Positions 1 through 64,000 of a stretch of DNA of 64,000 nucleotides are shown here, piece by piece; the first letter of the stretch is position 1, and each line of letters begins with the position of its first letter. Under the pieces are notes generated by a model. That model was not told the DNA's origin. It did not search any database and saw nothing but the letters and a program-made list of their open reading frames with translations. Source of the DNA: Candidatus Zixiibacteriota bacterium (GTDB lineage Bacteria > Zixibacteria > MSB-5A5 > GN15 > FEB-12); the NCBI GenBank assembly GCA_024276275.1, contig JAJRXM010000023.1, positions 1-64,000 of the forward strand. The letters are read 5' to 3'. The translations under genes were made by a program, and so were the position numbers.

Positions 1-1
1 C

Positions 2-40
2 GAAATTGAAACGGTTATCGAAAAAAGTCTGGATAAATAA
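2..40 (+). CDS. Possible 3' end of a gene entering from the left
   Basis: An open frame runs in from the window edge and reads EIETVIEKSLDK before a TAA at 38-40. It is a charged, helical-looking tail typical of a protein C-terminus, but there is too little to name a family. The following 85 bases are AT-rich and contain no gene. The tail could equally be chance. Confidence 0.2.
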   Translation, partial: EIETVIEKSLDK

Positions 41-125
41 ACCGAGAGCTGCGTAAAAACAGAAAAAAATGTAATTTTGTAGAAAATTTCAAGAAGAAAT
101 AATTAAGAAATGTGTCTCATTTTTA

Positions 126-872
126 TTGACAAGTTCCGCCCATTCAATTATTAAAAAAAACACGTACGATTCGAAAGCAGCATTAGAAACTTACAATTAT
201 TGGTTAAGCACTGGTCCGTTTGATTGTGGTATGACAATTTCAAATGCCCTACGAGGTAAATTAAGTAATGACAGCCAAGCTAATGGAGCGATGATGAGAA
301 TATCTCCGTTAGGTATATTTGGAGCAAACTATGAACTTGAACAAGTTGAAAATTGGGCTATGCAAGACGCTATGCTAACACATCCGAATCCGGTATGTGT
401 CCAAGCAAATGCTCTTTACACGATGGCTATAGCATATGCTATTAAAACGGGTATTTCTGCACAAGAATTATATAAAAAAATTGTAGAATGGGCAAAATCA
501 AGAAATACTGATAAATCTTTATGGAAGGTGATACTAAAATCCGAAATAATGAAACCATATGATTTTATCAATCAGCAGGGATGGGTTCTTATTGCTTTTC
601 AAAATGCTTTATGGCAATTATTACATGCTGATAATCTTGAAGAGGGGATTGTAGGTACAATTATGTGTGGTGGAGATACTGATACCAATGGAGCAATTTG
701 TGGTGCATTATTAGGATCTGTTTGTGGTAGTGATGCGATTCCTGTTCAATGGAAAAATTGTTTGTTAAATTGTCGATCAGATGAAAATAATCCAAATATA
801 AATCATCCTCGCCCTGAAGAAATGTGGCCAGTAGATGTTTTAGTATTAACTGAAGAGCTGATAAATAATTAA
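126..872 (+). pseudogene. ADP-ribosylglycohydrolase (DraG-like), C-terminal two thirds
   Basis: This frame encodes the C-terminal part of an ADP-ribosylglycohydrolase, the enzyme class that removes ADP-ribose from modified substrates using a two-metal site. Visible signatures are the GPFDCGMTI segment, the SQANGAMMRISPLGIFG block and the C-terminal metal motif GGDTDTNGAICGALLG. The N-terminal third, with the first metal motif (PTDDSE), is absent here. Homology begins abruptly at about 141 (residues HSIIKKNTYD), and the few codons before it, including the TTG at 126, do not fit the family. The missing third lies at 18201-18416 on the same strand and ends exactly where this piece starts. The next gene follows after 17 bases, so the two were probably one operon. 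As it stands the protein should be inactive. Confidence 0.8.
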
Positions 873-889
873 ATAATAGGAGGTTACTT

Positions 890-2721
890 TTGATTCCCAA
901 AAATATTAACATTGAGCATATTCTTAAAGCGATATCTTTTATAAATGAAAATGGAATTCCAAAAAATCGTTTTAGTAGAAATTATATTCTTCAATATGAA
1001 AATATAGATTATCCACCCAAATATGTTTTTACAATTGCGAATAAATTTATCAATGGGTCTGAACTAAATTCAGATAATTTCAATGCGGTAGAGGCAAAAG
1101 ATTATCTACTAAGATTGGATTGTGAAGACTTTAAAATTTATAAAAATGGAGATCTGCTTTCAATTGCTAAAAAGAATATATTGGCTAAGCGTAGCTCAAT
1201 GAAGGATATTGATACAATATTAGGTGGTATAAATCAGCAAAGCAAAGTATTCTTACCCAAGAGAATATCAAAAAATAAAAAACACAATGAAAGATGTAAG
1301 CTTTGTAAAGAAAGAGTATATGAATTATTAAAAAAGAATTTCGGAAATGTAGAGGAAAATTATAAAATCAACATGACAGTATATCCTGATCAATTTAAAG
1401 ATACAAAATATTATCAGAAAATAAAAAATATATACCAGTCACTTCAAAAATATAGAGGACATGAACAATTTACGAGAACCGAAAATTTATCAAGAGTAGA
1501 TTATTTTATACCAAATCCAGGATTTATTGTTGAATTTGATGAATCACAGCATTTTACAAAACCTCGAGATATTGCATTATCAAACTATCCTGAAGATGTT
1601 GGATTTGCTTTTGATATTGATAAATGGAAATTGTTAAGTAGAAAATTTAATAAACGAGATAATGACCCTCCTTTTAGGGATGAGCAAAGGGCATGGTATG
1701 ATACATTACGAGACTTTGCTCCACTTCTATTAGGTTTAGAACCAACAGTTCGAATATTTGCACAAGATTTTAAATGGTGTGATCTTTACCCTAATATACA
1801 AGAAGATAACGAAACTTTTAAAAAATTATTAGAGGGGAAATCTGTCAGCAAAAGAGAAATTTCAATTATACAAGATGAAAACCCATCAATTGCTCGAATT
1901 ATTTACTGTGGTAACTGGAATGGATCTATTGAAAATTGTACAAAAGTCATTAATCAAACCTTAGATCATTGGCCTAAAGACTTAAAAGTTGAATTTCTTC
2001 AAACATGGGGAGCGTTTATAGAATTTAATTGGCCAAGTGAACTTAAAATCAAAAACAATAAAGAGCCTGATGGAAGAGTTGTAAATATACTAATAGATGC
2101 AGCCGAAAAATCTTTAAAAAATGTGTTTACTGAAGATCAATTAGTAAAGCTTAAGAAAATTACAAAATATATTTCAATTGGTGTTGATTCACGAAAAAGT
2201 AAAATTTCTATATCAGGAAACAGCATTAAAGAAAAACATATTGAATTAGTCTGCTTAATTGATCTTGAAAATAATAAATATTATTGGTCGGGAAAATCTT
2301 ATCCAACAGTTGGGCAGGAAGATGGTTTAATTAGAATCACAAATTTAGAGTCACATTTTGTAAAACTGAAGAAATATAATGTCATGCTTTTAGGATGCCA
2401 TGATTTGAATATGTTTAATAATCGTGGAAAAGCTGTGGGGGTGAGTGGAGAAGAAGTATCATCGATAAGTTTAGAGAATTAACTGATACAGTCAAACCTT
2501 CAATTGTGTTGCATCATCCACATACAACAGTCAAAAGTTCAACTTGGAGAGCAGCATGGGGGGTTCTTTGTAGTGAAAATGATTGTGTTAAATTATTTGC
2601 TGGAAATGGGCTTTACTTTGAAGAACAAACGGAGATAAGTCAATATCATTTACTTGATAAAGTTTTAAGAGCTACAAAAAGTAAAAATACAATGACATTT
2701 GATCTTGTTATTAACCCATAA
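890..2721 (+). CDS. ScoMcrA-head-like putative endonuclease (frameshifted)
   Basis: The TTG start at 890 is preceded by a strong ribosome site (AGGAGG at 878-883). The first ~85 residues (IEHILKAISFINENGIPKNR ... YPPKYVFTIANKFI) resemble the N-terminal head domain seen in ScoMcrA-type modification-dependent restriction proteins. Residues ~125-270 contain CKLCKERVYELL and a VEFDESQHF motif that looks like a PD-(D/E)XK or DUF559-like nuclease core. The first frame stops at 2482, but a run of five G at 2437-2441 appears to have lost a base. In the shifted frame the protein continues as FRELTDTVKPSIVLHHPH ... to 2721, about 610 residues in all. It sits directly behind the ADP-ribosylglycohydrolase piece. 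The nuclease role is inferred from motifs; the family call is tentative. Confidence 0.5.
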
Positions 2722-2811
2722 TAATTTTGAAACGTAAAAAGATAATGAATACCTGCTAATATATCATATTTAACTATTTTAAACGTCACAAAATGACGTA
2801 TAACCAGATAA

Positions 2812-2985
2812 ATTACATACTATAATATAAATGGTCAGCTGGTACATACTTTTGCTCATTTTCACTTTGAAGCAGGAGTACATAATATCAATTGGGACGG
2901 CAGAGAGACAGCCAGTGGAATATATTTATATAAGCTGGAAGCAGGAAATTTCATTGGTACTAAGAAAATGATATTGATGAAATAA
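2812..2985 (+). pseudogene. Orphan type IX-like sorting-tail fragment
   Basis: The 57 codons after a TAA at 2809-2811 read as the end of a secreted protein: YNINGQLV, then HNINWDGRETASGIYLYKL and a terminal AGNFIGTKKMILMK. This is the usual Ig-like C-terminal sorting domain also seen at 33637 and 58197. No start codon or upstream domain is present and the frame closes just before it, so this is a relic of a larger gene whose body has been lost. The rest of the 2722-3054 gap holds only AT-rich sequence and a short palindrome. Confidence 0.7.
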
Positions 2986-3026
2986 AAATCTTTATCAATT
3001 AAAGTGGGGATCGTCGAGGGGGACGA

Positions 3027-3044
3027 GTGCTTTAGCTAAAGCAC
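3027..3044. repeat. 18-bp perfect palindrome
   Basis: GTGCTTTAGCTAAAGCAC is perfectly self-complementary. It lies between the sorting-tail relic and the next reading frame. It could be an operator or a scar; no second copy was noticed. Confidence 0.5.
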
Positions 3045-3054
3045 AAATAGCTCG

Positions 3055-3474
3055 GTGGTGTGGTGCTCACACTATCGGGTTTTAAATTTTGAATGGAGTA
3101 GTTTTTTGAAACTAAAATTAGAGAATAATAAATGGTATGCTTGGCAAATGTTACCAGGGTATGGGAGTGGAAAGTATTATTCTCCTATAAAAATTATAGA
3201 TATTGATAGATGTAAAGAAGTTGATATAATAGTACTTCATTTCTATAATGCTTGTTATGCTCAAGGAGTAAGAGATTTTAATCTTGAATTGAAAATAATA
3301 GCCCATTCTAAAGAGTGTATGATTTGTGAGATAGAACCAAAGAGAAGCAACTATCCTACTAGGATGGCTATTATTGAAGAGATAGACTACCTATGGATCA
3401 GAAGATATATCACCAAAGATAGAATCAATCGAGAAGTTGATATCTTTGAGTATTTGGATAATTACTTTAGATAA
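3055..3474 (+). CDS. Hypothetical protein, probably N-terminally damaged
   Basis: I do not recognise the family. The protein-like part starts around residue 12 (LNFEWSSFLKLKLENNKWYA) and is rich in aromatic and charged residues, ending IFEYLDNYFR. The GTG at 3055 lies in a low-quality GTGGTGTGGTG stretch with no ribosome site, and a TTG near 3107 is an alternative start. The frame may be the remainder of a longer gene cut at the same scar that left the sorting-tail fragment upstream. There are no membrane segments or signal peptide. Confidence 0.4.
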   Translation: MVWCSHYRVLNFEWSSFLKLKLENNKWYAWQMLPGYGSGKYYSPIKIIDIDRCKEVDIIVLHFYNACYAQGVRDFNLELKIIAHSKECMICEIEPKRSNYPTRMAIIEEIDYLWIRRYITKDRINREVDIFEYLDNYFR

Positions 3475-3563
3475 GAGTTATTTTACTGACAGCAGTTGTC
3501 AGCGTGTTGTATCTTCTATGAAAAGAATGAATGTTAATATGACAGATTTTAAATAGGAGTATT

Positions 3564-4019
3564 ATGAATAAACAAACAAAAAAAATCCTCTATGTAGATA
3601 TGGACAATGTCCTTGTGGACTTCTCATCGGGGATAAAGAGATTGGACAGTGCTGTTCGAGAACAATACAATGATGATATAGATGATGTCTCTGGTATTTT
3701 TGCACTTATGGATCCTATGGATGGTGCGATTGAAGCATACATTGCTCTTTCTAAAAAATACGATACCTATATTCTTTCAACCGCTCCATGGAAAAACCCC
3801 ACAGCTTTAAATGACAAACTTCAGTGGGTTAAAAAGTATCTCGGTGAACATGCCTACAAACGGTTAATTCTTACTCATCATAAGAATTTGAACAAAGGTG
3901 ATTATCTCATTGACGACCGAACCAAGAATGGGGCAGCAGAGTTTGAAGGTGAGCACATTCATTTTGGAACAGAAAAATTCCCAGATTGGGATTCAGTTAT
4001 GAGCTACTTGATGAAGTAA
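3564..4019 (+). CDS. 5'(3')-deoxyribonucleotidase-like HAD phosphatase (NT5C family)
   Basis: This 151-residue HAD-superfamily phosphatase is of the 5' nucleotidase, deoxy (pyrimidine), cytosolic type C family, which removes phosphate from deoxynucleoside monophosphates. Motif I is VDMDNVLVDF with the catalytic Asp pair D12/D14. Motif II is near ILSTAPW, and the C-terminal acid motif is LIDDRTKNGAAEF. The length fits the small bacterial members. An AGGAGT ribosome site precedes the ATG. A small unknown gene follows after 18 bases. Such enzymes often sit in phage and mobile regions, where they affect nucleotide pools; that role is inferred. Confidence 0.85.
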   Translation: MNKQTKKILYVDMDNVLVDFSSGIKRLDSAVREQYNDDIDDVSGIFALMDPMDGAIEAYIALSKKYDTYILSTAPWKNPTALNDKLQWVKKYLGEHAYKRLILTHHKNLNKGDYLIDDRTKNGAAEFEGEHIHFGTEKFPDWDSVMSYLMK

Positions 4020-4037
4020 ATGAAAGGAATAAAATAA

Positions 4038-4376
4038 ATGGCATTTTCAGTGAGAATTGATGCTTACAAATGGCCTCGGACGTCGTCAGTTTTATCTATT
4101 GAACCAAACTGGTGGGACTCGAGAGAGTTAATGAAAGATGATCGCTTTATACATGCAATGGATGAAACAAACAGTTACTGTGATTATGTGGCTATCCTAA
4201 CAAATGAAGAATTTTCAAAATTACATGATCATTATAAAACAGTAGCAAAAGAACCATTGTATGACCATAAAACAAGTCACGCGATGATCTCTATTTTAGA
4301 TGCGATGCTTATTTTATTGACCGGTGAAGATGATAGATTTCATGTGACAGTATTTGAATGGGAAAGTGGTTATTAG
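4038..4376 (+). CDS. Hypothetical 112-residue protein
   Basis: The family is not recognised. The product is soluble, acidic and Trp/Tyr-rich (YKWPRTSSVLSIEPNWWDSR at the N-terminus, FHVTVFEWESGY at the end), with a helical middle section. It begins 18 bases after the nucleotidase stop with a GAAAGGAA ribosome site, so the two are probably co-transcribed. Nothing in the sequence points to an enzymatic function. Confidence 0.6.
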   Translation: MAFSVRIDAYKWPRTSSVLSIEPNWWDSRELMKDDRFIHAMDETNSYCDYVAILTNEEFSKLHDHYKTVAKEPLYDHKTSHAMISILDAMLILLTGEDDRFHVTVFEWESGY

Positions 4377-4414
4377 TTTTGTCAGAGTAGCTTGTGTTTT
4401 TATGGTAAATAAAA

Positions 4415-4434
4415 TTTCTGCCATATTTCTGCCA
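4415..4434. repeat. Direct repeat TTTCTGCCA x2, possible integrase arm sites
   Basis: Two copies of TTTCTGCCA start at 4415 and 4426, exactly 11 bases apart, one helical turn. Paired short repeats like this are typical arm-type sites of tyrosine recombinases. A related ATATGGCAC motif lies beside the live integrase near 29780. No integrase gene is next to this copy, so it is probably a scar of an earlier insertion. Confidence 0.35.
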
Positions 4435-4528
4435 ACTTGAATGCCAAAACCTTATTCACTAAGAGGATGAATAGAAAAAGAGATAAAAAAGAAATTAATT
4501 GAGCTGAATATCTTTTTAATTAATTCCA

Positions 4529-4706
4529 GTGTCCATCTAGTGACCATTTCAATTCAAAAACCTTCAAAAACAAACAAAAATCATCAAAAACAATCAAAAG
4601 GCAAGTTGTTACGATAAAATGAGATAAGTCGTACTTGATTGATTTACAACAAGTTATAAATTGGTATGGTTTGAATCCGGGGTTCAAGTCCCTGCGCCGC
4701 TATTAT
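4529..4706. repeat. Left att-like repeat with tRNA 3'-end fragment
   Basis: This block runs GTGTCCAT (4529), a CCTTCAAAAAC tract (4560-4600) and, 148 bases after the start, a tRNA 3'-end-like piece (CCGGGGTTCAAGTCCCTG at 4677-4694, followed by CGCCGC) that can form a T-arm. There is no tRNA body upstream. The same order and spacing recur at 11195-11370 (17 of 18 bases of the T-arm match), so the two probably mark the ends of one integrated island. The rest of the 4377-4955 gap holds the arm repeat, another CAAAAACCTTCAAAAAA copy at 4781-4826 and the abiE promoter. Confidence 0.5.
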
Positions 4707-4756
4707 TATAACTCGTTAATAGGTAGCTATTTACGGGTGTTGCTGTTTTGGTTTAT

Positions 4757-4826
4757 TCTTCCAGGGACAGTTCCTATACAAAAACCTTCAAAAAACATTA
4801 AAAAACAATCATAAAATATTGCTAAA
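4757..4826. repeat. GGGACAGTT ... CAAAAACCTTCAAAAA repeat, copy 1
   Basis: A GGGACAGTTCCTATACAAAAACC stretch is followed by an A-rich tract with CAATCATAAAA. A diverged copy in the same orientation lies at about 10970-11030 just inside the right att-like repeat. It probably belongs to the termini of the inserted island. Confidence 0.4.
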
Positions 4827-4874
4827 TTTTAAATAAATAGATATTAAATTTACTAGAAATTATCTAAAACCTTG

Positions 4875-4903
4875 TTGATTACATTTATTTTTATAGGTAT
4901 AAT
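4875..4903 (+). promoter_or_regulatory. Sigma-70 type promoter of the abiE operon
   Basis: A -35 box TTGATT (4875-4880) and a perfect -10 box TATAAT (4898-4903) are separated by 17 bases. The start codon of the AbiEi gene is 53 bases downstream of the -10 box. The -10 box overlaps the left arm of the palindrome described next. Confidence 0.7.
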
Positions 4904-4936
4904 ATGTCGGTAGTTATAAATATATGCCGACATATT
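4901..4936. promoter_or_regulatory. Inverted-repeat operator for AbiEi autoregulation
   Basis: AATATGTCGG (4901-4910) and CCGACATATT (4927-4936) form a perfect 10-bp inverted repeat with a 16-base spacer. The repeat covers the -10 box and the transcription start region, 19 bases before the abiEi start. AbiEi antitoxins are known to bind inverted repeats in their own promoter and repress it, so this is the expected operator; binding itself is inferred. Confidence 0.7.
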
Positions 4937-4955
4937 AGGATAAAAAGAGTATTCT

Positions 4956-5558
4956 ATGAATGATAAAGCTATTGATAAGATTATTAAAATTGTGAGGCAG
5001 TTGGGTGTTATCAGACCCAAAGATTTGGATACTTACAACATTCCTCGCAAGTATATAAATTTGCTCTATCATAAAGGAATTTTGAATCGGGTGGCTCGAG
5101 GACTTTATGTTCTAAAAAATTCAAGTCCTTCAGAAAACCAAACAATAGCAGAAGTCAGTAAACGAGTACCCTCAGGAGTGGTCTGTCTTCTTTCGGCACT
5201 TCAGTTTCATCATATCACTACTCAGTCTCCTCATGAAATATGGTTGGCTATCAATAACAAGTCTCGTTACCCAAAAGAACCGATGCTTCCTATACGTATT
5301 GTACGATTCTCAGGGAAAGCACTTACAACAGGAATAGAGCAACATATAGTAGATGGAGTTCCTGTAAAAGTGTTCAGTCCTGCCAAGACAGTTGCTGATT
5401 GCTTTAAGTATCGTAACAAAATAGGACTTGATGTTGCAGTTGAAGCATTGCGAGATTGTATACAGTCTCGTAAGTGTACAATGGACGAGCTTTGGAAATA
5501 TGCTACCATCTGTCGGGTAGCTAATGTCATTAAACCTTATCTTGAGTCACTAGTATGA
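4956..5558 (+). CDS. abiEi: AbiEi family antitoxin (type IV toxin-antitoxin)
   Basis: This 200-residue protein has the AbiEi architecture: an N-terminal winged helix (about residues 1-52, ending ILNRVARGLYVL) and a C-terminal antitoxin domain with the conserved stretch VFSPAKTVADCFKYRNKIGLDVAVEAL. Known members neutralise the cognate AbiEii toxin without stable binding and repress their own promoter. The perfect palindrome over the promoter just upstream fits that. The stop overlaps the next start (ATGA at 5555-5558), so translation is coupled to the toxin gene. Confidence 0.9.
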   Translation: MNDKAIDKIIKIVRQLGVIRPKDLDTYNIPRKYINLLYHKGILNRVARGLYVLKNSSPSENQTIAEVSKRVPSGVVCLLSALQFHHITTQSPHEIWLAINNKSRYPKEPMLPIRIVRFSGKALTTGIEQHIVDGVPVKVFSPAKTVADCFKYRNKIGLDVAVEALRDCIQSRKCTMDELWKYATICRVANVIKPYLESLV

Positions 5559-6492
5559 GTAGCAAAAAATCTAGGAACCTTGAAGCTTCAGTACACCAAC
5601 GCTTACTAAACTTGAGCAAAAAAAAGAATGAAGATTTTAATCTAATTCTGACAAGATTCGCGGTTGAGCGATTGCTTTATCGTTTGAGTTGTTCGACCTA
5701 TGCAGATAACTTTATACTCAAGGGAGCAATGCTTTTGGCAGTATGGATGGAACAGTCACATCGCCCGACACGTGACTTGGATCTTCTTGGTTTTGGTGAT
5801 GACAACAGTCAATATTTGATGCAAGTTTTTAAAGAAATTTGTAGAATACAGGTCGAAGAAGATGGCTTAATATTTGAAGAAGAGAGTATAGAAATAAATG
5901 AAATTCGTGAAGGTCAGTCATATTCCGGACAACGTATAAGATTAACTGCTAAATTAGGAAATGCTCGCATCAGAATACAGATAGATATTGGTTTTGGTGA
6001 TGCTGTTACGCCGGAAGCAGTACAGATAGAATACCCTGCTTTGCTTGATTTTCCATCTCCTCAAATTCGAGCATATCCACTTGAGACAGTTGTTGCTGAG
6101 AAGTTGGAAACGATAGTTCAGTTAGGAATGATAAACAGTCGTATGAAGGATTTTTATGATTTACAGGTAATATCTAAGATGTTTTCTTTTGAAGGGTTAA
6201 TTTTGGTGCGAGCTGTTGAAGCAACCTTCACCAGACGTGGAACCATAATTCCAACAGAGATTCCTATAGCTTTGAGCGATGAATCAGCTACCAATCCAGA
6301 CAAGATTATGCAATGGAAAGCCTTTTGAACCGCAATAATCTTGAAAATTCAACTGTTAATTTCTCACAGCTTATTGATGAACTTCGAATATTTCTTATTC
6401 AACCGCTTTATGCGGCAGCAGATAAAGAGATGTTTCAGCAGAACTGGCTCGCAGGAGGTCCGTGGTCGAAAGCTGATGAAGTACACAAATGA
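5555..6492 (+). CDS. abiEii: AbiEii/AbiGii nucleotidyltransferase toxin (frameshifted near its end)
   Basis: The product is a DNA-polymerase-beta-like nucleotidyltransferase toxin. The motif FILKGAMLLAVW is followed by RPTRDLDLLGFGD, giving the catalytic Asp pair, with a third acid in IQIDIGFGD and the KDFYDL helix. Known AbiEii enzymes modify tRNA and stop growth on phage infection. The first frame stops at 6326-6328 after QWKAF, inside a run of four T. Adding one T extends the protein as FLNRNNLENS ... NWLAGGPWSKADEVHK to a TGA at 6490-6492, which overlaps the next ATG. The restored length, about 312 residues, is normal for the family, so the break is probably a base error. Confidence 0.88.
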
Positions 6493-8930
6493 AAAAAGAA
6501 CGAGATGATAAATTACAGATAAAATTAAAAAAGGCAGAAGATGAATGTGAGCAGTTACGTCAAGAAAACAGTAGGCTGAAAGTACAACTAAACACATTTT
6601 TATTACAAACTACTCCTGATACTCAATCTTCATCCAATGAACTTACGGAAATTAAATTATCTAATTGTGAGACAGAACCCAAACTAGAACTTACACCAGA
6701 TGATAAGATATCTCTTTTTAGAAGCCTATTTAGAGGACGAGAAGATGTATATCCCGTTCGTTGGGAGAGTAAAAAAGGTAAGTCAGGGTATTCTCCAGCA
6801 TGTGCCAACGAATGGGATTCACTGCTTTGTCAAAAACCGTGTTCAAAATGTTTAAACAGTAAATATCTCCCAATAACAGATACAGTGATTAAAGAGCATC
6901 TTACTGGCAGTAAAACCATCGGAGTGTATCCTCTTCTACAGGATGAAACCTGTTACTTTATAGTTGCTGACTTTGATAAGGAACATTGGCAGAATGATGT
7001 CAGAGTTTTTTTACATTCTTGTATGGAGATGGGAATACCGGCTATTTTAGAACGGTCACGTTCAGGGCAGGGAGGTCATGTATGGATTTTTTTCTCGAAG
7101 TCAGTCTCGGCAATGCTTGCTCGGAAACTTGGTAGTGCAGTATTGACTAATTCTCTTTCAAAAAGACATCAAATAGGATTAAGTTCCTATGATCGATTTT
7201 TTCCTAGTCAGGATACAATGCCAAAAGGTGGTTTTGGTAATTTGATAGCATTGCCACTTCAAAGAAAACCAAGGAAGAAAGAAAACACGATTTTCTTGGA
7301 TGCTGATTTTGTACCTTATCCAAATCAATGGGAATTTTTATCATCAGTTAAAAAGATGAAGCTAGTTGATGTGCAGATTATAGTTAGGGAAGCTGAAATA
7401 TCTAATTCAATTATCGGAGTTCGTAAGGTTGAGCATGATGACTTAACATCTGATGAACCATGGACTCTTCCACCTTTAAAAAAGTTGCCTGAACAAAAGT
7501 TAATGGGTTCTTTTCTTAAAAATGTATCTGTTGTTTACAGCAATCTGCTATATATAGAAAAAGAAGGATTATCCTCACAATTTATAAACCGGTTAGTTAG
7601 TATTGCTGCTTTTCAAAACCCAGAATTTTTTCGTACTCAAGCTATGCGTCTTTCAACTTTTGGCAAACCACGTATAATTAGTTGTTCAGAAGAATTTTCC
7701 AAACATATTGGTTTGCCGCGAGGATGCCTTGATGATCTAAAGAAGTTTTTGAATTCAAATAAGATTGATCTTAGTCTGAAAGATGAAAGTTTTGCTGGAA
7801 CAGCTATTGATGTGAAATTTCAAGGTCAACTACGTGATGAACAGTATGATGTTTCCAAGAAGATGCTTGAGTATAACAATGGAATTTTAGTTGCTCCAAC
7901 AGGTTTTGGTAAGACAGTTATTGCTTCATGGCTGATTGCTCAACGTAAAGTTAATACATTGGTGTTGGTTCACCGCAGAATGTTGATGGATCAATGGAGG
8001 GAAAGGCTCGGTTTATTTTTGGATGTTCCGTTAAAAGATATTGGGATGTACGGTGGTGGAAAGAAGAAATTAACTGGTAATATTGATGTTGCTGTCATTC
8101 AGAGTCTTCAGAAAAAGAGTGAGGTTTTAAATCTTGTGGCTGATTATGGACATGTAATAGTTGATGAGTGCCACCACGTTTCTGCTTTTAGCTTTGAGCA
8201 AGTTCTCAAACAAGTCAAGGCTCGTTTTATTCTTGGACTAACTGCTACTCCAACAAGGAGGGATGGTCACCATCCTATCATAGGGATGCAGTGTGGACCA
8301 ATAAGATCTAGAGTAGATCCCAAAAAAGTAGCAATTGAGAGACCGTTCAAGCACACTGTATTTTTCAAAAATACTTGTTTTGAAATTCCAAAAAATATGA
8401 CAGAACCAACTATACAGCAATTGTATTCTGAACTTGCTAAAGATTGTAACCGAAATTCTCAAATTGTTAAAGCAATATGTGCATCTGTTGCCGAGGGTCG
8501 TTCTCCTCTGGTCTTGACAGAAAGAACCGAACATCTTAGAGTGTTAACTGAAATGCTTGAAGGCTCAATAAAAAATATTATAGTGCTGAAAGGTGGTATG
8601 GGAAAGAGACAACGCGAAGCTGTTGTCGATCAATTAAAATCAATCTCGGATGAAGAAGAACGAGTTATTCTTGCTACTGGCAGACATGTTGGTGAGGGAT
8701 TTGATGATGCTCGTTTGGATACACTGTTCTTGGCATTACCAGTTTCCTGGCGTGGGACATTACAACAATATGTTGGACGTTTACATCGCCTGCATGACAA
8801 TAAATGCGAAGTACGTGTTTATGATTTTGTTGACATTCAAGTTCCTGTTTTTGTTCGCATGTATAAAAAAAGATTAGCAGGATACAGGGCTATCAGTTAT
8901 TCTACAGAGAGTAAGATTGTTGATTCTTAG
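6489..8930 (+). CDS. TOTE-type archaeo-eukaryotic primase / SF2 helicase fusion
   Basis: This is an 813-residue fusion. Residues ~1-40 are a coiled coil. Residues ~75-310 resemble the primase domain of TOTE conflict systems, with the metal motif VADFDKEHW, SGQGGHVWIFF with its His, and a preceding four-Cys cluster (CQKPCSKCLNSKYLP). Residues ~440-800 are a DEAD/DEAH helicase: motif I APTGFGKT, motif II DECHH, motif III LGLTATPTRRDG and motif VI QYVGRLHR. The start overlaps the AbiEii stop (ATGA), which makes it the third gene of the abiE operon. TOTE proteins are linked to conflicts between cells and mobile elements; the exact substrate is unknown. It may be an effector or repair partner of the toxin pair. 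Confidence 0.82.
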   Translation: MKKERDDKLQIKLKKAEDECEQLRQENSRLKVQLNTFLLQTTPDTQSSSNELTEIKLSNCETEPKLELTPDDKISLFRSLFRGREDVYPVRWESKKGKSGYSPACANEWDSLLCQKPCSKCLNSKYLPITDTVIKEHLTGSKTIGVYPLLQDETCYFIVADFDKEHWQNDVRVFLHSCMEMGIPAILERSRSGQGGHVWIFFSKSVSAMLARKLGSAVLTNSLSKRHQIGLSSYDRFFPSQDTMPKGGFGNLIALPLQRKPRKKENTIFLDADFVPYPNQWEFLSSVKKMKLVDVQIIVREAEISNSIIGVRKVEHDDLTSDEPWTLPPLKKLPEQKLMGSFLKNVSVVYSNLLYIEKEGLSSQFINRLVSIAAFQNPEFFRTQAMRLSTFGKPRIISCSEEFSKHIGLPRGCLDDLKKFLNSNKIDLSLKDESFAGTAIDVKFQGQLRDEQYDVSKKMLEYNNGILVAPTGFGKTVIASWLIAQRKVNTLVLVHRRMLMDQWRERLGLFLDVPLKDIGMYGGGKKKLTGNIDVAVIQSLQKKSEVLNLVADYGHVIVDECHHVSAFSFEQVLKQVKARFILGLTATPTRRDGHHPIIGMQCGPIRSRVDPKKVAIERPFKHTVFFKNTCFEIPKNMTEPTIQQLYSELAKDCNRNSQIVKAICASVAEGRSPLVLTERTEHLRVLTEMLEGSIKNIIVLKGGMGKRQREAVVDQLKSISDEEERVILATGRHVGEGFDDARLDTLFLALPVSWRGTLQQYVGRLHRLHDNKCEVRVYDFVDIQVPVFVRMYKKRLAGYRAISYSTESKIVDS

Positions 8931-9146
8931 ATGAGTATATGTTGCCTATAATATAGACACAAATCAATCAACCTTTAGCCATATTAAAATATAAATCTAC
9001 TTTCGTTTTGTTCCACTTCTAATTCATATTGAAAAAAAGTAAGAAAACATCAAATACAAACAGAAGTATTCTTATCCTGGGGACAGTCTTGGAGCAAAAT
9101 CCAACTATTTTATTCAGAGTAATAAGAATATTTATTTTCCCTTTGA

Positions 9147-10667
9147 TCAAGAATTATTACCATAGGTGGATAAGACAGCTTGCTCCATTTGATTAATTTC
9201 TTCTTCTGATAGAAAATTAAAATGGCTACTACGTTTCCGAATAGACAACTTACCATTGTTTTGTAAACAGAATCTAATAAAAAGATCTATTTTCTGATCA
9301 GGCATATCTACTATTTCTTGAATAGCATCCTTAGTTTCATCATAATTTGCTAGGAATGCTAACTCGCTAGATAGCTCTGTCTCAATCGTTTGCTCAATAA
9401 ATTTAAAAAGTGCTTCTGCTTGAGGTGTCATATCAATAAAGCGATACCACTTGGCAGTATCATTATGAATTGTCATGCGACCTTCTTTATCAAGAGAGTA
9501 TTCCACCAAAGGCATGAGCTGTTTTGAGAACGATTCCAAAGAGTTATCATACTCAGAGGAGTTTTTTAGCATAGCTGCTGAAATAGGAAACATAATATTT
9601 TTGGGAGTAAAATCTCGTCTGGCAAATATGTTGTGGATTAGGAATCGGTGAATTCTACCATTACCATCTTCAAATGGGTGTAAAAAAACGAATCCATAGG
9701 AAATAGCAGATGCATGAATTACTGCCGATACATTACTTACATCCATGCGTTTATGAGCTGTAATTAATCCCTCCATTAAATCAATCAAGTCTTCCGATTT
9801 TGGACATGCAAAATGTATTTTTTCTTTCTGAAAAGCTACAGTCTCTCCAACATAATTCTGGTTTGTACGATAATCTGAATCACGAAATCGTTCATCAACA
9901 ATGAGGTTCTGCAGTGCTATCAATTTTTTCTTCTGACAGAAATCTTCTCGCTCAGCCATTTGAAGTAGTGCTACGAAACGTTCAGTTCTTGTCGAACTGG
10001 GTTTTATATGCTCAAGTTCAAAAGAAGATTTTGTTTCTTTCGTGTATAGGTAGCTTAGTGCTCTCTTTAGTAATTCAGGCGAGTAAGCTGAAACAACTTT
10101 TAGGCACCGATTATGAAGGTCTTTAGTTTCAAATTTACGAAGAACTTCTGTACGACGTATCACAGGACAAAAATTTCGATTTCCTAATAAATTATCATTT
10201 ATTCGTTGACGTTTAATTTGATAAGCAGGGGAGATAGTAAAGTATTCATCTGTCTCGAGCAAATCTGTATAGTTACCTTGCTGTAGATTATCTATCTGAA
10301 GTTTATTACCAGTAATGAATTCGTAAATATACCATAGCCGTCTCGCATACTTACCTGTTGGTTTTGATCTAACATATTCAGAAAATTCTTCTTCTTTAAT
10401 TTTTTCAAATAGAGAAGCTAATATTGAGAGATTTATACCGTCATATTTAAGTGAAAATTCTAAATGGGCACCTAAAGATTCCCCTGGCCAGTATATGGGG
10501 GGATAAACCTCTTTTACTATTCCTTCACTTGAATCAATCCGATGGATTCCACTCGTTGCCACTAGTGATATATGCCAATGTGGAATAACATCAAGCTTAT
10601 ATCTTTTAATAAGCTCTGAATATCCAGCAGGTCTATCTAATGAATTATTATCATTGTTTTTACTCAT
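9147..10667 (-). CDS. Fic family protein (putative AMPylase)
   Basis: This 506-residue Fic-domain protein would transfer AMP or another nucleotide-derived group to target proteins. The catalytic motif is complete: HPFEDGNGRIHR at residues 330-341, with the base His330. An upstream SSFELEH segment (214-220) fits the inhibitory-helix pattern SxxxE(G/N), except that His replaces Gly/Asn. The C-terminal ~130 residues look like a helical and winged-helix part (LSIRKRSSHFNFLSEEEINQ). It is convergent with the abiE operon and lies inside the same repeat-bounded island, so it is probably cargo. Confidence 0.88.
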   Translation of the reverse strand: MSKNNDNNSLDRPAGYSELIKRYKLDVIPHWHISLVATSGIHRIDSSEGIVKEVYPPIYWPGESLGAHLEFSLKYDGINLSILASLFEKIKEEEFSEYVRSKPTGKYARRLWYIYEFITGNKLQIDNLQQGNYTDLLETDEYFTISPAYQIKRQRINDNLLGNRNFCPVIRRTEVLRKFETKDLHNRCLKVVSAYSPELLKRALSYLYTKETKSSFELEHIKPSSTRTERFVALLQMAEREDFCQKKKLIALQNLIVDERFRDSDYRTNQNYVGETVAFQKEKIHFACPKSEDLIDLMEGLITAHKRMDVSNVSAVIHASAISYGFVFLHPFEDGNGRIHRFLIHNIFARRDFTPKNIMFPISAAMLKNSSEYDNSLESFSKQLMPLVEYSLDKEGRMTIHNDTAKWYRFIDMTPQAEALFKFIEQTIETELSSELAFLANYDETKDAIQEIVDMPDQKIDLFIRFCLQNNGKLSIRKRSSHFNFLSEEEINQMEQAVLSTYGNNS

Positions 10668-10969
10668 GACTTCCTCAAGAAAAGTGATTATAGGACAAGA
10701 AATATCGTTAAATTAAGACGTAAGTCAAGAAAAATAATTACGTAAATAAAGCTGGATAATTTTGATACAATTATTGAAAAATAGTTATGAAGCCCGAAAA
10801 ATAGTTATATTTTAGGTGAATATGAGAAATATTGTTATTTATGATAATATCTAACAGGTAACATTAAAATTAGTAACAAAGAAGAGAATAAGTATATATT
10901 CATATTTACAGACATAAGTAAAAATATATAATGGAATAAGAGTCCAGAAAGTTTTCTTAGCTCCGAGGA

Positions 10970-11030
10970 CAATTTGGAGACAGTTTCAATACAAAAACCA
11001 TTTAAAACAATCATAAAAAATCAAAAGACT
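10970..11030. repeat. GGAGACAGTT ... CAAAAACC repeat, copy 2
   Basis: GGAGACAGTTTCAATACAAAAACC followed by AAAACAATCATAAAA matches, with divergence, the block at 4757-4826 in the same orientation. It lies within the gene-free stretch 10668-11557. That stretch otherwise holds only AT-rich sequence and the right att-like repeat. Confidence 0.4.
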
Positions 11031-11194
11031 TTCTCCGTAAGTTTTTGAAAACACACACAATACAAAGAAAATAAACAACTTACGAAAACGCATTGACCCT
11101 AGCCCCCTGAATTGCTAAAATTGTGAGATAAATAGAATTTTCTTAGCTTTATTGTACTTGTTGTTAATTTGCACTAACTATTGACATACACCTC

Positions 11195-11370
11195 TGGTGT
11201 CCATTTGGTGTCCATCTCAGGTCAAAAACCTTCAAAAAACTTTAAAAACAATCAAAAAATATCAAAAAGAATATCTTAGTAAGTTTTTGATAGAAAACAT
11301 AATGCGAAGAATAACAACAACTTGTAAAACAAGGCTAACCGTGTCCGGGGTTCAAGGCCCTGTTGGTGTA
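11195..11370. repeat. Right att-like repeat with tRNA 3'-end fragment
   Basis: TGGTGTCCAT occurs at 11195 and 11206 (11-base phasing). A CAAAAACCTTCAAAAAAC tract follows from about 11221, and then CCGGGGTTCAAGGCCCTG at 11345-11362. The order and the 150-base spacing match the block at 4529-4694. Short phased repeats plus a tRNA end are what remains after tyrosine-integrase insertion. Together the two blocks bound about 6.7 kb holding the abiE operon and the Fic gene. Confidence 0.5.
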
Positions 11371-11557
11371 ACTTTTATTGCATAGCAACGAGTTATTCAA
11401 AAAACTAATATATTTTATAAGAAAATTGTATTTGAGGTGCACGGTGAATGTTTACTATCTTTTTTCAAGATTCATGTAGATACGAGTACTTTCGCTAATA
11501 TTTCTTATAGCAAGATTTGAAATAACATGAATTGCTGTATCTTCAAGATAAATAGTT

Positions 11558-11830
11558 GTGCCTATTCCATTATTTAAAATACTTCCAATATCATCGGGTT
11601 CATTCGGATGCTGTATTCTCAGGGGTGATATAGACCATAGCGGTAGTATTGATATATCAGATTTGGTAGTATTAGTTACTTATATGTTCCAGAGTAGTAC
11701 AGAACTACCATGCCTTGATGAAGCTGACATTGATAATTCGGGAGGTCTGTCTCCGATAGATATATCAGATTTAGTAGCATTAGTTTCTTATATATTCCTG
11801 GGTAGTTCTGCACCTGTTAACTGTCCATAG
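11558..11830 (+). pseudogene. Dockerin-like repeat fragment
   Basis: About 90 codons encode two dockerin/EF-hand-like calcium motifs: RGDIDHSGSIDISDLVVLV and ADIDNSGGLSPIDISDLVALV. Each has the D-x-D/N-x-S/D-x-x-D pattern and a following hydrophobic helix. A TAA sits two codons upstream of the GTG start, and there is no signal peptide and no ribosome site. Secreted Zixibacteria-like proteins usually carry such repeats at the C-terminus, so this looks like the tail of a gene whose body has been lost. Confidence 0.6.
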
Positions 11831-12182
11831 AAAAACTTACATCATACATCAAGCTAGTCTAAAAAACTTAAAATCTAATAAAACTGTTCTTTCCAATACA
11901 TTATATAACTTCTTCACAGTTTCAAACTTAATATGAGACCTTTTACTACGATTTAATTTTTTGTAATTTATTCTCTCAACTAGACATTGAAGCACTACAA
12001 TTAACCACCTCACTCTCCGGAATTAATTTTGTTATCTATTGTATCACAGGTAATTACAGACATTATAATAGAAATCTAATTTCATTGTTTCTATAATAAT
12101 TTCCTTTGTTCTACCGATAATAAATAGTATTCGCAGGTGCACTATAAAAGATCAAAGGAAATATCGAACTAGAGACATCTAA
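11831..12182. other. Gene-free stretch
   Basis: This stretch is AT-rich and has no convincing reading frame, hairpin terminator or repeat. The 12100-12180 part must contain the promoter and leader of the kinase gene, but no clear -35/-10 pair stands out. Confidence 0.4.
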
Positions 12183-14326
12183 ATGAAAAATGTTAAAGAT
12201 AAAAATGATAAAACAGTCAGCTCAAGCATAGATATTAACCGAGAGCATTCATCTTCTTTTTCTAAAAGAACCCTGTTAATGTATTTGTCAGTCGGCTTCA
12301 TTGGAATGTTTATAGTTGCAACTTTATGGTACGCTAAGAGTACTAGCTCTCGTATTGCATCACAATACTCACCTCTCATTCATGTTGCGATGGAAATAAA
12401 ATTTAATGCCGCAACAGCACATTTATTGTTTGAAGAAATAATTTCAGGTGATAATACAGAAGATATTAACAAAGTTTGGAAGAATTTAGATATATCAAAA
12501 ATGTATGCCCAAACAATGCTTAAAGGAAGTGAGAGTTTTGATGAAGGCACTTATGTTCCGCTTACCGACCTTAAACTTCGTCAGGATGTATTAGTAGTTC
12601 TTGATAAAATTGAAGAATTTAGAGCTGTCGCAAAAGAAAGATTAGTTATCCCGGAAAAATCACCGGCCGGATCAGAGATCGATCAGCGGTTTGATATTAT
12701 TTTCAACAGTTTTCTCAAACAGACCGATGAAGTGGAAACTGCTATTCAAAAGAGGATGAACTTTAGTATCAAGCGATTCCAAACAGTTCAAACTATTCTA
12801 ATTGTATTAAGTATTTTAATTACAGGTATTATTGGAGTTATTTTATATTTTTACGGAATCTCATTCAATGTGTACGTCCCGACGGTACATTTCTTTATGT
12901 CAATCCTGCCTGGAGAAATTTATTAGAATATAGCAAAGATGAAATTCAAAATCTTAATATTGTAGATATTATTCATCCCGATTACCTAGAGCACTGCATG
13001 AATGTATTTAATAAAATTATGGACGGAGAGAATATAGGGACTACCAACTCCGTTTTTGTTTCAAAATCCGGTAAACTTATAACTATTGAAGGTAATAATA
13101 GTGCTTTACTGAAAGACGGTATTCCAATAGCAACAAGGGGTATATTTAATGATATTACCGAAAATATGCGACTGCAAGAACAAGAGTCAAGAGCAGAGCG
13201 ACTTGAAACAGCAGGTACAATCGCCGGTCAGGTTGCACATGATTTCAATAATCTTCTTGCTCCCCTCATGGCATACCCTGAGTTCATTCGAGAAGAACTA
13301 CCTGATAATCATCCGACACTCAAATATCTTGATCAGATAGACAAATCTGCCGGTAAAATCGCAGAAATAAATCAAGACCTCTTGACTATGGGACGCCGAG
13401 GTCACTACAATCAGGAAGTATTGAACCTAAATAAAGTTCTTGAACAAGTTATCTTGGAATTACAGCCGTACCCTGAAACACTTGAATGCAAAATTAATCT
13501 TTCTTCTGATTTAATGGATATCCAAGGAGGAAATACCCAACTTCACCGAATGATTATCAACTTGTTACATAATGCTAAAGACGCCATGCACGACGACGGA
13601 CAGTTACCTATTATAACTGAAAACTACTATGTTGATGATGTATCTGTTGATTATGGTTATATCCCCAAGGGTGAATATGTAAAACTTACTATTTCAGATA
13701 CCGGATGCGGTATTCCGAATGATATTGTTCAGAAAATTTTTGATCCGTTCTTCACTTCTAAAACGGCAGATAAAAAACGTGGCTCCGGTTTAGGGATGAG
13801 TGTTGTCGATGCTGTAATTAAAGATCACAACGGGTATATCGATTTAAAAAGTCAAGTTGGGGAAGGTACATCTTTTTATATTTACTTCCCTATTACCCGA
13901 GAACGAATTGATATTCAAACTACTGATAATATCTTAGGAGGAAATGAAAAGTTATTGGTTGTTGATGATGATAACGTGCAACGTAAAGTATCTTCCCAGC
14001 TTTTAACAAGACTTGGATATACAGTAAATTCTATAGAGTCCGGTGAAAAGGCTTTAGATTTTCTTCAGAATAATCCACATGACCTTATTATTCTTGATAT
14101 GGTGATGCCGGGAGGAATCGATGGAACCGAGACATATAATAGAATTCTTAAGACTTACCCATATCAAAAAGCAATTATTCTATCAGGGTATTCAGAATCC
14201 GATAGAGTAATTGAGGTTCAAAAACTCGGAGCAGGAGCTTTTGTTAAAAAACCTGTAACGAAACAAATTATTGCAGCAGCTGTTCGAACTGAGCTTGATA
14301 GAAAAACAGAATTAGCAGCAAACTAA
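12183..14326 (+). CDS. Hybrid sensor histidine kinase with PAS and receiver domains (frameshifted)
   Basis: This is a membrane-bound two-component sensor. The first transmembrane helix lies near residues 30-50 (LLMYLSVGFIGMFIVATLWY). It is followed by a ~160-residue helical periplasmic sensor and a second helix at ~205-225. The frame breaks at a run of five T (12848-12852). Adding one T continues directly into a PAS domain (LIQCVRPDGTFLYVNPAW ... EYSKDEIQ), then the phospho-acceptor motif HDFNNLL, N box HNAKDAM, G1 DTGCGIP, F FDPFFTSK and G2 GSGLGMS. A C-terminal receiver follows (LLVVDDDN, acceptor Asp in LIILDMVMPGG, Lys in VKKPV). No separate response regulator is adjacent. The stimulus is unknown. 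Confidence 0.85.
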
Positions 14327-14538
14327 TTAAACTATGACATCAAATTAGTTTACCAAACAGAGCTATGTTACATACCGACTTATTTCTATAAAAAATCTTC
14401 TATATTAAAAATTATCCTTAATGAAAATAGATTCTTTCTTTCCGGCATCATGTTAGTATAATATGTATGAATGTTTATACAAACTACAGACAATTATAGT
14501 ATAAATTTCATTAGTTGTAATTATCGGTAGGAGTTAAA

Positions 14539-15567
14539 ATGCAAAAGACAGTATATATTGTTATCGGTTGTGATACCGACCCTGATAGAATTGACTTTTT
14601 AGACAATGTGCCTACAGATACGCTCACTTGGAGAGGCATGTTAGAGGGTATCCCGGAGACAAAAGAAAAAGTAAAAGATATTACAGACTCAAACGGTAGT
14701 TCTCCTATTTTTACATGGTGCCTGAGAGCTGATCATCAGATAAAAGAAACTTTTGGCAGTTACAACTATGTGTTAGAAAAGAACAAATCTTTCTTTCATG
14801 AATTAGAAAGTACAGGGGATGAAATCGGATGGCATCCTCATTTTTTTAAATTCGATAAACCGACAAGTAAATGGTATCAGGATTTTAAAGATAAGAGCTG
14901 GCAGGTCAATATGCTACGTGAAGCGTATGCTGAATTTCAATCAGCTCTACCGGGTAGAGCAAAGTCGGTCAGAATGGGTTGGATTTATCATAATGACCAA
15001 ACATTTGCGGCTTTGGATAAACTTGGAATAAAAATCGATTTTAGTGGGATTCCTCGATTAAGTCTTTTACCCAAAAATGACAATGTTAAATCTGTTAATT
15101 TTTTTGATTGGGAGCAAACACCCAACCACCCCTATTATCCCTCAATAAATGATTATAGAAAAATTGCGGGTGACAATGAAGATTCCTATAAAACATTAGA
15201 GGCACCTAACTTTGCATCTGATTCTCTTCTCTGGAGTTTAATCAGCGGTGCAGTTTTAGTAAAAAAAATGAAAGATATCAAACCGATTTTTAAAGCAATA
15301 CAAAATCCGGTTTACTGGATCACTATCACTGGTAAAACTAAGTTATTTGCACCGATAGTAAATCAGCTAAAAAAAGAACTACAGAAAAAAGATGAAATAT
15401 ATTTTGTAACATATTTTCATCCCGATGAGTTACTACCTAATAACAGTTCTCTCTATTCTTTACAAAATTTGCATGATAACTTAAACACTATTAGAACAAC
15501 TGCTCACGATTGTCAGGCAGAAATTAAGTATATCAAAGCATGTGATTTACCTGGCTTAGTTAAATAA
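14539..15567 (+). CDS. Polysaccharide deacetylase-like protein (NodB-fold)
   Basis: This 342-residue protein has the look of carbohydrate esterase family 4 relatives. An N-terminal strand carries acids (IVIGCDTDPD), the metal-type motif EIGWHPHFFKF lies near residue 95, and the stretch VRMGWIYHNDQTFAALDKLG corresponds to the RxGw..nd...L...G motif of deacetylases. There is no signal peptide, so it is probably cytoplasmic and perhaps acts on a glycan precursor. A GGTAGGAG ribosome site precedes the ATG. It stands alone between the kinase and a lipoprotein gene. Substrate and activity are inferred only from motif similarity. Confidence 0.6.
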   Translation: MQKTVYIVIGCDTDPDRIDFLDNVPTDTLTWRGMLEGIPETKEKVKDITDSNGSSPIFTWCLRADHQIKETFGSYNYVLEKNKSFFHELESTGDEIGWHPHFFKFDKPTSKWYQDFKDKSWQVNMLREAYAEFQSALPGRAKSVRMGWIYHNDQTFAALDKLGIKIDFSGIPRLSLLPKNDNVKSVNFFDWEQTPNHPYYPSINDYRKIAGDNEDSYKTLEAPNFASDSLLWSLISGAVLVKKMKDIKPIFKAIQNPVYWITITGKTKLFAPIVNQLKKELQKKDEIYFVTYFHPDELLPNNSSLYSLQNLHDNLNTIRTTAHDCQAEIKYIKACDLPGLVK

Positions 15568-15668
15568 TTTTATTGCTATCAGATACCCATTAAAATATAT
15601 ATGGACAACTTCATTCATTTTGTTATATTTAAAAAACTACTATGATTAAACAATGAGGAGTAACAAAA

Positions 15669-16502
15669 GTGCTAACGATAACAAATAAAACAACATTTAC
15701 CAGACTGCTTTGTATTTGTATGTTTGCAGCAACTATTGGATGTGACGGAAACAGTCCGACAAGCAACAATACTGAACTATTTAACAATTCCCCAAATTCA
15801 TTAATTTCCCCAAATATAAACAACATGGTAAAAACAGAAATCATTACATCCGACAACGAAAACATTTCAATAAATAACGACCCTATCAGAGACTATATCT
15901 CGGAAGGTCAAATAATAAAATATTTTGATAACTCTGAACCGAAAATCAAAGACATTATTCATCCCGACAGCATAACAGTATTTAAAAACATAATTACTTT
16001 TGAAGATATTTTAGATGAGTTGCCTGATTATGACATGAAGAAACAACACGCGTTAATTACCTTTAAGGATATTAACTGGGACAATGACGGTATACCGGGG
16101 GGAACAGGATGGGGAGTCTATAACACTACAAATTCTCAAGCTCGTTCAGGGAATAATTATGTAATGAATCGTCATGGGAAAAACTTTCTCGGTTTTACTT
16201 TTCCTCGTGTTGTAAAATTTATTGGGGCATATTTTGCAATGGCTACTAATAGTAATATGATGGATCCTTATGATCCTTCAGGATATAGTGCGGTCAAACT
16301 AAAGTACCATTTTTATGATAACGATTTAAATTTCATGTACAGCTCTGATTGGTTTGATTTAAATGAAACCTCTGAATTCTTTGCGGCAAATGTAGAGGTC
16401 AGACGCGTAGTAATCGAACATGATATTTTAAATACGACATCCGCACAGTTTGGTATCACTGATGCCGAATGGTTTTCAATGGATGATCTAATACTTAAAT
16501 GA
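15669..16502 (+). CDS. Putative outer-surface lipoprotein, unknown function
   Basis: The N-terminus is a lipoprotein signal ending in the lipobox TIGC (Cys about residue 19). A long Asn/Ser-rich linker follows. The C-terminal ~150 residues form a compact beta-rich domain (FLGFTFPRVVKFIGAYFAMA; VVIEHDILNTTSAQFGITD) resembling carbohydrate-binding or PEP-CTERM-type jelly-roll modules. The start at 15669 is GTG, preceded by a GAGGAG site. The following 16503-16899 gap shows no gene. Confidence 0.65.
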   Translation: MLTITNKTTFTRLLCICMFAATIGCDGNSPTSNNTELFNNSPNSLISPNINNMVKTEIITSDNENISINNDPIRDYISEGQIIKYFDNSEPKIKDIIHPDSITVFKNIITFEDILDELPDYDMKKQHALITFKDINWDNDGIPGGTGWGVYNTTNSQARSGNNYVMNRHGKNFLGFTFPRVVKFIGAYFAMATNSNMMDPYDPSGYSAVKLKYHFYDNDLNFMYSSDWFDLNETSEFFAANVEVRRVVIEHDILNTTSAQFGITDAEWFSMDDLILK

Positions 16503-16899
16503 TTATTCTATTCTTTAAATATCAGACATTTAACATTAAATATATATCCCTATCATAACGTAAGCTGATTAATGCGTTACTACTTAAAACCAATCAACTA
16601 ATACTTGTTATGTGAAAAATCACAGAAATACAAAGGTTTCTTTTAACAAAAAGAAAAAATAATGTCTAATACCTGTCTTTTTTTCTCAATACATCTAAAA
16701 AAATAGAACTATTGAATAATGTATAGTTCTTTATTCTTGTAATCTTATTATAATTTCACTATTATTACCGACAATAAAATTAGATAATGAAAGGTTAAAC
16801 ACACAAAGCTGTAATGTCATTACCAAACAACGAAACCAATCTCATAAAACGAGAAAATAACATACTAAAAAAATAGCTTCCAACTCTATTAAATTAATA
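16503..16899. other. Gene-free stretch
   Basis: About 400 bases of AT-rich DNA with scattered A and T tracts. No open frame, tRNA or clear terminator was found. It must hold the promoter for the membrane protein downstream. Confidence 0.4.
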
Positions 16900-17802
16900 A
16901 TGCTATTTCTTGTTTTTTATTTTATCTCTAAAGAAATAGTTCGAAATTGGAATGAGATAGTTTCATTTGAATGGTCTATTAATATAGGAATGTTGTTCGC
17001 AAGCATTATTTTTCATATTCTAACATTTGTTCTATTTTCCAAAGTTTGGTGTTTTATGATTTCAGGATTTAATTATAGAATTCCTTTAAAATATGGATTT
17101 AAATTAGCATACATTGGCAACCTGGGAAGATATTTACCGGGAAAAGTATGGGCTATATTTGGGATGGCATATTTAGCTAAAAGGTTAGATATTAAAGAAG
17201 AGGAGTCAGTAGCTTCTTGGGTAATCGCAGTAATTTTTTCTATGCCGACTACATTCTTAATTAGCTTTATTACTGTTATTTTATATCCTGAAATGATTTC
17301 TGAAAGTTTAAATGAACAATTAGGTGACTCATTATATTATCTATCAGGTTTAACATTAATAGGATCACTTTTTCTTATAATAATCCCAAATAAAACCCTC
17401 TCTATTTTTAATATCTTTTTAAAAATGATAAAACGCCCAGCAGTTAATTTTCAATTAAATACTTCAACAGCTATTAAAATATATGCCGGCTATTTCTTTA
17501 GCTGGATATTATTCGGCATTTCATTTTATTTATTCGTAAATGCTATTACTATAAATACGGAAATACCTTTTTTCGCATGCCTTGGGGCATATATCTTTGC
17601 ATATCAAATCGGTTTTATTGCGATTTTTACACCGGGTGGAATTGGTGTAAGAGAATTCGCTTTGTGGACTATGCTTGAACCTTATATTGGTTCTGTTGCT
17701 ATAGGCATAGCTATTGCTGCTCGTTTATGGAACATCGTTGCAGAACTTCTTTCTGCAGCAATTGCTTTTTCTATTAAATTACCTGAGAAAAAAGAAGAAT
17801 AA
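16900..17802 (+). CDS. LPG synthase-like flippase-domain membrane protein (UPF0104)
   Basis: This 300-residue polytopic membrane protein resembles the transmembrane domain of lysylphosphatidylglycerol synthases (PF03706-type). Signatures are LGRYLPGKVWAIFGM near residue 75 and the PGGIGVREFALW motif near residue 247, with about eight hydrophobic segments. Proteins of this type are thought to act in lipid or polyisoprenoid-linked substrate handling. The frame is open upstream of the ATG (about KKIASNSIKLI), so the true N-terminus may start at a non-ATG codon a few residues earlier. A bidirectional terminator lies just after it. Confidence 0.75.
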   Translation: MLFLVFYFISKEIVRNWNEIVSFEWSINIGMLFASIIFHILTFVLFSKVWCFMISGFNYRIPLKYGFKLAYIGNLGRYLPGKVWAIFGMAYLAKRLDIKEEESVASWVIAVIFSMPTTFLISFITVILYPEMISESLNEQLGDSLYYLSGLTLIGSLFLIIIPNKTLSIFNIFLKMIKRPAVNFQLNTSTAIKIYAGYFFSWILFGISFYLFVNAITINTEIPFFACLGAYIFAYQIGFIAIFTPGGIGVREFALWTMLEPYIGSVAIGIAIAARLWNIVAELLSAAIAFSIKLPEKKEE

Positions 17803-17827
17803 TCAATATCACATTGTTAAAAATAAA

Positions 17828-17862
17828 AAAAACCGCCTCTTAAATAGAGACGGTTTTTTTAT
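17828..17862. terminator. Bidirectional rho-independent terminator
   Basis: AAAAAACCGCCTCTT and AGAGACGGTTTTTTT pair into a hairpin with A and T tracts on both sides. It can end the membrane-protein transcript on the + strand and also the minus-strand gene whose last codons are at 17880-17907. Confidence 0.75.
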
Positions 17863-17879
17863 ACGATATATCTTCAATT

Positions 17880-17907
17880 ACTTAATAAGCATCATTTTCT
17901 TTGTAGG
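17880..17907 (-). pseudogene. Last codons of a lost sorting-tail gene
   Basis: Read on the minus strand this is FPTKKMMLIK followed by TAA, the exact end of a type IX-like sorting domain, and 18 bases later comes the terminator at 17828-17862. Immediately upstream the sequence changes to the DUF262 C-terminal piece on the other strand, so the gene was cut here. It marks one breakpoint of the rearrangement. Confidence 0.5.
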
Positions 17908-18193
17908 GAAGTTAGGAGTTCCTATATCTGAAATTGAATTCTATCTAGATAATGTAAATTTATTGGGTAATTTACAACTACTAGAAGGTGAACTAAACCT
18001 TGAGAAGAAAGATATAGAATTTTCTAAATGGATTGAAGGAACACACTCATCAGAAGAGGGAAGAAATAATTATTGTCAAAGAAATTATATCCCAGAATGT
18101 GATTATAATATTTGTAATTTTAAGGAGTTTATTGATAAGAGGAATATTCTTATAAAAGGTTATCTAACTAAAATTTTGGATAATGGGAATTAA
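17905..18193 (+). pseudogene. DUF262 (GmrS-like) protein, C-terminal part
   Basis: The frame encodes KLGVPISEIEFYLDNVNLLG followed by NLQLLEGELNLEKKDIEFSKWI and ends FKEFIDKRNILIKGYLTKIL. This is the characteristic end of DUF262/DUF1524 proteins, downstream of their His-containing nuclease motif. The remainder of such a protein is on the opposite strand at 18414-19655 and stops at DHIHPKS, the residues that normally precede this segment. The ADP-ribosylglycohydrolase start lies 8 bases after the stop, suggesting an original operon. No start codon belongs to this piece. Confidence 0.75.
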
Positions 18194-18200
18194 ATAGTTA

Positions 18201-18416
18201 TTGAATAATATAAACAATGACCATTTAAAAAGAGCTCAAGGGTGTTTCTTGGGACAATTAGCAGGAGATGCTCTTGGAAGTTTGGTTGAATTTCAAACTC
18301 CTGAACAGATAATAGCGGACTATCCAAATGGTGTGAGGTTAATGGCTGATGGCGGAACGTTTGATACACTTGCGGGGCAACCAACCGACGACTCTGAAAT
18401 GGCTCTTCTATTAGCT
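18201..18416 (+). pseudogene. ADP-ribosylglycohydrolase (DraG-like), N-terminal third
   Basis: From a TTG at 18201 the frame reads KRAQGCFLGQLAGDALGSL and then the first metal motif PTDDSEMALLLA, at which point homology stops (18416). The next base onward belongs to the DUF262 gene on the other strand. The missing C-terminal two thirds are at 141-872 and begin with the very next family residues. Neither half can bind both metals alone, so the enzyme should be dead unless the DNA can be rejoined. Confidence 0.8.
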
Positions 18417-19655
18417 TTTGGGATGGATATGATCTACATGAAATTTATTTTTATAATCTAGATGAGGATATAAAAAAGTTAAAACGGAATAAGTGTAGCT
18501 CTGCCCATACTTATATTGAAGTAAGTTATCGATATCGTCCTCAGTAAAGATAATAGTTTTGTTTGTTCCTTTAAATTCAGATATAATGCCCTCCAACGGA
18601 AATGTAGTATTGCTATTTCTTATAACTTCTCTCAATGGACGTAGAACAGCATCAGGGGCACCACCAAATATCCGTTTTATGATTGCACATGAAATCCAAT
18701 ACTTAATATTTTTACGCTCTTCAATAAATTTCTCAGAAATATGAAAATTATTTGGTAACCCAATTTTTCTCAAATAGTATGCAATCGGAATTACAGCGTA
18801 ATTAGTAGTTAGTGTATCCCGTGAATAGCCAAAACTTGAGAATAAACGTACCGCATCTTGTATCGCTCGTTTAATATCAATCCAGTCTTCTTCAATTTTT
18901 AGCATGCTTTCCTTATTGAAATTATCCACCTTAAAAGCTATATTCTTGAAATCACTTAGCACTAAACTACTTTTTAGTACAAAATCTTTATCAAATTTAA
19001 ACCCTATTCCAATATTATTTATCTCATCTACAAAAGAAGTAATTTCTTCGCGGGCATCTCTGTCTTTCCATTGAGCAGAAGCAATAGACAATAAAAGATC
19101 TGAATAACTTAAAATAGTCCCTCCACTATTAACTCTAATAAAAATATTTAGCACTTTATCAAGACTTTCGTCTTTTTCTAAATAATAATTAATAATTGGG
19201 GTTTTATGAATTGTACTAAATAATTTAAACAAAGTTTTGTTAGCAAATTCTTTTTGCTCTCTTGATTTATCCATTACCCCTTCTTGGATGAGAAAATCAT
19301 TTATTTCCCATTCTTCATTAAAATTCAAAATATCTTCTATCTTAAACCAAAATGCTTCCTCATTTTGTTTTTTTGCTTCTTCCTTAGATAAAAAAGTAAA
19401 ATCATAATACAAATCAGTTTGATCAGTTTTTTTCTGCGGAGATAATAAATTTAGATACAAATGCCTGATTGGAAAAGCATGAGAATTATTCCACCTTTTA
19501 TGAGGTTCTTTATAGGCATAAGATCCTTTAAGAGCAATATAAAGTGAAGTCAACCTTTGCTGACCATCAAGAATACCAATAATATCATCCTGATTTGTCA
19601 CATTAGCCTTTGGATTGTGTCGCATATCGCGTTCATGATAATAAACTTGTTGCAA
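18414..19655 (-). pseudogene. DUF262 (GmrS-like) protein, middle part lacking both ends
   Basis: About 413 residues belong to the DUF262 family, whose members act in modification-dependent restriction (GmrSD) and related defence. The stretch YHERDMRHNPKANVTN, the ILDGQQRLTSLYIALKG motif and the helical middle are intact. The frame ends in FHVDHIHPKS, the start of the DUF1524-type His motif, then runs into ADP-ribosylglycohydrolase DNA. The first ~70 residues (the usual LPAIQREFVW region) are missing: a TAG sits directly before the first codon at 19655. The C-terminal part is at 17905-18193. The gene has therefore been cut at two places. Confidence 0.78.
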
Positions 19656-19681
19656 CTATTTTATATAAATGATTATTATGA

Positions 19682-20071
19682 GCGATTGAGGATCTTTACA
19701 AGTTTTTAACTACTAATAACTTAAATCTATTATTTACACTGATAGAAAATTATCAATTTAAAGATTATAATTCATTAAAATCAATTTCTGAATCAGAAAA
19801 GTTAACCGATTTCATACAGTCATCTCTTAATATTTTAAAACAAGATATTGTGAAGTCACATCATAATACATCTTTTCTTAAAAGAAAATATTTGTTTATA
19901 TCATATTTTGTGTCAAAATATCAGCAAAAATTTCTTTTCTCAGACGTCATATTTAATGAAAGAGCTCAAGTAGATGAAAGTAAACAAAAAGCTGTAATCA
20001 GTACAATAGATGAGAAATTAAATTATTTAGTTTTAACAAATTATGATTTAACTAAAATGGTAGATGTTTGA
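19682..20071 (+). pseudogene. C-terminal fragment of an unknown protein
   Basis: After a TGA at 19679-19681 an open frame of about 130 codons reads AIEDLYKFLTTNNLNLLF ... and ends YDLTKMVDV. It is helical and Lys/Asn-rich. There is no start codon with a ribosome site before the internal GTG at 19850. It begins within 30 bases of the DUF262 truncation point, so it is probably the end of another gene cut by the same event. The family is not recognised. Confidence 0.4.
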
Positions 20072-20076
20072 AAATA

Positions 20077-20223
20077 ATGGATAAAGAAATAATTATAGAC
20101 GATAGTAAAATGGATGAGAATCCGCCAAAACTAATAATAACCATAAAAAGGAAAATGAAGACTGTAAAAAAGTATGTATTAAATTTTGTAAATAATAAAG
20201 TAAATATTACTAAAATAAAATAA
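20077..20223 (+). CDS. Small basic protein, 48 residues
   Basis: An ATG five bases after the preceding stop opens a 48-codon frame, MDKEIIIDDSKMDENPPKLI ..., with a basic C-terminal half rich in Lys and beta-branched residues. It is followed by a good terminator. No family is recognised. The tight spacing after the previous frame suggests it was the last gene of that operon. Confidence 0.4.
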   Translation: MDKEIIIDDSKMDENPPKLIITIKRKMKTVKKYVLNFVNNKVNITKIK

Positions 20224-20263
20224 TACCGACTTCACCGGTGTCAGTTTAATAGAGCTCGATGAT

Positions 20264-20297
20264 GGGAAGCGCTATGATGGTGCGTTTCCCTTTTTTT
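20264..20297 (+). terminator. Rho-independent terminator
   Basis: GGGAAGCGC (20264-20272) pairs with GCGTTTCCC (20282-20290) with one G-U, followed by seven T. It separates the scarred region from the integrative-element operon that starts 24 bases later. Confidence 0.8.
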
Positions 20298-20320
20298 ATT
20301 TTATTTTTTGGAGAAAAATT

Positions 20321-20698
20321 ATGACTGCTCAAAAAAGATTCCCTAAAAGAGAATACGAAGCTAAAGTTATTGGAGTTTACCCAAATGATCACTACTCCTT
20401 TGATAATGGTGGAAGTATTAAATACTTACTTGAAAATGACGAAAAAGTATTTTGGCATATCCCTGGTACACAAAGCGAAATGCTCGACATTTCCTTGAAA
20501 ACTGCCGGTCACTACCTCAACTACCAATATGTCTACGGCAAAAAATACTTTCATCGAGATTTATTGAATCGCCATTGTATCGTTCTTATCGAATTATACC
20601 AAAGTAAAAAATATCCAGATAAACTCGTACCCGTAATTGTCGGATTTAAATTCTCATACATCGATCTTTTCTCATACAACGGTGACAATCATGCCTAA
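20321..20698 (+). CDS. Hypothetical protein, first gene of the element operon
   Basis: This 125-residue soluble protein has a basic N-terminus (MTAQKRFPKREYEAKVIGVY) and a beta-rich body. It is preceded by a GGAG ribosome site and overlaps the start of the parB-like gene. I do not recognise the family. Its position at the head of the conjugation/partition-like operon suggests a regulatory or single-strand-DNA-binding type role, which is only a guess. Confidence 0.6.
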   Translation: MTAQKRFPKREYEAKVIGVYPNDHYSFDNGGSIKYLLENDEKVFWHIPGTQSEMLDISLKTAGHYLNYQYVYGKKYFHRDLLNRHCIVLIELYQSKKYPDKLVPVIVGFKFSYIDLFSYNGDNHA

Positions 20699-21617
20699 AA
20701 TTGATAGAAGTAAAATTCAATATCAAATGAGATATTTGCCGGCATCCCTAATCATCGATAATAGTAATAATATACGGTTTGAAGATGATGCTGTTGCAGA
20801 TACTGAGCTTGCAAACAGCATACATCAATCCGGCATCATCCAACCGTTGGTTGTAAGACCTTTAGAAAATGGCAAATTTGAGATTCTTTGCGGATTTAGA
20901 AGATATAAAGCAGCGAAAAAAAACCATCTTGAATTTCTACCGGTAATAATTATAAAATCGGATTCGGATGATGACAAGACTTTTACATTAGTAGAAAATA
21001 TACAGCGAAAAAACCTCACTACTTTTGAAATTACAATTGCTGTTAAAAAACTCGTTGATACTACAAAACATAGTTACTCAACTATTGGTAAAAAAATAGG
21101 TATGAGTAAAAGCTGGATTAGTAAACTTAACAAGTTTGCAAAACAATTATTGGATAATAATGAAGATTGTTCGTTAACGAAACTTCCTGTTTCAACTTAT
21201 CTGGAATTGGTGAATAAACCGGATCTGCTCAAAAGAGCAGAAAAAGAAAATTGGACTCAGCAGCAAGCAAGAGAAGAAGTTAATAAACTAAAAAATGCTC
21301 AGAATGAAAAATCAGGATTTATTCATCGGGGAAAGATTAAGAATACCCCAGCAAAAGACAACAATGCTCTCCTACCGGCTTACTATAAGCAGTCCCAGCT
21401 AATTGCCTACAAACCAATTGAATTCAAAGACGCTGGTTTTACTATCAACGCCTTTTATTTTGATAAGAATCAATCATATGATATTGAAGCTGTTGTAGAA
21501 AAACTTCAAGAACTTCAAAACTATCTTGATTTTGCCATTAAAGTTATTCGGGAACATGACGGTATAAGTTCAGAAATTTCAGATTATATCAAAGAGGAAT
21601 TTCACGATGTACTTTGA
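20691..21617 (+). CDS. ParB/RepB/Spo0J-family DNA-binding protein
   Basis: The 308-residue product starts at the ATG at 20691, overlapping the previous stop. The N-terminal ParB domain carries PLVVRPLENGKFEILCGFRR YKAAKK (the GxRR nucleotide-binding motif) and VENIQRKNLTTFE. A helix-turn-helix follows (YSTIGKKIGMSKSWISKLNK). No ParA gene is next to it. ParB-like proteins together with E1/ThiF, E2 and JAB genes are the hallmark of PRTRC-type cassettes, and all of those are present downstream. It probably acts in maintenance or regulation of the element. Confidence 0.85.
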   Translation: MPKIDRSKIQYQMRYLPASLIIDNSNNIRFEDDAVADTELANSIHQSGIIQPLVVRPLENGKFEILCGFRRYKAAKKNHLEFLPVIIIKSDSDDDKTFTLVENIQRKNLTTFEITIAVKKLVDTTKHSYSTIGKKIGMSKSWISKLNKFAKQLLDNNEDCSLTKLPVSTYLELVNKPDLLKRAEKENWTQQQAREEVNKLKNAQNEKSGFIHRGKIKNTPAKDNNALLPAYYKQSQLIAYKPIEFKDAGFTINAFYFDKNQSYDIEAVVEKLQELQNYLDFAIKVIREHDGISSEISDYIKEEFHDVL

Positions 21618-22014
21618 TAAAAAAAGTCAAAAACGACATACGAAAACCCAAAATCAGGAGATTAAATCCGGTGATGAAATATTTACTATACAACGTAAAC
21701 AAACAACCTTGATTTCTGATACTGGTGATATTGAAACTGAAGAGACGGTACAATCTATGATGATCGGTGATATTAAGGTTGACAGTGTTTCAAAAATATT
21801 TGGGAAATGCCATGATTGTGGTTTACTAATTACATATTTGAATAAACGGATTTGCTTTTGCGGTAAAATTATATGTACTAACTGTGCTGAATGGTGGGAT
21901 GATGATAACCGTCCAGTCTGTTCTATTTGCTACAAAGCACTAAAGAAAAAGAAATTCTGGTCTTCTTTTTGGCACCTAATTTTATCTCCTTTTATTGAAA
22001 GAAGAGAAAATTGA
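21607..22014 (+). CDS. RING-like / treble-clef zinc protein
   Basis: This is a 135-residue protein. The first ~70 residues are polar. The C-terminal half has eight clustered Cys: CHDCGL, then ICFCGKIICTNCAEWW and CSICYKAL. The spacing suits two zinc sites, as in RING, FYVE-like or B-box folds. It overlaps both neighbours by a few bases, so it is in the same operon as the ParB-like and ATPase genes. A RING-like domain in an operon with E1 and E2 homologues could be a ligase or adaptor, but many zinc ribbons on mobile elements only bind nucleic acid. Confidence 0.6.
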   Translation: MYFDKKSQKRHTKTQNQEIKSGDEIFTIQRKQTTLISDTGDIETEETVQSMMIGDIKVDSVSKIFGKCHDCGLLITYLNKRICFCGKIICTNCAEWWDDDNRPVCSICYKALKKKKFWSSFWHLILSPFIERREN

Positions 22015-23312
22015 AAAGAAAATTAAGTCCAGAAAACTATGCCAACTTTCTGTATCAGGAATGTCAAAAATATGGCATTGTTGAAAAAGAGGATCTTGCC
22101 CCATTGATAGAAAAATATATGTTGAATCCAACTGATAGAAGTTCACTCTGGATAATTGAATTGGCATTAGCTGAAGCCAAACAACTTCAACAGACATACC
22201 CAGATCCATTCCGTCCTACAAACCCTATTAATGAGGGGGTTTTCACAGGAAATCTCCTATTGGGTGCTATCCCACCTGAAGGTCTCCCTTATTTGATCCC
22301 TCTTGAATTATTAAAAACTCACATGTTGGTTACATCAAGAACCGGCGGTGGAAAAACAAACTTAAATTTTGTTATCTTAACCCAAATATTAGAAAGTCGG
22401 AAAAATGTTGATGATATTTGATAGAAAAGGCGATTATCAATCATTACTTCACTATCCAAAGTTTGTTTTCATACAATTGATACTTTTCTATATTAATATT
22501 CTGGAGCCACCGCCGGGATTGGATTTCAAACGCTGGGTAAACATAATTGCTGAAATTTTCTCAAATTATCTTGTGATATAAGAGTGGCATCTCGAAGTCT
22601 GCTTGTTACAACAATTCTAAAAATTAGTGAATTACCAGAATTTCTGCCTAGTAGTAGATATCCCACATTAAAAGATGTATATATTTACCTACTCTATAAA
22701 CTAAAAGTACCCTTAATAAGTCACACTGCTCGGCATAGAGAGACACTTATCAATCGCCTTGAAGGGTTGTTTGCGGTATTTAGTGATAATATAAATTCAC
22801 ACCGGCAATTAAATTGGAATAAATTTCTAAAAACTGACTGGGCTCTTTCACTAGTCGGTCTACCAACAGATTTCCAAAATCTTCTAATTACTATAATTAT
22901 TGCAAAAGTTTTAATGTATCGTATTGTAAATAATCTTCGTAGCCAAAAACTTGAAATTCTTATAGTTTTGGATGAAGCATCCACGATGTTCAAAAAATGG
23001 CATGAACAACGGGAAGGAAATTATCTGTTGTTAGATTACTTAGCTCAATCTCGTGAGTTTGGTGTTGGTTTTTTAATCTCTACTCAAACTCTTTCAACAT
23101 TGCCAATATCTCTTCTGGCAAATACCGGTATCAAAGTTATTGTCGGTGGATCCGGATCCGGCATGGACTACGATATCTTTGCTTCTGCAACAGGTATAAC
23201 TCCTGAACAAAAAACATATCTTAAGCAGTTAACTAATCCTGGTCAAGCTTGTGTAAAAGATCCAAGATATCCTCACGTATTTACTTTAAAGGTGCCTCAC
23301 TTTGTCGAATAA
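22011..23312 (+). pseudogene. HerA/FtsK-like DNA-pumping ATPase (two frameshifts)
   Basis: The restored protein of about 433 residues has Walker A in TSRTGGGKTNLN, a VMIFDRKGDY-like segment (read MLMIFDRKGDYQSLLHYP), EPPPGLDFKRWVN, Walker B ILIVLDEASTMF and a sensor region QSREFGVGFLISTQ. These are typical of HerA/VirB4-like hexameric pumps on integrative elements. The frame breaks at a run of five A (22401-22405) and again near 22572, where one base is missing before IRVASRSLL. If both are sequence errors the gene is intact. It probably moves element DNA or works with the nuclease-like protein that overlaps its end. Confidence 0.75.
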
Positions 23313-24102
23313 GCTAAACAAAAATATCCCAAAGTATATCGTAGATATGGAATCCGAAAAACGCAGTAAAGGATTATATGCTGATTACACTCTCTTACCT
23401 CCTGCTGATAAGCCTATGGATAAACCAGATGCTTCTCAAACGGAGCCAGTACAACCAAAACCTAAACAAAAAGAATCTAAATCTGTATCTAACACCAAAA
23501 AATTTTTAACTCTCTGGCTGAACCAGAAAAAACCATTTTTATCTCAACGGGAAATTTTAGATTTACTCAACATTACAAGCGGCTCAATAATATCAAGGAC
23601 CAAAAAAGATTTTAAAATTAACGGATATATAAAAACACATAAACTTCAGATTGGTAAAACTAACTCGTCTATTTGGGAACCAACTGAAAAAGCTTACCAA
23701 TTTGTTGGACTTAAAAAACCAACATGGGAATCAAAAGGAGGGTATCTCCATCAGTATATTGTTTTTTATTTTAAAAAGCATGGGATTAAAGACGGTTATC
23801 ACGTTGAAGTCGAATATTTCCTTGATAATGGTAAAGCGGTAGATCTACTGCTCAAAAATAATAATGAAATTATTTTCATAGAAATTGCTACCAGTTACCC
23901 TCTTGAAAAAGAAATATCAAATATAATTAAGGACTTTTCATCAAGCCTTATACCGGATCAACTTATAATAGCTGTTCAAAATGGTAAGATGAAAACTAAG
24001 CTTGAAAAAATGATACTGTCAGATAAACGAATAGACAACAATCGTGATAAAATAAAAGTTGTGCTTGCCGGTAATTTAATCAATCAAGAAAAGATAAACT
24101 GA
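23302..24102 (+). CDS. Winged-helix protein with a possible PD-(D/E)XK-like domain
   Basis: This is a 266-residue protein. A Pro/Lys-rich linker (~40-65) precedes a winged helix (SQREILDLLNITSGSIISRT). The C-terminal half has VDLLLKNNNEIIFIEIATS, which resembles the D ... ExK core of restriction-like nucleases, although the Lys is replaced. The TTG start overlaps the ATPase stop, so the pair may form a HerA-type pump with its DNA-end-processing or recognition partner. The nuclease activity is uncertain because of the altered motif. Confidence 0.5.
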   Translation: MSNKLNKNIPKYIVDMESEKRSKGLYADYTLLPPADKPMDKPDASQTEPVQPKPKQKESKSVSNTKKFLTLWLNQKKPFLSQREILDLLNITSGSIISRTKKDFKINGYIKTHKLQIGKTNSSIWEPTEKAYQFVGLKKPTWESKGGYLHQYIVFYFKKHGIKDGYHVEVEYFLDNGKAVDLLLKNNNEIIFIEIATSYPLEKEISNIIKDFSSSLIPDQLIIAVQNGKMKTKLEKMILSDKRIDNNRDKIKVVLAGNLINQEKIN

Positions 24103-24308
24103 TGAAACTATTAAAAATAATTTTAATTTTATTTTTAACTACAGTGTTGTTTGACTGGGTGAATTCATGCGGGGGTTATTCTCTTTCGTTTTCAGACCTC
24201 TTACCGTTTTCTCGCACAGGTCATAATTTTACTTACAACTATGTTTCGCTTGTGATGATTGGTTTTACTATTTATGGCATAAGGAGGTTATATGGAGGAA
24301 GATTTTGA
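24102..24308 (+). CDS. Small membrane protein, 68 residues
   Basis: The start overlaps the previous stop (TGATG). Two hydrophobic segments, LLKIILILFLTTVLFDWV and YVSLVMIGFTIYGI, flank a polar loop. It could be a holin-like or conjugation-associated membrane protein; no family was recognised. The next gene starts inside its last codons. Confidence 0.6.
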   Translation: MKLLKIILILFLTTVLFDWVNSCGGYSLSFSDLLPFSRTGHNFTYNYVSLVMIGFTIYGIRRLYGGRF

Positions 24309-24885
24309 TGATTGGGAAGATAACAACTATGAGTATGAAGAGGAAGAGAACGAGAACGAAGAACTCACCGCCTCTCCCCCAAACATCAATTTTGAAGAAC
24401 TTGAGGACTTTGCTGACGATGTCCGTGAAGTCATTGAACATAATCAAAAACAAATTAACTATGCTAATCGCGAACTAAATTCAGTTGAAAAATCAACATT
24501 TCTTGAACGTGAACTTGTAAACATTGAGAATGTCATAAAAGAAGTAAAAACTATGTTAGATAGACGTCATACTAATGAAGAAACCTTGAGTCAAATGAAT
24601 CCAGGATCTGCTACTGCTTGGGCACTTGAGGATAAACAACAAAAAAGAGAAATGTCATTAAAACAACGTATGACGCTTCGCTTAGCAGGTATAGATTATG
24701 ATAGCTTATCAGATTTCACCGATGACGCATCACATATAGTAGAAGATGCTGTTAACCCTAAACAACGAAAATTTAGAAAAGATTTTAGAGCAGATTTAAA
24801 ACGATTACCCTATACGGAACGTGTAGAATATATTGATCGTTTACTTGAATATGGTCGCATAGACCAAAACAATATAATGAATTAA
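24292..24885 (+). CDS. Acidic coiled-coil protein
   Basis: This 197-residue protein starts with an extremely acidic stretch (DFDDWEDNNYEYEEEENENE) followed by long helices with coiled-coil character. The C-terminal half is basic (KQRMTLRLAGIDYD; RKFRKDFRADLKRL). An AAGGAGG ribosome site lies within the previous gene. It has no recognised domain and may be a structural or DNA-mimic-type accessory of the element; that is speculation from composition. Confidence 0.6.
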   Translation: MEEDFDDWEDNNYEYEEEENENEELTASPPNINFEELEDFADDVREVIEHNQKQINYANRELNSVEKSTFLERELVNIENVIKEVKTMLDRRHTNEETLSQMNPGSATAWALEDKQQKREMSLKQRMTLRLAGIDYDSLSDFTDDASHIVEDAVNPKQRKFRKDFRADLKRLPYTERVEYIDRLLEYGRIDQNNIMN

Positions 24886-24903
24886 TATCAGAGTATCTAT
24901 AAA

Positions 24904-25119
24904 ATGTATAGTATCCGTTGGGATAGAGTTTTAGCATTTATTACAATTATCATGCTACCGGTAATCTACCGGTGGTTAGCAGATAATCTTCATATCGGTA
25001 GTTTCTATCAATTTCCAATTTTAGGAGCTGCCTGCTCGAATTACGAAGTCAAAGCACTAATCCTATTGGGATTACTTCTTATTTCTCTCGTGCTAATAAT
25101 CAAAATTATTAAAGAATAA
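24904..25119 (+). CDS. Small membrane protein, 71 residues
   Basis: Two hydrophobic helices (VLAFITIIMLPVIYRWLA and ALILLGLLLISLVLIIKIIK) are connected by a short loop with one Cys. It lies 18 bases after the coiled-coil gene in the same operon. Family unknown. Confidence 0.55.
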   Translation: MYSIRWDRVLAFITIIMLPVIYRWLADNLHIGSFYQFPILGAACSNYEVKALILLGLLLISLVLIIKIIKE

Positions 25120-25190
25120 CGCTTGAGTTAAGTATAGAAAGAAATTCAATACCGGTTTATTAATAACTGGAGATACAAAGAGGCATCAAA

Positions 25191-25370
25191 TTGAAACCTT
25201 TTACTCAAATTCTTAACGATCCTAACAGAAATGATAATCAAAATAATTATTCTGTTAACAACGGCACTACTTTGAAACAAATCCCTGATGAACTTTTGAA
25301 AGCGATTAAAAACTTTTACGACCAGCACACTCAATCCAATCGCCCAGAAATTACATCTAGCAATGGTTAA
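25191..25370 (+). CDS. Small protein upstream of the E2-like gene, 59 residues
   Basis: A TTG at 25191 with a good AAAGAGG site seven bases upstream opens a 59-codon frame (LKPFTQILNDPNRNDNQ ... ) ending RPEITSSNG. It is Asn/Gln-rich with one helix (PDELLKAIKNFYDQH). It occupies the place where ubiquitin-like modifiers are usually encoded in E2-JAB-E1 cassettes and ends in Gly, but no beta-grasp pattern is obvious. Alternatively it is an unrelated small element protein. Confidence 0.45.
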   Translation: MKPFTQILNDPNRNDNQNNYSVNNGTTLKQIPDELLKAIKNFYDQHTQSNRPEITSSNG

Positions 25371-25434
25371 TTTTAAATCATAGAAAAGGCAGGAGTAATA
25401 ATTACTCCTGCCATAACCTAACGAGGTAATAGTA

Positions 25435-25869
25435 ATGATTTCAAATTCTCAAAATTGGATTTTAGAAAACTGTAAGTTATTAGCCAAAATATTTGGTACT
25501 AATAATGTGTATTTGGATGAAATAGAATTTAGGTATATTAAAATTTATCAATTTCATTTACCAGCTTTTTGGACCCCCAACCGTTCCACATTACTAATTG
25601 AACTTCCTGTTGGAAGTCAAATATTTTCAACAGCACCTAACAAATTTTACTTACAGAAAGGATTACGAGTATTTAATAAAATACCTGAACATTATTTTGA
25701 GTCAGATTATTATAATGACCTTTCTGCTCAAGGTTGGGCAAGATACTCTTTCCATATCACTAATGGATGGAAACCAAGTATGATTTGTAAATACGGTATG
25801 ACATTGGTAGATATTCTTGATGCTTTATATGAAAGAATGGATGATGCTGTTATGGAGACATTAAAATGA
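25435..25869 (+). CDS. E2-like (ubiquitin-conjugating-fold) protein, Prok-E2_E-like
   Basis: This 144-residue protein has the strand pattern of bacterial E2-like domains: IKIYQFHLPAFWTPNRSTLL, then IELPVGSQIF, APNKFYLQ and a C-terminal WARYSFHITNGWKPS with a final helix (TLVDILDALYERM). The W-x-R-x-S-x-H ... W-x-P block resembles prokaryotic E2 family E. The usual flap Asn/Cys arrangement is not evident; a Cys occurs at ICKYG after this block. Its stop overlaps the JAB start (ATGA), and an E1-like gene follows, which is the strongest support for the assignment. Confidence 0.6.
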   Translation: MISNSQNWILENCKLLAKIFGTNNVYLDEIEFRYIKIYQFHLPAFWTPNRSTLLIELPVGSQIFSTAPNKFYLQKGLRVFNKIPEHYFESDYYNDLSAQGWARYSFHITNGWKPSMICKYGMTLVDILDALYERMDDAVMETLK

Positions 25870-26345
25870 AAAAACAAAATAAAATAGTATTCAAAAAAAG
25901 TGATTTCAGCATTCTCATACATTATCTTCAGTCAAGAAGAGATATTGAATTAGGTGCAATGGCATTCTACTCTATTTCAGAAGGAGATGATTACTTAAAC
26001 CATTTAGTCAATGGAATTATCATTCCTAGAGATGAGGACTATCATTCACATTCTGCTTATGAAATGAGCCTTAAACCAAAATTTATGGAAAAATGCTATC
26101 AACTCTGTGAAAAATTTAATACTCATCTTCTCGATATTCACACGCACCCATGGGCTACTACTGCTTCATTTAGTTCAATAGATGATAATGAAGCAATCAA
26201 AAAAATTGACTATATGAAACAGTATGTCAATAATACTAAGATCTCTTTCATTGTTTTTGGTTGTTCTCCTCAAATTGTTCAGGCTAGAAGTTGGTGTGGT
26301 AACAATCACACACTAAACATAACAGATAACATTATTGTATTATAA
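25866..26345 (+). CDS. JAB/JAMM-domain metalloprotease (deubiquitinase-like)
   Basis: This 159-residue single-domain protein has a complete JAMM zinc motif: Glu28 (DIELGAMAF), His92 and His94 in DIHTHP, and Ser103 ... Asp106 in SFSSIDD. Related bacterial proteins remove ubiquitin-like tags or trim their C-termini. It is coupled to the E2-like gene by a 4-base overlap and followed 11 bases later by the E1-like gene. All catalytic residues are present, so it is predicted to be active. Confidence 0.88.
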   Translation: MKKQNKIVFKKSDFSILIHYLQSRRDIELGAMAFYSISEGDDYLNHLVNGIIIPRDEDYHSHSAYEMSLKPKFMEKCYQLCEKFNTHLLDIHTHPWATTASFSSIDDNEAIKKIDYMKQYVNNTKISFIVFGCSPQIVQARSWCGNNHTLNITDNIIVL

Positions 26346-26356
26346 AGGAAGATAAA

Positions 26357-27439
26357 ATGAAAATATTTAATTGTAATACTCCCAAAAACAGACAACCAGT
26401 TTACGATAAGAAGATATGCTCTAAACATATTCTTGTTTTTGGTGAAGAAATACAAAAATTGTTTTCTTCAATAACTGTGGGAATTATCGGATTAGGTGGA
26501 TTGGGAATGGTTGTTTTAGAACAAATTATGAGGCTTTTTCCTAAAGCAATAATTGGCATTGATTATGATACAGTATCAAAATCAAATTTAAACAGACTTA
26601 CCGGCACAACATATGTAGATGCCAACTCCAATATTTTAAAGTCTGATCATGCTCATCAACATGTAAAAAAGTTTAACCCTCTACAAGTTACTAAGTTTAT
26701 CAATGGTAACTTTCTTGAGGAAGAATCGCAGAAACGATTTGGAAGCTGTGATTTAATTTTCAATTGCCCTGATTCAGTTGTTACAAGATTAGCCGGATGT
26801 CAGTTTGGATTAGCTCATGGTAAAATTGTAATTGATTTAGGCTGTGGAGCAGTTGTTGAAGATGGTATTCTTCAACATGTAGTTGGTCAAATTGTTAAAA
26901 TAACTCCTGATTCTGGATTCTGTTTAAACTGTTCCGAGCTTTATGATCTTAATGAAGCTCGGGCAGAATTAATGGATGATGATGAATTGAATCGTCAACA
27001 AGAAATGGGATACATTCGTGGTGCTGATGTACCAGAACCTCAAATCTATTCTCTTAATATGATGACAGCATCTTGGGCAGTATGGTTGATGATGCAGATT
27101 GTTGCTGATAAAGAGCCCGCATTTGATGGTATTGCAATTGATGCCTTAAATTTCAATACATATACATGGACAGAACGAAAAACCAATCCAAATGATTGTC
27201 CTATTTGCGGTCGAAACGGCATTATCTTTGCCGGTAATAAAGCAGAATTACTGATTAAAGAATGTAAAGCAGATGCAAAAAAGAAAGTTATCGCTGAAAT
27301 TACGAAAATTATTTTTGACAATAAAAAAGACACATCTAAGTCTCAACGACCTCTTGAACAAAACCAATTAACCTCCAAAAGCAAATCGGAGGTTCCAAGT
27401 GAAAAAGGAACAAATAGAAAGACTAAAAAAAGCAAATAA
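26357..27439 (+). CDS. E1/ThiF/MoeB-like adenylyltransferase
   Basis: This 360-residue ThiF-fold enzyme would adenylate the C-terminus of a ubiquitin-like protein. The nucleotide loop is VGIIGLGGLGM (residues 41-51), followed by IDYDTVSKSNLNRL with the conserved Asp and Arg. The structural zinc ligands are CLNC (~190) and CPICGRNG (~275). The C-terminal ~60 residues are a Lys/Ser-rich tail ending KTKKSK, which may bind DNA or partners. With the E2-like and JAB genes it makes a complete conjugation/deconjugation set except for an evident modifier. Confidence 0.88.
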   Translation: MKIFNCNTPKNRQPVYDKKICSKHILVFGEEIQKLFSSITVGIIGLGGLGMVVLEQIMRLFPKAIIGIDYDTVSKSNLNRLTGTTYVDANSNILKSDHAHQHVKKFNPLQVTKFINGNFLEEESQKRFGSCDLIFNCPDSVVTRLAGCQFGLAHGKIVIDLGCGAVVEDGILQHVVGQIVKITPDSGFCLNCSELYDLNEARAELMDDDELNRQQEMGYIRGADVPEPQIYSLNMMTASWAVWLMMQIVADKEPAFDGIAIDALNFNTYTWTERKTNPNDCPICGRNGIIFAGNKAELLIKECKADAKKKVIAEITKIIFDNKKDTSKSQRPLEQNQLTSKSKSEVPSEKGTNRKTKKSK

Positions 27440-28433
27440 CATTAGTGATGTTGCTCGAGATTTAGGGATGATAATTAAAAACAATATGACACATTGTTTT
27501 TATCCGGACAGACATAATAACAATGATATTCATCCCTCATTGTATATAAATCCAAATTATCAGACTTTTAAATGTATGGCATGTGGTGTAAACGGAGATG
27601 TAATTACACTTCTTCAATTAAAAATAGGATTATCTTTTACAGAAACTCTTGAATTTCTTGCCAAACGTGCAGGATTAGATATTAACAACAACCAACAAAA
27701 TAATTTTAAAATTAACAAATTAACAAAATTATCTATTTCAAATAATGACTATGAACAATACACCGATATCTACGAAAGTTTTCTTGTTCTGTGTAATGAG
27801 CCTTCGAAAGAGGCAAGACAATGGCTCTACGATAGAGGGTTTACAGAAAAAACAATTAGCAGAATGAAACTCAAATGGGCTGGTTCTCCAAAACTAATTT
27901 TCAATCAATTACGCTTTCTCTATTCATCAGACCGCTTATCTGAAAGCGGCCTCGTAAATAAGAGCGGTAAGCTCTTTTGTTATGATCATAAATTTATTTG
28001 GACATACTTTAAAGATTCTAAACCGGTCTATCTTCAAGGGCGTTCCATATGTAAAGACATAAAACCAAAAGAAATGAATATCTCTAAGCCGGTACCGTTT
28101 CCTTATAATATTGATGTGTTAAAACAAAACCCTCATACTGTTATTGTTTGTGAAGGGGTAATTGACACATTGAGTTTGATAGAGCACGATTTTTTAGCTA
28201 TCGGTGTCATTGGAGTTCAAGGTTTCAAAGATAATTGGCTAACATTATTAAAAAATGTCAAAGTTAAAGTCGCTTTTGATGCTGATCTTGCCGGTCAACA
28301 GGCATCTGAAAAGCTTGTGATTAAAATGAAAAATTTTGGAATCAATGCTGAGTCGGTGATCCTTCCCGGAGGTTTTGATATCAATCGTTTCTTTCTCGTT
28401 ATAGAAAACATGAAAGATGCAAAGGTGATATAA
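27399..28433 (+). CDS. DnaG-like primase with zinc finger and Toprim domain
   Basis: This is a 344-residue primase. The GTG start at 27399 has a GGAGG site and lies inside the end of the E1 gene. The N-terminal CHC2-type finger reads CFYPDRH ... FKCMACGVNGDV, followed by FTETLEFLAKRAGLDI. The Toprim domain has VIVCEGVIDTLSLIE (Glu, Asp) and the acidic pair in AFDADLAGQQA. It lacks the helicase-binding part of cellular DnaG, fitting an element-encoded primase for lagging-strand or transfer-strand synthesis. Confidence 0.85.
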   Translation: MKKEQIERLKKANNISDVARDLGMIIKNNMTHCFYPDRHNNNDIHPSLYINPNYQTFKCMACGVNGDVITLLQLKIGLSFTETLEFLAKRAGLDINNNQQNNFKINKLTKLSISNNDYEQYTDIYESFLVLCNEPSKEARQWLYDRGFTEKTISRMKLKWAGSPKLIFNQLRFLYSSDRLSESGLVNKSGKLFCYDHKFIWTYFKDSKPVYLQGRSICKDIKPKEMNISKPVPFPYNIDVLKQNPHTVIVCEGVIDTLSLIEHDFLAIGVIGVQGFKDNWLTLLKNVKVKVAFDADLAGQQASEKLVIKMKNFGINAESVILPGGFDINRFFLVIENMKDAKVI

Positions 28434-28645
28434 TGTCGGAAAATCTACTTACTCCTCAAGAAATAGCCGACAAACTCGGTGTTAAAATATCAACTATTTA
28501 TTATTGGTCGCACACAGATTCTATCCCTAAAATTAAACTTGGTAACCTGCTACGGTTTCGATGGAGTTCTATTTCAAAATGGCTTGATAAAAAGGAAATA
28601 AAAGGTAGAAAAAGTAGAAAGCTTGATGTTGATAATTATCTTTAA
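28433..28645 (+). CDS. Excisionase-family helix-turn-helix protein
   Basis: This 70-residue protein has the AlpA/Xis-type winged helix: LLTPQEIADKLGVKISTIYY and then IPKIKLGNLLRFRWSSISKW. The start overlaps the primase stop (TAATG). Its place next to the convergent integrase indicates a recombination-directionality factor that promotes excision of the element. Confidence 0.82.
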   Translation: MSENLLTPQEIADKLGVKISTIYYWSHTDSIPKIKLGNLLRFRWSSISKWLDKKEIKGRKSRKLDVDNYL

Positions 28646-28646
28646 A

Positions 28647-29746
28647 TTAGTACTGTAATTTGTTTACACTTTCGACCAAATGAGCAGGGGCTAAATGAGC
28701 GTAGATCATAGTTGTTTGAATATCCGAATGTCCTAAAAGAGTCTTAACAGTAGTGAGGTCAATGCCGTTCATTATTAGATGTGAAGCAAAGGTATGTCTT
28801 AGTGAGTGCACCTGTGTAAAATCATCAATTTCAGCCACTTTAGCTATTTTTATTAATTCACGGCGAAGTAGATTATGTGAGTGTCCATTATTTTTCAATT
28901 GAAATACTTTATCCTTCTTAATAATTTTAGTTTGGTTAGACTTAAAATCATTCAGTACTTTCAATAATTCATTATTTATTGGTATTTCACGTTCACCGGT
29001 TTTAGGATTCCATCTTTTTTTGATCGAATGTATATTTTTCGTAACTTGAAATCGATATCTTTCCATGTTAGGTTTTCAATCTCACCTTTACGCATACCTG
29101 TATGTAATAATGTAAAATATATTGGAAAAAGATGTCTCGGAGTATGCTTTAAAAACTTATTGACTTCTTCAGAAGTTAAAAACCTAAAAGGTTTCTTATC
29201 GTCATGCTTTAATGGTTTAACTCCTTTTATTGGATTCTCTTTGATACAATTCCATCTGACGGCTAAATTTAACATATATTTAATACCATCTACTTCCATA
29301 TTAATTGTCCTTGAACGTGCTCCTTTTCTAGTAGTTTTCTTAATATCTTTTTCTGATTTAACTTTGTACCCATTTGGGTTTGTATATGTACTTCTTCTAA
29401 ATGATTTATATTGTTCAATTATCCCTTCATTTAATTGAGAAACTTTTCTAACTGGAATTTTTCGTAAATTTAAAAATTCTCTAAAATGATTCATTATAGC
29501 TCGATAACGTTTTGTGGTACTCTCCCTATTATTAGTTAAATTATATTCTAAAAATATCTCAATAAGTGTATCTATTTTGATGTCTTGCTTGGTTAATTTG
29601 TATTCATCACGAGCTATTTGTAGTTCTATATCTTTTAGAGCTAATTCAGCTACATTTTTAGAATTACCTACTTTTTTTCTGATTCGAATTCCGTTGTATG
29701 AATAATCAAGATACCAGATTTTATCACGTTTATATATACGAGCCAT
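28647..29746 (-). CDS. Tyrosine recombinase/integrase (frame break at an A7 run)
   Basis: This is a phage-type integrase adjacent to tRNA-Ser. The ATG at 29746 (MARIYKRDKIWYLDY) follows a TGGAGGA ribosome site and is preferred over upstream codons. An N-terminal arm-binding region and SAM-like core-binding domain lead to the catalytic domain: Arg in LHTGMRKGEIENLTW, HSLRHTFASHL (His, Arg), LGHSD (His) and the nucleophile in MIYAHL. The frame changes at seven A on the coding strand (29015-29021). One added A, or a -1 slip on A-AAA-AAA-G, joins IYIRSKK to RWNPKTGEREIPI. It probably catalyses insertion at the tRNA 3' end. Confidence 0.87.
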
Positions 29747-29857
29747 AAAGTCCTCCAACAATTTAAATGACACAAATATGGCACAAGCCACACATCAAAA
29801 AGATAGTAAGATTATAAGCTACTGTCAAGTAGTAAGATATGATTGTTGTTTGTATTA

Positions 29858-29945
29858 TGGCGGAGGAGGTAGGATTCGAACCCACGGTACTTTGCAGCAC
29901 AACGGTTTTCAAGACCGCCGCTTTCGACCACTCAGCCACTCCTCC
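29858..29945 (-). tRNA. tRNA-Ser (anticodon UGA), integration target
   Basis: The minus strand folds as an 88-base class II tRNA. The acceptor is GGAGGAG/CTCCTCC, the anticodon loop CTTGAAA has TGA, there is a long variable arm, and the T loop is GGGTTCGAATCC. The 3' CCA is encoded (29858-29860 on the plus strand as TGG). The integrase gene begins 112 bases beyond its 3' end, the usual arrangement for tRNA-targeted elements. Confidence 0.95.
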
Positions 29946-30034
29946 GGAGTCTTGATTAGACAAGCGATAATAACAGTTTTTATCGGCGATTTGTCAAGAA
30001 ATTAAAGAACAAATTTACCCAAAATTACGCTCTC

Positions 30035-30067
30035 TAAAAAAATAGGAAGGCATTACACCTTCCTATT
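30035..30067 (-). terminator. Rho-independent terminator of the lipoprotein gene
   Basis: AATAGGAAGG (30041-30050) pairs perfectly with CCTTCCTATT (30058-30067). On the minus strand it is followed by seven T. It lies 28 bases after the stop of the gene at 30095-31033. Confidence 0.8.
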
Positions 30068-30094
30068 TTCAAAAATTACAATTGTCATCTCAGT

Positions 30095-31033
30095 TTATTG
30101 CTTTATAGTAAAACCTGACAATCCAGATAAGCCCGGATTTGCTACAGAGGCGGTATCAAGACATGGTTCTGTATAAGACCAGGTTGTAGTACCGTCTGTA
30201 AATGAGATAGTAGTTGTCTGTCCATTAAATGTCAAAGTCGCTGTCCAACTTCCGTCAATATTTAACGAATCAAGTAATGACCCCTGTCCGCCGACACAGT
30301 TGAGCACAATATTCTGATTAGCAACGATTGTACCGGATGTAGGACATTCATCGCTTACATCAATCTGGAAAACTACGTTTGAAATAGTAAGAGAGTTATT
30401 CATATCTAGATCACAGGTATCAGCATTTTCACCGAACCGAAAATCTAAAGTATCATTAGTGTTCCCATTAACAGTAACTGTAGCAAGAGTTTCAAAACCC
30501 GGTACAGCACTAATACCATAAGACTGATGCCCAACACCGGAACCAAGTTTGTTATTTTCAAAAGCATATTGTGTACGGATTATTAATCCATTGACTGTTG
30601 AATCAGGATTCGGAACCGGTACGTTATTTACTAAAGTTTGAATCGAATCTATACCCTCAACTGTAGTAGTATCAAATTCAACTGTTTCAATAAATATAGC
30701 TCTAAATGTAAAAACATGCCAACCGCTTGTAGTGTCATAACTATATTGACTTGATACAAGTATCACAGTATCTTCAGCAGCTTTATTATAAGCAAGCTTC
30801 GAAGGTGCTGCAGATGGAAATTGTTGACCTAATAACTCAAATGTTAATTCCATACCAAGACCTGTAATATCAAATGATGTTTCGCCTACAGAGTCACGCA
30901 TAAACTGAAATGTCGGTGATGTTGTATCCCCAATTACTAAATCTGAATCAGTTACGGAGTCCGATCCGCAACCGATCATAGAAACTACTGTTATACAAAC
31001 AGCAATTACTGCTAAAAATGTGATTTTTTTCAT
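30095..31033 (-). CDS. Putative lipoprotein, unknown function
   Basis: The 312-residue product starts with a lipoprotein signal (MKKITFLAVIAVCITVVSMI then GC, lipobox MIGC). The mature part is Thr/Ser/Asp-rich with beta-strand character, including VTVNGNTNDTLDFRFGENAD and a C-terminal WTATLTFNGQTTTISFTDGT domain. No catalytic motif was recognised. A GGAGAAG ribosome site precedes the ATG and a clear terminator follows. It is the first gene after the tRNA that marks the end of the integrated DNA. Confidence 0.65.
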   Translation of the reverse strand: MKKITFLAVIAVCITVVSMIGCGSDSVTDSDLVIGDTTSPTFQFMRDSVGETSFDITGLGMELTFELLGQQFPSAAPSKLAYNKAAEDTVILVSSQYSYDTTSGWHVFTFRAIFIETVEFDTTTVEGIDSIQTLVNNVPVPNPDSTVNGLIIRTQYAFENNKLGSGVGHQSYGISAVPGFETLATVTVNGNTNDTLDFRFGENADTCDLDMNNSLTISNVVFQIDVSDECPTSGTIVANQNIVLNCVGGQGSLLDSLNIDGSWTATLTFNGQTTTISFTDGTTTWSYTEPCLDTASVANPGLSGLSGFTIKQ

Positions 31034-31182
31034 TTCTTCTCCTTCAATGAGATTATTTTGTATTTCATATCACTTTCATTCTATTAGTTTCGGCTTTTCA
31101 AATCGAATAATTTAACTTTATATACGATAATTAGACAATTAATATACAGTATTGTTTCTTAGTAAATCAATAAAAAACTAAA

Positions 31183-31254
31183 TTACCTTAAGGTAATAAA
31201 TCAGTTGACTTGTATGCGAAATTATATATATTTCAATAAATTACCTTAAGGTAA
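31183..31254 (+). promoter_or_regulatory. Promoter with two identical DtxR/MntR-type palindromes
   Basis: TTACCTTAAGGTAA, a perfect 14-bp palindrome, occurs at 31183-31196 and again at 31241-31254. Between them lie a -35-like TTGACT (31205-31210) and an AT-rich -10 region (about 31224-31232). The second palindrome contains the AAGG ribosome site, 5 bases before the ATG at 31260. The gene encodes a DtxR-type regulator, so metal-dependent autorepression is expected. Confidence 0.8.
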
Positions 31255-31259
31255 TAAAC

Positions 31260-31757
31260 ATGGAGATCAAATTGCCCTTAACTGCTGTACAACAAGACTA
31301 TATAGAGACTATTTATAGACTTTCCAAAGATTCTAAAAAGAAAAAAATCCGTATAACTGATATTGCCGAGAAATTAGGTACAAAACTTCCGACCGTTACG
31401 CGGACAGTTAAAAAATTATCAGAGCTCGGATATGTCACTCACCAAAGTCACGGAGGTGTTTTATTGACTCCAAAGGGACAGAAAATAGCAAGTGAGCTGG
31501 CTCATTTACATAATGACCTTTTTCTTTTTTTCACTCAGATTTTAGGTATGACAAAAAAACAGGCAATGATAGATGCCTGTCAGGCAGAACATGCTTTTTC
31601 TTCGTTATCAGCACAAAAACTACATGAGTTTCTTATATACTACCAAAATTTATCTGAAAATGAAAAAGATATTTTTTCTAGATTTAAGCAAATTAAAAAC
31701 AAGAAAAACGAATTTAAAAATCTGCCCCCCAATCAAACTTCCGGTTGGCGAGCATAG
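31260..31757 (+). CDS. DtxR/MntR-family metal-dependent repressor
   Basis: This 165-residue regulator has an N-terminal winged helix (TAVQQDYIETIYRLS; IRITDIAEKLGTKLPTVTRT; GYVTHQSHGGVLLTPKGQ). The metal-binding dimer domain contains IDACQAEHAFS, with the Cys-x-x-Glu-His ligands typical of the family. It lacks the SH3-like third domain, as MntR does. The downstream gene is a ZIP-type transporter, so the pair probably controls manganese, iron or zinc uptake or release. Two palindromes in its own promoter fit autoregulation. Confidence 0.9.
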   Translation: MEIKLPLTAVQQDYIETIYRLSKDSKKKKIRITDIAEKLGTKLPTVTRTVKKLSELGYVTHQSHGGVLLTPKGQKIASELAHLHNDLFLFFTQILGMTKKQAMIDACQAEHAFSSLSAQKLHEFLIYYQNLSENEKDIFSRFKQIKNKKNEFKNLPPNQTSGWRA

Positions 31758-31775
31758 ATTTGTAAGGAAATAAAA

Positions 31776-32539
31776 ATGACAATAATAGAAATGGGTATTT
31801 TAGCCTCTACCTTGGCAGGTCTTGCTACCGGCGTAGGAGCTCTTCCGGCCCTCTTTTTAACTAAAGTCCCTGACAAGGTGATGAATACTTTGCTTGGCGG
31901 AGCCGCCGGAGTTATGCTTGCAGCGACCTCTTTCTCACTCATTGTTCCGGGTATTGAACATGGCAATGCCGTTTGGGACGGTATGGGTGCCTATATTGTT
32001 TCTGCTGGTATGATGTTCGGTGCTATCTTTTAGACCGTATAGACAAATGGCTGCCTCATGAACATTTCAGTATGGGGCATGAAGGTCCATCAAGCAAGAT
32101 GAAACGTATTTGGTTGTTCATCATTGCTATCACTATTCATAATTTCCCCGAGGGTCTCGCAGTTGGGGTCGGGTTTGGTTCCGGTGATGTTGGAGCAGGT
32201 ACTTCTCTTGCTATAGGAATCGGGTTACAAAATATGCCGGAAGGTCTAGCGGTGGCTCTTCCATTATTAGGTTTAGGATATAATAAATGGAAAGCCGTCG
32301 GAATTGCAACCGCAACAGGACTCGTTGAACCTATTGGTGGGCTTCTCGGTGTTGGAATGGTAACTGCATTCCAACCTATTTTACCTCTTGGTTTGGCATT
32401 TGCCGCAGGTGCTATGCTTTTTGTAATATCCGATGAAATTATTCCGGAAACTCACTCCAAAGGGAAATCCCGCACAGCAACTTTCGGTGTAATGATTGGT
32501 TTTATAATTATGATGGCGATGGACAATCTGTTGGGTTAA
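31776..32539 (+). CDS. ZIP family metal transporter (frameshifted)
   Basis: This is a polytopic ZIP-type divalent-metal permease of about 254 residues. Helix motifs HNFPEGLAVGVGFG and LQNMPEGLAVALPLL carry the metal-binding His/Asn/Pro-Glu residues. The first frame ends at 32031-32033 in a run of four T. Adding one T joins GMMFGAIF to LDRIDKWLPHEHF and keeps the family alignment. It follows the DtxR-type gene by 18 bases and is therefore in the same operon. The single missing base is probably a sequence error. Confidence 0.88.
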
Positions 32540-32540
32540 A

Positions 32541-33632
32541 ATGCCGGCAAAACAAAAAATTGCACTGTTAAATTCACGGCAAGGACTATACCCTTGCCGT
32601 TTGCATTCATGGATTCAACAAAGCCTCAAAACATTGCTACATGTTCAGTCATCACAACCTATAATTCTGTCATCTGTAGGAATGTCAACATGGGATTTAA
32701 TTACTATAGCGGCATCAAAATTAAAATTACAACTTGAGTTGCACATTCAAATAAAAGATAGTCAGATTGAAGAAGAAATGATTGGCAGTATTATTACCGA
32801 ATTCAATCTCAACAGGGAACTCGTATCGTTCCGGTTTATATCTGATCATTCTAAAAAACAATTTCAAACTTTACGAGATAAAGCAATCACCTCTTCTGCT
32901 GATAAAATTTTTCCAATTTCTATAAAACAAAACGGAAACCTAGCAAAACTCATATCACAGCATAAGAACAAAATTGACAACACCTTCAATACAACCTATG
33001 AACCTAGGAAAGAAAAAGTAGCCTACACTCTCAACATTGACAATACAAATCCGGACATCCCGAAAATTACAGATGAATATATCATTCATTGGACTAAAAG
33101 TTCAAAAGATAAATACAGTTTCGAACGGTATTATGACTATTATACTGATATTTTACAATCAGACAATTACCCTAGAAAAGCATTTAACACTCTTATAAAT
33201 ATATTACAAATGAAACGAATTGTAGCAAGCTCAACTCACATGCCGCAAAATATTCCAACAGTATCGTTCACATCATTACACTCTATCCAAATGATACCTT
33301 TTTTTAAATGGAGAAGCCGTTACCGTGAAATGTCATTTGAACCTTATGGAGTTGGGATAAAAAAAGAAATCGCTATAAAAGAAAACATACGTAAGGTTTT
33401 CTATTATGATAAAGATATTCAAAACAATTTATCAGATAAAAAACCCGAAGTCTGGTTGACACAATCAAGAGGTCTACATACTAATTGGGAATCAGAAAAA
33501 GAATATCGACATTTGGGAGATTTTGATTTAAACAATATAGACAAAGAAAATATCGTCTTGTTCACCCGATACAAAAAAGAAGCCGATTATCTACTAAAAT
33601 TAACCGGCTTACAAACTATTTCTTTTGAATAA
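32541..33632 (+). CDS. Hypothetical protein in the metal operon
   Basis: A 363-residue soluble protein starts one base after the ZIP stop. I do not recognise the family. The middle part (VSFTSLHSIQMIPFFKWRSR; FEPYGVGIKKEIAIKENIRK VFYY) is vaguely like AbiGi/DUF2971-type proteins, which have an F-x-x-Y-G-x-G-x-x-K-E block. The N-terminal part looks Rossmann-like (IILSSVGMSTWDLITIAASK). Whether it relates to metal transport is unknown. Confidence 0.55.
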   Translation: MPAKQKIALLNSRQGLYPCRLHSWIQQSLKTLLHVQSSQPIILSSVGMSTWDLITIAASKLKLQLELHIQIKDSQIEEEMIGSIITEFNLNRELVSFRFISDHSKKQFQTLRDKAITSSADKIFPISIKQNGNLAKLISQHKNKIDNTFNTTYEPRKEKVAYTLNIDNTNPDIPKITDEYIIHWTKSSKDKYSFERYYDYYTDILQSDNYPRKAFNTLINILQMKRIVASSTHMPQNIPTVSFTSLHSIQMIPFFKWRSRYREMSFEPYGVGIKKEIAIKENIRKVFYYDKDIQNNLSDKKPEVWLTQSRGLHTNWESEKEYRHLGDFDLNNIDKENIVLFTRYKKEADYLLKLTGLQTISFE

Positions 33633-33636
33633 AAAC

Positions 33637-36567
33637 CTATTTTAACAACAACATCTTCTTGCTTTCAGAATAATTATCAGCAGTAAATTTATAAAGATAC
33701 ATACCTGAAGCAAAACCTGTAGCATCCCATTCAAAACTATGCCGTCCTGCTGCTGCTGTTTCTTTTATTTCATAAAGTTTCTGTCCGACTAAATTAAAAA
33801 TCTCAATTTTATACTCTGTTCTTCGAGGTAATTCAAACAAGATTGATGTTGAAGGATTAAAAGGATTCGGATAGTTTTGGTGTAATGAAAAGCTTTGCGG
33901 TAACTGATCGGGACCTTCTATTTCTATAATATCTGTAACTACACCGCTGTATGCATTTGATGCTTCCGTGGCTGCAGTTTGTACAGCTCCAAATGAATCC
34001 CCTGCCAACAAAGCAAAGGCAACCGTATCAGTCTGATTGTCTGCTAAAGATATCTTTGCAGAAATAATCTGGTTTAGATCCTGCTGGGAACTCTTATATG
34101 TTTCCGATCCTGTAAAACCGTTAGATAACGCATTTATTTTTTCAAGTTCCGTAAACCCATCCAAAGGAGCATTGCCATAAGCGATAGAATCAGCAAGCTG
34201 CGTTAGAGAACCGTCAGTAAGAGGCTCCAGTACTTTCATTCCTCTATAATCAGAGGTAGCACTGACACCGCTCCGATAGGCAACCCACGAAAACCCGCCT
34301 ACTGTTTCATAACCGCCTGAATTTGAAGCATAATTAATAATATCCCAATCCATATACAAACCGATGTATAAATTATTCAAAGCTGCTCCGGAACGATTTG
34401 TTATTATATATTGTAGAATTATAAAATCTGTATAAGGTGCATTACTAAAGGCATAACTTGACTGTTCTATTTCAAGTCCCATAGGAGTTTCAGCTCTTGA
34501 ATCAGAAAAACGAGAAAATGATTGCTGTGTTACACCTATTTTAGGAGCAACAAACCGAATATCACCGCCCGGCATTATCTGAAAATCTCCATCCGGTTCA
34601 CCACCGGTATTACGAACACCGTCTGCTACGTTTAGTGTGTTCTGTCCAATCAGAAGACCTCCTTCAAACAAATCATTGCCACCGCCATTATATTTAAAAC
34701 CGGAGGCACCTAACATCGGGAAAAATTGACCTGCAGCAAAACCGTAGGTTCCAAAATTTGAAAGAGAAAACTCTATATTTCCAACATTATGAGTTACAAA
34801 TGACCGAGATGTTTTCGGCTCTACAATAAAATAAAGTTTTACCGTATCAGTAAAGCCTGTACCGGTCAACTCTAAATCTATCGGAAGAAAAGAACCAACC
34901 GATGCTGTGTCAGCCACAATTACTTGGAATGATGAACCGGCTCGTACCGTGTCACCCTCTACGATTGTACCAAAAGATGCAACCCCGGATAATACTTGAA
35001 GGGCAGAATTAGAGCCTATAATGCTCGCAGCAACAGAGTTTAACGATGCTCCACTGTTCTGAATAACAATAGAACCGATAACTGTATCACCCGCTGAAAT
35101 TGGCGGATGGTCAAACATATACAAAGAAAGATTAGGAACTGTATTTACATTTGAAAGTGCATTCAACGCTACAACACAATCTATTTTCCCCCATCCGATA
35201 TTATTATTAGGAACAACCTGTCCTATATTATCGGAAGAGTTAAGTATCGCCAGTTTAATTTCATTAACAGTAGCATTCGGATTTTTCTGACGCAACAGAG
35301 CTACAAGACCCGATACATGAGGAGCCGCCATTGATGTACCCGACATTAAGCTATAAGTACCGTTCGGCATTGTTGACCGTATACTTTGACCTGGAGCAGA
35401 AACATTCGGTTTGATTGCTCCGTTAGGACAAATCGAGGGACCACGAGAGGAACCGTTAGCAACATTATTTGTAATTTCATCCAGATTACCCACAGCAAAA
35501 CAATCAAGCGAATCATTTGCTCTGTTGGCAGGATTTCGAATTGTCGATGCTGCCGAACCTTCATTCCCTGCTGCAAAGATATTAACTATCCCTAATGCTT
35601 CTATGTTATCAATCAAATCGTAAAATAGATTTTCACATCCTATCCTGGGAATCCCCCAACTATGATTGATTACATCAGGAACATCATCAATCGTATTCTG
35701 ATTTCTATCAGGGTCAGCCGCCCATTCAAACCCGTCAACAATAGATGCACCGAGAATATCTATAACAGCAGCAGAAATCCACTTTGCTTCGGGTGCTACT
35801 CCAACAGTATCACCTGTCAAGGTATCAATACCGACCATAGTTCCCATAGTATGAGTTCCATGATTCGGATTACAACCGGGGATATTACAATCAGGAATAT
35901 AATGCGGAGCCATTTGTCCTTTGGCAGGGTCAAACCATGCCGCAAGAGAATCACCGTCCAATCCTTTCCAACTTTGTTTTAAAGCAGGATGTTCACCGTC
36001 TACTCCTCCGTCAAATGAACAGACTAATCTGCCGGCTCCGGTATAACCCATTCCCCAGGCAATAGGAGCATTTATATAAGTTAAATTGGATTCTATCCCG
36101 GCAGAAAGTTTTTGACTACTTTTTTGATTTATCACCGGTTCAATCATTTCCAATTGTGGAACAGTATACATTTTTTCGATATCTGTTCGATTACTCAGGT
36201 CTGTTATTTCTTGTGCTGTTAGATCTGCTTCAACAAGATTTATTAACCAATGTGCTTTGATATTCTTATCTTGAGCATTAGGCAATGCATATAAATATTC
36301 TAACAAAGCCTTTTGTGCCTGAGCATGATTTTCTTTGAATGCAATCATGGCAGCTTTATGGCGTTCCGCTCTGGTAGGCATAGCCGAGGCATTCGCAGCC
36401 ATCTGTTTTCCCGACACAACTTTTGGAAGTTCTATCCACACTTGTATTGCATTATCAGGTTGTGAAACTTGCATTTGAGCCTGCAAATCAGAAGATATAT
36501 TTGCTGCTTGTACAAAAACAGGACTTAAAACAATAATTGTAAAAATCAGTGATAGTAATATTCGCAT
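33637..36567 (-). CDS. Secreted subtilisin-like serine protease (S8) with sorting tail
   Basis: This is a 976-residue exported protease. The signal peptide is residues ~1-21 (ending VFVQA). A propeptide region reaches to ~150. The catalytic domain has Asp186 (VCSFDGGVDGEHP), His236 (NPNHGTHTMGTMVG) and Ser412 (LMSGTSMAAPHVSG), plus the oxyanion segment FAAGNEGSA. Beta-rich modules fill ~470-890. The end is a type IX-like sorting domain starting LHQNYPNPFNPSTSI and finishing KKMLLLK. The triad is complete, so it should be an active extracellular or surface protease. Confidence 0.93.
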   Translation of the reverse strand: MRILLSLIFTIIVLSPVFVQAANISSDLQAQMQVSQPDNAIQVWIELPKVVSGKQMAANASAMPTRAERHKAAMIAFKENHAQAQKALLEYLYALPNAQDKNIKAHWLINLVEADLTAQEITDLSNRTDIEKMYTVPQLEMIEPVINQKSSQKLSAGIESNLTYINAPIAWGMGYTGAGRLVCSFDGGVDGEHPALKQSWKGLDGDSLAAWFDPAKGQMAPHYIPDCNIPGCNPNHGTHTMGTMVGIDTLTGDTVGVAPEAKWISAAVIDILGASIVDGFEWAADPDRNQNTIDDVPDVINHSWGIPRIGCENLFYDLIDNIEALGIVNIFAAGNEGSAASTIRNPANRANDSLDCFAVGNLDEITNNVANGSSRGPSICPNGAIKPNVSAPGQSIRSTMPNGTYSLMSGTSMAAPHVSGLVALLRQKNPNATVNEIKLAILNSSDNIGQVVPNNNIGWGKIDCVVALNALSNVNTVPNLSLYMFDHPPISAGDTVIGSIVIQNSGASLNSVAASIIGSNSALQVLSGVASFGTIVEGDTVRAGSSFQVIVADTASVGSFLPIDLELTGTGFTDTVKLYFIVEPKTSRSFVTHNVGNIEFSLSNFGTYGFAAGQFFPMLGASGFKYNGGGNDLFEGGLLIGQNTLNVADGVRNTGGEPDGDFQIMPGGDIRFVAPKIGVTQQSFSRFSDSRAETPMGLEIEQSSYAFSNAPYTDFIILQYIITNRSGAALNNLYIGLYMDWDIINYASNSGGYETVGGFSWVAYRSGVSATSDYRGMKVLEPLTDGSLTQLADSIAYGNAPLDGFTELEKINALSNGFTGSETYKSSQQDLNQIISAKISLADNQTDTVAFALLAGDSFGAVQTAATEASNAYSGVVTDIIEIEGPDQLPQSFSLHQNYPNPFNPSTSILFELPRRTEYKIEIFNLVGQKLYEIKETAAAGRHSFEWDATGFASGMYLYKFTADNYSESKKMLLLK

Positions 36568-36726
36568 ATTTTTCTCCGGTACTATATTGACGAAATAAAT
36601 TAAAATCAGTTTAATTATTTATATATATTAAAATAATCATCTTTTGAAAAAAGAACAGGGAAAAATTTGATTTTACGCTTTAAAAAGTGTACTTTTTAAG
36701 CAGATATATAAAAAAAGGAATTAAAT

Positions 36727-37239
36727 ATGGATTTTAAAGATTTAAACAAGGAACAACTTCTGGGCGTTTTAGAAGATTTTGCTAAAAATTGGCTTGCCCA
36801 CGACGGCCTCTGGTTTCAATCTGTAGAAAGAAATCATGATATGAAAACAGCTATACAATATGATACTGAAACATGGGAGAAGTTTACTGTCATTGAAGCA
36901 AAGCGTATAATGAAACGTCATAATATAGCAGAAAATAGCGGACTTGACGGACTCAAAAAAGCTCTCGGATTCAGACTCTATGCTGCCATTAACAAACAAG
37001 CGATAAAAAATGAAACCGAAAACTCATTTGAGTTTTATATGATTGAATGCCGAGTACAGACAGCACGAACAAGAAAGAAAATGCCTCTATTCCCATGTAA
37101 AGAAGTTGGCATTGTCGAGTATACAGGATTTGCAAAAACAATCGACCCACGAATAAAAACGGAAGTCATCTGCTGTCCACCCGACTTAGAAGCAGGAGAA
37201 AATTTTTATTGCGGTTGGAAATTTAGTATAGACAAATAA
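36727..37239 (+). CDS. DUF6125-like protein
   Basis: A 170-residue soluble protein with the family pattern LEDFAKNWLAHDGLWFQSVE at the N-terminus, WEKFTVIEAKRIM in the middle, and a C-terminal Cys-containing part (YMIECRVQTAR, ICCPPDLEAGENFYCGW). The conserved His, Trp and Cys residues suggest a small-molecule binding or hydrolase-type fold, but the function is not established. It has its own ribosome site and no obvious operon partner. Confidence 0.65.
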   Translation: MDFKDLNKEQLLGVLEDFAKNWLAHDGLWFQSVERNHDMKTAIQYDTETWEKFTVIEAKRIMKRHNIAENSGLDGLKKALGFRLYAAINKQAIKNETENSFEFYMIECRVQTARTRKKMPLFPCKEVGIVEYTGFAKTIDPRIKTEVICCPPDLEAGENFYCGWKFSIDK

Positions 37240-37309
37240 TACTATTTTTATTAGTTGACATTTTAGATAATTCCTACTAATTTTTTAATATCTAAAAACA
37301 GGAGGAAAT

Positions 37310-37660
37310 ATGGAGTTATTATTTGATGTTTCATTATTTAGTATAGTTTTATCAGCATCTACTGGGATAGTTGTCGCTTTACTGATTATCAGAAAATGGC
37401 AATTCCCAAAAAATACAGTCTTTTTTATTACTACTCTCATTCTAAATATATTTTCACCTTTTATAGGACAAAGTACCTATATTTTTGGTATATCAGATCA
37501 ACTAATCGTCAAAGAATCAAGCTGGGAATTTATGAGTCACTTCGAAGGTTCAATTACTGGTATTAATCTATCTTTTTTCTTATTTAGTTTCTTTTTAGTA
37601 GTAAATATCATGTACCTTTTAAGGCAGTTTAATATGAAATCAGCTAAATTGTCATCTTAA
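37310..37660 (+). CDS. Hypothetical membrane protein, 116 residues
   Basis: Three hydrophobic helices are visible (residues ~8-28, ~37-57 and ~85-107). A perfect AGGAGGAAATATG start signal precedes it. No family was recognised. The 37661-37775 gap after it holds no gene. Confidence 0.55.
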   Translation: MELLFDVSLFSIVLSASTGIVVALLIIRKWQFPKNTVFFITTLILNIFSPFIGQSTYIFGISDQLIVKESSWEFMSHFEGSITGINLSFFLFSFFLVVNIMYLLRQFNMKSAKLSS

Positions 37661-37775
37661 TAAACAAAAAGTTCATCCAATTATGCGTAAAGGAGACGTA
37701 AAGGTCTTCTTTTCACGTTAAGTTGGGACTTGATTCCGCTTCAGCGGTATTGTGACCCGACTTATATCGTATCTT

Positions 37776-38711
37776 CTACAACCCTAACTGCTTCCGATAA
37801 TACTCTACTGTCCGACGGACACCTTCTTTAAATTCTACTTCAGGTTCATAACCGAACTTGGCAAGTTTGTCTATTGATGCATACGAATGTTTTATATCGC
37901 CGGCTCGTTCATCTTCATAGACAGCCTTAATATCACATCCAATAATTTCTCTTAAAATATCCAAAGTTTCATTAAGAGTAAACTGTCCGTTACAACCGAC
38001 ATTAAAATAATCACCGCATATATCATTATTTGTAGTAGCTAATAAGTTCGCCTGCACACAGTTGTCGATATAAGTAAAATCACGAGACTGTTCACCGTCA
38101 CCAAAAACTGTCGGTTGTTTGCCGCGTAAAAATGCCTCGATAAATTTTGGAAACACTGCTGCGTAAGCAGAGTTTGGATCCTGTTGCGGTCCGAAAATAT
38201 TAAAATACCTTAACGCAACTGTCGGGAAATTGTATAACTCACAATATACTTTCAGATAATACTCGTTGGTCAGTTTTGTAACAGCATACGGTGAAAGAGG
38301 TGACGGCCGCATCCCTTCATGTTTGGGAAGTTCTTCAGCATCACCGTAAACAGACGATGATGATGCCATGACCATTTTTTTCACTCCGCCGTTTTTAGCA
38401 GCTTCAAGCAGATGTAAAGTACCGTCAACATTTACAACATTAGATGTAAGCGGATTTTCGACAGAACGAGGTACAGACGGAAGTGCCGCTTGATGTAAAA
38501 TATAATCTATCCCTTCAACAGCTTTTTTGACTACCCAAAAGTCACGAATATCTCCGTCAATAATTTCTATATCATTTATGACAGCATCAAGATTATCAAT
38601 ATTGCCGGTCGAAAAATTATCTAAAACCCGAACCGATTCACCTTTTTCGACTAATTTTTTTGTTATATTTGAACCAATAAATCCAGCCCCACCGGTAACT
38701 AAGTATTTCAT
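37776..38711 (-). CDS. NAD-dependent UDP-sugar 4-epimerase (extended SDR)
   Basis: This 311-residue extended short-chain dehydrogenase has the NAD loop TGGAGFIGS at the N-terminus, the SSSSVYGD segment, the catalytic Tyr-x-x-x-Lys in YAVTKL, and the substrate region ALRYFNIFGPQQDPNSAYAA. It is most like WbpP/GalE-type enzymes that epimerise UDP-GlcNAc or UDP-glucose at C4 for surface polysaccharides. A GT-C-type membrane glycosyltransferase lies upstream on the same strand, which fits a role in glycan synthesis. Confidence 0.9.
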   Translation of the reverse strand: MKYLVTGGAGFIGSNITKKLVEKGESVRVLDNFSTGNIDNLDAVINDIEIIDGDIRDFWVVKKAVEGIDYILHQAALPSVPRSVENPLTSNVVNVDGTLHLLEAAKNGGVKKMVMASSSSVYGDAEELPKHEGMRPSPLSPYAVTKLTNEYYLKVYCELYNFPTVALRYFNIFGPQQDPNSAYAAVFPKFIEAFLRGKQPTVFGDGEQSRDFTYIDNCVQANLLATTNNDICGDYFNVGCNGQFTLNETLDILREIIGCDIKAVYEDERAGDIKHSYASIDKLAKFGYEPEVEFKEGVRRTVEYYRKQLGL

Positions 38712-38830
38712 TATATAATTCCTTTAATTATTTTCTTTATTATATGAATATCGGCAAATTATTACTGAACTAAAGCTGTCCTTTAAATCGTTTATAATAG
38801 CGTACAATTAAATCTATCTGATGTCCAGTT

Positions 38831-40235
38831 TTATCTTTTCTTATAACAGCAATATGTAATTTGGTCAAATGAAAAACATTTCATCAGTTTATATAACTCT
38901 ATAAATTTCTGTGAGTTTTGAAATTGTGAAATCGGGCTATCAGTATACAAAACTACCCAATCCGGTCTATAATCAGAAATCAGTTCAAAATATTTCCCCG
39001 ACCTGTTATAGCTAACAGCTTCAGGAGATACTAACCCGTCTCTATCTAATATTTTTTTCTTTGAGTAATAGCCTATATAGCCTATATCTTCGGCTGCTAC
39101 TATTTCATCCTCTGAAGCACGGGTATATAAATAATGCCCGATTTGCTTGTGCACCTGTTCCAGACTTTTTTTGCGATGATTGATAATACGATGCTTTCAG
39201 ATACCCCATCGGTAATAATAAAATGCAGACAACAATAAAGAGTATGTTTTTATATGTTTGAATATGTTCTTTATAATTCTTAATACTTTCAATGAGAAAA
39301 ATCAGTCCGGCCCCTATAAACAAAAAGTAAATAGGATAAATAGGTGACACATACCAAATAAAAAAAGATGTAGAACTAACTGCCAGCGGAACTATCATTC
39401 CTCCCAGCCATGCAAGTGCTGTTAATCCAAAATTCTGTTTTTTCCAAAGCCAATAAACGCCTAACGATGCTAACATAATTAAAACGATACCGTAATAATT
39501 ATGGATATTTAAAATGAGAAAAAGTTTATCTTTAAACGGCTCCGATCCAAATTGCGAATATAACGCAAGTTTGGCCGTAACTGAATTCGGTATAACCGAA
39601 CCGAAATAATAATATGAAAATAAAAAGCAAGGGACAATTATTGTCAGAGGAATCATAAGCAGTTTCAAAAATTCATCTCTTTTTTCAATGAGAACTTTCA
39701 GAGATAATAATAAAAGCAGAAGAAATCCTTCCGGTCTTGTTACGGTCGCAAGGGTTGCCATCCCCCAAGCGTAATAATCTTTTTGTTTATGCAAATAATA
39801 GAAAGATGCGATTATCAAAAGAGTAAAAAACGAGGTTTCCATCCCGGCAGTATCTGTCACTAACAAACGTGGAAACAAAACATACATGAGAACCGGGACA
39901 AAGGCAAAATGATTCATCCGAAGTGAACAGGCAAACTTATAAATAACAACCGCAGTTATGCCGGACGACATCAACGATACAAGCATAGCTGCTTGTTCAA
40001 TTTTAAAACCTATAACATGTACAATAGACAACAGCAGGGTAAACAACGGAGTCGTTGTACCCAGAACATGCTCCCCTTTGTTATAAACAAACCCGTCACC
40101 GATAGCAAGATTTTGGACATACCGAAAAGTGATATATGCATCATCAAATGTGAAGTTCGTCAACCAATGGAAAATAATCCGTATGAGTATAGTCGAAAGA
40201 AAGATAATTGTAATTTTTTTCTGCATCAATTCCAT
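38831..40235 (-). CDS. GT-C type membrane glycosyltransferase (frameshifted)
   Basis: This is a polytopic protein of about 465 residues. The N-terminal loop motif TFDDAYITFRYVQNLAIG (the Asp-Asp typical of GT-C enzymes) is followed by GEHVLGTTTPLFTLLL and about ten membrane helices. A C-terminal soluble domain (ASEDEIVAAEDIGYIGYYSK; ILDRDGLVSPEAV) follows. The frame breaks at seven T in plus-strand coordinates (39166-39172); removing one base joins SSQKKS to LEQVHKQIGHYLY. It probably transfers a sugar from a polyprenyl carrier. Confidence 0.75.
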
Positions 40236-40378
40236 ACGAAAATATATAACTTGTGGATAGATTGTTCAAGGATTTAGTTATTTGAAATCATTACAACAAA
40301 CCTAATCCCATAAATAGAGTAAATATTGGAATTGAAAGTGCAAATATAATATATATAGTAAAAATGAATAATAACCAG

Positions 40379-40741
40379 TTATCCATATAGTTCAGAGAAG
40401 ATATTTAGTATTTTAAAAGGTATTGGATATTTATTCTCTAGTTTTAATATCCACTTAAACTTGATTGGTAGATATAAAATATAATAAATCATGATTACAG
40501 TGCTAATAATATATAAAGTACAAGACATTGAACACAAGAGAAATATGATAAAATTTATAAACTTTACTGTAGATAAAAATTGTGATGATATAGCAAAGTA
40601 TAAATAGAAAAATGATATTGATAGAAGAACTGATCCAATAATTAATGTTTTCAACACCCACAATTTATATGGACTTATTACTTCTCTAATTCCAACACAT
40701 ATATATGGAAATTTCTGTTCCATCCACCATTTTTTTAACAT
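40379..40741 (-). CDS. Hypothetical membrane protein, 120 residues
   Basis: Two or three hydrophobic helices (LWVLKTLIIGSVLLSISFFY; FINFIIFLLCSMSCTLYIIS) with short basic loops. No family was recognised and no strong ribosome site is visible. It is AT-richer than its neighbours and sits beside the REP transposase locus, so it could be a recent arrival. Confidence 0.45.
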   Translation of the reverse strand: MLKKWWMEQKFPYICVGIREVISPYKLWVLKTLIIGSVLLSISFFYLYFAISSQFLSTVKFINFIIFLLCSMSCTLYIISTVIMIYYILYLPIKFKWILKLENKYPIPFKILNIFSELYG

Positions 40742-40796
40742 AAATATAATATCGGATACATCGTTAATAACTTAAATTAAGTGGATTCAAGTGGGC

Positions 40797-40856
40797 GGCA
40801 GACGCCCTCGTCTGCCCCAACCTTTCCCGCGCTGTCAGGAATCCCTTCATGACAGC
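40797..40856. repeat. REP-like hairpins on the 3' side of the RAYT gene
   Basis: GGCAGAC/GTCTGCC (40797-40816) and GCTGTCA/TGACAGC (40831-40856) form two adjacent hairpins. The second shares the TGTCAGGAA core with the hairpins on the other side of the transposase gene. Confidence 0.55.
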
Positions 40857-40874
40857 CAATAAGAACAAAAACTT

Positions 40875-41435
40875 TCAATCCTTCAAACATTTCCATTCTG
40901 TATCAACATCAATCAAACAATCTGATTTATTCAAGTAATTTCCGGCACTACTATACTTCCAATCTTCAGCATTACTCACTATTTTTTTCTTAACAGGATT
41001 ATAATAAATATATTCTATCTTCTGATTAAGCGTTTCAATACTATTTATAACTAAACAGTCAAACCGATATTTCCAAACTTTGCTATCGTTTGTTGGCTCT
41101 TCTAACGATTTCTCTTTTAAGGTTTTAATAATATCATTGCGATTTATCTCTATCAACTTTTCTGATATTTGTCTTGATGTAATTCTTTTAAAATTACCTA
41201 TTACTTTCGAGATTGTTGTCTTTTTTGAAACTTTTAGAATTAAATGAAAATGATTTGGCATAATGACAAACGCAATTATTCTAAAATCTCCCCGATTCTG
41301 ATAAAACTTCAAATTGTCAATCAATATGTTGCATAGAACTTCAAGCTCAAATATTTTAGTATGACCGACAACCGTTGATGTTACAAAGAAAACATCGCCT
41401 GTTGATTCATATATATTTCTTTGTCTACTTCTCAT
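40875..41435 (-). CDS. REP-associated tyrosine transposase (RAYT, Y1 HUH)
   Basis: This 186-residue Y1 transposase-like enzyme has the HUH motif VIMPNHFHLILK and the catalytic Tyr in KIEYIYYNPVKK, with the conserved AEDWKYSSAGNY end. Such domesticated enzymes cut single-stranded REP hairpins and spread them. Hairpins with the TCAGGAA core flank the gene on both sides, and further copies occur at 45451 and 46434. Length and motifs are complete, so it is probably active. Confidence 0.93.
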   Translation of the reverse strand: MRSRQRNIYESTGDVFFVTSTVVGHTKIFELEVLCNILIDNLKFYQNRGDFRIIAFVIMPNHFHLILKVSKKTTISKVIGNFKRITSRQISEKLIEINRNDIIKTLKEKSLEEPTNDSKVWKYRFDCLVINSIETLNQKIEYIYYNPVKKKIVSNAEDWKYSSAGNYLNKSDCLIDVDTEWKCLKD

Positions 41436-41444
41436 CGTTAGGTT

Positions 41445-41521
41445 GCGTCAGGAAAGGGTTCCTGACGCCGCAAGGGAATAATGGTTTTTCTTTCGAGCAG
41501 TCAGGAACCCTTTCCTGACTG
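41445..41521. repeat. REP-like hairpins on the 5' side of the RAYT gene
   Basis: GCGTCAGGAA/TTCCTGACGC (41445-41468) and CAGTCAGGAA/TTCCTGACTG (41498-41521) are two perfect hairpins with AAGGG or CCC loops. They are arranged as a pair just before the transposase start, a typical REP doublet. Confidence 0.8.
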
Positions 41522-41634
41522 CCAAAAATAATTGTAATTTTTTTCTGCATAAATTCCATACAAAAATATATAACTTGTAATCAGTTTGTTCAAGTTATAT
41601 AATGAGATAGAATTTTAACAATAGAGGGTAAATT

Positions 41635-42060
41635 ATGAACAAAAACATTTCTTGGAGAGTAAATAAATACAATGAATGGCATGATATTTGTATAAATTCG
41701 TTAAATATCGTTGATACAAATAGGATTCTTAAAGAGAATCTAAAAGATAAAAATATATTATTTCTTGATTTTTTGTTTAAAAATAAGTTTGAAAAACATT
41801 TCCCTAAATTAGATATTAAACATAAAATCTATTCATTTTCAAATGATAAGATTTTTGCTTCAATTTCATTTAAAGATGTAGATTTTTTAAATGATATTTC
41901 TACATATTATGAATATTGCTTTGTTGAAGTCCCAGCTTCTATCTCGGAGAATCAAATTGAAAAAATACCAAAATTAAATTGCTCTGAGTTATTGTTCTTA
42001 GATAAATATGATGAAATAATTCCCATATTAAATAGTTTAGATAATGTTTATTCAAAATGA
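41635..42060 (+). CDS. Hypothetical protein, 141 residues
   Basis: A soluble Lys/Asn-rich protein (MNKNISWRVNKYNEWHD ... ) with a GAGGGTAA ribosome site. The C-terminal stretch LNCSELLFLDKYDEIIPIL overlaps the next gene by 17 bases. No family was recognised. The two may be one gene split by an indel, but no homopolymer stands out at the overlap. Confidence 0.5.
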   Translation: MNKNISWRVNKYNEWHDICINSLNIVDTNRILKENLKDKNILFLDFLFKNKFEKHFPKLDIKHKIYSFSNDKIFASISFKDVDFLNDISTYYEYCFVEVPASISENQIEKIPKLNCSELLFLDKYDEIIPILNSLDNVYSK

Positions 42061-42505
42061 TGGACGTGAGATATGGCTTTTTAGCAAAAACAAAGAAATC
42101 ATAAATCAATGCCTAATCAAACAATTCAAATATCTTTTAACAGATTTACCTAAAGAGATTACTGAAAAATTTGAGAATGATATCATTCTCAAAATAATGA
42201 ATATAAACTTCAATTGGAATAAAATATCAGATGAAATATTCATTGATAATTCTGGGCGTATTAATTTACAAGTATGGAGTGAAAATTTAGATTATAGTGT
42301 TACATCTTGCAATATTGTTATCGAAAATAATACTGTACAATTCTCTGAACCAGAAATAAAAGATATAAAAGACTCTCCATTTTATTTTGATAATGCAAAG
42401 GGCATAAGAAATTTTATTATTTTTATAGCCGTTGTATTAACAGCTATTATTGCAATTTTAGCAGGTTTATACTATCTAATTAAATTTTTAAGTAATTTAT
42501 TCTAA
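42044..42505 (+). CDS. Hypothetical membrane-anchored protein, 153 residues
   Basis: The first ~120 residues are soluble and beta-rich (DGREIWLFSKNKEIINQCL; NSGRINLQVWSENLDYSV). One transmembrane helix near the end (FIIFIAVVLTAIIAILAGLY) leaves a short tail, so this looks like a tail-anchored protein. It is coupled to the preceding frame by overlap and convergent with the symporter gene, whose stop overlaps its own. Confidence 0.5.
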   Translation: MFIQNDGREIWLFSKNKEIINQCLIKQFKYLLTDLPKEITEKFENDIILKIMNINFNWNKISDEIFIDNSGRINLQVWSENLDYSVTSCNIVIENNTVQFSEPEIKDIKDSPFYFDNAKGIRNFIIFIAVVLTAIIAILAGLYYLIKFLSNLF

Positions 42506-43920
42506 CGGTCTTTATACGGTAAGTGCTTGCCCGCTTTTTTCTCTGCCATATATTTTTTCGTAATCGTTACAACAGAACCCGACAAGAATATAAGAGCTAT
42601 CAAATTCGGTGCCGACATCAAACCGTTAGCCGCATCGGCAAAGTTCCAGACAGGTTCCAAATCAAGAGTAGCACCCATCAATGTGAAAATTATATAAAGC
42701 CATTTATACGGAAGTTTCGATTTTGCTCCGCCAAGATATTCAACACCTTTTTCTCCGTAATATGACCAAGCTACAACAGTTGAAAATGCGAACAGCATTA
42801 TGCCGACAACAACCATCCATCTGCCGAAACCAGGAAGGGCTATTTCAAATGCTGTCATAGTCAGCACTGCTCCGTTTTGACCGTTTGCCCAGACACCAGT
42901 TGAAATAATTACCAAGGCTGTCATGGAGCAGATAACAATTGTATCAATAAACGGTCCCAGCATCGCAACCAAACCTTCACGCACCGGCTCATCAACTTTT
43001 GCGGTAGCATGTGCCATCGCAGCCGACCCCTGCCCTGCTTCATTTGAAAACAGACCGCGGCGAAGTCCCCAGGCAAATGTCATCCATATAGTCGCACCGC
43101 CTGCTGCTCCGCCGACAACAGCTGTCGGGTTAAAGGCATGATAAAATATAAGTTCAAACGACGGAAGTATTTGGTCAAAATTCATAAACAAAGCTACTAA
43201 TGCAGACAGAACATAAACAACCGACATACCGGGAACTAAATATGTCGCCACAGAGCCGATACGCTTAATTCCGCCGATAATAACAGCACCGGTGAGTCCT
43301 GCTAAAATAAACCCGAATATCCATCGGAACATTGTTTCACTCTCGGCAGAAATTTCAAATACATCAATTAAAGAATGTGCCATCGTGTTTGACTGCACCA
43401 TATTCCCCGCTCCCAAAGCACCGATAGCAACAAATGCGGAAAACATATAAGCAAGCGGTTTGAAATATTTCGGCATACCCATTTCAATATAATACATCGG
43501 ACCACCACGGACATTTCCGTCAGGGTCGATTTTACGATATTGAATTGCCAAAGTACACTCAGCAAATTTAATCGCCATGCCGAAAAATGCCGTTACCCAC
43601 ATCCAAAATATCGCACCCGGACCGCCCCAGTACAGAGCAACAGCTACACCTGCGATATTTCCAATACCGATTGTCGCCGAAAGAGCCGCAGATAATGCCT
43701 GAAAATGGGTTAATTGACCCTTATGATTGGGGTCATCGTATTTCCCGGTTGCAATTGCGACACCATGCGAAAATCCGCGGACCTGAATTAACACCATACG
43801 AACTGTCAGCACTAAGCCGGTCAACAATAGCAACGATGCCATGTATGGTCCCCATACAAAGCCGGAGATTGAATTGATAATGTTTGTGATTGATTCTAAC
43901 ATCGGATAAAATAAACTCAT
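42502..43920 (-). CDS. Sodium:alanine symporter family (AGCS) transporter
   Basis: This 472-residue polytopic transporter is of the alanine or glycine:cation symporter family. The signature SATIGIGNIAGVAVALYWGGPGA is close to the N-terminus, followed by KFAECTLAIQYRK, MYYIEMGM and, near the end, RRGLFSNEAGQGSAAMAHA. About ten or eleven helices are seen. It imports alanine or glycine with sodium. It is divergent from enolase, with a ~135-base intergenic region holding both promoters. Confidence 0.93.
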   Translation of the reverse strand: MSLFYPMLESITNIINSISGFVWGPYMASLLLLTGLVLTVRMVLIQVRGFSHGVAIATGKYDDPNHKGQLTHFQALSAALSATIGIGNIAGVAVALYWGGPGAIFWMWVTAFFGMAIKFAECTLAIQYRKIDPDGNVRGGPMYYIEMGMPKYFKPLAYMFSAFVAIGALGAGNMVQSNTMAHSLIDVFEISAESETMFRWIFGFILAGLTGAVIIGGIKRIGSVATYLVPGMSVVYVLSALVALFMNFDQILPSFELIFYHAFNPTAVVGGAAGGATIWMTFAWGLRRGLFSNEAGQGSAAMAHATAKVDEPVREGLVAMLGPFIDTIVICSMTALVIISTGVWANGQNGAVLTMTAFEIALPGFGRWMVVVGIMLFAFSTVVAWSYYGEKGVEYLGGAKSKLPYKWLYIIFTLMGATLDLEPVWNFADAANGLMSAPNLIALIFLSGSVVTITKKYMAEKKAGKHLPYKDR

Positions 43921-44044
43921 TTACTCTTTTGTAGGCAAGTAAAAAAGTGTATGATTTTTCACCTTAACCGATAATCTTAATAAAATTACCTTGCCCGAAG
44001 CGTTATAGGTGTATAAGTTGTCAAAAAGCATAAGCATTTCATGA

Positions 44045-45352
<1,308 letters not shown>

Positions 45353-45399
45353 ATTCTATTCCCCATCCCCGACTTGATCAGGGAACCATATAAATGTAG

Positions 45400-45443
45400 G
45401 TCGGAACCAATCACTCTAAGAGTGCCTGTGGTTCCGACTTTTT
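45400..45443 (+). terminator. Terminator after enolase
   Basis: GTCGGAACCA (45400-45409) pairs perfectly with TGGTTCCGAC (45429-45438), followed by five T. The 19-base loop itself contains a CACTCT/AGAGTG inverted repeat. Confidence 0.85.
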
Positions 45444-45450
45444 ATAACAA

Positions 45451-45473
45451 GTCAGGAGGACAGGCCTCCTGAC
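45451..45473. repeat. REP-like hairpin
   Basis: GTCAGGAGG (45451-45459) and CCTCCTGAC (45465-45473) form a hairpin with the same GTCAGGA core as the repeats around the RAYT gene 4 kb away. Confidence 0.65.
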
Positions 45474-45491
45474 CTACAAAACTAAGATTAC

Positions 45492-46331
45492 TTACATAGT
45501 CGAGTCTATCACTTCATTACCAGGGTCAGAATAAAAAGAATTACTTCCAAACATTCTTATATTTATCCAATATTTTGTCGTTGACTGTAACCCTTTGACT
45601 TCTACAGTATCTCTTGTACCAATACTGCTTGGAGTCGGCATACTTGCCACCGAATCACATTGTGTCCACATATTATAATGCAGCCCGGAATCTGAATACC
45701 GCATATCATACATAACCGGAAATAAAGCTGTATCACCCGGAACTGTCCAATGAAGTGTCAGAGAACTGTCAGACCTACCGATAACTTCTAAATCGTTAAT
45801 CGGTGTTACTGATATTATTTCGGGAGTCTTGTTATGTACTAAAAAACTGTTGGCGATAAAATTGGCATGAGGTGATTCGACGGTTATATCATAAACTACT
45901 TTTTTTCCAATTGGTTTTACTGATTGAGTCGCAGTATTTATAAAGTTATTATTCTGTTTCATAATAGCAAAACTGTTTAGTTCTTTATTGAACCACTTCT
46001 CGACAAGTTCATACTTTCCTGTTTGTGGTGAATAAATTGGATGTGTTAAAGTCGCTGTTAACTGAATACCGTCTGCAGTTCGGAGTTGATAACAATCGCG
46101 ATAATACTTTTTTATTAAGAGAACTTTCGATGAGATATATTTCTGATTGTACATATCATAGGAATAGATTTCATCACCGATTTGTAAATTTTCAATCAAT
46201 TTTTCACCGGTTGGTGTTGAGATATTTGTTCCCTCGGCAAGACATCCTGTTACATCCCTATCACATCCGATAAAAGAGAAAATTAAAGTAGATGACAATA
46301 AGATAAATAGATATCTTTTAATTTTTTTCAT
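45492..46331 (-). CDS. Lipoprotein with intein-like Hint (BIL) domain and FnIII-like domain
   Basis: This is a 279-residue exported protein. The lipoprotein signal ends at Cys23 (FSFIGC). Seven residues later Cys30 starts a Hint domain: CLAEGTNISTPTGEKLIENL (block A), TLTH with Thr94/His97 (block B) and VYDITVESPHANFIANSFLV ending HN at 166-167. The next residue is Lys168, not Cys/Ser/Thr, so standard splicing is not expected, but N- or C-terminal cleavage is possible, as in bacterial intein-like domains. Residues ~175-270 form a fibronectin-III-like domain (SSLTLHWTVPGD; TVEVKGLQSTTKYWINIR). Cleavage would release that domain from the membrane anchor. Confidence 0.88.
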   Translation of the reverse strand: MKKIKRYLFILLSSTLIFSFIGCDRDVTGCLAEGTNISTPTGEKLIENLQIGDEIYSYDMYNQKYISSKVLLIKKYYRDCYQLRTADGIQLTATLTHPIYSPQTGKYELVEKWFNKELNSFAIMKQNNNFINTATQSVKPIGKKVVYDITVESPHANFIANSFLVHNKTPEIISVTPINDLEVIGRSDSSLTLHWTVPGDTALFPVMYDMRYSDSGLHYNMWTQCDSVASMPTPSSIGTRDTVEVKGLQSTTKYWINIRMFGSNSFYSDPGNEVIDSTM

Positions 46332-46433
46332 TGTATATCTCCCAAGTTTGTTTTGTTATATTATAATAACGAACGGAAATAGATTTTATCAAAAAAAATC
46401 AAACAAAAACACACCTAAATCCCTTTTTTTATT

Positions 46434-46457
46434 CCGTCAGGAATGGGTTCCTGACGG
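46434..46457. repeat. REP-like hairpin
   Basis: CCGTCAGGAA (46434-46443) and TTCCTGACGG (46448-46457) form a perfect hairpin with a TGGG loop. It shares the core of the REP doublet beside the RAYT gene at 41445. Confidence 0.75.
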
Positions 46458-46480
46458 CTCGGGGAACAACCTCCCTTAGG

Positions 46481-46646
46481 GCTTGTTGAAAAACTTTATA
46501 CTATTAGTGCATACTTCGTCTCCGCTCAGCATGACGATTGTAAGTTGTTGACTTTCAAGTCACCCTGAGCTTGTCGAAGGGTCAGTTTGACTAACTCCCC
46601 AATTATAAAATGGGTTCGTTTCCAATATAAAAAAGTTTTTCAAGGC
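46481..46646. repeat. MITE-like element with terminal inverted repeats
   Basis: GCTTGTTGAAAAACTTTATA (46481-46500) is the imperfect reverse complement of 46626-46646 (TATAAAAAAGTTTTTCAAGGC). The ~165-base interior has no gene but carries CTCAGCATGACGATTGTAAG and GTCACCCTGAGCTTGTCGAA (46559-46582), which recur in other gaps. It looks like a small non-autonomous element or composite of short repeats. Confidence 0.5.
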
Positions 46647-47039
46647 ACTTTTTCCGTTATTTTTTCACCATAACATATTTCCCCACATACAAATGCAGCG
46701 AAATGGCTTTGCATGAAAAAATGGCTTTAAGCCATTTTCGTTTATATTTTCTGTAGTGTTTTTGGTCATCATTATTTTTGCTTTAAATTTAGTTGTTCAT
46801 TAAAAGAGATTTTTGAGAATGATGTGAGAATATGTAGGAATTTTGAGGAGTGTAATGCATGTGGTGATACGCAGTGTAACATATCTCTTGACACATTACT
46901 AACGAGGGCAGCAGCCATACACTTGAATAATGGCAGAACAACTAAAGGGTTCCTCCCTGCTTACTCCAACTCATTTTTTTTACACACTTTCATACTTAAA
47001 TCGTCTATATTACACATATAACACACACAGAGAAATAGT
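46647..47039. other. Gene-free stretch
   Basis: Apart from the end of the MITE-like element, this holds only AT-rich sequence. A 65-codon frame at 46824-47021 has no ribosome site and no protein-like composition. The last 40 bases should contain the promoter and leader of the lipoprotein gene. Confidence 0.4.
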
Positions 47040-47792
47040 ATGAGAAAAGTTTTTTTAATAATAGCAATAATATCACTTACCGGTTGTGAAAATCCGTTCT
47101 GGAGTAGCTCGCCTAACAAACAACTTCCAATTGAATACACGTATAACGATGAAGCAGCTCTCATGGCAATGTCTTATTATGATTTATATACCCCTGTTGA
47201 TTCGATAGCTCAACGAATATATGATGAATTGAAAATTCTTAAACTAAGCTTCCAGGACACAACTAGATTCATTTCCTATACACCCGCATGGCATCCAAGC
47301 CTTATTCCTGTAACATTGAATGAAGAAATGTTAGAATCTATCAGAGACAGCTCTGATACAATTTTTTATAACTTTTTAGAATCTATAGATGCTGACTCTT
47401 TACATTTTTATAATTTAGGTGAAAGTTTTAAGAAATTCGCAACAATATATCTGAATGGGTTAAAAAACCCAACAATCCAGATTCTTCCTTTAGAAGAACT
47501 TCCCCAAGTGACAAGAGCAGATTATTCAAGCTCACCGGGTGATTGGTCGAATATATTTCCTTATTTTGAGGATAATAAATCAAAGTACTTTTATACATAT
47601 AAGTATGGAGATTGTCCTGCTGGGTGTATATACTGGAATGTTTCTTATTTTGAGATAGTTGACGATTCGGTAATTCTACATGACTACAAAGCAGATATTT
47701 GGTACAGTTCTGAAACTCCGCCTTGGGCGGATACTTTTGAAGTCGCATATCTAAAATGGGCATATTATGATTTGTTATCGAGACCGAGATAA
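47040..47792 (+). CDS. Putative lipoprotein, unknown function
   Basis: The 250-residue product has a short lipoprotein signal (MRKVFLIIAIISLTGC, Cys16). The mature protein is acidic and Tyr/Ser-rich, with helical (EEMLESIRDSSDTIFYNFLE) and beta segments (FYTYKYGDCPAGCIYWNVSY with a Cys pair). No family was recognised. It stands alone between two repeat-rich gaps. Confidence 0.65.
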   Translation: MRKVFLIIAIISLTGCENPFWSSSPNKQLPIEYTYNDEAALMAMSYYDLYTPVDSIAQRIYDELKILKLSFQDTTRFISYTPAWHPSLIPVTLNEEMLESIRDSSDTIFYNFLESIDADSLHFYNLGESFKKFATIYLNGLKNPTIQILPLEELPQVTRADYSSSPGDWSNIFPYFEDNKSKYFYTYKYGDCPAGCIYWNVSYFEIVDDSVILHDYKADIWYSSETPPWADTFEVAYLKWAYYDLLSRPR

Positions 47793-48231
47793 TTTGTTCT
47801 ATCCTAAGTCTCTTTTGGCAGGCCTCAAAAGCGAGATATTCCATACTTCAGTACCGGATACTGGAATCAAGTCGGAATTGAGTTCAAAAAGAGATGAGAT
47901 AGCCACGGCAACCAAGTCACAATATGACAAGTCGCCTCGCTATGACTTCTGCTTGATAATTTAGTTTATTCTTGTCAGGTCTCGGAAAGACCTGACCTAC
48001 AAATACTACTGTCTTTATACAAAAAACGGTTCAGGCAGGCCTGAACCCTACATGTTCCTATGCAGTCGGACGTCTCGCCGGACAGTTTTATAATATAAAG
48101 CCTGACCTTTTTCGTATTATTTCGCTTTTTCGCATTCCAACACCTCTAAACAAACCTATATCTTATTTTATTTCATTATCTTAACAGAAAATCAACTATT
48201 TCACATTTTCTATATAAAACTTTGAAACTTC
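47793..48231. other. Repeat-rich intergenic region
   Basis: No gene is seen. Several short inverted repeats occur: TCAGGTCTC...GAGACCTGA-like sequence near 47975-47998 (TCAGGTCTCGGAAAGACCTGA) and GGTTCAGGCAGGCCTGAACC near 48030-48049. These belong to the same broad class of dispersed hairpins as the REP sequences. A short frame at 47767-47964 overlaps the lipoprotein gene and is not protein-like. Confidence 0.45.
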
Positions 48232-48295
48232 TTGACAAAAAGTGCGTTTAATATATATTATTCGCCTATTGGCACTCATCTGTTGCGAGTGCTAA
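48232..48295 (+). promoter_or_regulatory. groESL promoter with CIRCE operator
   Basis: The -35 box TTGACA (48232-48237) and a TATATT -10 box (48254-48259) precede the CIRCE element TTGGCACTC-N9-GAGTGCTAA (48269-48295), which differs from consensus by one base in the left arm. CIRCE is the binding site of the heat-shock repressor HrcA. The operator lies over the transcription start and 48 bases before groES. Confidence 0.92.
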
Positions 48296-48343
48296 TAAAA
48301 TATAGTATGTTAAAGTTAGAAACAATTTAATAGGAGAAACAAA

Positions 48344-48637
48344 ATGAATATCCAACCTCTTGCCGACCGTGTTGTTGTAAAACCGGTTGAAGAACAAGAA
48401 GTATCCAAAAGCGGAATTATTATTCCTGATACCGCCAAAGAAAAACCGATGGAAGGTGAAATCATCGAAGTCGGGTCCGGACGTTTAACTGATGACGGAA
48501 CAAAAGTTGATTTAGAAGTAAAAAAAGGTGACCGTATTTTATATGGTAAATATTCCGGCACCGAAATTTCTATTGATGGAGATGATTATCTCATCATGCG
48601 TGAATCTGATATTTTTGCGGTTGTAAACCGTAAATAA
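48344..48637 (+). CDS. groES: Co-chaperonin GroES
   Basis: A 97-residue GroES forming the heptameric lid of the chaperonin. The conserved N-terminus [18 protein letters not shown], the mobile loop ([14 protein letters not shown]), GEIIEVGSG and the YGKYSGTEI segment are all normal. It is the first gene after the CIRCE operator, with an AGGAGAA ribosome site; groEL follows after 21 bases. Confidence 0.98.
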
Positions 48638-48643
48638 TTATAA

Positions 48644-50311
<1,668 letters not shown>

Positions 50312-50350
50312 CCCAGGCTTGAAGCCTAATTTGAAATTAGTTTTATAAAT

Positions 50351-50374
50351 GTCACCCTGAGTTTGTCGAAGGGT
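50351..50374. repeat. GTCACCCTGAGTTTGTCGAA dispersed repeat
   Basis: GTCACCCTGAG-T-TTGTCGAAGGGT matches 46559-46582 at 23 of 24 bases. A related reverse-orientation relative (CTTCGACAAGCTCAGTATGAC) occurs near 52836. This is a short hairpin-forming intergenic repeat. Confidence 0.6.
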
Positions 50375-50386
50375 ACATAATTTAGT

Positions 50387-50419
50387 AGGCAGGTCTCGCT
50401 TTTGAGACCTGCCTTTTTT
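50387..50419 (+). terminator. Terminator after groESL
   Basis: AGGCAGGTCTC (50387-50397) pairs with GAGACCTGCCT (50404-50414), an 11-bp perfect stem, followed by six T. Confidence 0.9.
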
Positions 50420-50457
50420 AATTGAATAAATTCAATCATAAGTTGTATCTTAAATAT

Positions 50458-50953
50458 ATGAAAAGCCCATTTAAAGATAACTTTAATGATGCAAGAGATG
50501 AAAACACTAATGAAGTAGTCGATACAAGAACAAAAGAAGAAATCAAAGTTGACCTTCAAAAAGAAAAAGTAAAACTCGCTCATAATTACAAAGCAGTCGG
50601 AAAGTTTCTCTTATTAGCAACGTACTTAATAATTCGCTCACTAATGCCAATGTCTTTGGTATTAAAGTCTATTTATATAGATAAAGTTTTATCCGTTTTT
50701 GGAATCTTAACATTAATACCTTGTGTTATTTTTGGAGTTATAATTATTATTAAAGAATTTACAAATATGATATTATATAGTAGTAATCAAAAAAAGTTCT
50801 TTTCATTCTTTGAATATCATTTACATGTACCTTACGACTACGAAGAAAAACTAAAGCCAATAATTTCTTTTAAAAAAGTTACTTCTCTATATGCTTTACA
50901 CCGAACTTATCATATCATCGTTTTTAATTATTGATTATCTGTTCGATTTGTAA
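50458..50953 (+). CDS. Two-helix membrane protein, paralogue A (frameshifted)
   Basis: This ~164-residue protein is closely related to the one at 53054-53500. A charged coiled N-terminal region (ENTNEVVDTRTKEEIKVDLQ) is followed by two membrane helices and a conserved FFSFFEYHLHVPYDYEEKLK segment. The ATG at 50458 matches the paralogue's start better than the upstream TTG. The frame stops at 50934, but one base too many in a six-A run (50872-50877) explains this. The corrected frame ends IIDYLFDL at 50953, like the paralogue. Function unknown. It precedes a cohesin-like lipoprotein gene. Confidence 0.65.
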
Positions 50954-51056
50954 CTCCCTCCACCTTTTTTCCATCCTTGCCAAAAATAGATTATTTTGTA
51001 TATTACCTATAATATAGAACTAAGAATAACTGACTCTTTGGGGGAAGATACATACG

Positions 51057-52789
51057 ATGTTACACAAAACAATTATTTCTCTAATAACGATATTGATTCT
51101 TTTACATCTATTCGGTTGTGATAATAAAAGTTTAATTTCCAATACGAATGCAACTATTTCATTATCCGGCAGCCATTGTGATGTTATTGTTGACGATTTT
51201 AGTGCCGAGGTAGATTCTCTTGCAGATTCAATCACTTGGACATCTGATATTGGCACAATTGATTCAAAAGGTTCTTGGGCTTATGCTCCAACTCTTGCAG
51301 ATGTTAATGATTCGATTACGGTAACTGTTACGGCGACCTCGCAGGGTTACAAATATATTGCAACCGTTCAATTAGATTTTACGAATGATGCTCCAAATAT
51401 CGATTGTTCATATGCTCCGACTAATGTAAAAGCCGGTGAAACAACCGACTTTTACGTAAGTGCTACAGATGATTGTGATAGAATTTCTTATTCTGTCGGT
51501 GCTTTAACAAATGCTACTGCTACAGTAGGTGCTGACGCTGGTGATGTTTCTGTTACTCCAGTGCAGGTACCTACTCTGTTGAAATCATTGCTGATGACGG
51601 CAATGCGTCTTCATCATGTTTTATTACCGGTAATGCTGTTGTCGGTTCATTGTTCCAGCTTGAAATTCCATCTATTGGTGATCAATCAGGTAACTTCGTA
51701 TTCCAAGGACAGCAAGTTTTAATTCCTATTAATCTTACTTCAGGTAATATCATCGGTGGTTATGACTTATTAATCGCCTATGATAACTCCGCCCTCAGTT
51801 TCCGATCTGCGACTCCCGGCAAAGATTTGACAGCAAATGATTGGGAATATTTCACATACCGCTATGGATATGATTGTGGTATCAATTGTCCATCAGGTTT
51901 ACTCCGTTTGACAGCTATTGCTGAAACTAACAATGGTCCGTATCACCCAACTGAAGCCGGTGTTTCTGAATTAACCGTTTTGGACTTCTTAGTAACAAAC
52001 GACCGTACATTTGAATGTCAAGAAATTCCTATTCGTTTCTTCTGGATGGATTGTGATGATAACACCCTTTCTGACTGGACAGGTAACGAGTTACATATTT
52101 CTGAAGTTGTTTTTGATGGAGACCAAGATTTATTCCCACCTAACGGTGTTGAAATCCAAAATCCTAATTATGGATACCCTACATACTTTGGTGCTCAAAA
52201 TTCAGATTGTTTCACAGACCCTGTGAAACAACCTACTCGTGACGTATCGTTCAATAACGGTTCGGTTTCAATCGTATGTGCTGATTCAATAGATTCAAGA
52301 GGCGATATAAATTTGAATTCTGTCGCAAATGAAATTGCGGATGCTGTTTTATTTAGTAATTATTTCATCTATGGGCTTGGTGTCTTCACTATTAACACCG
52401 AGGGACAGATAGCAGCTTCCGATGTAAATACCGACGGACTTACTCTCTCTGTCGCTTACCTTGTGTATCTCATACAAATCATAAACGGCAATGCGAAACC
52501 ACCTGAGAACATAACACCAATAACTGCCAATGTCAGTATTAACAGCAGAATACTTAGTGTTGACAAAGAAATGGGTGCTTCGTTGATTGTTGTTGAAGGT
52601 AACCAAACATTTGAACTCTTAAATACCGATATGATTACCCTAAGTAGTTTTGATGGTACAACCACTCGTATTCTTGTTTATTCGCTTGAAGGTAATAGTT
52701 TCATTGGTAATTTTTTGCGTGTGAACGGAAATATTATTTCTATCGAATTCGGTTCTGCTGATGGAGCAACTGTTGTTTCGCAGATATAA
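51057..52789 (+). CDS. Cohesin/dockerin-like lipoprotein 1 (frameshifted)
   Basis: The restored length is about 577 residues. The lipoprotein signal ends LHLFGC (Cys21). An Ig-like region (~25-160) is followed by a cohesin-like domain (QQVLIPINLTSG ... GGYDLLIAYDNSALSFRS; VLDFLVTNDRTFECQEIPIR). A dockerin-like pair follows (GDINLNSVANEIADAVLFSN and ASDVNTDGLTLSVAYLVYLI), then a C-terminal beta domain. The frame breaks near 51561, where one base before AGTYSVEII is missing. No sorting tail is present. It is the first of four tandem paralogues, probably surface proteins. Confidence 0.75.
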
Positions 52790-52895
52790 AAACTCGGTAG
52801 TGCCTGTTGAGAAATCTTCTCTTAATTGGAGTATACTTCGACAAGCTCAGTATGACAGATTATAAGTTGTTGTCTTGCAAATCACTCCCAAATTG

Positions 52896-52993
52896 GAGGC
52901 TGTGTCGCAATTCAAATTTTCGACAAGTTATGTCGGTTCCTGAACCTGCAAAACGGGTTTGTGAACCGACATTGCCTATTGTGACACAGCCTC
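52896..52993. repeat. Nested inverted-repeat (cruciform) element
   Basis: The outer stem is GAGGCTGTGTCGCAAT (52896-52911) with ATTGTGACACAGCCTC (52978-52993). The inner stem is ATGTCGGTTC (52930-52939) with GAACCGACAT (52963-52972). The gene-free stretch 52790-53053 holds this plus the repeat CTTCGACAAGCTCAGTATGAC. It resembles a small palindromic mobile element. Confidence 0.65.
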
Positions 52994-53053
52994 TTGATTG
53001 GGAATCCAGTTTTTTTATTGAATAAATTACTAACTATTTAGTATTATCTATAT

Positions 53054-53500
53054 ATGAAAAACTCAAATAATGATAGTTACAAAGAAAAAATCAGAGCTGA
53101 ACTTTTGGAAGAAAAAGTTCAATATAAAAGTTACCTAATGGACATATTTAAGGGAAGTCTTGCTGGGATGTATTTGGCAGGTCGTGCTCAAGCACCAATG
53201 TCAGTTGTGCTAACATTTCTCTATGTAGATAAAATTTTGTGGTTGATTGGAATTACATTATGGATTACATGCTTTATTTTAGGAATATTTTTTATATTAA
53301 AAGACAATTTTAACTCTTTTAAATATAGTAGTAATGAAAAAAGGTTCTTTTCTTTCTTAGAATATCAATTACATGTACCATACGACTACGAAGAAAAACC
53401 AAAACCTATAATCCCTTTCAAAAAGTTACTTCTTTATATGCTTTACACCGAACTTGCCATATCATCGTTTTTTATTATTGATTATCTGTTCGGTTTGTAA
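53054..53500 (+). CDS. Two-helix membrane protein, paralogue B
   Basis: This 148-residue paralogue of the protein at 50458 is intact. It has a charged N-terminal helix (DSYKEKIRAELLEEKVQYKS), hydrophobic helices at ~50-100 and the shared segment FFSFLEYQLHVPYDYEEKPK, ending SSFFIIDYLFGL. Both copies lie directly upstream of a cohesin-like lipoprotein gene, so the pair may have been duplicated as a unit. Function is not known. Confidence 0.65.
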   Translation: MKNSNNDSYKEKIRAELLEEKVQYKSYLMDIFKGSLAGMYLAGRAQAPMSVVLTFLYVDKILWLIGITLWITCFILGIFFILKDNFNSFKYSSNEKRFFSFLEYQLHVPYDYEEKPKPIIPFKKLLLYMLYTELAISSFFIIDYLFGL

Positions 53501-53612
53501 GGAAATTCTATTTATAACTACCCTATTTTGTATTATTGCCAAAACCTCAACTATTTCTTATATTTAAGTAATAAACAAAGACTTTATTAACCCTCTATTT
53601 AGGGAAAACAAA

Positions 53613-55121
53613 TTGAAATTTTATAAGTTATCTTTTATACTTATTTTGTTACTTGTAAACGGTTGCGGAAAATATAAATCCACAAAACTGTCTGATGCCG
53701 AAAACCAAAGTGTAACACAAGACCAACTTGTAATTCAGATAGCAAACATCGGCTATAATGCAAGAGAACCGGTCTTTCAGGGGCAACCGGTAGAAGTCCC
53801 GATTAACATTACAGGTTCACTATTTGTCGGCGGTTTTGATTTGTTGATATCGTATGATAAAGCTGCTCTTAATTTTCAATCTGCAACACCGGGCAAAGAT
53901 TTAACAGATAATAATTGGGAATATTTCACCTATGGTTATGACTTGGAAAATAATTGTACCGACAACTGCCCCTCAGGGTTAATTCGTATTACAGCAATAG
54001 CCGAAACAAATCTCGGCTCAAACCATCCGACTAAAGCAAACGTTTCGGAAATAGCAGTTTTAAAATTTATGGTTACAAATGACCGTACTTATGAATGTAC
54101 GAAAATTGATCTTAATTTTTATTGGCTTAAGTGTAACGATAATTCTTTCAGTTCGTGGGATCATGATACAACCTTTATCTCAAGTAAAGTTTACCACACT
54201 TACCCTAAAAACCCTCGTTTATAAATCAAAGAGATACAAAACAGACAATCAACCTATCCGACATACTACGGAGCATCAGATAAAGATTGCTTTTCAGATT
54301 CTAAGGATATACACCAACGGACAGTTTCTTTTTACAACGGCTCGGTTCAAATTGATTGTATCGGCATATCAGACCCTAGTGGTGATATCAACTTAAATTC
54401 TATCTCAAACGAACTTGATGATGCCGAACTATTTTCTGATTACTTCATGAACGGGCTTTCGGTTTTCATGATTAATACTGAAGGTCAAGCAGCGGCCTCC
54501 GATGTTAATCATGACGGTAGGTCCCTGTCCGTTGCCGACTTTGTGTATCTCACTCGAATAATACTCGGTAATGCTCTGCCTTATAATAAACTCAAACTCG
54601 ACACCGCTCAAATTACGCATACAAACGGTATTCTTTCTATAGACAAAGAGATAGGGGCTGCATTAGTAGTATTAGAAGGAAATGAAATCGCTACACTCTT
54701 AGTTGACAACATGACTATGATGAGTAATTTTGACGGAACTAATACAAATGTGTTTGTTTACTCACTTGAGGGTAATTCTTTTTCCGGTGATTTCTTAGAT
54801 GTAAGTGGTAATGTTGTTTCTGTAGAGTTTGGTTCTCCTGAAGGTTCGACAGTTGCGTTGAGACATGCCAAGTTAGGAGCAAATTACCCAAACCCCTTTA
54901 GTGAAATAACTGTAATACCATTTTACCTTATGACTCAGGCAGAGGTTACAATCATTATCACGACAAAATACGGAAAGACCGTTTATACTCATACCAACAG
55001 ATACCCTGCGGGAGATAATGAATTTATGTATGACGGTTCCACAGAACTTTTAGGTGATTACCGGTATACAATTATTGTCAACGGGTTTGAAGAGACCAGA
55101 ACAATGACGATATACAGGTAA
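53613..55121 (+). pseudogene. Cohesin/dockerin-like lipoprotein 2 (in-frame stop)
   Basis: The TTG start and lipobox LVNGC begin a protein with the same order as its neighbours. The cohesin-like domain (QPVEVPINITGSLFVGGFDL; LKFMVTNDRTYECTKIDLN) is followed by dockerin-like motifs (GDINLNSISNELDDAELFSD; ASDVNHDGRSLSVADFVYLT), a beta domain and a sorting tail (ANYPNPFSEITVIPF ... TRTMTIYR). A TAA at 54222-54224 interrupts the frame after NPRL; the same frame continues without other stops to 55121. Alignment to paralogue 1 is continuous across it, so this is a nonsense change or a base error. Confidence 0.75.
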
Positions 55122-55238
55122 GTATTTCAGGAGTATACACACTCCAATTTCTCATCTTGCTAAAAATTGACTTTATCTTATATTACGTATAACTATAAAG
55201 AAGCCAAAGCAAAACCTGAATCTTTGGGGAGAAATAAC

Positions 55239-56534
55239 TTGAAATACAAAATAATCGTATCATCGTTTCTTATGCTCTTGCTGTTTGTTATAAACGGCTG
55301 TGATATTTATGATATTTTTAGCGGTGGAGGAACTAATTTTGCCCCTGATAGTTTTCAGATTTCTATCCAGAGAACACACAACTCTTTACAAGGGCAAAGA
55401 GAATCTGTAGAGATAACGTTAGATAATAACACGATTGATGAGTTTTTGTTGGGTGGATTTGATTTAATGATTACATATGACGCATCTGCATTGACATTTC
55501 AATCTGTCGAACAAGGTCAATTCCTAACTAACTGTGGATGGGAATATTTTACCGTTCGACATGAAATAATCGAAGCTGACTCAACAAATATTTATGCGGT
55601 TCGTGTTGTATCAATTGCCGACATATATCCTCCAATCCAAAGACCTGTATGTTTTACTCCGACGGACTCATCTACGAATCAACTGGTTGTTTTAAATTTC
55701 TTAGTCACTAATGACCGTGCTTATGAATGTTCTTATTCTCCTATTCAGTTCTTTTGGGGAGATTGCGGTGATAATATGATGTCAGATTACTCAGGCAATC
55801 AACTATTTGTAAGCAGATTTATTTACAATAAATTAGACACCGGTACAGTTGACTACTTTCGAAACCTTGCTGAAGAATCGATATTCCCATCTATTGCCGG
55901 GTTTAACAGCAGTTGTGATTCTGAGGTTGAAGCATACAGCGGAAATGTTATCCGTAAAATCGACTTTGTAAACGGCGGTATTGACATTGTCTGTGCAGAT
56001 TCTATTGATACAAGAGGATGCTCTCGAGGTGATTTAAACAACAACAATGTTCAATTTGAAATATACGATGTTATTCTCTATAGCAATTACTTTGTCTATG
56101 GAATGCAGGTTTTTTCTGTAAATATAGACTGTCAGATTGAAGCGTCTGACTCAAATGGTGACGACTTAACTTTAACTCTTGCCGACTTCGTTTATAGCAT
56201 TCGAGTACTTGTCGGTGATACACTTCCATTCGGAGAACCTTCTAACATCAATGCAACATTTCAACATGATAATGCAGGAAAGATATCAGTAGTAGATTCT
56301 ATTCAAATTGCTGCTGCTCATATAGTAGTAGAAGGTGAGGTCACCCCGACATTACTTGCTGATAATATGACAATGGGATCAGCTTTTGACGGCAGTAACA
56401 CCCGCATTATTGTGTACTCTCTTGAGAACAATAATTTCATCGGTGATATGGTAAACGTCGGTAGCAATACAATTCTGTCTATAGATGCGGCAGATTATTT
56501 GGGTAATCAAGTGATTCTAACAGAAGTGAATTAG
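55239..56534 (+). CDS. Cohesin/dockerin-like lipoprotein 3
   Basis: The TTG at 55239 with a GGGGAGA site is preferred to the ATA/ATG-like codons further upstream, because it puts the signal peptide (KIIVSSFLMLLLFVINGC) at the N-terminus. A cohesin-like domain (RESVEITLDNNTIDEFLLGG FDLMITYDASALTF; VTNDRAYECSYSPIQFFWGD) follows, then a dockerin-like pair (GDLNNNNVQFEIYDVILYSN; ASDSNGDDLTLTLADFVYSI) and a short beta domain. It lacks the sorting tail of copies 2 and 4. It is probably a lipid-anchored surface protein. Confidence 0.78.
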   Translation: MKYKIIVSSFLMLLLFVINGCDIYDIFSGGGTNFAPDSFQISIQRTHNSLQGQRESVEITLDNNTIDEFLLGGFDLMITYDASALTFQSVEQGQFLTNCGWEYFTVRHEIIEADSTNIYAVRVVSIADIYPPIQRPVCFTPTDSSTNQLVVLNFLVTNDRAYECSYSPIQFFWGDCGDNMMSDYSGNQLFVSRFIYNKLDTGTVDYFRNLAEESIFPSIAGFNSSCDSEVEAYSGNVIRKIDFVNGGIDIVCADSIDTRGCSRGDLNNNNVQFEIYDVILYSNYFVYGMQVFSVNIDCQIEASDSNGDDLTLTLADFVYSIRVLVGDTLPFGEPSNINATFQHDNAGKISVVDSIQIAAAHIVVEGEVTPTLLADNMTMGSAFDGSNTRIIVYSLENNNFIGDMVNVGSNTILSIDAADYLGNQVILTEVN

Positions 56535-56616
56535 AATATTATATATGAAAATTTATGTAGTCTCGGGAAGGGGTTCCTGTCATCACATTAAAACAATGAC
56601 AATAGAAAGATAACAG

Positions 56617-58197
56617 ATGAAAAACAAACTGAATATATTTGCAATTTTAGCTCTCTTACTTTTTCTATTCAATAGTTGCGAATTGCTCAATCCTTTGATT
56701 GGAAGTAAAACGAACAAAACCACTCCTATCCCACCCTCTCAAAATTTTGTGATTTCTATTGAGAGAACCCACGGTACAATTCTGGGGCAATCACAAGCGG
56801 TTGAAATCACATTACAAAACAATACAAAAGAGGACTACAAACTGGGTGGCTTTGATTTACGTTTTTCTTATGACGCCTCTGCTTTAACATTTCAAACAGC
56901 AGACCCTGGTCAATTTTTAGTTGATTGTGGATGGGAATATTTCACCTATAGAAATAGAGGTACTACAAACGACAGCAGCGGATTCGGAATTATTAGTATT
57001 TTTGCTTTAGCAGAAACAAATAACGGTCCCGGTAATCACCCTGATTGTTTTAATACCGAAGAATCTATCTCTAACAAATTAGCTGTCTTAAATTTTTTAG
57101 TAACTAACGACCGTGCTTTTGAATGTGAGTTTGCTCCGATACAATTCTTATGGGATAGATGTCGAGATAATACAATTAGCGGCATTTTCAATAAAAACAT
57201 ATACTTAAGTAAAAACATTTACAATTTTATAGATTCAAGAACGATCGACTACAGTAATAATATAGCTGCTGACTTTCAACTGCCATCATACTATGGAGCA
57301 AGCAGCATTTGTGATTCACAAATTATTGACAGGTATCAACAAGACCCGCTTCGTAATATCGACTTGGTCAACGGCGGTATCGACATTGGGGGAGCTTGCT
57401 TTGTTCAAAATGCACGAGGTGATATAAACTTAAACGAAATCGCATACGAAATCGCTGATGCTGTTTTATATTCGAACTATTTCGTTTACGGCGAGTCTGT
57501 GTTTACAGGTCTTCTTGACTCTCATATTGTTGCATCCGATGTGAACGCCGACAGTCTGACACTCACCGTAGCTGACTTAGTCTATCTCATTCGTGTCTTA
57601 GTCGGCGATGCTCTTCCTTACCCAAGAGAAGCTAGCAATGATGCAACTTATGTAAATGGAACTATCAGACAATATCAAAATGGTATTGTTGATGTTACAG
57701 ATGATTTAAGAATATCAGCTGTACATCTTGTTGTTTCAGGTGATATAACTCCAACTCTTCTTGCTGAAAATATGAATATGAACTATAACTTCGACAGTAC
57801 GAATACAAACATTCTAATATATTCTCTTACAAACAATAACTTCACAGGTGAATTTATAAATATCGGTGATAATGAAATTATTTCATTTGAAATGGCAGAT
57901 TATCTTGGCAACCAAGTTATCCCAACTTTTGTTCCTACAACTTATGAGCTCGGCCAAAACTACCCAAACCCATTTAATCCAACGACAACAATTCCATTTT
58001 CGATTCCATTTGATGCTGATGTTACTCTGGATATTTACAACAGTAACGGTCAAAAGGTTGCTTCGTTCTCAGGAACATTTAAAACCGGTGAACATTCTTT
58101 TGTATGGGATGCTACAAACTTTCCTTCAGGGTTATATAGTTATACATTCAGAGCTAACAATTTTGTCGCCACTAAAACAATGATGAAAGTTGGTTAA
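56617..58197 (+). CDS. Cohesin/dockerin-like lipoprotein 4 with sorting tail
   Basis: This 526-residue paralogue is intact. The lipoprotein signal ends LFNSC. The cohesin-like domain includes GGFDLRFSYDASALTFQTAD and LNFLVTNDRAFECEFAPIQF. The dockerin-like pair is GDINLNEIAYEIADAVLYSN and ASDVNADSLTLTVADLVYLI. The C-terminal sorting domain starts GQNYPNPFNPTTTIPFSIPF and ends ATKKMMKVG. Having both a lipobox and a sorting tail is unusual and makes the final location uncertain. The array may have arisen by tandem duplication. Confidence 0.82.
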   Translation: MKNKLNIFAILALLLFLFNSCELLNPLIGSKTNKTTPIPPSQNFVISIERTHGTILGQSQAVEITLQNNTKEDYKLGGFDLRFSYDASALTFQTADPGQFLVDCGWEYFTYRNRGTTNDSSGFGIISIFALAETNNGPGNHPDCFNTEESISNKLAVLNFLVTNDRAFECEFAPIQFLWDRCRDNTISGIFNKNIYLSKNIYNFIDSRTIDYSNNIAADFQLPSYYGASSICDSQIIDRYQQDPLRNIDLVNGGIDIGGACFVQNARGDINLNEIAYEIADAVLYSNYFVYGESVFTGLLDSHIVASDVNADSLTLTVADLVYLIRVLVGDALPYPREASNDATYVNGTIRQYQNGIVDVTDDLRISAVHLVVSGDITPTLLAENMNMNYNFDSTNTNILIYSLTNNNFTGEFINIGDNEIISFEMADYLGNQVIPTFVPTTYELGQNYPNPFNPTTTIPFSIPFDADVTLDIYNSNGQKVASFSGTFKTGEHSFVWDATNFPSGLYSYTFRANNFVATKTMMKVG

Positions 58198-58279
58198 GTT
58201 TTCTAGTTTGAGCATATTTCAATCCCGCCTAGGCGGGCAGCATGACAGATTGTAAGTTGTATACAGAACCGAAAAAAAA

Positions 58280-60661
58280 CTACATCATATCATCAGGGTC
58301 AACATCAACATTGATTCTGATTGCAGCAGGAAGTTTAAAGCGAGATTCGACATCTTCCCATTCTGAAAGCATTTTCACAAATTTTATTACTTGATTAGTT
58401 TTAATAAATAAATGTCGACGGTATCTGTTCCGTAAATAATAAATCGGACATGGTGCAGGCCCCAAAAGTTGTACTGTTAAGTTTTGAGTTTTAATTTTAT
58501 GATTTAGCTTTTCCCGAAACAGCAAGGTCTCTTTTTCAAGCAGATTTTCCTTTTCACACGAGAGAGTAAAATTTACAATTCGTGAAAAGGGTGGATACCA
58601 CAACTCTTCTCTTTCTTTAATAACCCGTCTGAAAAACCCGCTATAATCCTGCCCTGCGTCATCCTGTATCACTTCATTTTCCGGATTAAATGTTTGAATA
58701 ACAACCTCTCCCTGTTTTTCTGCCCGACCGCTTCTGCCTGACACTTGTAAAAGTCTGGCGAACGCTTTTTCAGATGCACGGAAATCCGGCATATCAAGCA
58801 AAGCATCGGCAGATAAGACTCCAACCAATGTAACACCCGGCATATACAGTCCTTTGGTAACCATTTGGGTCCCCAAAAGCAGATTAGATTTTCTTTCAGA
58901 AAAATGAGTTAGAATCTCATAAGCTTTTTTTCGACCGTCGGCAGAATCAGAATCCATCCGTATCGGTCTGGCACCCTCAAATAAACGGGGAATATTTTCC
59001 TCGACTTTTTGAGTACCGACTCCCATAAAATAAAAATCAACAGTATTACATTTTTCACAATTTTCAACTACCGGTGTAAGATGTCCGCAGTAATGACAAG
59101 TCAGTTTATTCCCTTTTTTATGATAGGTAAGCCGTAGATTGCAATTGGGACATTCGGGAACATGACCGCATTTCATACATTTCATCTGAGGTGAATGTCC
59201 ACGACGGTTTAAAAATAAAATAACCTGCTCATCATTTTGTAATCTTGCTTCAACCTCTTTTTTTAGTGTGTAAGATATATATGGCAAGTCACCACGCAGA
59301 CGGTCAACCCGCATATCTACAAGACGCACCGTGGGCAGAACCGCATTGCCGGGGCGTTCGGTTAGTTCATATAAGGTATACCGATTTGTCATCGCATTGT
59401 GATAAGACTCAACCGACGGCGAGGCTGAGCCTAATAGAATTGGAATGTTATTTATTTTCGCACGCATGATAGCAGAATCTCTACCGTGAAACCGTGGAGC
59501 AGGGTCATCCTGTTTATACGAACTGTCATGTTCTTCATCAACAATTATCAAACCGAGATTATCTATCGGGGCAAAAAGAGCCGAACGAGGTCCGACAACA
59601 ATTTGATACTTCCCCTCTCTAATACCGTTCCAACTTTCCAATCTTTCTTTTTCTGTCATAGCTGAATGAATGACAGTAACTTTATCACCGAAAAATCCCC
59701 TAAAATACGCCAAGGTAGTAGAAGTTAAGGCAATCTCCGGTGTTAAAATCAGAGCGGATTTATTTTTTTGTAAAATCTCTCGGCACAGATAGCAATAAAC
59801 AATTGTTTTACCCGACCCGGTAACACCATGCAGAAGTGATGTAGAAAATCCGTCTGAAAATTTCTGTAACAGTTGTTCGACAACATCTTGTTGGTTCTTA
59901 GTGAGAATTATTTTATCGAGATCATCTTTTGGCTTGATAAAATCAAGAGGAATTTTAGAATCCTCGATATAGACAGGTACAAGCACTAAATGTTCAACTG
60001 CTTTTTTCAGTTGGTAGTCGGTCCACCCGTTTTGAATAAGTTCTGTACGCGGTTTGATACCGTCAAAAATCTCTGTTTGAAATTGTCTCTCATGAAAATA
60101 AATATCCCACGCATCAATTGATTCAATTTTATAACCGGAAATTTTTGATTTACGATTATGGGGTTCATCAAGCCAATGCTCGATTATGCTTTTTTCTTCC
60201 AGAAGTTTTCTAAATATATTTTTTTCAAGTAATTGTATATCTTTTATAACCTGCGATGACAACTTGTAACCCGGCTTAAAGTATCGTAAAACATTTTGCG
60301 GTATCTCACATGGTGCTGTTGTCCAAAAATACTGCGATGTCTTTTTATTTTTGAAATAGGCAGGTAATGCCGACAAAAGACAGTCAGCAGGGTTAGCAAA
60401 GTAATAGTCGGCAATCCAAATACAGAGTTTAAATAAATCTTTAGGGAAATATGTTTGGTTGTCTAATGTTTGGATTAAATTTTTATATCTGATACCGGGA
60501 GAGAAAGAAGATGTGCCTATATAGAAGCCTACTTTTTTCATTTTCCCGAACGGAACTAAAACTCTTTGACCAAGATGTAATTTTTCTAAATTTTCAGGTA
60601 TTTTGTATGTAAAAGTTTTTCGTAATGGTCCGCTAAGGGCAATATTGGCATATTTTGTCAT
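58280..60661 (-). CDS. priA: Primosomal protein N' (PriA helicase)
   Basis: A 793-residue replication-restart helicase. The N-terminal 3'-OH-binding domain (LRKTFTYKIPENLEKLHLGQ; GQRVLVPFGK) is followed by the helicase core: Walker A HGVTGSGKTIVY, DEEH box VDEEHDSSYKQ, LGSASPSVES and QVSGRSGRAEK. The zinc-binding insert has CMKCGHVPECPNCNLRLTYH, CHYCGH and CEKCN. All motifs are intact. It reloads the replisome at collapsed forks. Confidence 0.97.
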   Translation of the reverse strand: MTKYANIALSGPLRKTFTYKIPENLEKLHLGQRVLVPFGKMKKVGFYIGTSSFSPGIRYKNLIQTLDNQTYFPKDLFKLCIWIADYYFANPADCLLSALPAYFKNKKTSQYFWTTAPCEIPQNVLRYFKPGYKLSSQVIKDIQLLEKNIFRKLLEEKSIIEHWLDEPHNRKSKISGYKIESIDAWDIYFHERQFQTEIFDGIKPRTELIQNGWTDYQLKKAVEHLVLVPVYIEDSKIPLDFIKPKDDLDKIILTKNQQDVVEQLLQKFSDGFSTSLLHGVTGSGKTIVYCYLCREILQKNKSALILTPEIALTSTTLAYFRGFFGDKVTVIHSAMTEKERLESWNGIREGKYQIVVGPRSALFAPIDNLGLIIVDEEHDSSYKQDDPAPRFHGRDSAIMRAKINNIPILLGSASPSVESYHNAMTNRYTLYELTERPGNAVLPTVRLVDMRVDRLRGDLPYISYTLKKEVEARLQNDEQVILFLNRRGHSPQMKCMKCGHVPECPNCNLRLTYHKKGNKLTCHYCGHLTPVVENCEKCNTVDFYFMGVGTQKVEENIPRLFEGARPIRMDSDSADGRKKAYEILTHFSERKSNLLLGTQMVTKGLYMPGVTLVGVLSADALLDMPDFRASEKAFARLLQVSGRSGRAEKQGEVVIQTFNPENEVIQDDAGQDYSGFFRRVIKEREELWYPPFSRIVNFTLSCEKENLLEKETLLFREKLNHKIKTQNLTVQLLGPAPCPIYYLRNRYRRHLFIKTNQVIKFVKMLSEWEDVESRFKLPAAIRINVDVDPDDMM

Positions 60662-60670
60662 ATAATAATA

Positions 60671-60698
60671 AAAACGGCAGAGAATTTTCTGCCGTTTT
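60671..60698 (-). terminator. Hairpin terminator between the TPR gene and priA
   Basis: AAAACGGCAG (60671-60680) and CTGCCGTTTT (60689-60698) form a perfect stem with T tracts on the minus strand. It lies 20 bases after the TPR-gene stop and just before the priA start. Confidence 0.75.
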
Positions 60699-60717
60699 CT
60701 TTATAGAAAAATTATTT

Positions 60718-62103
60718 TTACTTTAACGCTTTAAGCTGTTTTTCAGCACGGGCTTTATCTGCCTTTTGTCCTAACTCAGCATACAAACTTACAAGTTGTT
60801 CCCAAATTGCAACGTCGGTTGGATCAATTTCAATAACTTTTTCATAAGCTGCTGCCGATTCGGCAAACGCTTTTGTTTGAATATAAGAATCACCTAATGA
60901 ACGCCAATAATCAGCTTCTTTCGGATTGATTTCGGCTGCTGCTTTAAACCCTTCAATTGCTAATTCCCAACGCGAAAGAATATAGTTATAGGTACCGTAC
61001 AGGTATTGAATCTGTTCGTTACCGGGGTCGACATCTATAGTTCTTTTATAATACACTAATGAGGAGTCCAAAAAATTATCTTTTGATGTTTCCCATTTAT
61101 TAGCTTCTGCTTCATTTCCGGCTTCACGATATCTTCTGGAAGAGTCAGCAGCATCAATAAAACTTTGACGGAAATAATGTCCTACTGAACTCAGAGCATC
61201 AACATTTGCTGTATCCTGAGTTAAAATACGTTGATTGATAGCAAACGAAGAATCATACATCTTTTGACTATTATAACAAATGGCAAGATTTCCCATTGTG
61301 AGTAAATCATCAGGTCTTAATTCGACATATTCTCTCATATATGGAATAGCACCTGCATAATCACCCATTTTTATATAATCATAAGAAATCGTTTGTAAAA
61401 GGGGTGCTCTATCTGCTGCTTTATCAAGCCCTTTAATAAGCCATTTGATACCGTTTTCAACATCACCTATTTTATCATAAATAGTTCTCATACCGACATA
61501 CGATTCAATTTTTGAATCGTCTAATGCTAGACAAAGTTCAAAGTTTGCAATAATTGAATCAACATTAGCCTGCAGATCTTCTTGGAACTGAATTATAACA
61601 GATGAGTCCGTTTCATTAGCAATATCTTCTTGTAAGGATACAACATTATCATTCATCAAATTAATACCGTTATTATAAAATTCACGCCAATACTTCACAA
61701 CCAGCGAGTCATTCATAATAATTAGTTCTTTACATTTTTTCTTGTATTTCTTTTTTACTTCTTTGTTGTCTTTATCACAAGTCATGTGCAGAGTATCTAC
61801 ATAGGAAACAAGAGTTTTGACATGTTCCATTTTCTTTTTCAAGTCAGGTGTTTTGTCAATATAATCAACTTCAATAGACCCCCGTAACTGAACCGCTTCA
61901 GCAGTTGGACCATAATACATAAACAATGAATCCAACATCGCAATTGCGGATTTGTACCGCTTTAAATCACCGGAAAGAATATCAATCTTGGCAGATTTAA
62001 TATATGCACCCATCGGTAATTTTCGTGCTTTTTTGGCACTGCTTGAAAAAGGCACTAATGCCATTATAAGAGCAATAATAGCTATGTGTTTTAGTAATTT
62101 CAC
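60718..62103 (-). CDS. Secreted TPR-repeat protein
   Basis: The product is about 461 residues from the GTG at 62103, which follows an AAGGAG site; a longer frame upstream lacks one. The signal peptide is KHIAIIALIMALVPFSSSA. Charged helices follow, then several tetratricopeptide units in the C-terminal half (YDYIKMGDYAGAIPYMREYV; EADYWRSLGDSYIQTKAFAE; VAIWEQLVSLYAELGQKADK). Such proteins act as periplasmic or outer-membrane scaffolds. It probably forms its own transcription unit upstream of priA. Confidence 0.8.
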   Translation of the reverse strand: MKLLKHIAIIALIMALVPFSSSAKKARKLPMGAYIKSAKIDILSGDLKRYKSAIAMLDSLFMYYGPTAEAVQLRGSIEVDYIDKTPDLKKKMEHVKTLVSYVDTLHMTCDKDNKEVKKKYKKKCKELIIMNDSLVVKYWREFYNNGINLMNDNVVSLQEDIANETDSSVIIQFQEDLQANVDSIIANFELCLALDDSKIESYVGMRTIYDKIGDVENGIKWLIKGLDKAADRAPLLQTISYDYIKMGDYAGAIPYMREYVELRPDDLLTMGNLAICYNSQKMYDSSFAINQRILTQDTANVDALSSVGHYFRQSFIDAADSSRRYREAGNEAEANKWETSKDNFLDSSLVYYKRTIDVDPGNEQIQYLYGTYNYILSRWELAIEGFKAAAEINPKEADYWRSLGDSYIQTKAFAESAAAYEKVIEIDPTDVAIWEQLVSLYAELGQKADKARAEKQLKALK

Positions 62104-62184
62104 AATAAACTCCTTACATAAAATTCTGTTCAAATTCAAAGTGGAATTTACGGTATATCAATTCAGATGTCAACTTACTTTAAC

Positions 62185-63537
62185 CTATCTATTCGTAAAG
62201 CGAACCGTAAATTTGAGAGTTTTTGAGCCGTTTTTTTCAATTTTCTGCTTAAATTTAATTGTATTTGCATCTTTTTTCTTAAATGCAAAGTCAGCATCTA
62301 CAATTTCCCAATATCCGTAGAATTTCTTTTCAACCACTATTGTCACATCTTCATCTTTGTGGTTTTTAAGTAAAATTTCAAATTCCTGTTCATTAGTATT
62401 TGAACTAATACGTTTTTGGTTTAACATTTTTTGTTCAGCAGTTAAATCAAAGGCGTATCCGACTTTAATGGTTACATCCTCATCTTTTGGAGTATGGTCG
62501 ATTCTGTCTTCACCCAAAAGAATTTTACTGCCGTCATCATCTGCTTTAAACAGTCTGAACCGGCCTGCCGGAAGCGGCATCCCTAAGCCAAACTCTTTTG
62601 AGTTGGTAAACTTCAAAGCAACTTCAACTTTTTTCGGATTTATATCCGGTTTGTATAAAAATATTTTTTCTGCCTTTGTTTGGGCAGGCTCAAATAAAGA
62701 TATCTGCTTGTTTTCTTTATCTGCCAAAGTTGCTTTTCTTGGAAGAGTATACATGCGGTATTCAAAAAATGATTTTTCTTCAAAGCCTGCCGAAACATCC
62801 ATTGAAGTAGAATACATAACTTTTTCAGCCCTTCTTCCTCGAGTATTCGCATTAGCTCTATTAATTTCTCCCGCAATCAGTTTAAGGGTCGCATCGGTGT
62901 ATCTTTTCCCTGACTGATTATTTATAGATGCCCACCCGCTTATATCAAGTTCTGAGTCATCGGCACTTAGTAATCCTACATACTCCGCAGTCCAGTTCAT
63001 TCCCGATGTTTGATACGATATATTACAATCTGCTTTCCCTTTAAAATCTGAAGCATACTTCCAAAACAAAGTCGGACGGGTAATCAGACCTTCAGGCAGA
63101 ACCGGGAAATTAACTTCGGTAATTTGATTCATAAGAAGAATTTTTATCGACCCTGATTTATCTTTCAAAGTGACCGCATCGGCTGTGGCTGCCAACAGAA
63201 TACCGGAATAGATATTACCGTTTTTATCAACTAGTTCAATTTGTTTATCAATGTACTTTTGGTACATCTGATACGAACTGACTAAATCATAGACATAGTT
63301 CTGTTCTAAAATTGCTAGATGTTTACTTGCATTTAACAATTCAAACCTAACCGATGATGCATCAATTGCTGACGGTACATCTGTGAAAGCTATTCGGTTT
63401 ATACCTTTTTCAAATTCAAGAGACCTTGTTTCTGAAACAACACCTAAATTCGAGTTATAAATCGTAACGGCGATATCATTTGCTGATACAGCAAAACCGG
63501 CCATTACAAACAGAAAAAATGTTATTATATACTTCAT
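62185..63537 (-). CDS. Exported DUF4139-type protein
   Basis: This 450-residue protein has a signal peptide (ITFFLFVMAGFAVSA). It belongs to the DUF4139 type: N-terminal VTIYNSNLGVVSETRSLEFE, then DVPSAIDASSVRFE, the central SYQTSGMNWTAEYVGLLSAD and VGYAFDLTAEQKM, and a C-terminal beta domain with EFEILLKNHKDEDVTIVVEK. Members are beta-sandwich surface or periplasmic proteins of unknown activity. A GGAGGT ribosome site precedes the ATG. Confidence 0.82.
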   Translation of the reverse strand: MKYIITFFLFVMAGFAVSANDIAVTIYNSNLGVVSETRSLEFEKGINRIAFTDVPSAIDASSVRFELLNASKHLAILEQNYVYDLVSSYQMYQKYIDKQIELVDKNGNIYSGILLAATADAVTLKDKSGSIKILLMNQITEVNFPVLPEGLITRPTLFWKYASDFKGKADCNISYQTSGMNWTAEYVGLLSADDSELDISGWASINNQSGKRYTDATLKLIAGEINRANANTRGRRAEKVMYSTSMDVSAGFEEKSFFEYRMYTLPRKATLADKENKQISLFEPAQTKAEKIFLYKPDINPKKVEVALKFTNSKEFGLGMPLPAGRFRLFKADDDGSKILLGEDRIDHTPKDEDVTIKVGYAFDLTAEQKMLNQKRISSNTNEQEFEILLKNHKDEDVTIVVEKKFYGYWEIVDADFAFKKKDANTIKFKQKIEKNGSKTLKFTVRFTNR

Positions 63538-63666
63538 GGTAGAACCTCCAAGTTCTTATACATTTTAGACTAATTTAAGACTGAATTTTTGTAAAGTCTT
63601 ATAGTCAGCAATTCTCACTTTTGTAACTTATATACAAGTGCAGAGAATTTTTCTTCCGTGAAAGTT

Positions 63667-64000
63667 TTATTTTTTTTCGTTAAAGGCTGCTATTGTCATA
63701 TCAATCTGAGACTTAACCTCTTCAGCAGTCGGCAGTAACTCCGATTCACTGAAAATGCCGTTTTTTGTATCAATCCGCTTATAAATCTGATTATACAAAG
63801 AATATATTATTTCCAAGCTCAACTGATATCTTGGTTCCAATAACGGCAAAATGCTGTCAATTGTCTTGCGGGCTTGTTTGCGATAATATGATGCAAACTT
63901 ATAATACTCGCCCAAAAGGTTTCGTACATTGCAGGAAATAACACCACCCTCGGCGACATTACGTAATTCATCTTTTTGCACTGAACAAATCTCAAGCTGA
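63667..64000 (-). CDS. Squalene/phytoene synthase family protein, C-terminal part
   Basis: The frame is open to the window edge and its start lies outside. About 110 residues match the C-terminal end of squalene/phytoene synthases: LGEYYKFASYYRKQARKTID and LPLLEPRYQLSLEIIYSLYN followed by YKRIDTKNGIF. These enzymes condense prenyl diphosphates for hopanoid or carotenoid synthesis (HpnC/HpnD-like). The catalytic Asp-rich motifs are not in the window, so the exact product is unknown. Confidence 0.8.
   Translation of the reverse strand, partial: QLEICSVQKDELRNVAEGGVISCNVRNLLGEYYKFASYYRKQARKTIDSILPLLEPRYQLSLEIIYSLYNQIYKRIDTKNGIFSESELLPTAEEVKSQIDMTIAAFNEKK

Follow-up and report, generated by a model that had tools for sequence, protein, structure and literature searches.

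Gene content of the locus

The window, a 64,000-nucleotide stretch of a Candidatus Zixiibacteriota contig (JAJRXM010000023.1), carries consecutive plus-strand genes for an E2-like protein, a JAB/JAMM protease and an E1/ThiF adenylating enzyme, the first two overlapping by 4 nt (Table 1). A preliminary description of this DNA had reported this arrangement, together with a full set of zinc residues in the protease and GLGGLG and two Cys pairs in the E1, and all of these features hold: the JAMM residues E28, H92, H94, S103, and D106 are intact and invariant (7/7), and the Cys of the E1 pairs, C189/C192 and C281/C284, are all invariant. The E1 passes the Pfam ThiF model (3.4e-23) and additionally matches ThiF/MoeB models. 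The E2 scored 21.9 bits against Pfam Prok-E2_E (PF14462), slightly under the curated cut-off of 25, and the same family was matched by all 7 of its relatives, at best with 3.4e-6.

The ParB-like protein and the primase named in the same description were both recovered by profile matches. The protein described as RING-like does possess 8 conserved Cys, but it passes no family in the profile search. The HerA-type pump is present, but as 2 overlapping open reading frames (ORFs) split after Walker A, the second of which is frameshifted near 22578; relatives of its C-terminal part match HerA, CedD, and CedB. The adjacent winged helix-turn-helix (wHTH) protein is fused to the ATPase in loci L015 and L016 and gave only weak HTH/HEC-02B matches. 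Neither the ORF at 20321 nor the coiled-coil protein is conserved in relatives.

Table 1. Features of the cassette and of the adjoining part of the integrative element (window coordinates).
Feature	Position	Strand	Evidence and conservation
ParB-like protein	20637..21617	+	ParB_N 7.3e-19; not conserved in related cassettes
Zinc-binding protein, 8 conserved Cys, RING/FYVE-like spacing	21607..22014	+	Conserved in 5/5 full loci
HerA-type ATPase, N part, reaching just past Walker A	22011..22421	+	L012 and L013 share the split; L015 and L016 have a fusion
HerA-type ATPase, C part	22405..23312	+	ATG start overlaps N part; frameshift near 22578
wHTH protein; PD-(D/E)XK-like domain possible from visual inspection of the motif	23302..24102	+	Conserved
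Small membrane protein	24102..24308	+	First half of the 152-156-aa membrane protein of relatives
Small membrane protein	24904..25119	+	Second half of the 152-156-aa membrane protein of relatives
Putative ribosome-binding site, GAGG, ahead of peptide ORF	25180..25183	+	Read from sequence
Candidate modifier peptide, 59 aa, TTG start, C-terminus ...NRPEITSSNG	25191..25370	+	BubA position
RNA hairpin between peptide and E2 genes, without U-run	25388..25412	+	11-bp stem, -21.7 kcal/mol, z -5.8
E2-like protein (BubB-like, Prok-E2_E)	25435..25869	+	Conserved Cys absent; S105-x-H107 invariant
JAB/JAMM protease, BubC-like, stand-alone	25866..26345	+	Invariant JAMM residues; PDB match to BubCD 7-113
E1/ThiF adenylating enzyme, BubD-like	26357..27439	+	Pfam ThiF, BubCD match, tree
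DnaG-type primase	27399..28433	+	TIGR01391 8.7e-33; only in window and L011
Excisionase-like HTH protein (xis)	28433..28645	+	HTH_17 6.8e-10, TIGR01764; conserved in relatives
Tyrosine integrase, frameshifted near 28976-29066 in this assembly	28647..29791	-	Recognised via relatives
tRNA-Ser(UGA), integration target	29858..29945	-	ARAGORN; shared att core about 29860-29883

Related cassettes and the integrative element

Related cassettes are present in 7 other Zixiibacteriota genomes, and their recurrence at 38% to 53% identity argues that the cassette is not a chance arrangement. They always adjoin the same pump genes and usually lie beside xis and a tRNA-Ser integrase; a search of genome contigs with the E2 alignment likewise returned 6 named Zixiibacteriota loci. 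L011 represents a sister cassette and is alone among the relatives in sharing the primase. Viral contigs yielded no relatives of the E1, E2, or JAB, the phage collection none of the E1, and tblastn against plasmids nothing for the E2. The best plasmid matches for the E1 and JAB were from Bradyrhizobium.

The assignment to a tRNA-Ser integrative element, made in the preliminary description, is supported by the integrase and xis beside the tRNA gene. In the window, the integrase appears as 2 ORFs matching one continuous integrase of 366-371 aa in L011 and L014, and it adjoins tRNA-Ser in the window, L011, L014, and L016. At the far side of a related element in genome G002, the 3′ end of the tRNA (att core) is repeated over 23-24 bp. 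Att repeats sought in the window and its genome did not reveal the left end of the window element, the search returning only a 19-base match, with short contig C20. The genes at 14539-17800 look chromosomal, since they are also neighbours of one another in G003, which probably places the left end somewhere from about 18 to 20.3 kb.

Relationship to the Bub (6E) pathway

The nearest solved relatives of the E1, JAB, and E2 all belong to a single pathway, Bub ("6E") of Citrobacter. In PDB searches, the E1 matched residues 177-395 of BubCD with 1e-30, versus 1.3e-11 for MoeB, and the JAB matched residues 7-113 of the same protein with 3e-7. Judged by these comparisons, both enzymes resemble those of Bub more than sulfur-carrier enzymes, which answers the doubt, voiced with the preliminary description, that they might be unrelated members of the latter group. 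The proposal that the product encoded from 25435 is an E2 also stands: it models as an E2-like fold, for which BubB was the sole strong Foldseek match (9eae_C, prob 1.00, E 4.7e-3). Like the Bub E2s, it is devoid of a conserved Cys and carries an S-x-H motif.

The organization is similar too. Plasmid Bub operons have the order BubA-BubB-(JAB-E1)-DUF6527 and the cassette the order peptide-E2-JAB-E1, so that the peptide occupies the slot of BubA; in both, the modifier or candidate modifier gene lies immediately 5′ of the E2 gene, JAB precedes E1, and the genes are carried sporadically, on mobile elements. There are also differences: JAB and E1, fused as BubCD in Citrobacter, are encoded by 2 adjacent genes here; the cassette is in fixed linkage with HerA-type ATPase, wHTH, membrane, and zinc proteins; and it has no DUF6527 protein, the family (PF20137) being absent from all 8 cassette genomes. 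The Bub modifier is a Multi_ubiq beta-grasp protein, whereas the candidate here is a short peptide without a predicted fold. Multi_ubiq (PF14452) was absent from G000 and from all cassette genomes, although it occurs close to DUF6527 in G117, a genome of the same class. The right relative of the cassette is thus Bub, and the real departure is the modifier.

A conserved peptide gene in the BubA position

A small ORF lies directly 5′ of the E2 gene in 7 of the 7 loci having that interval and encodes peptides of 59-75 residues. It did not feature in the preliminary description. Most copies have a GAGGCATC/GGAGG-type sequence 6-9 nt upstream, and hairpins are likewise present between the peptide and E2 genes in L011 and L012. 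The peptides share an MGIF-like N-terminus (7/7 loci) and a tail of the form RPP(I/V)VFxNG, after which some carry extra residues. Across these 7 loci, all from one phylum, the pattern P-x-[IVM]-x-[FYS]-x-N-G was found in every peptide and in 0 of 1812 other small ORFs. Among the conserved P, N, and G codons, positions 1 and 2 never vary, whereas position 3 differs in 71% of pairs. What follows NG differs between copies (nothing, IG, F, SSTA, or, in L016, an extension on the scale of 17 aa), and these variable residues recall ubiquitin precursors. The cleanest copies of the peptide are those of L012 and L009, the E1 gene of the latter being divided between contigs.

The tail also recalls BubA tails such as PPATFGHG and PPATFGGG. 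The 4-position motif PP..[FY]..G occurs in 4 of the 7 peptides and in 3 of the 1812 other small ORFs, all 3 of which proved to be BubA genes of the Bradyrhizobium/Deinococcus group. Of the 4 BubA proteins in this nearest group, that of Rhizobium 007 (...SAPKANFG) departs from the motif. In Citrobacter, the mature BubA as solved has the terminus ...LTPKDVNNG, with BubB following directly in the precursor, and the C. koseri protein ends in ...TPRNVENG, the fit within this Citrobacter-like branch being limited to the terminal NG or G. A profile comparison of the peptides with BubA placed the alignment exactly on the tails and, taken alone, was not significant (E 0.25).

AlphaFold predicted no strands and no fold for the peptide (pTM 0.16), a low-confidence model which, together with mixed charge-hydropathy results that we left out of the evidence, does not amount to proof of disorder. 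Other candidate modifiers were rejected: the C-termini of the zinc protein and the membrane protein are not conserved as Gly, the ORF at 20321 has no relatives, and Multi_ubiq is not encoded elsewhere in the genome.

Interpretation and alternative explanations

We consider it likely that the cassette is a Bub-type (6E) pathway, carried on tRNA-Ser integrative elements, in which an unstructured peptide of 59-75 residues replaces the folded beta-grasp BubA and retains no more than a Bub-like C-terminal tail with Asn-Gly at its end. With rather less assurance, we favour the stronger reading that an E1-E2-JAB pathway conjugates a non-beta-grasp peptide of ~60 unstructured residues that has only the tail of a ubiquitin-like protein (Ubl), the ubiquitin fold being dispensable. 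The JAB would trim the residues beyond NG where these are present, and the E1 would adenylate the terminal Gly. The Cys-less E2 would help to transfer the peptide to its target, probably through the S-x-H site, and the JAB would later remove it. The tag would act through its N-terminus (MGIF...), which is hydrophobic and helix-prone and may be a motif for docking to a membrane or a partner. More tentatively, the modification may regulate or protect the HerA-type DNA pump of the element itself, or act in conflict with other replicons. Against the peptide as modifier, the typical contacts of an E1 with the beta-grasp surface would be missing.

Alternatively, the enzymes would serve a beta-grasp protein of the host, whether ThiS, MoaD, or a Ubl that escaped detection, and the small ORF would encode an unrelated protein of the element, such as one that partners the pump at the membrane. 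The matches of the E1 to ThiF/MoeB models and the neighbouring membrane-protein genes are compatible with this, and the search for a modifier elsewhere in the genome covered Multi_ubiq alone. Nevertheless, we regard it as unlikely, because the peptide invariably occupies the BubA slot, its conserved NG end matches that of the solved Citrobacter BubA, PPxxFxxG is common to it and the nearest BubA group, and the E1 is far closer to Bub than to MoeB.

A short substrate ending in Asn-Gly also brings to mind the MccB-type relatives of E1, which modify short peptides; in a RiPP or microcin C-like pathway, the E1 would adenylate the C-terminus, and the product would be a peptide that is modified or set free rather than joined to a protein. 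This is improbable, since every complete locus retains an E2-like partner and a JAMM protease, which are not known to take part in MccB pathways, and none of the genes next to the cassette was recognised as an exporter.

The window copy may be decaying, considering its TTG start, 2 frameshifted mobility genes (integrase and ATPase), and the weakest peptide tail of the set (RPEITSSNG). These frameshifts and this tail would also suit a Bub operon in decay, with its BubA gene eroded to a tail remnant that no longer functions. We give that reading very little credence: the small ORF keeps its length, ribosome-binding-site-like sequence, N-terminal motif, and tail in genomes of 4 families, with constraint at the codon level, and the active-site residues of E1, E2, and JAB are invariant.

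Least plausible is a PRTRC- or BIL-type system, a resemblance drawn in the preliminary description and suggested by the upstream ParB-like gene and the presence of E1, E2, and JAB: the ParB (64.5 bits) and ThiF (14.4 bits) fall far short of the PRTRC model cut-offs (278.6 and 144.75, respectively), of the PADLOC models BilA-D only BilC was matched, weakly (E 0.0045), the ParB is not conserved in relatives, and the E2 is without a conserved Cys.

Comparison with other conjugation systems and implications

The likeness to PRTRC lies in ParB-like, ThiF, and JAB genes on mobile DNA, and that to BIL and Type II BIL in the operon logic of Ubl, E1, E2, and JAB; BIL systems, however, employ a catalytic-Cys E2 and a folded Ubl. 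In CBASS Cap2/Cap3, E1/E2/JAB logic is likewise applied to a protein that lacks a beta-grasp fold and is engaged by its C-terminal tail. There, the substrate is a CD-NTase enzyme of ~400 residues and E1 and E2 are fused, whereas the cassette has separate genes for E1 and a Cys-less E2, and no CD-NTase family was matched by the 10 cassette proteins scanned. The actinobacterial Pup resembles the candidate tag as a small disordered protein, but it is attached by a glutamine-synthetase-like ligase and ends in Glu or Gln, unlike the Gly-ending peptide and its E1, E2, and JAB enzymes.

The candidate modifier is small enough to be synthesized, which makes the idea testable with purified proteins. If the peptide is indeed the modifier of this Bub-type pathway, fold-based gene-finders would overlook such modifiers, here an ORF of 59 aa with a TTG start. 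The E1/E2/JAB machinery would then recognise little beyond the C-terminal tail, and the substrates of E1-type enzymes may extend well beyond proteins of ubiquitin shape.

Core enzymes of the cassette

The E2-like, JAB, and ThiF/E1 genes announced in the preliminary description are present in the window, adjacent and head-to-tail on one strand. The profile searches proposed there gave the Pfam results listed in the table, and all 7 collected E2 sequences likewise match Prok-E2_E (best 3.4e-6). No conserved Cys was found in any E2, and an S-x-H occupies the equivalent place in the 7 cassette E2s and in every multi-ubiquitin-linked E2 examined.

Features of the cassette region (window coordinates)
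Feature	Position	Strand	Remark
GmrSD/DUF262 N-terminal domain protein	18411-19655	-	directly upstream of element genes
HerA-type ATPase, first part	22011-22421		break right after Walker A
HerA-type ATPase, second part	22405-23312
ATPase frameshift	22578		second half of ATPase
Membrane-protein ORFs (two)	24102-25119
Coiled-coil acidic ORF	24292-24885		between the membrane-protein ORFs
Small ORF	25191-25370	+	candidate modifier gene
Hairpin	25388-25412		z -5.8; no U-run
E2-like gene	25435-25869	+	Prok-E2_E slightly under Pfam cut-off
JAB gene	25866-26345	+	Prok-JAB slightly under Pfam cut-off
ThiF/E1 gene	26357-27439	+	Pfam ThiF 3.4e-23
DnaG-like primase	27399-28433		41-nt overlap with E1
Integrase frameshift	28976-29066
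tRNA-Ser	29858-29945		integration-site gene of the element

The suggested likeness to PRTRC/BIL systems did not hold, as the corresponding models failed or matched the cassette proteins weakly, and the closest solved relatives are enzymes of the Bub ("6E") pathway. Compared with all solved structures, the E1 profile matched residues 177-395 of Citrobacter BubCD, a JAB-E1 fusion (1e-30), with UBA5, SUMO E1, and MoeB well behind, and the sole match of the JAB profile was to BubCD residues 7-113. Foldseek, given an AlphaFold-predicted E2 structure (pLDDT 82.7), returned BubB in 9eae as its one strong match, and a joint profile of cassette E2s and plasmid Bub E2s with the shared S-x-H matched BubB at 1e-20. 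Each of the 3 enzymes thus points to Bub. The "6e" operons were described as encoding a polyUbl, an inactive E2-like protein, a JAB-E1 fusion, and a metal-binding protein (Iyer et al. 2006, PMC1779556). The Multi_ubiq modifier, a defining feature of Bub, is missing from the Zixiibacteriota cassette, and we therefore call the latter a new variant working like Bub, rather than a Bub member. Its real novelty is its likely modifier.

A small ORF in the BubA position

Plasmid Bub operons are ordered BubA (multi-ubiquitin)-BubB-(JAB-E1)-DUF6527. Searches of the window's genome and of the other cassette genomes recovered no Multi_ubiq and no DUF6527 protein, whereas both genes lie near each other, as Bub-type neighbors ~1.3 kb apart, in a genome of the same class (G117; L034/L070, contig C81), which offers a contrast. 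In all 7 cassette loci with the corresponding interval, the BubA position is occupied by a short ORF of 59-75 codons, the product of which has no recognized family in Pfam. The peptides have similar N-termini (MGIF, MGFL, MKKF, MRVF, MKPF), a freely varying middle, and C-termini reading RPEITSSNG, RPPVVYSNG-SSTA, RPPVIFENG-IG, LPQVIFGNG, RPTIMFTNG-F, RPPMVFING plus a longer tail (L016), and RPPIVFSNG, with Asn-Gly in all 7 before any extra residues. The residues following NG in 4 peptides resemble precursor tails cut off by a JAMM protease.

In the codons of the conserved tail P, N, and G, positions 1 and 2 are invariant, whereas 71% of pairs differ at position 3; this is the pattern of protein-level constraint. 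The motif P-x-[IVM]-x-[FYS]-x-N-G near the end occurs in none of the 1812 other small ORFs from all loci compared. A second motif, PP..[FY]..G, derived from the peptides themselves and fitting 4 of 7, occurs in 3 of the 1812, all BubA genes: Bradyrhizobium (...VPPATFGHGNH, ...VPPATFGHGTY) and Deinococcus (...VPPATFGGGV). Among plasmids, those of Bradyrhizobium also give the best matches to the window's E1 and to a related JAB. Alignment of the peptide and BubA profiles with hhalign paired just RPPVIFENG with VPPATFGGG, not significantly (E 0.25). In Citrobacter, the BubA chain as solved terminates in ...LTPKDVNNG, the next residue in the C. freundii gene being the start of BubB, and C. koseri BubA has ...TPRNVENG. 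Asn-Gly is thus the terminus of one Bub modifier at least, as it is of all 7 peptides once any extra residues are set aside.

AlphaFold applied to the 7-sequence alignment predicted no strands and a helix of four residues close to the N-terminus (pTM 0.16); this model and the freely varying middle argue against a beta-grasp domain, without amounting to proof of disorder, and a charge-hydropathy test was mixed. The strong hairpin that separates the peptide gene from the E2 gene has counterparts in 2 related loci (L011, L012) and could set modifier-to-enzyme ratios. Another small modifier variant, a 65-aa ThiS-like protein ending ...VPKIVKG, fills the BubA slot on an Aphanizomenonaceae plasmid (L038:1852-2049), preceding E2-like and ThiF genes beside type III-B CRISPR genes.

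Mobile context and evolution

Named loci bearing this cassette indicate that the host is a Candidatus Zixiibacteriota MAG. E1 homologs (38-53% identity) occur in 7 further genomes of the order. An E2 profile search of 132 genomes from the phylum recovered the cassette in 7; such scattered occurrence is what a mobile element would be expected to show. The tRNA-Ser integrative element proposed previously is supported: the tRNA gene and an integrase, identified through its relatives and frameshifted, are both present, and 4 cassette copies are located at a tRNA-Ser. A related integrase element in G002 (contig C38, ~104.8-146.6 kb; L064, L065, L068, L069) shows the tRNA 3' end directly repeated over 23-24 bp, as expected; it spans ~42 kb at the homologous tRNA-Ser, its far end carries 2 att copies in tandem, and the cassette is absent from its compared stretches. 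The 2 frameshifts in the window may reflect assembly error or copy decay.

Every locus with enough context encodes a zinc protein with 8 conserved Cys, a HerA-type ATPase with relatives resembling HerA, CedD, and CedB, a wHTH protein that may include a nuclease-like domain, one or more membrane proteins, the small ORF, E2, JAB, and E1. In most loci, xis and integrase share one cassette end; in L012, xis adjoins the zinc gene instead, and no related integrase was seen at L013. The ATPase is split right after Walker A in 3 genomes (the window, L012:12345-13626, and L013:7741-9032), the stop of the first part overlapping the ATG of the second, whereas in L015 and L016 it forms one protein of 701-709 aa together with the wHTH/nuclease-like part, to which it is fused; it would be unusual for a P-loop ATPase to be split naturally. 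The membrane protein, 152-156 aa in relatives, corresponds to 2 small ORFs in the window. Three of the elements encode another HerA/VirB4-like ATPase a few kb upstream, together with a small conserved neighbor (L015:1787-3124, L013:626-1960, and L016:15546-16928). The primase, common to the window and L011 only, has a strong PADLOC match (9.5e-52) to the RT-associated DnaG-like family of DRT systems.

In the E1-domain tree, which is midpoint-rooted and has several long branches, the enzymes from Zixiibacteriota group into a single clade (100/99), borne on a long branch, that falls on the Bradyrhizobium/Deinococcus rather than the Citrobacter side, and the peptide variant accordingly looks like a single derived lineage. 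Branching order within the clade departs from host families.

Proposed mechanism and role

Gene order, conservation, active-site residues, tail similarity, and the absence of a Multi_ubiq BubA are observed; the chemistry is proposed by analogy with Bub and Cap2. The E1 would adenylate the peptide at its terminal Gly, the Cys-less E2 would help transfer, possibly through S105/H107, and the JAB would trim the precursor and reverse the modification, the N-terminal hydrophobic helix being what the tag would bring to its target. The known precedent for a substrate that lacks the beta-grasp fold is Cap2, which activates the C-terminus of a CD-NTase (PMC12355090). Regulators under DNA-damage control are linked to canonical Bub operons, and phage protection has not been shown for these operons (PMC13373217). 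The constant company of the HerA-type ATPase, membrane proteins, and zinc protein suggests that the cassette may act on the element's own DNA-handling apparatus.
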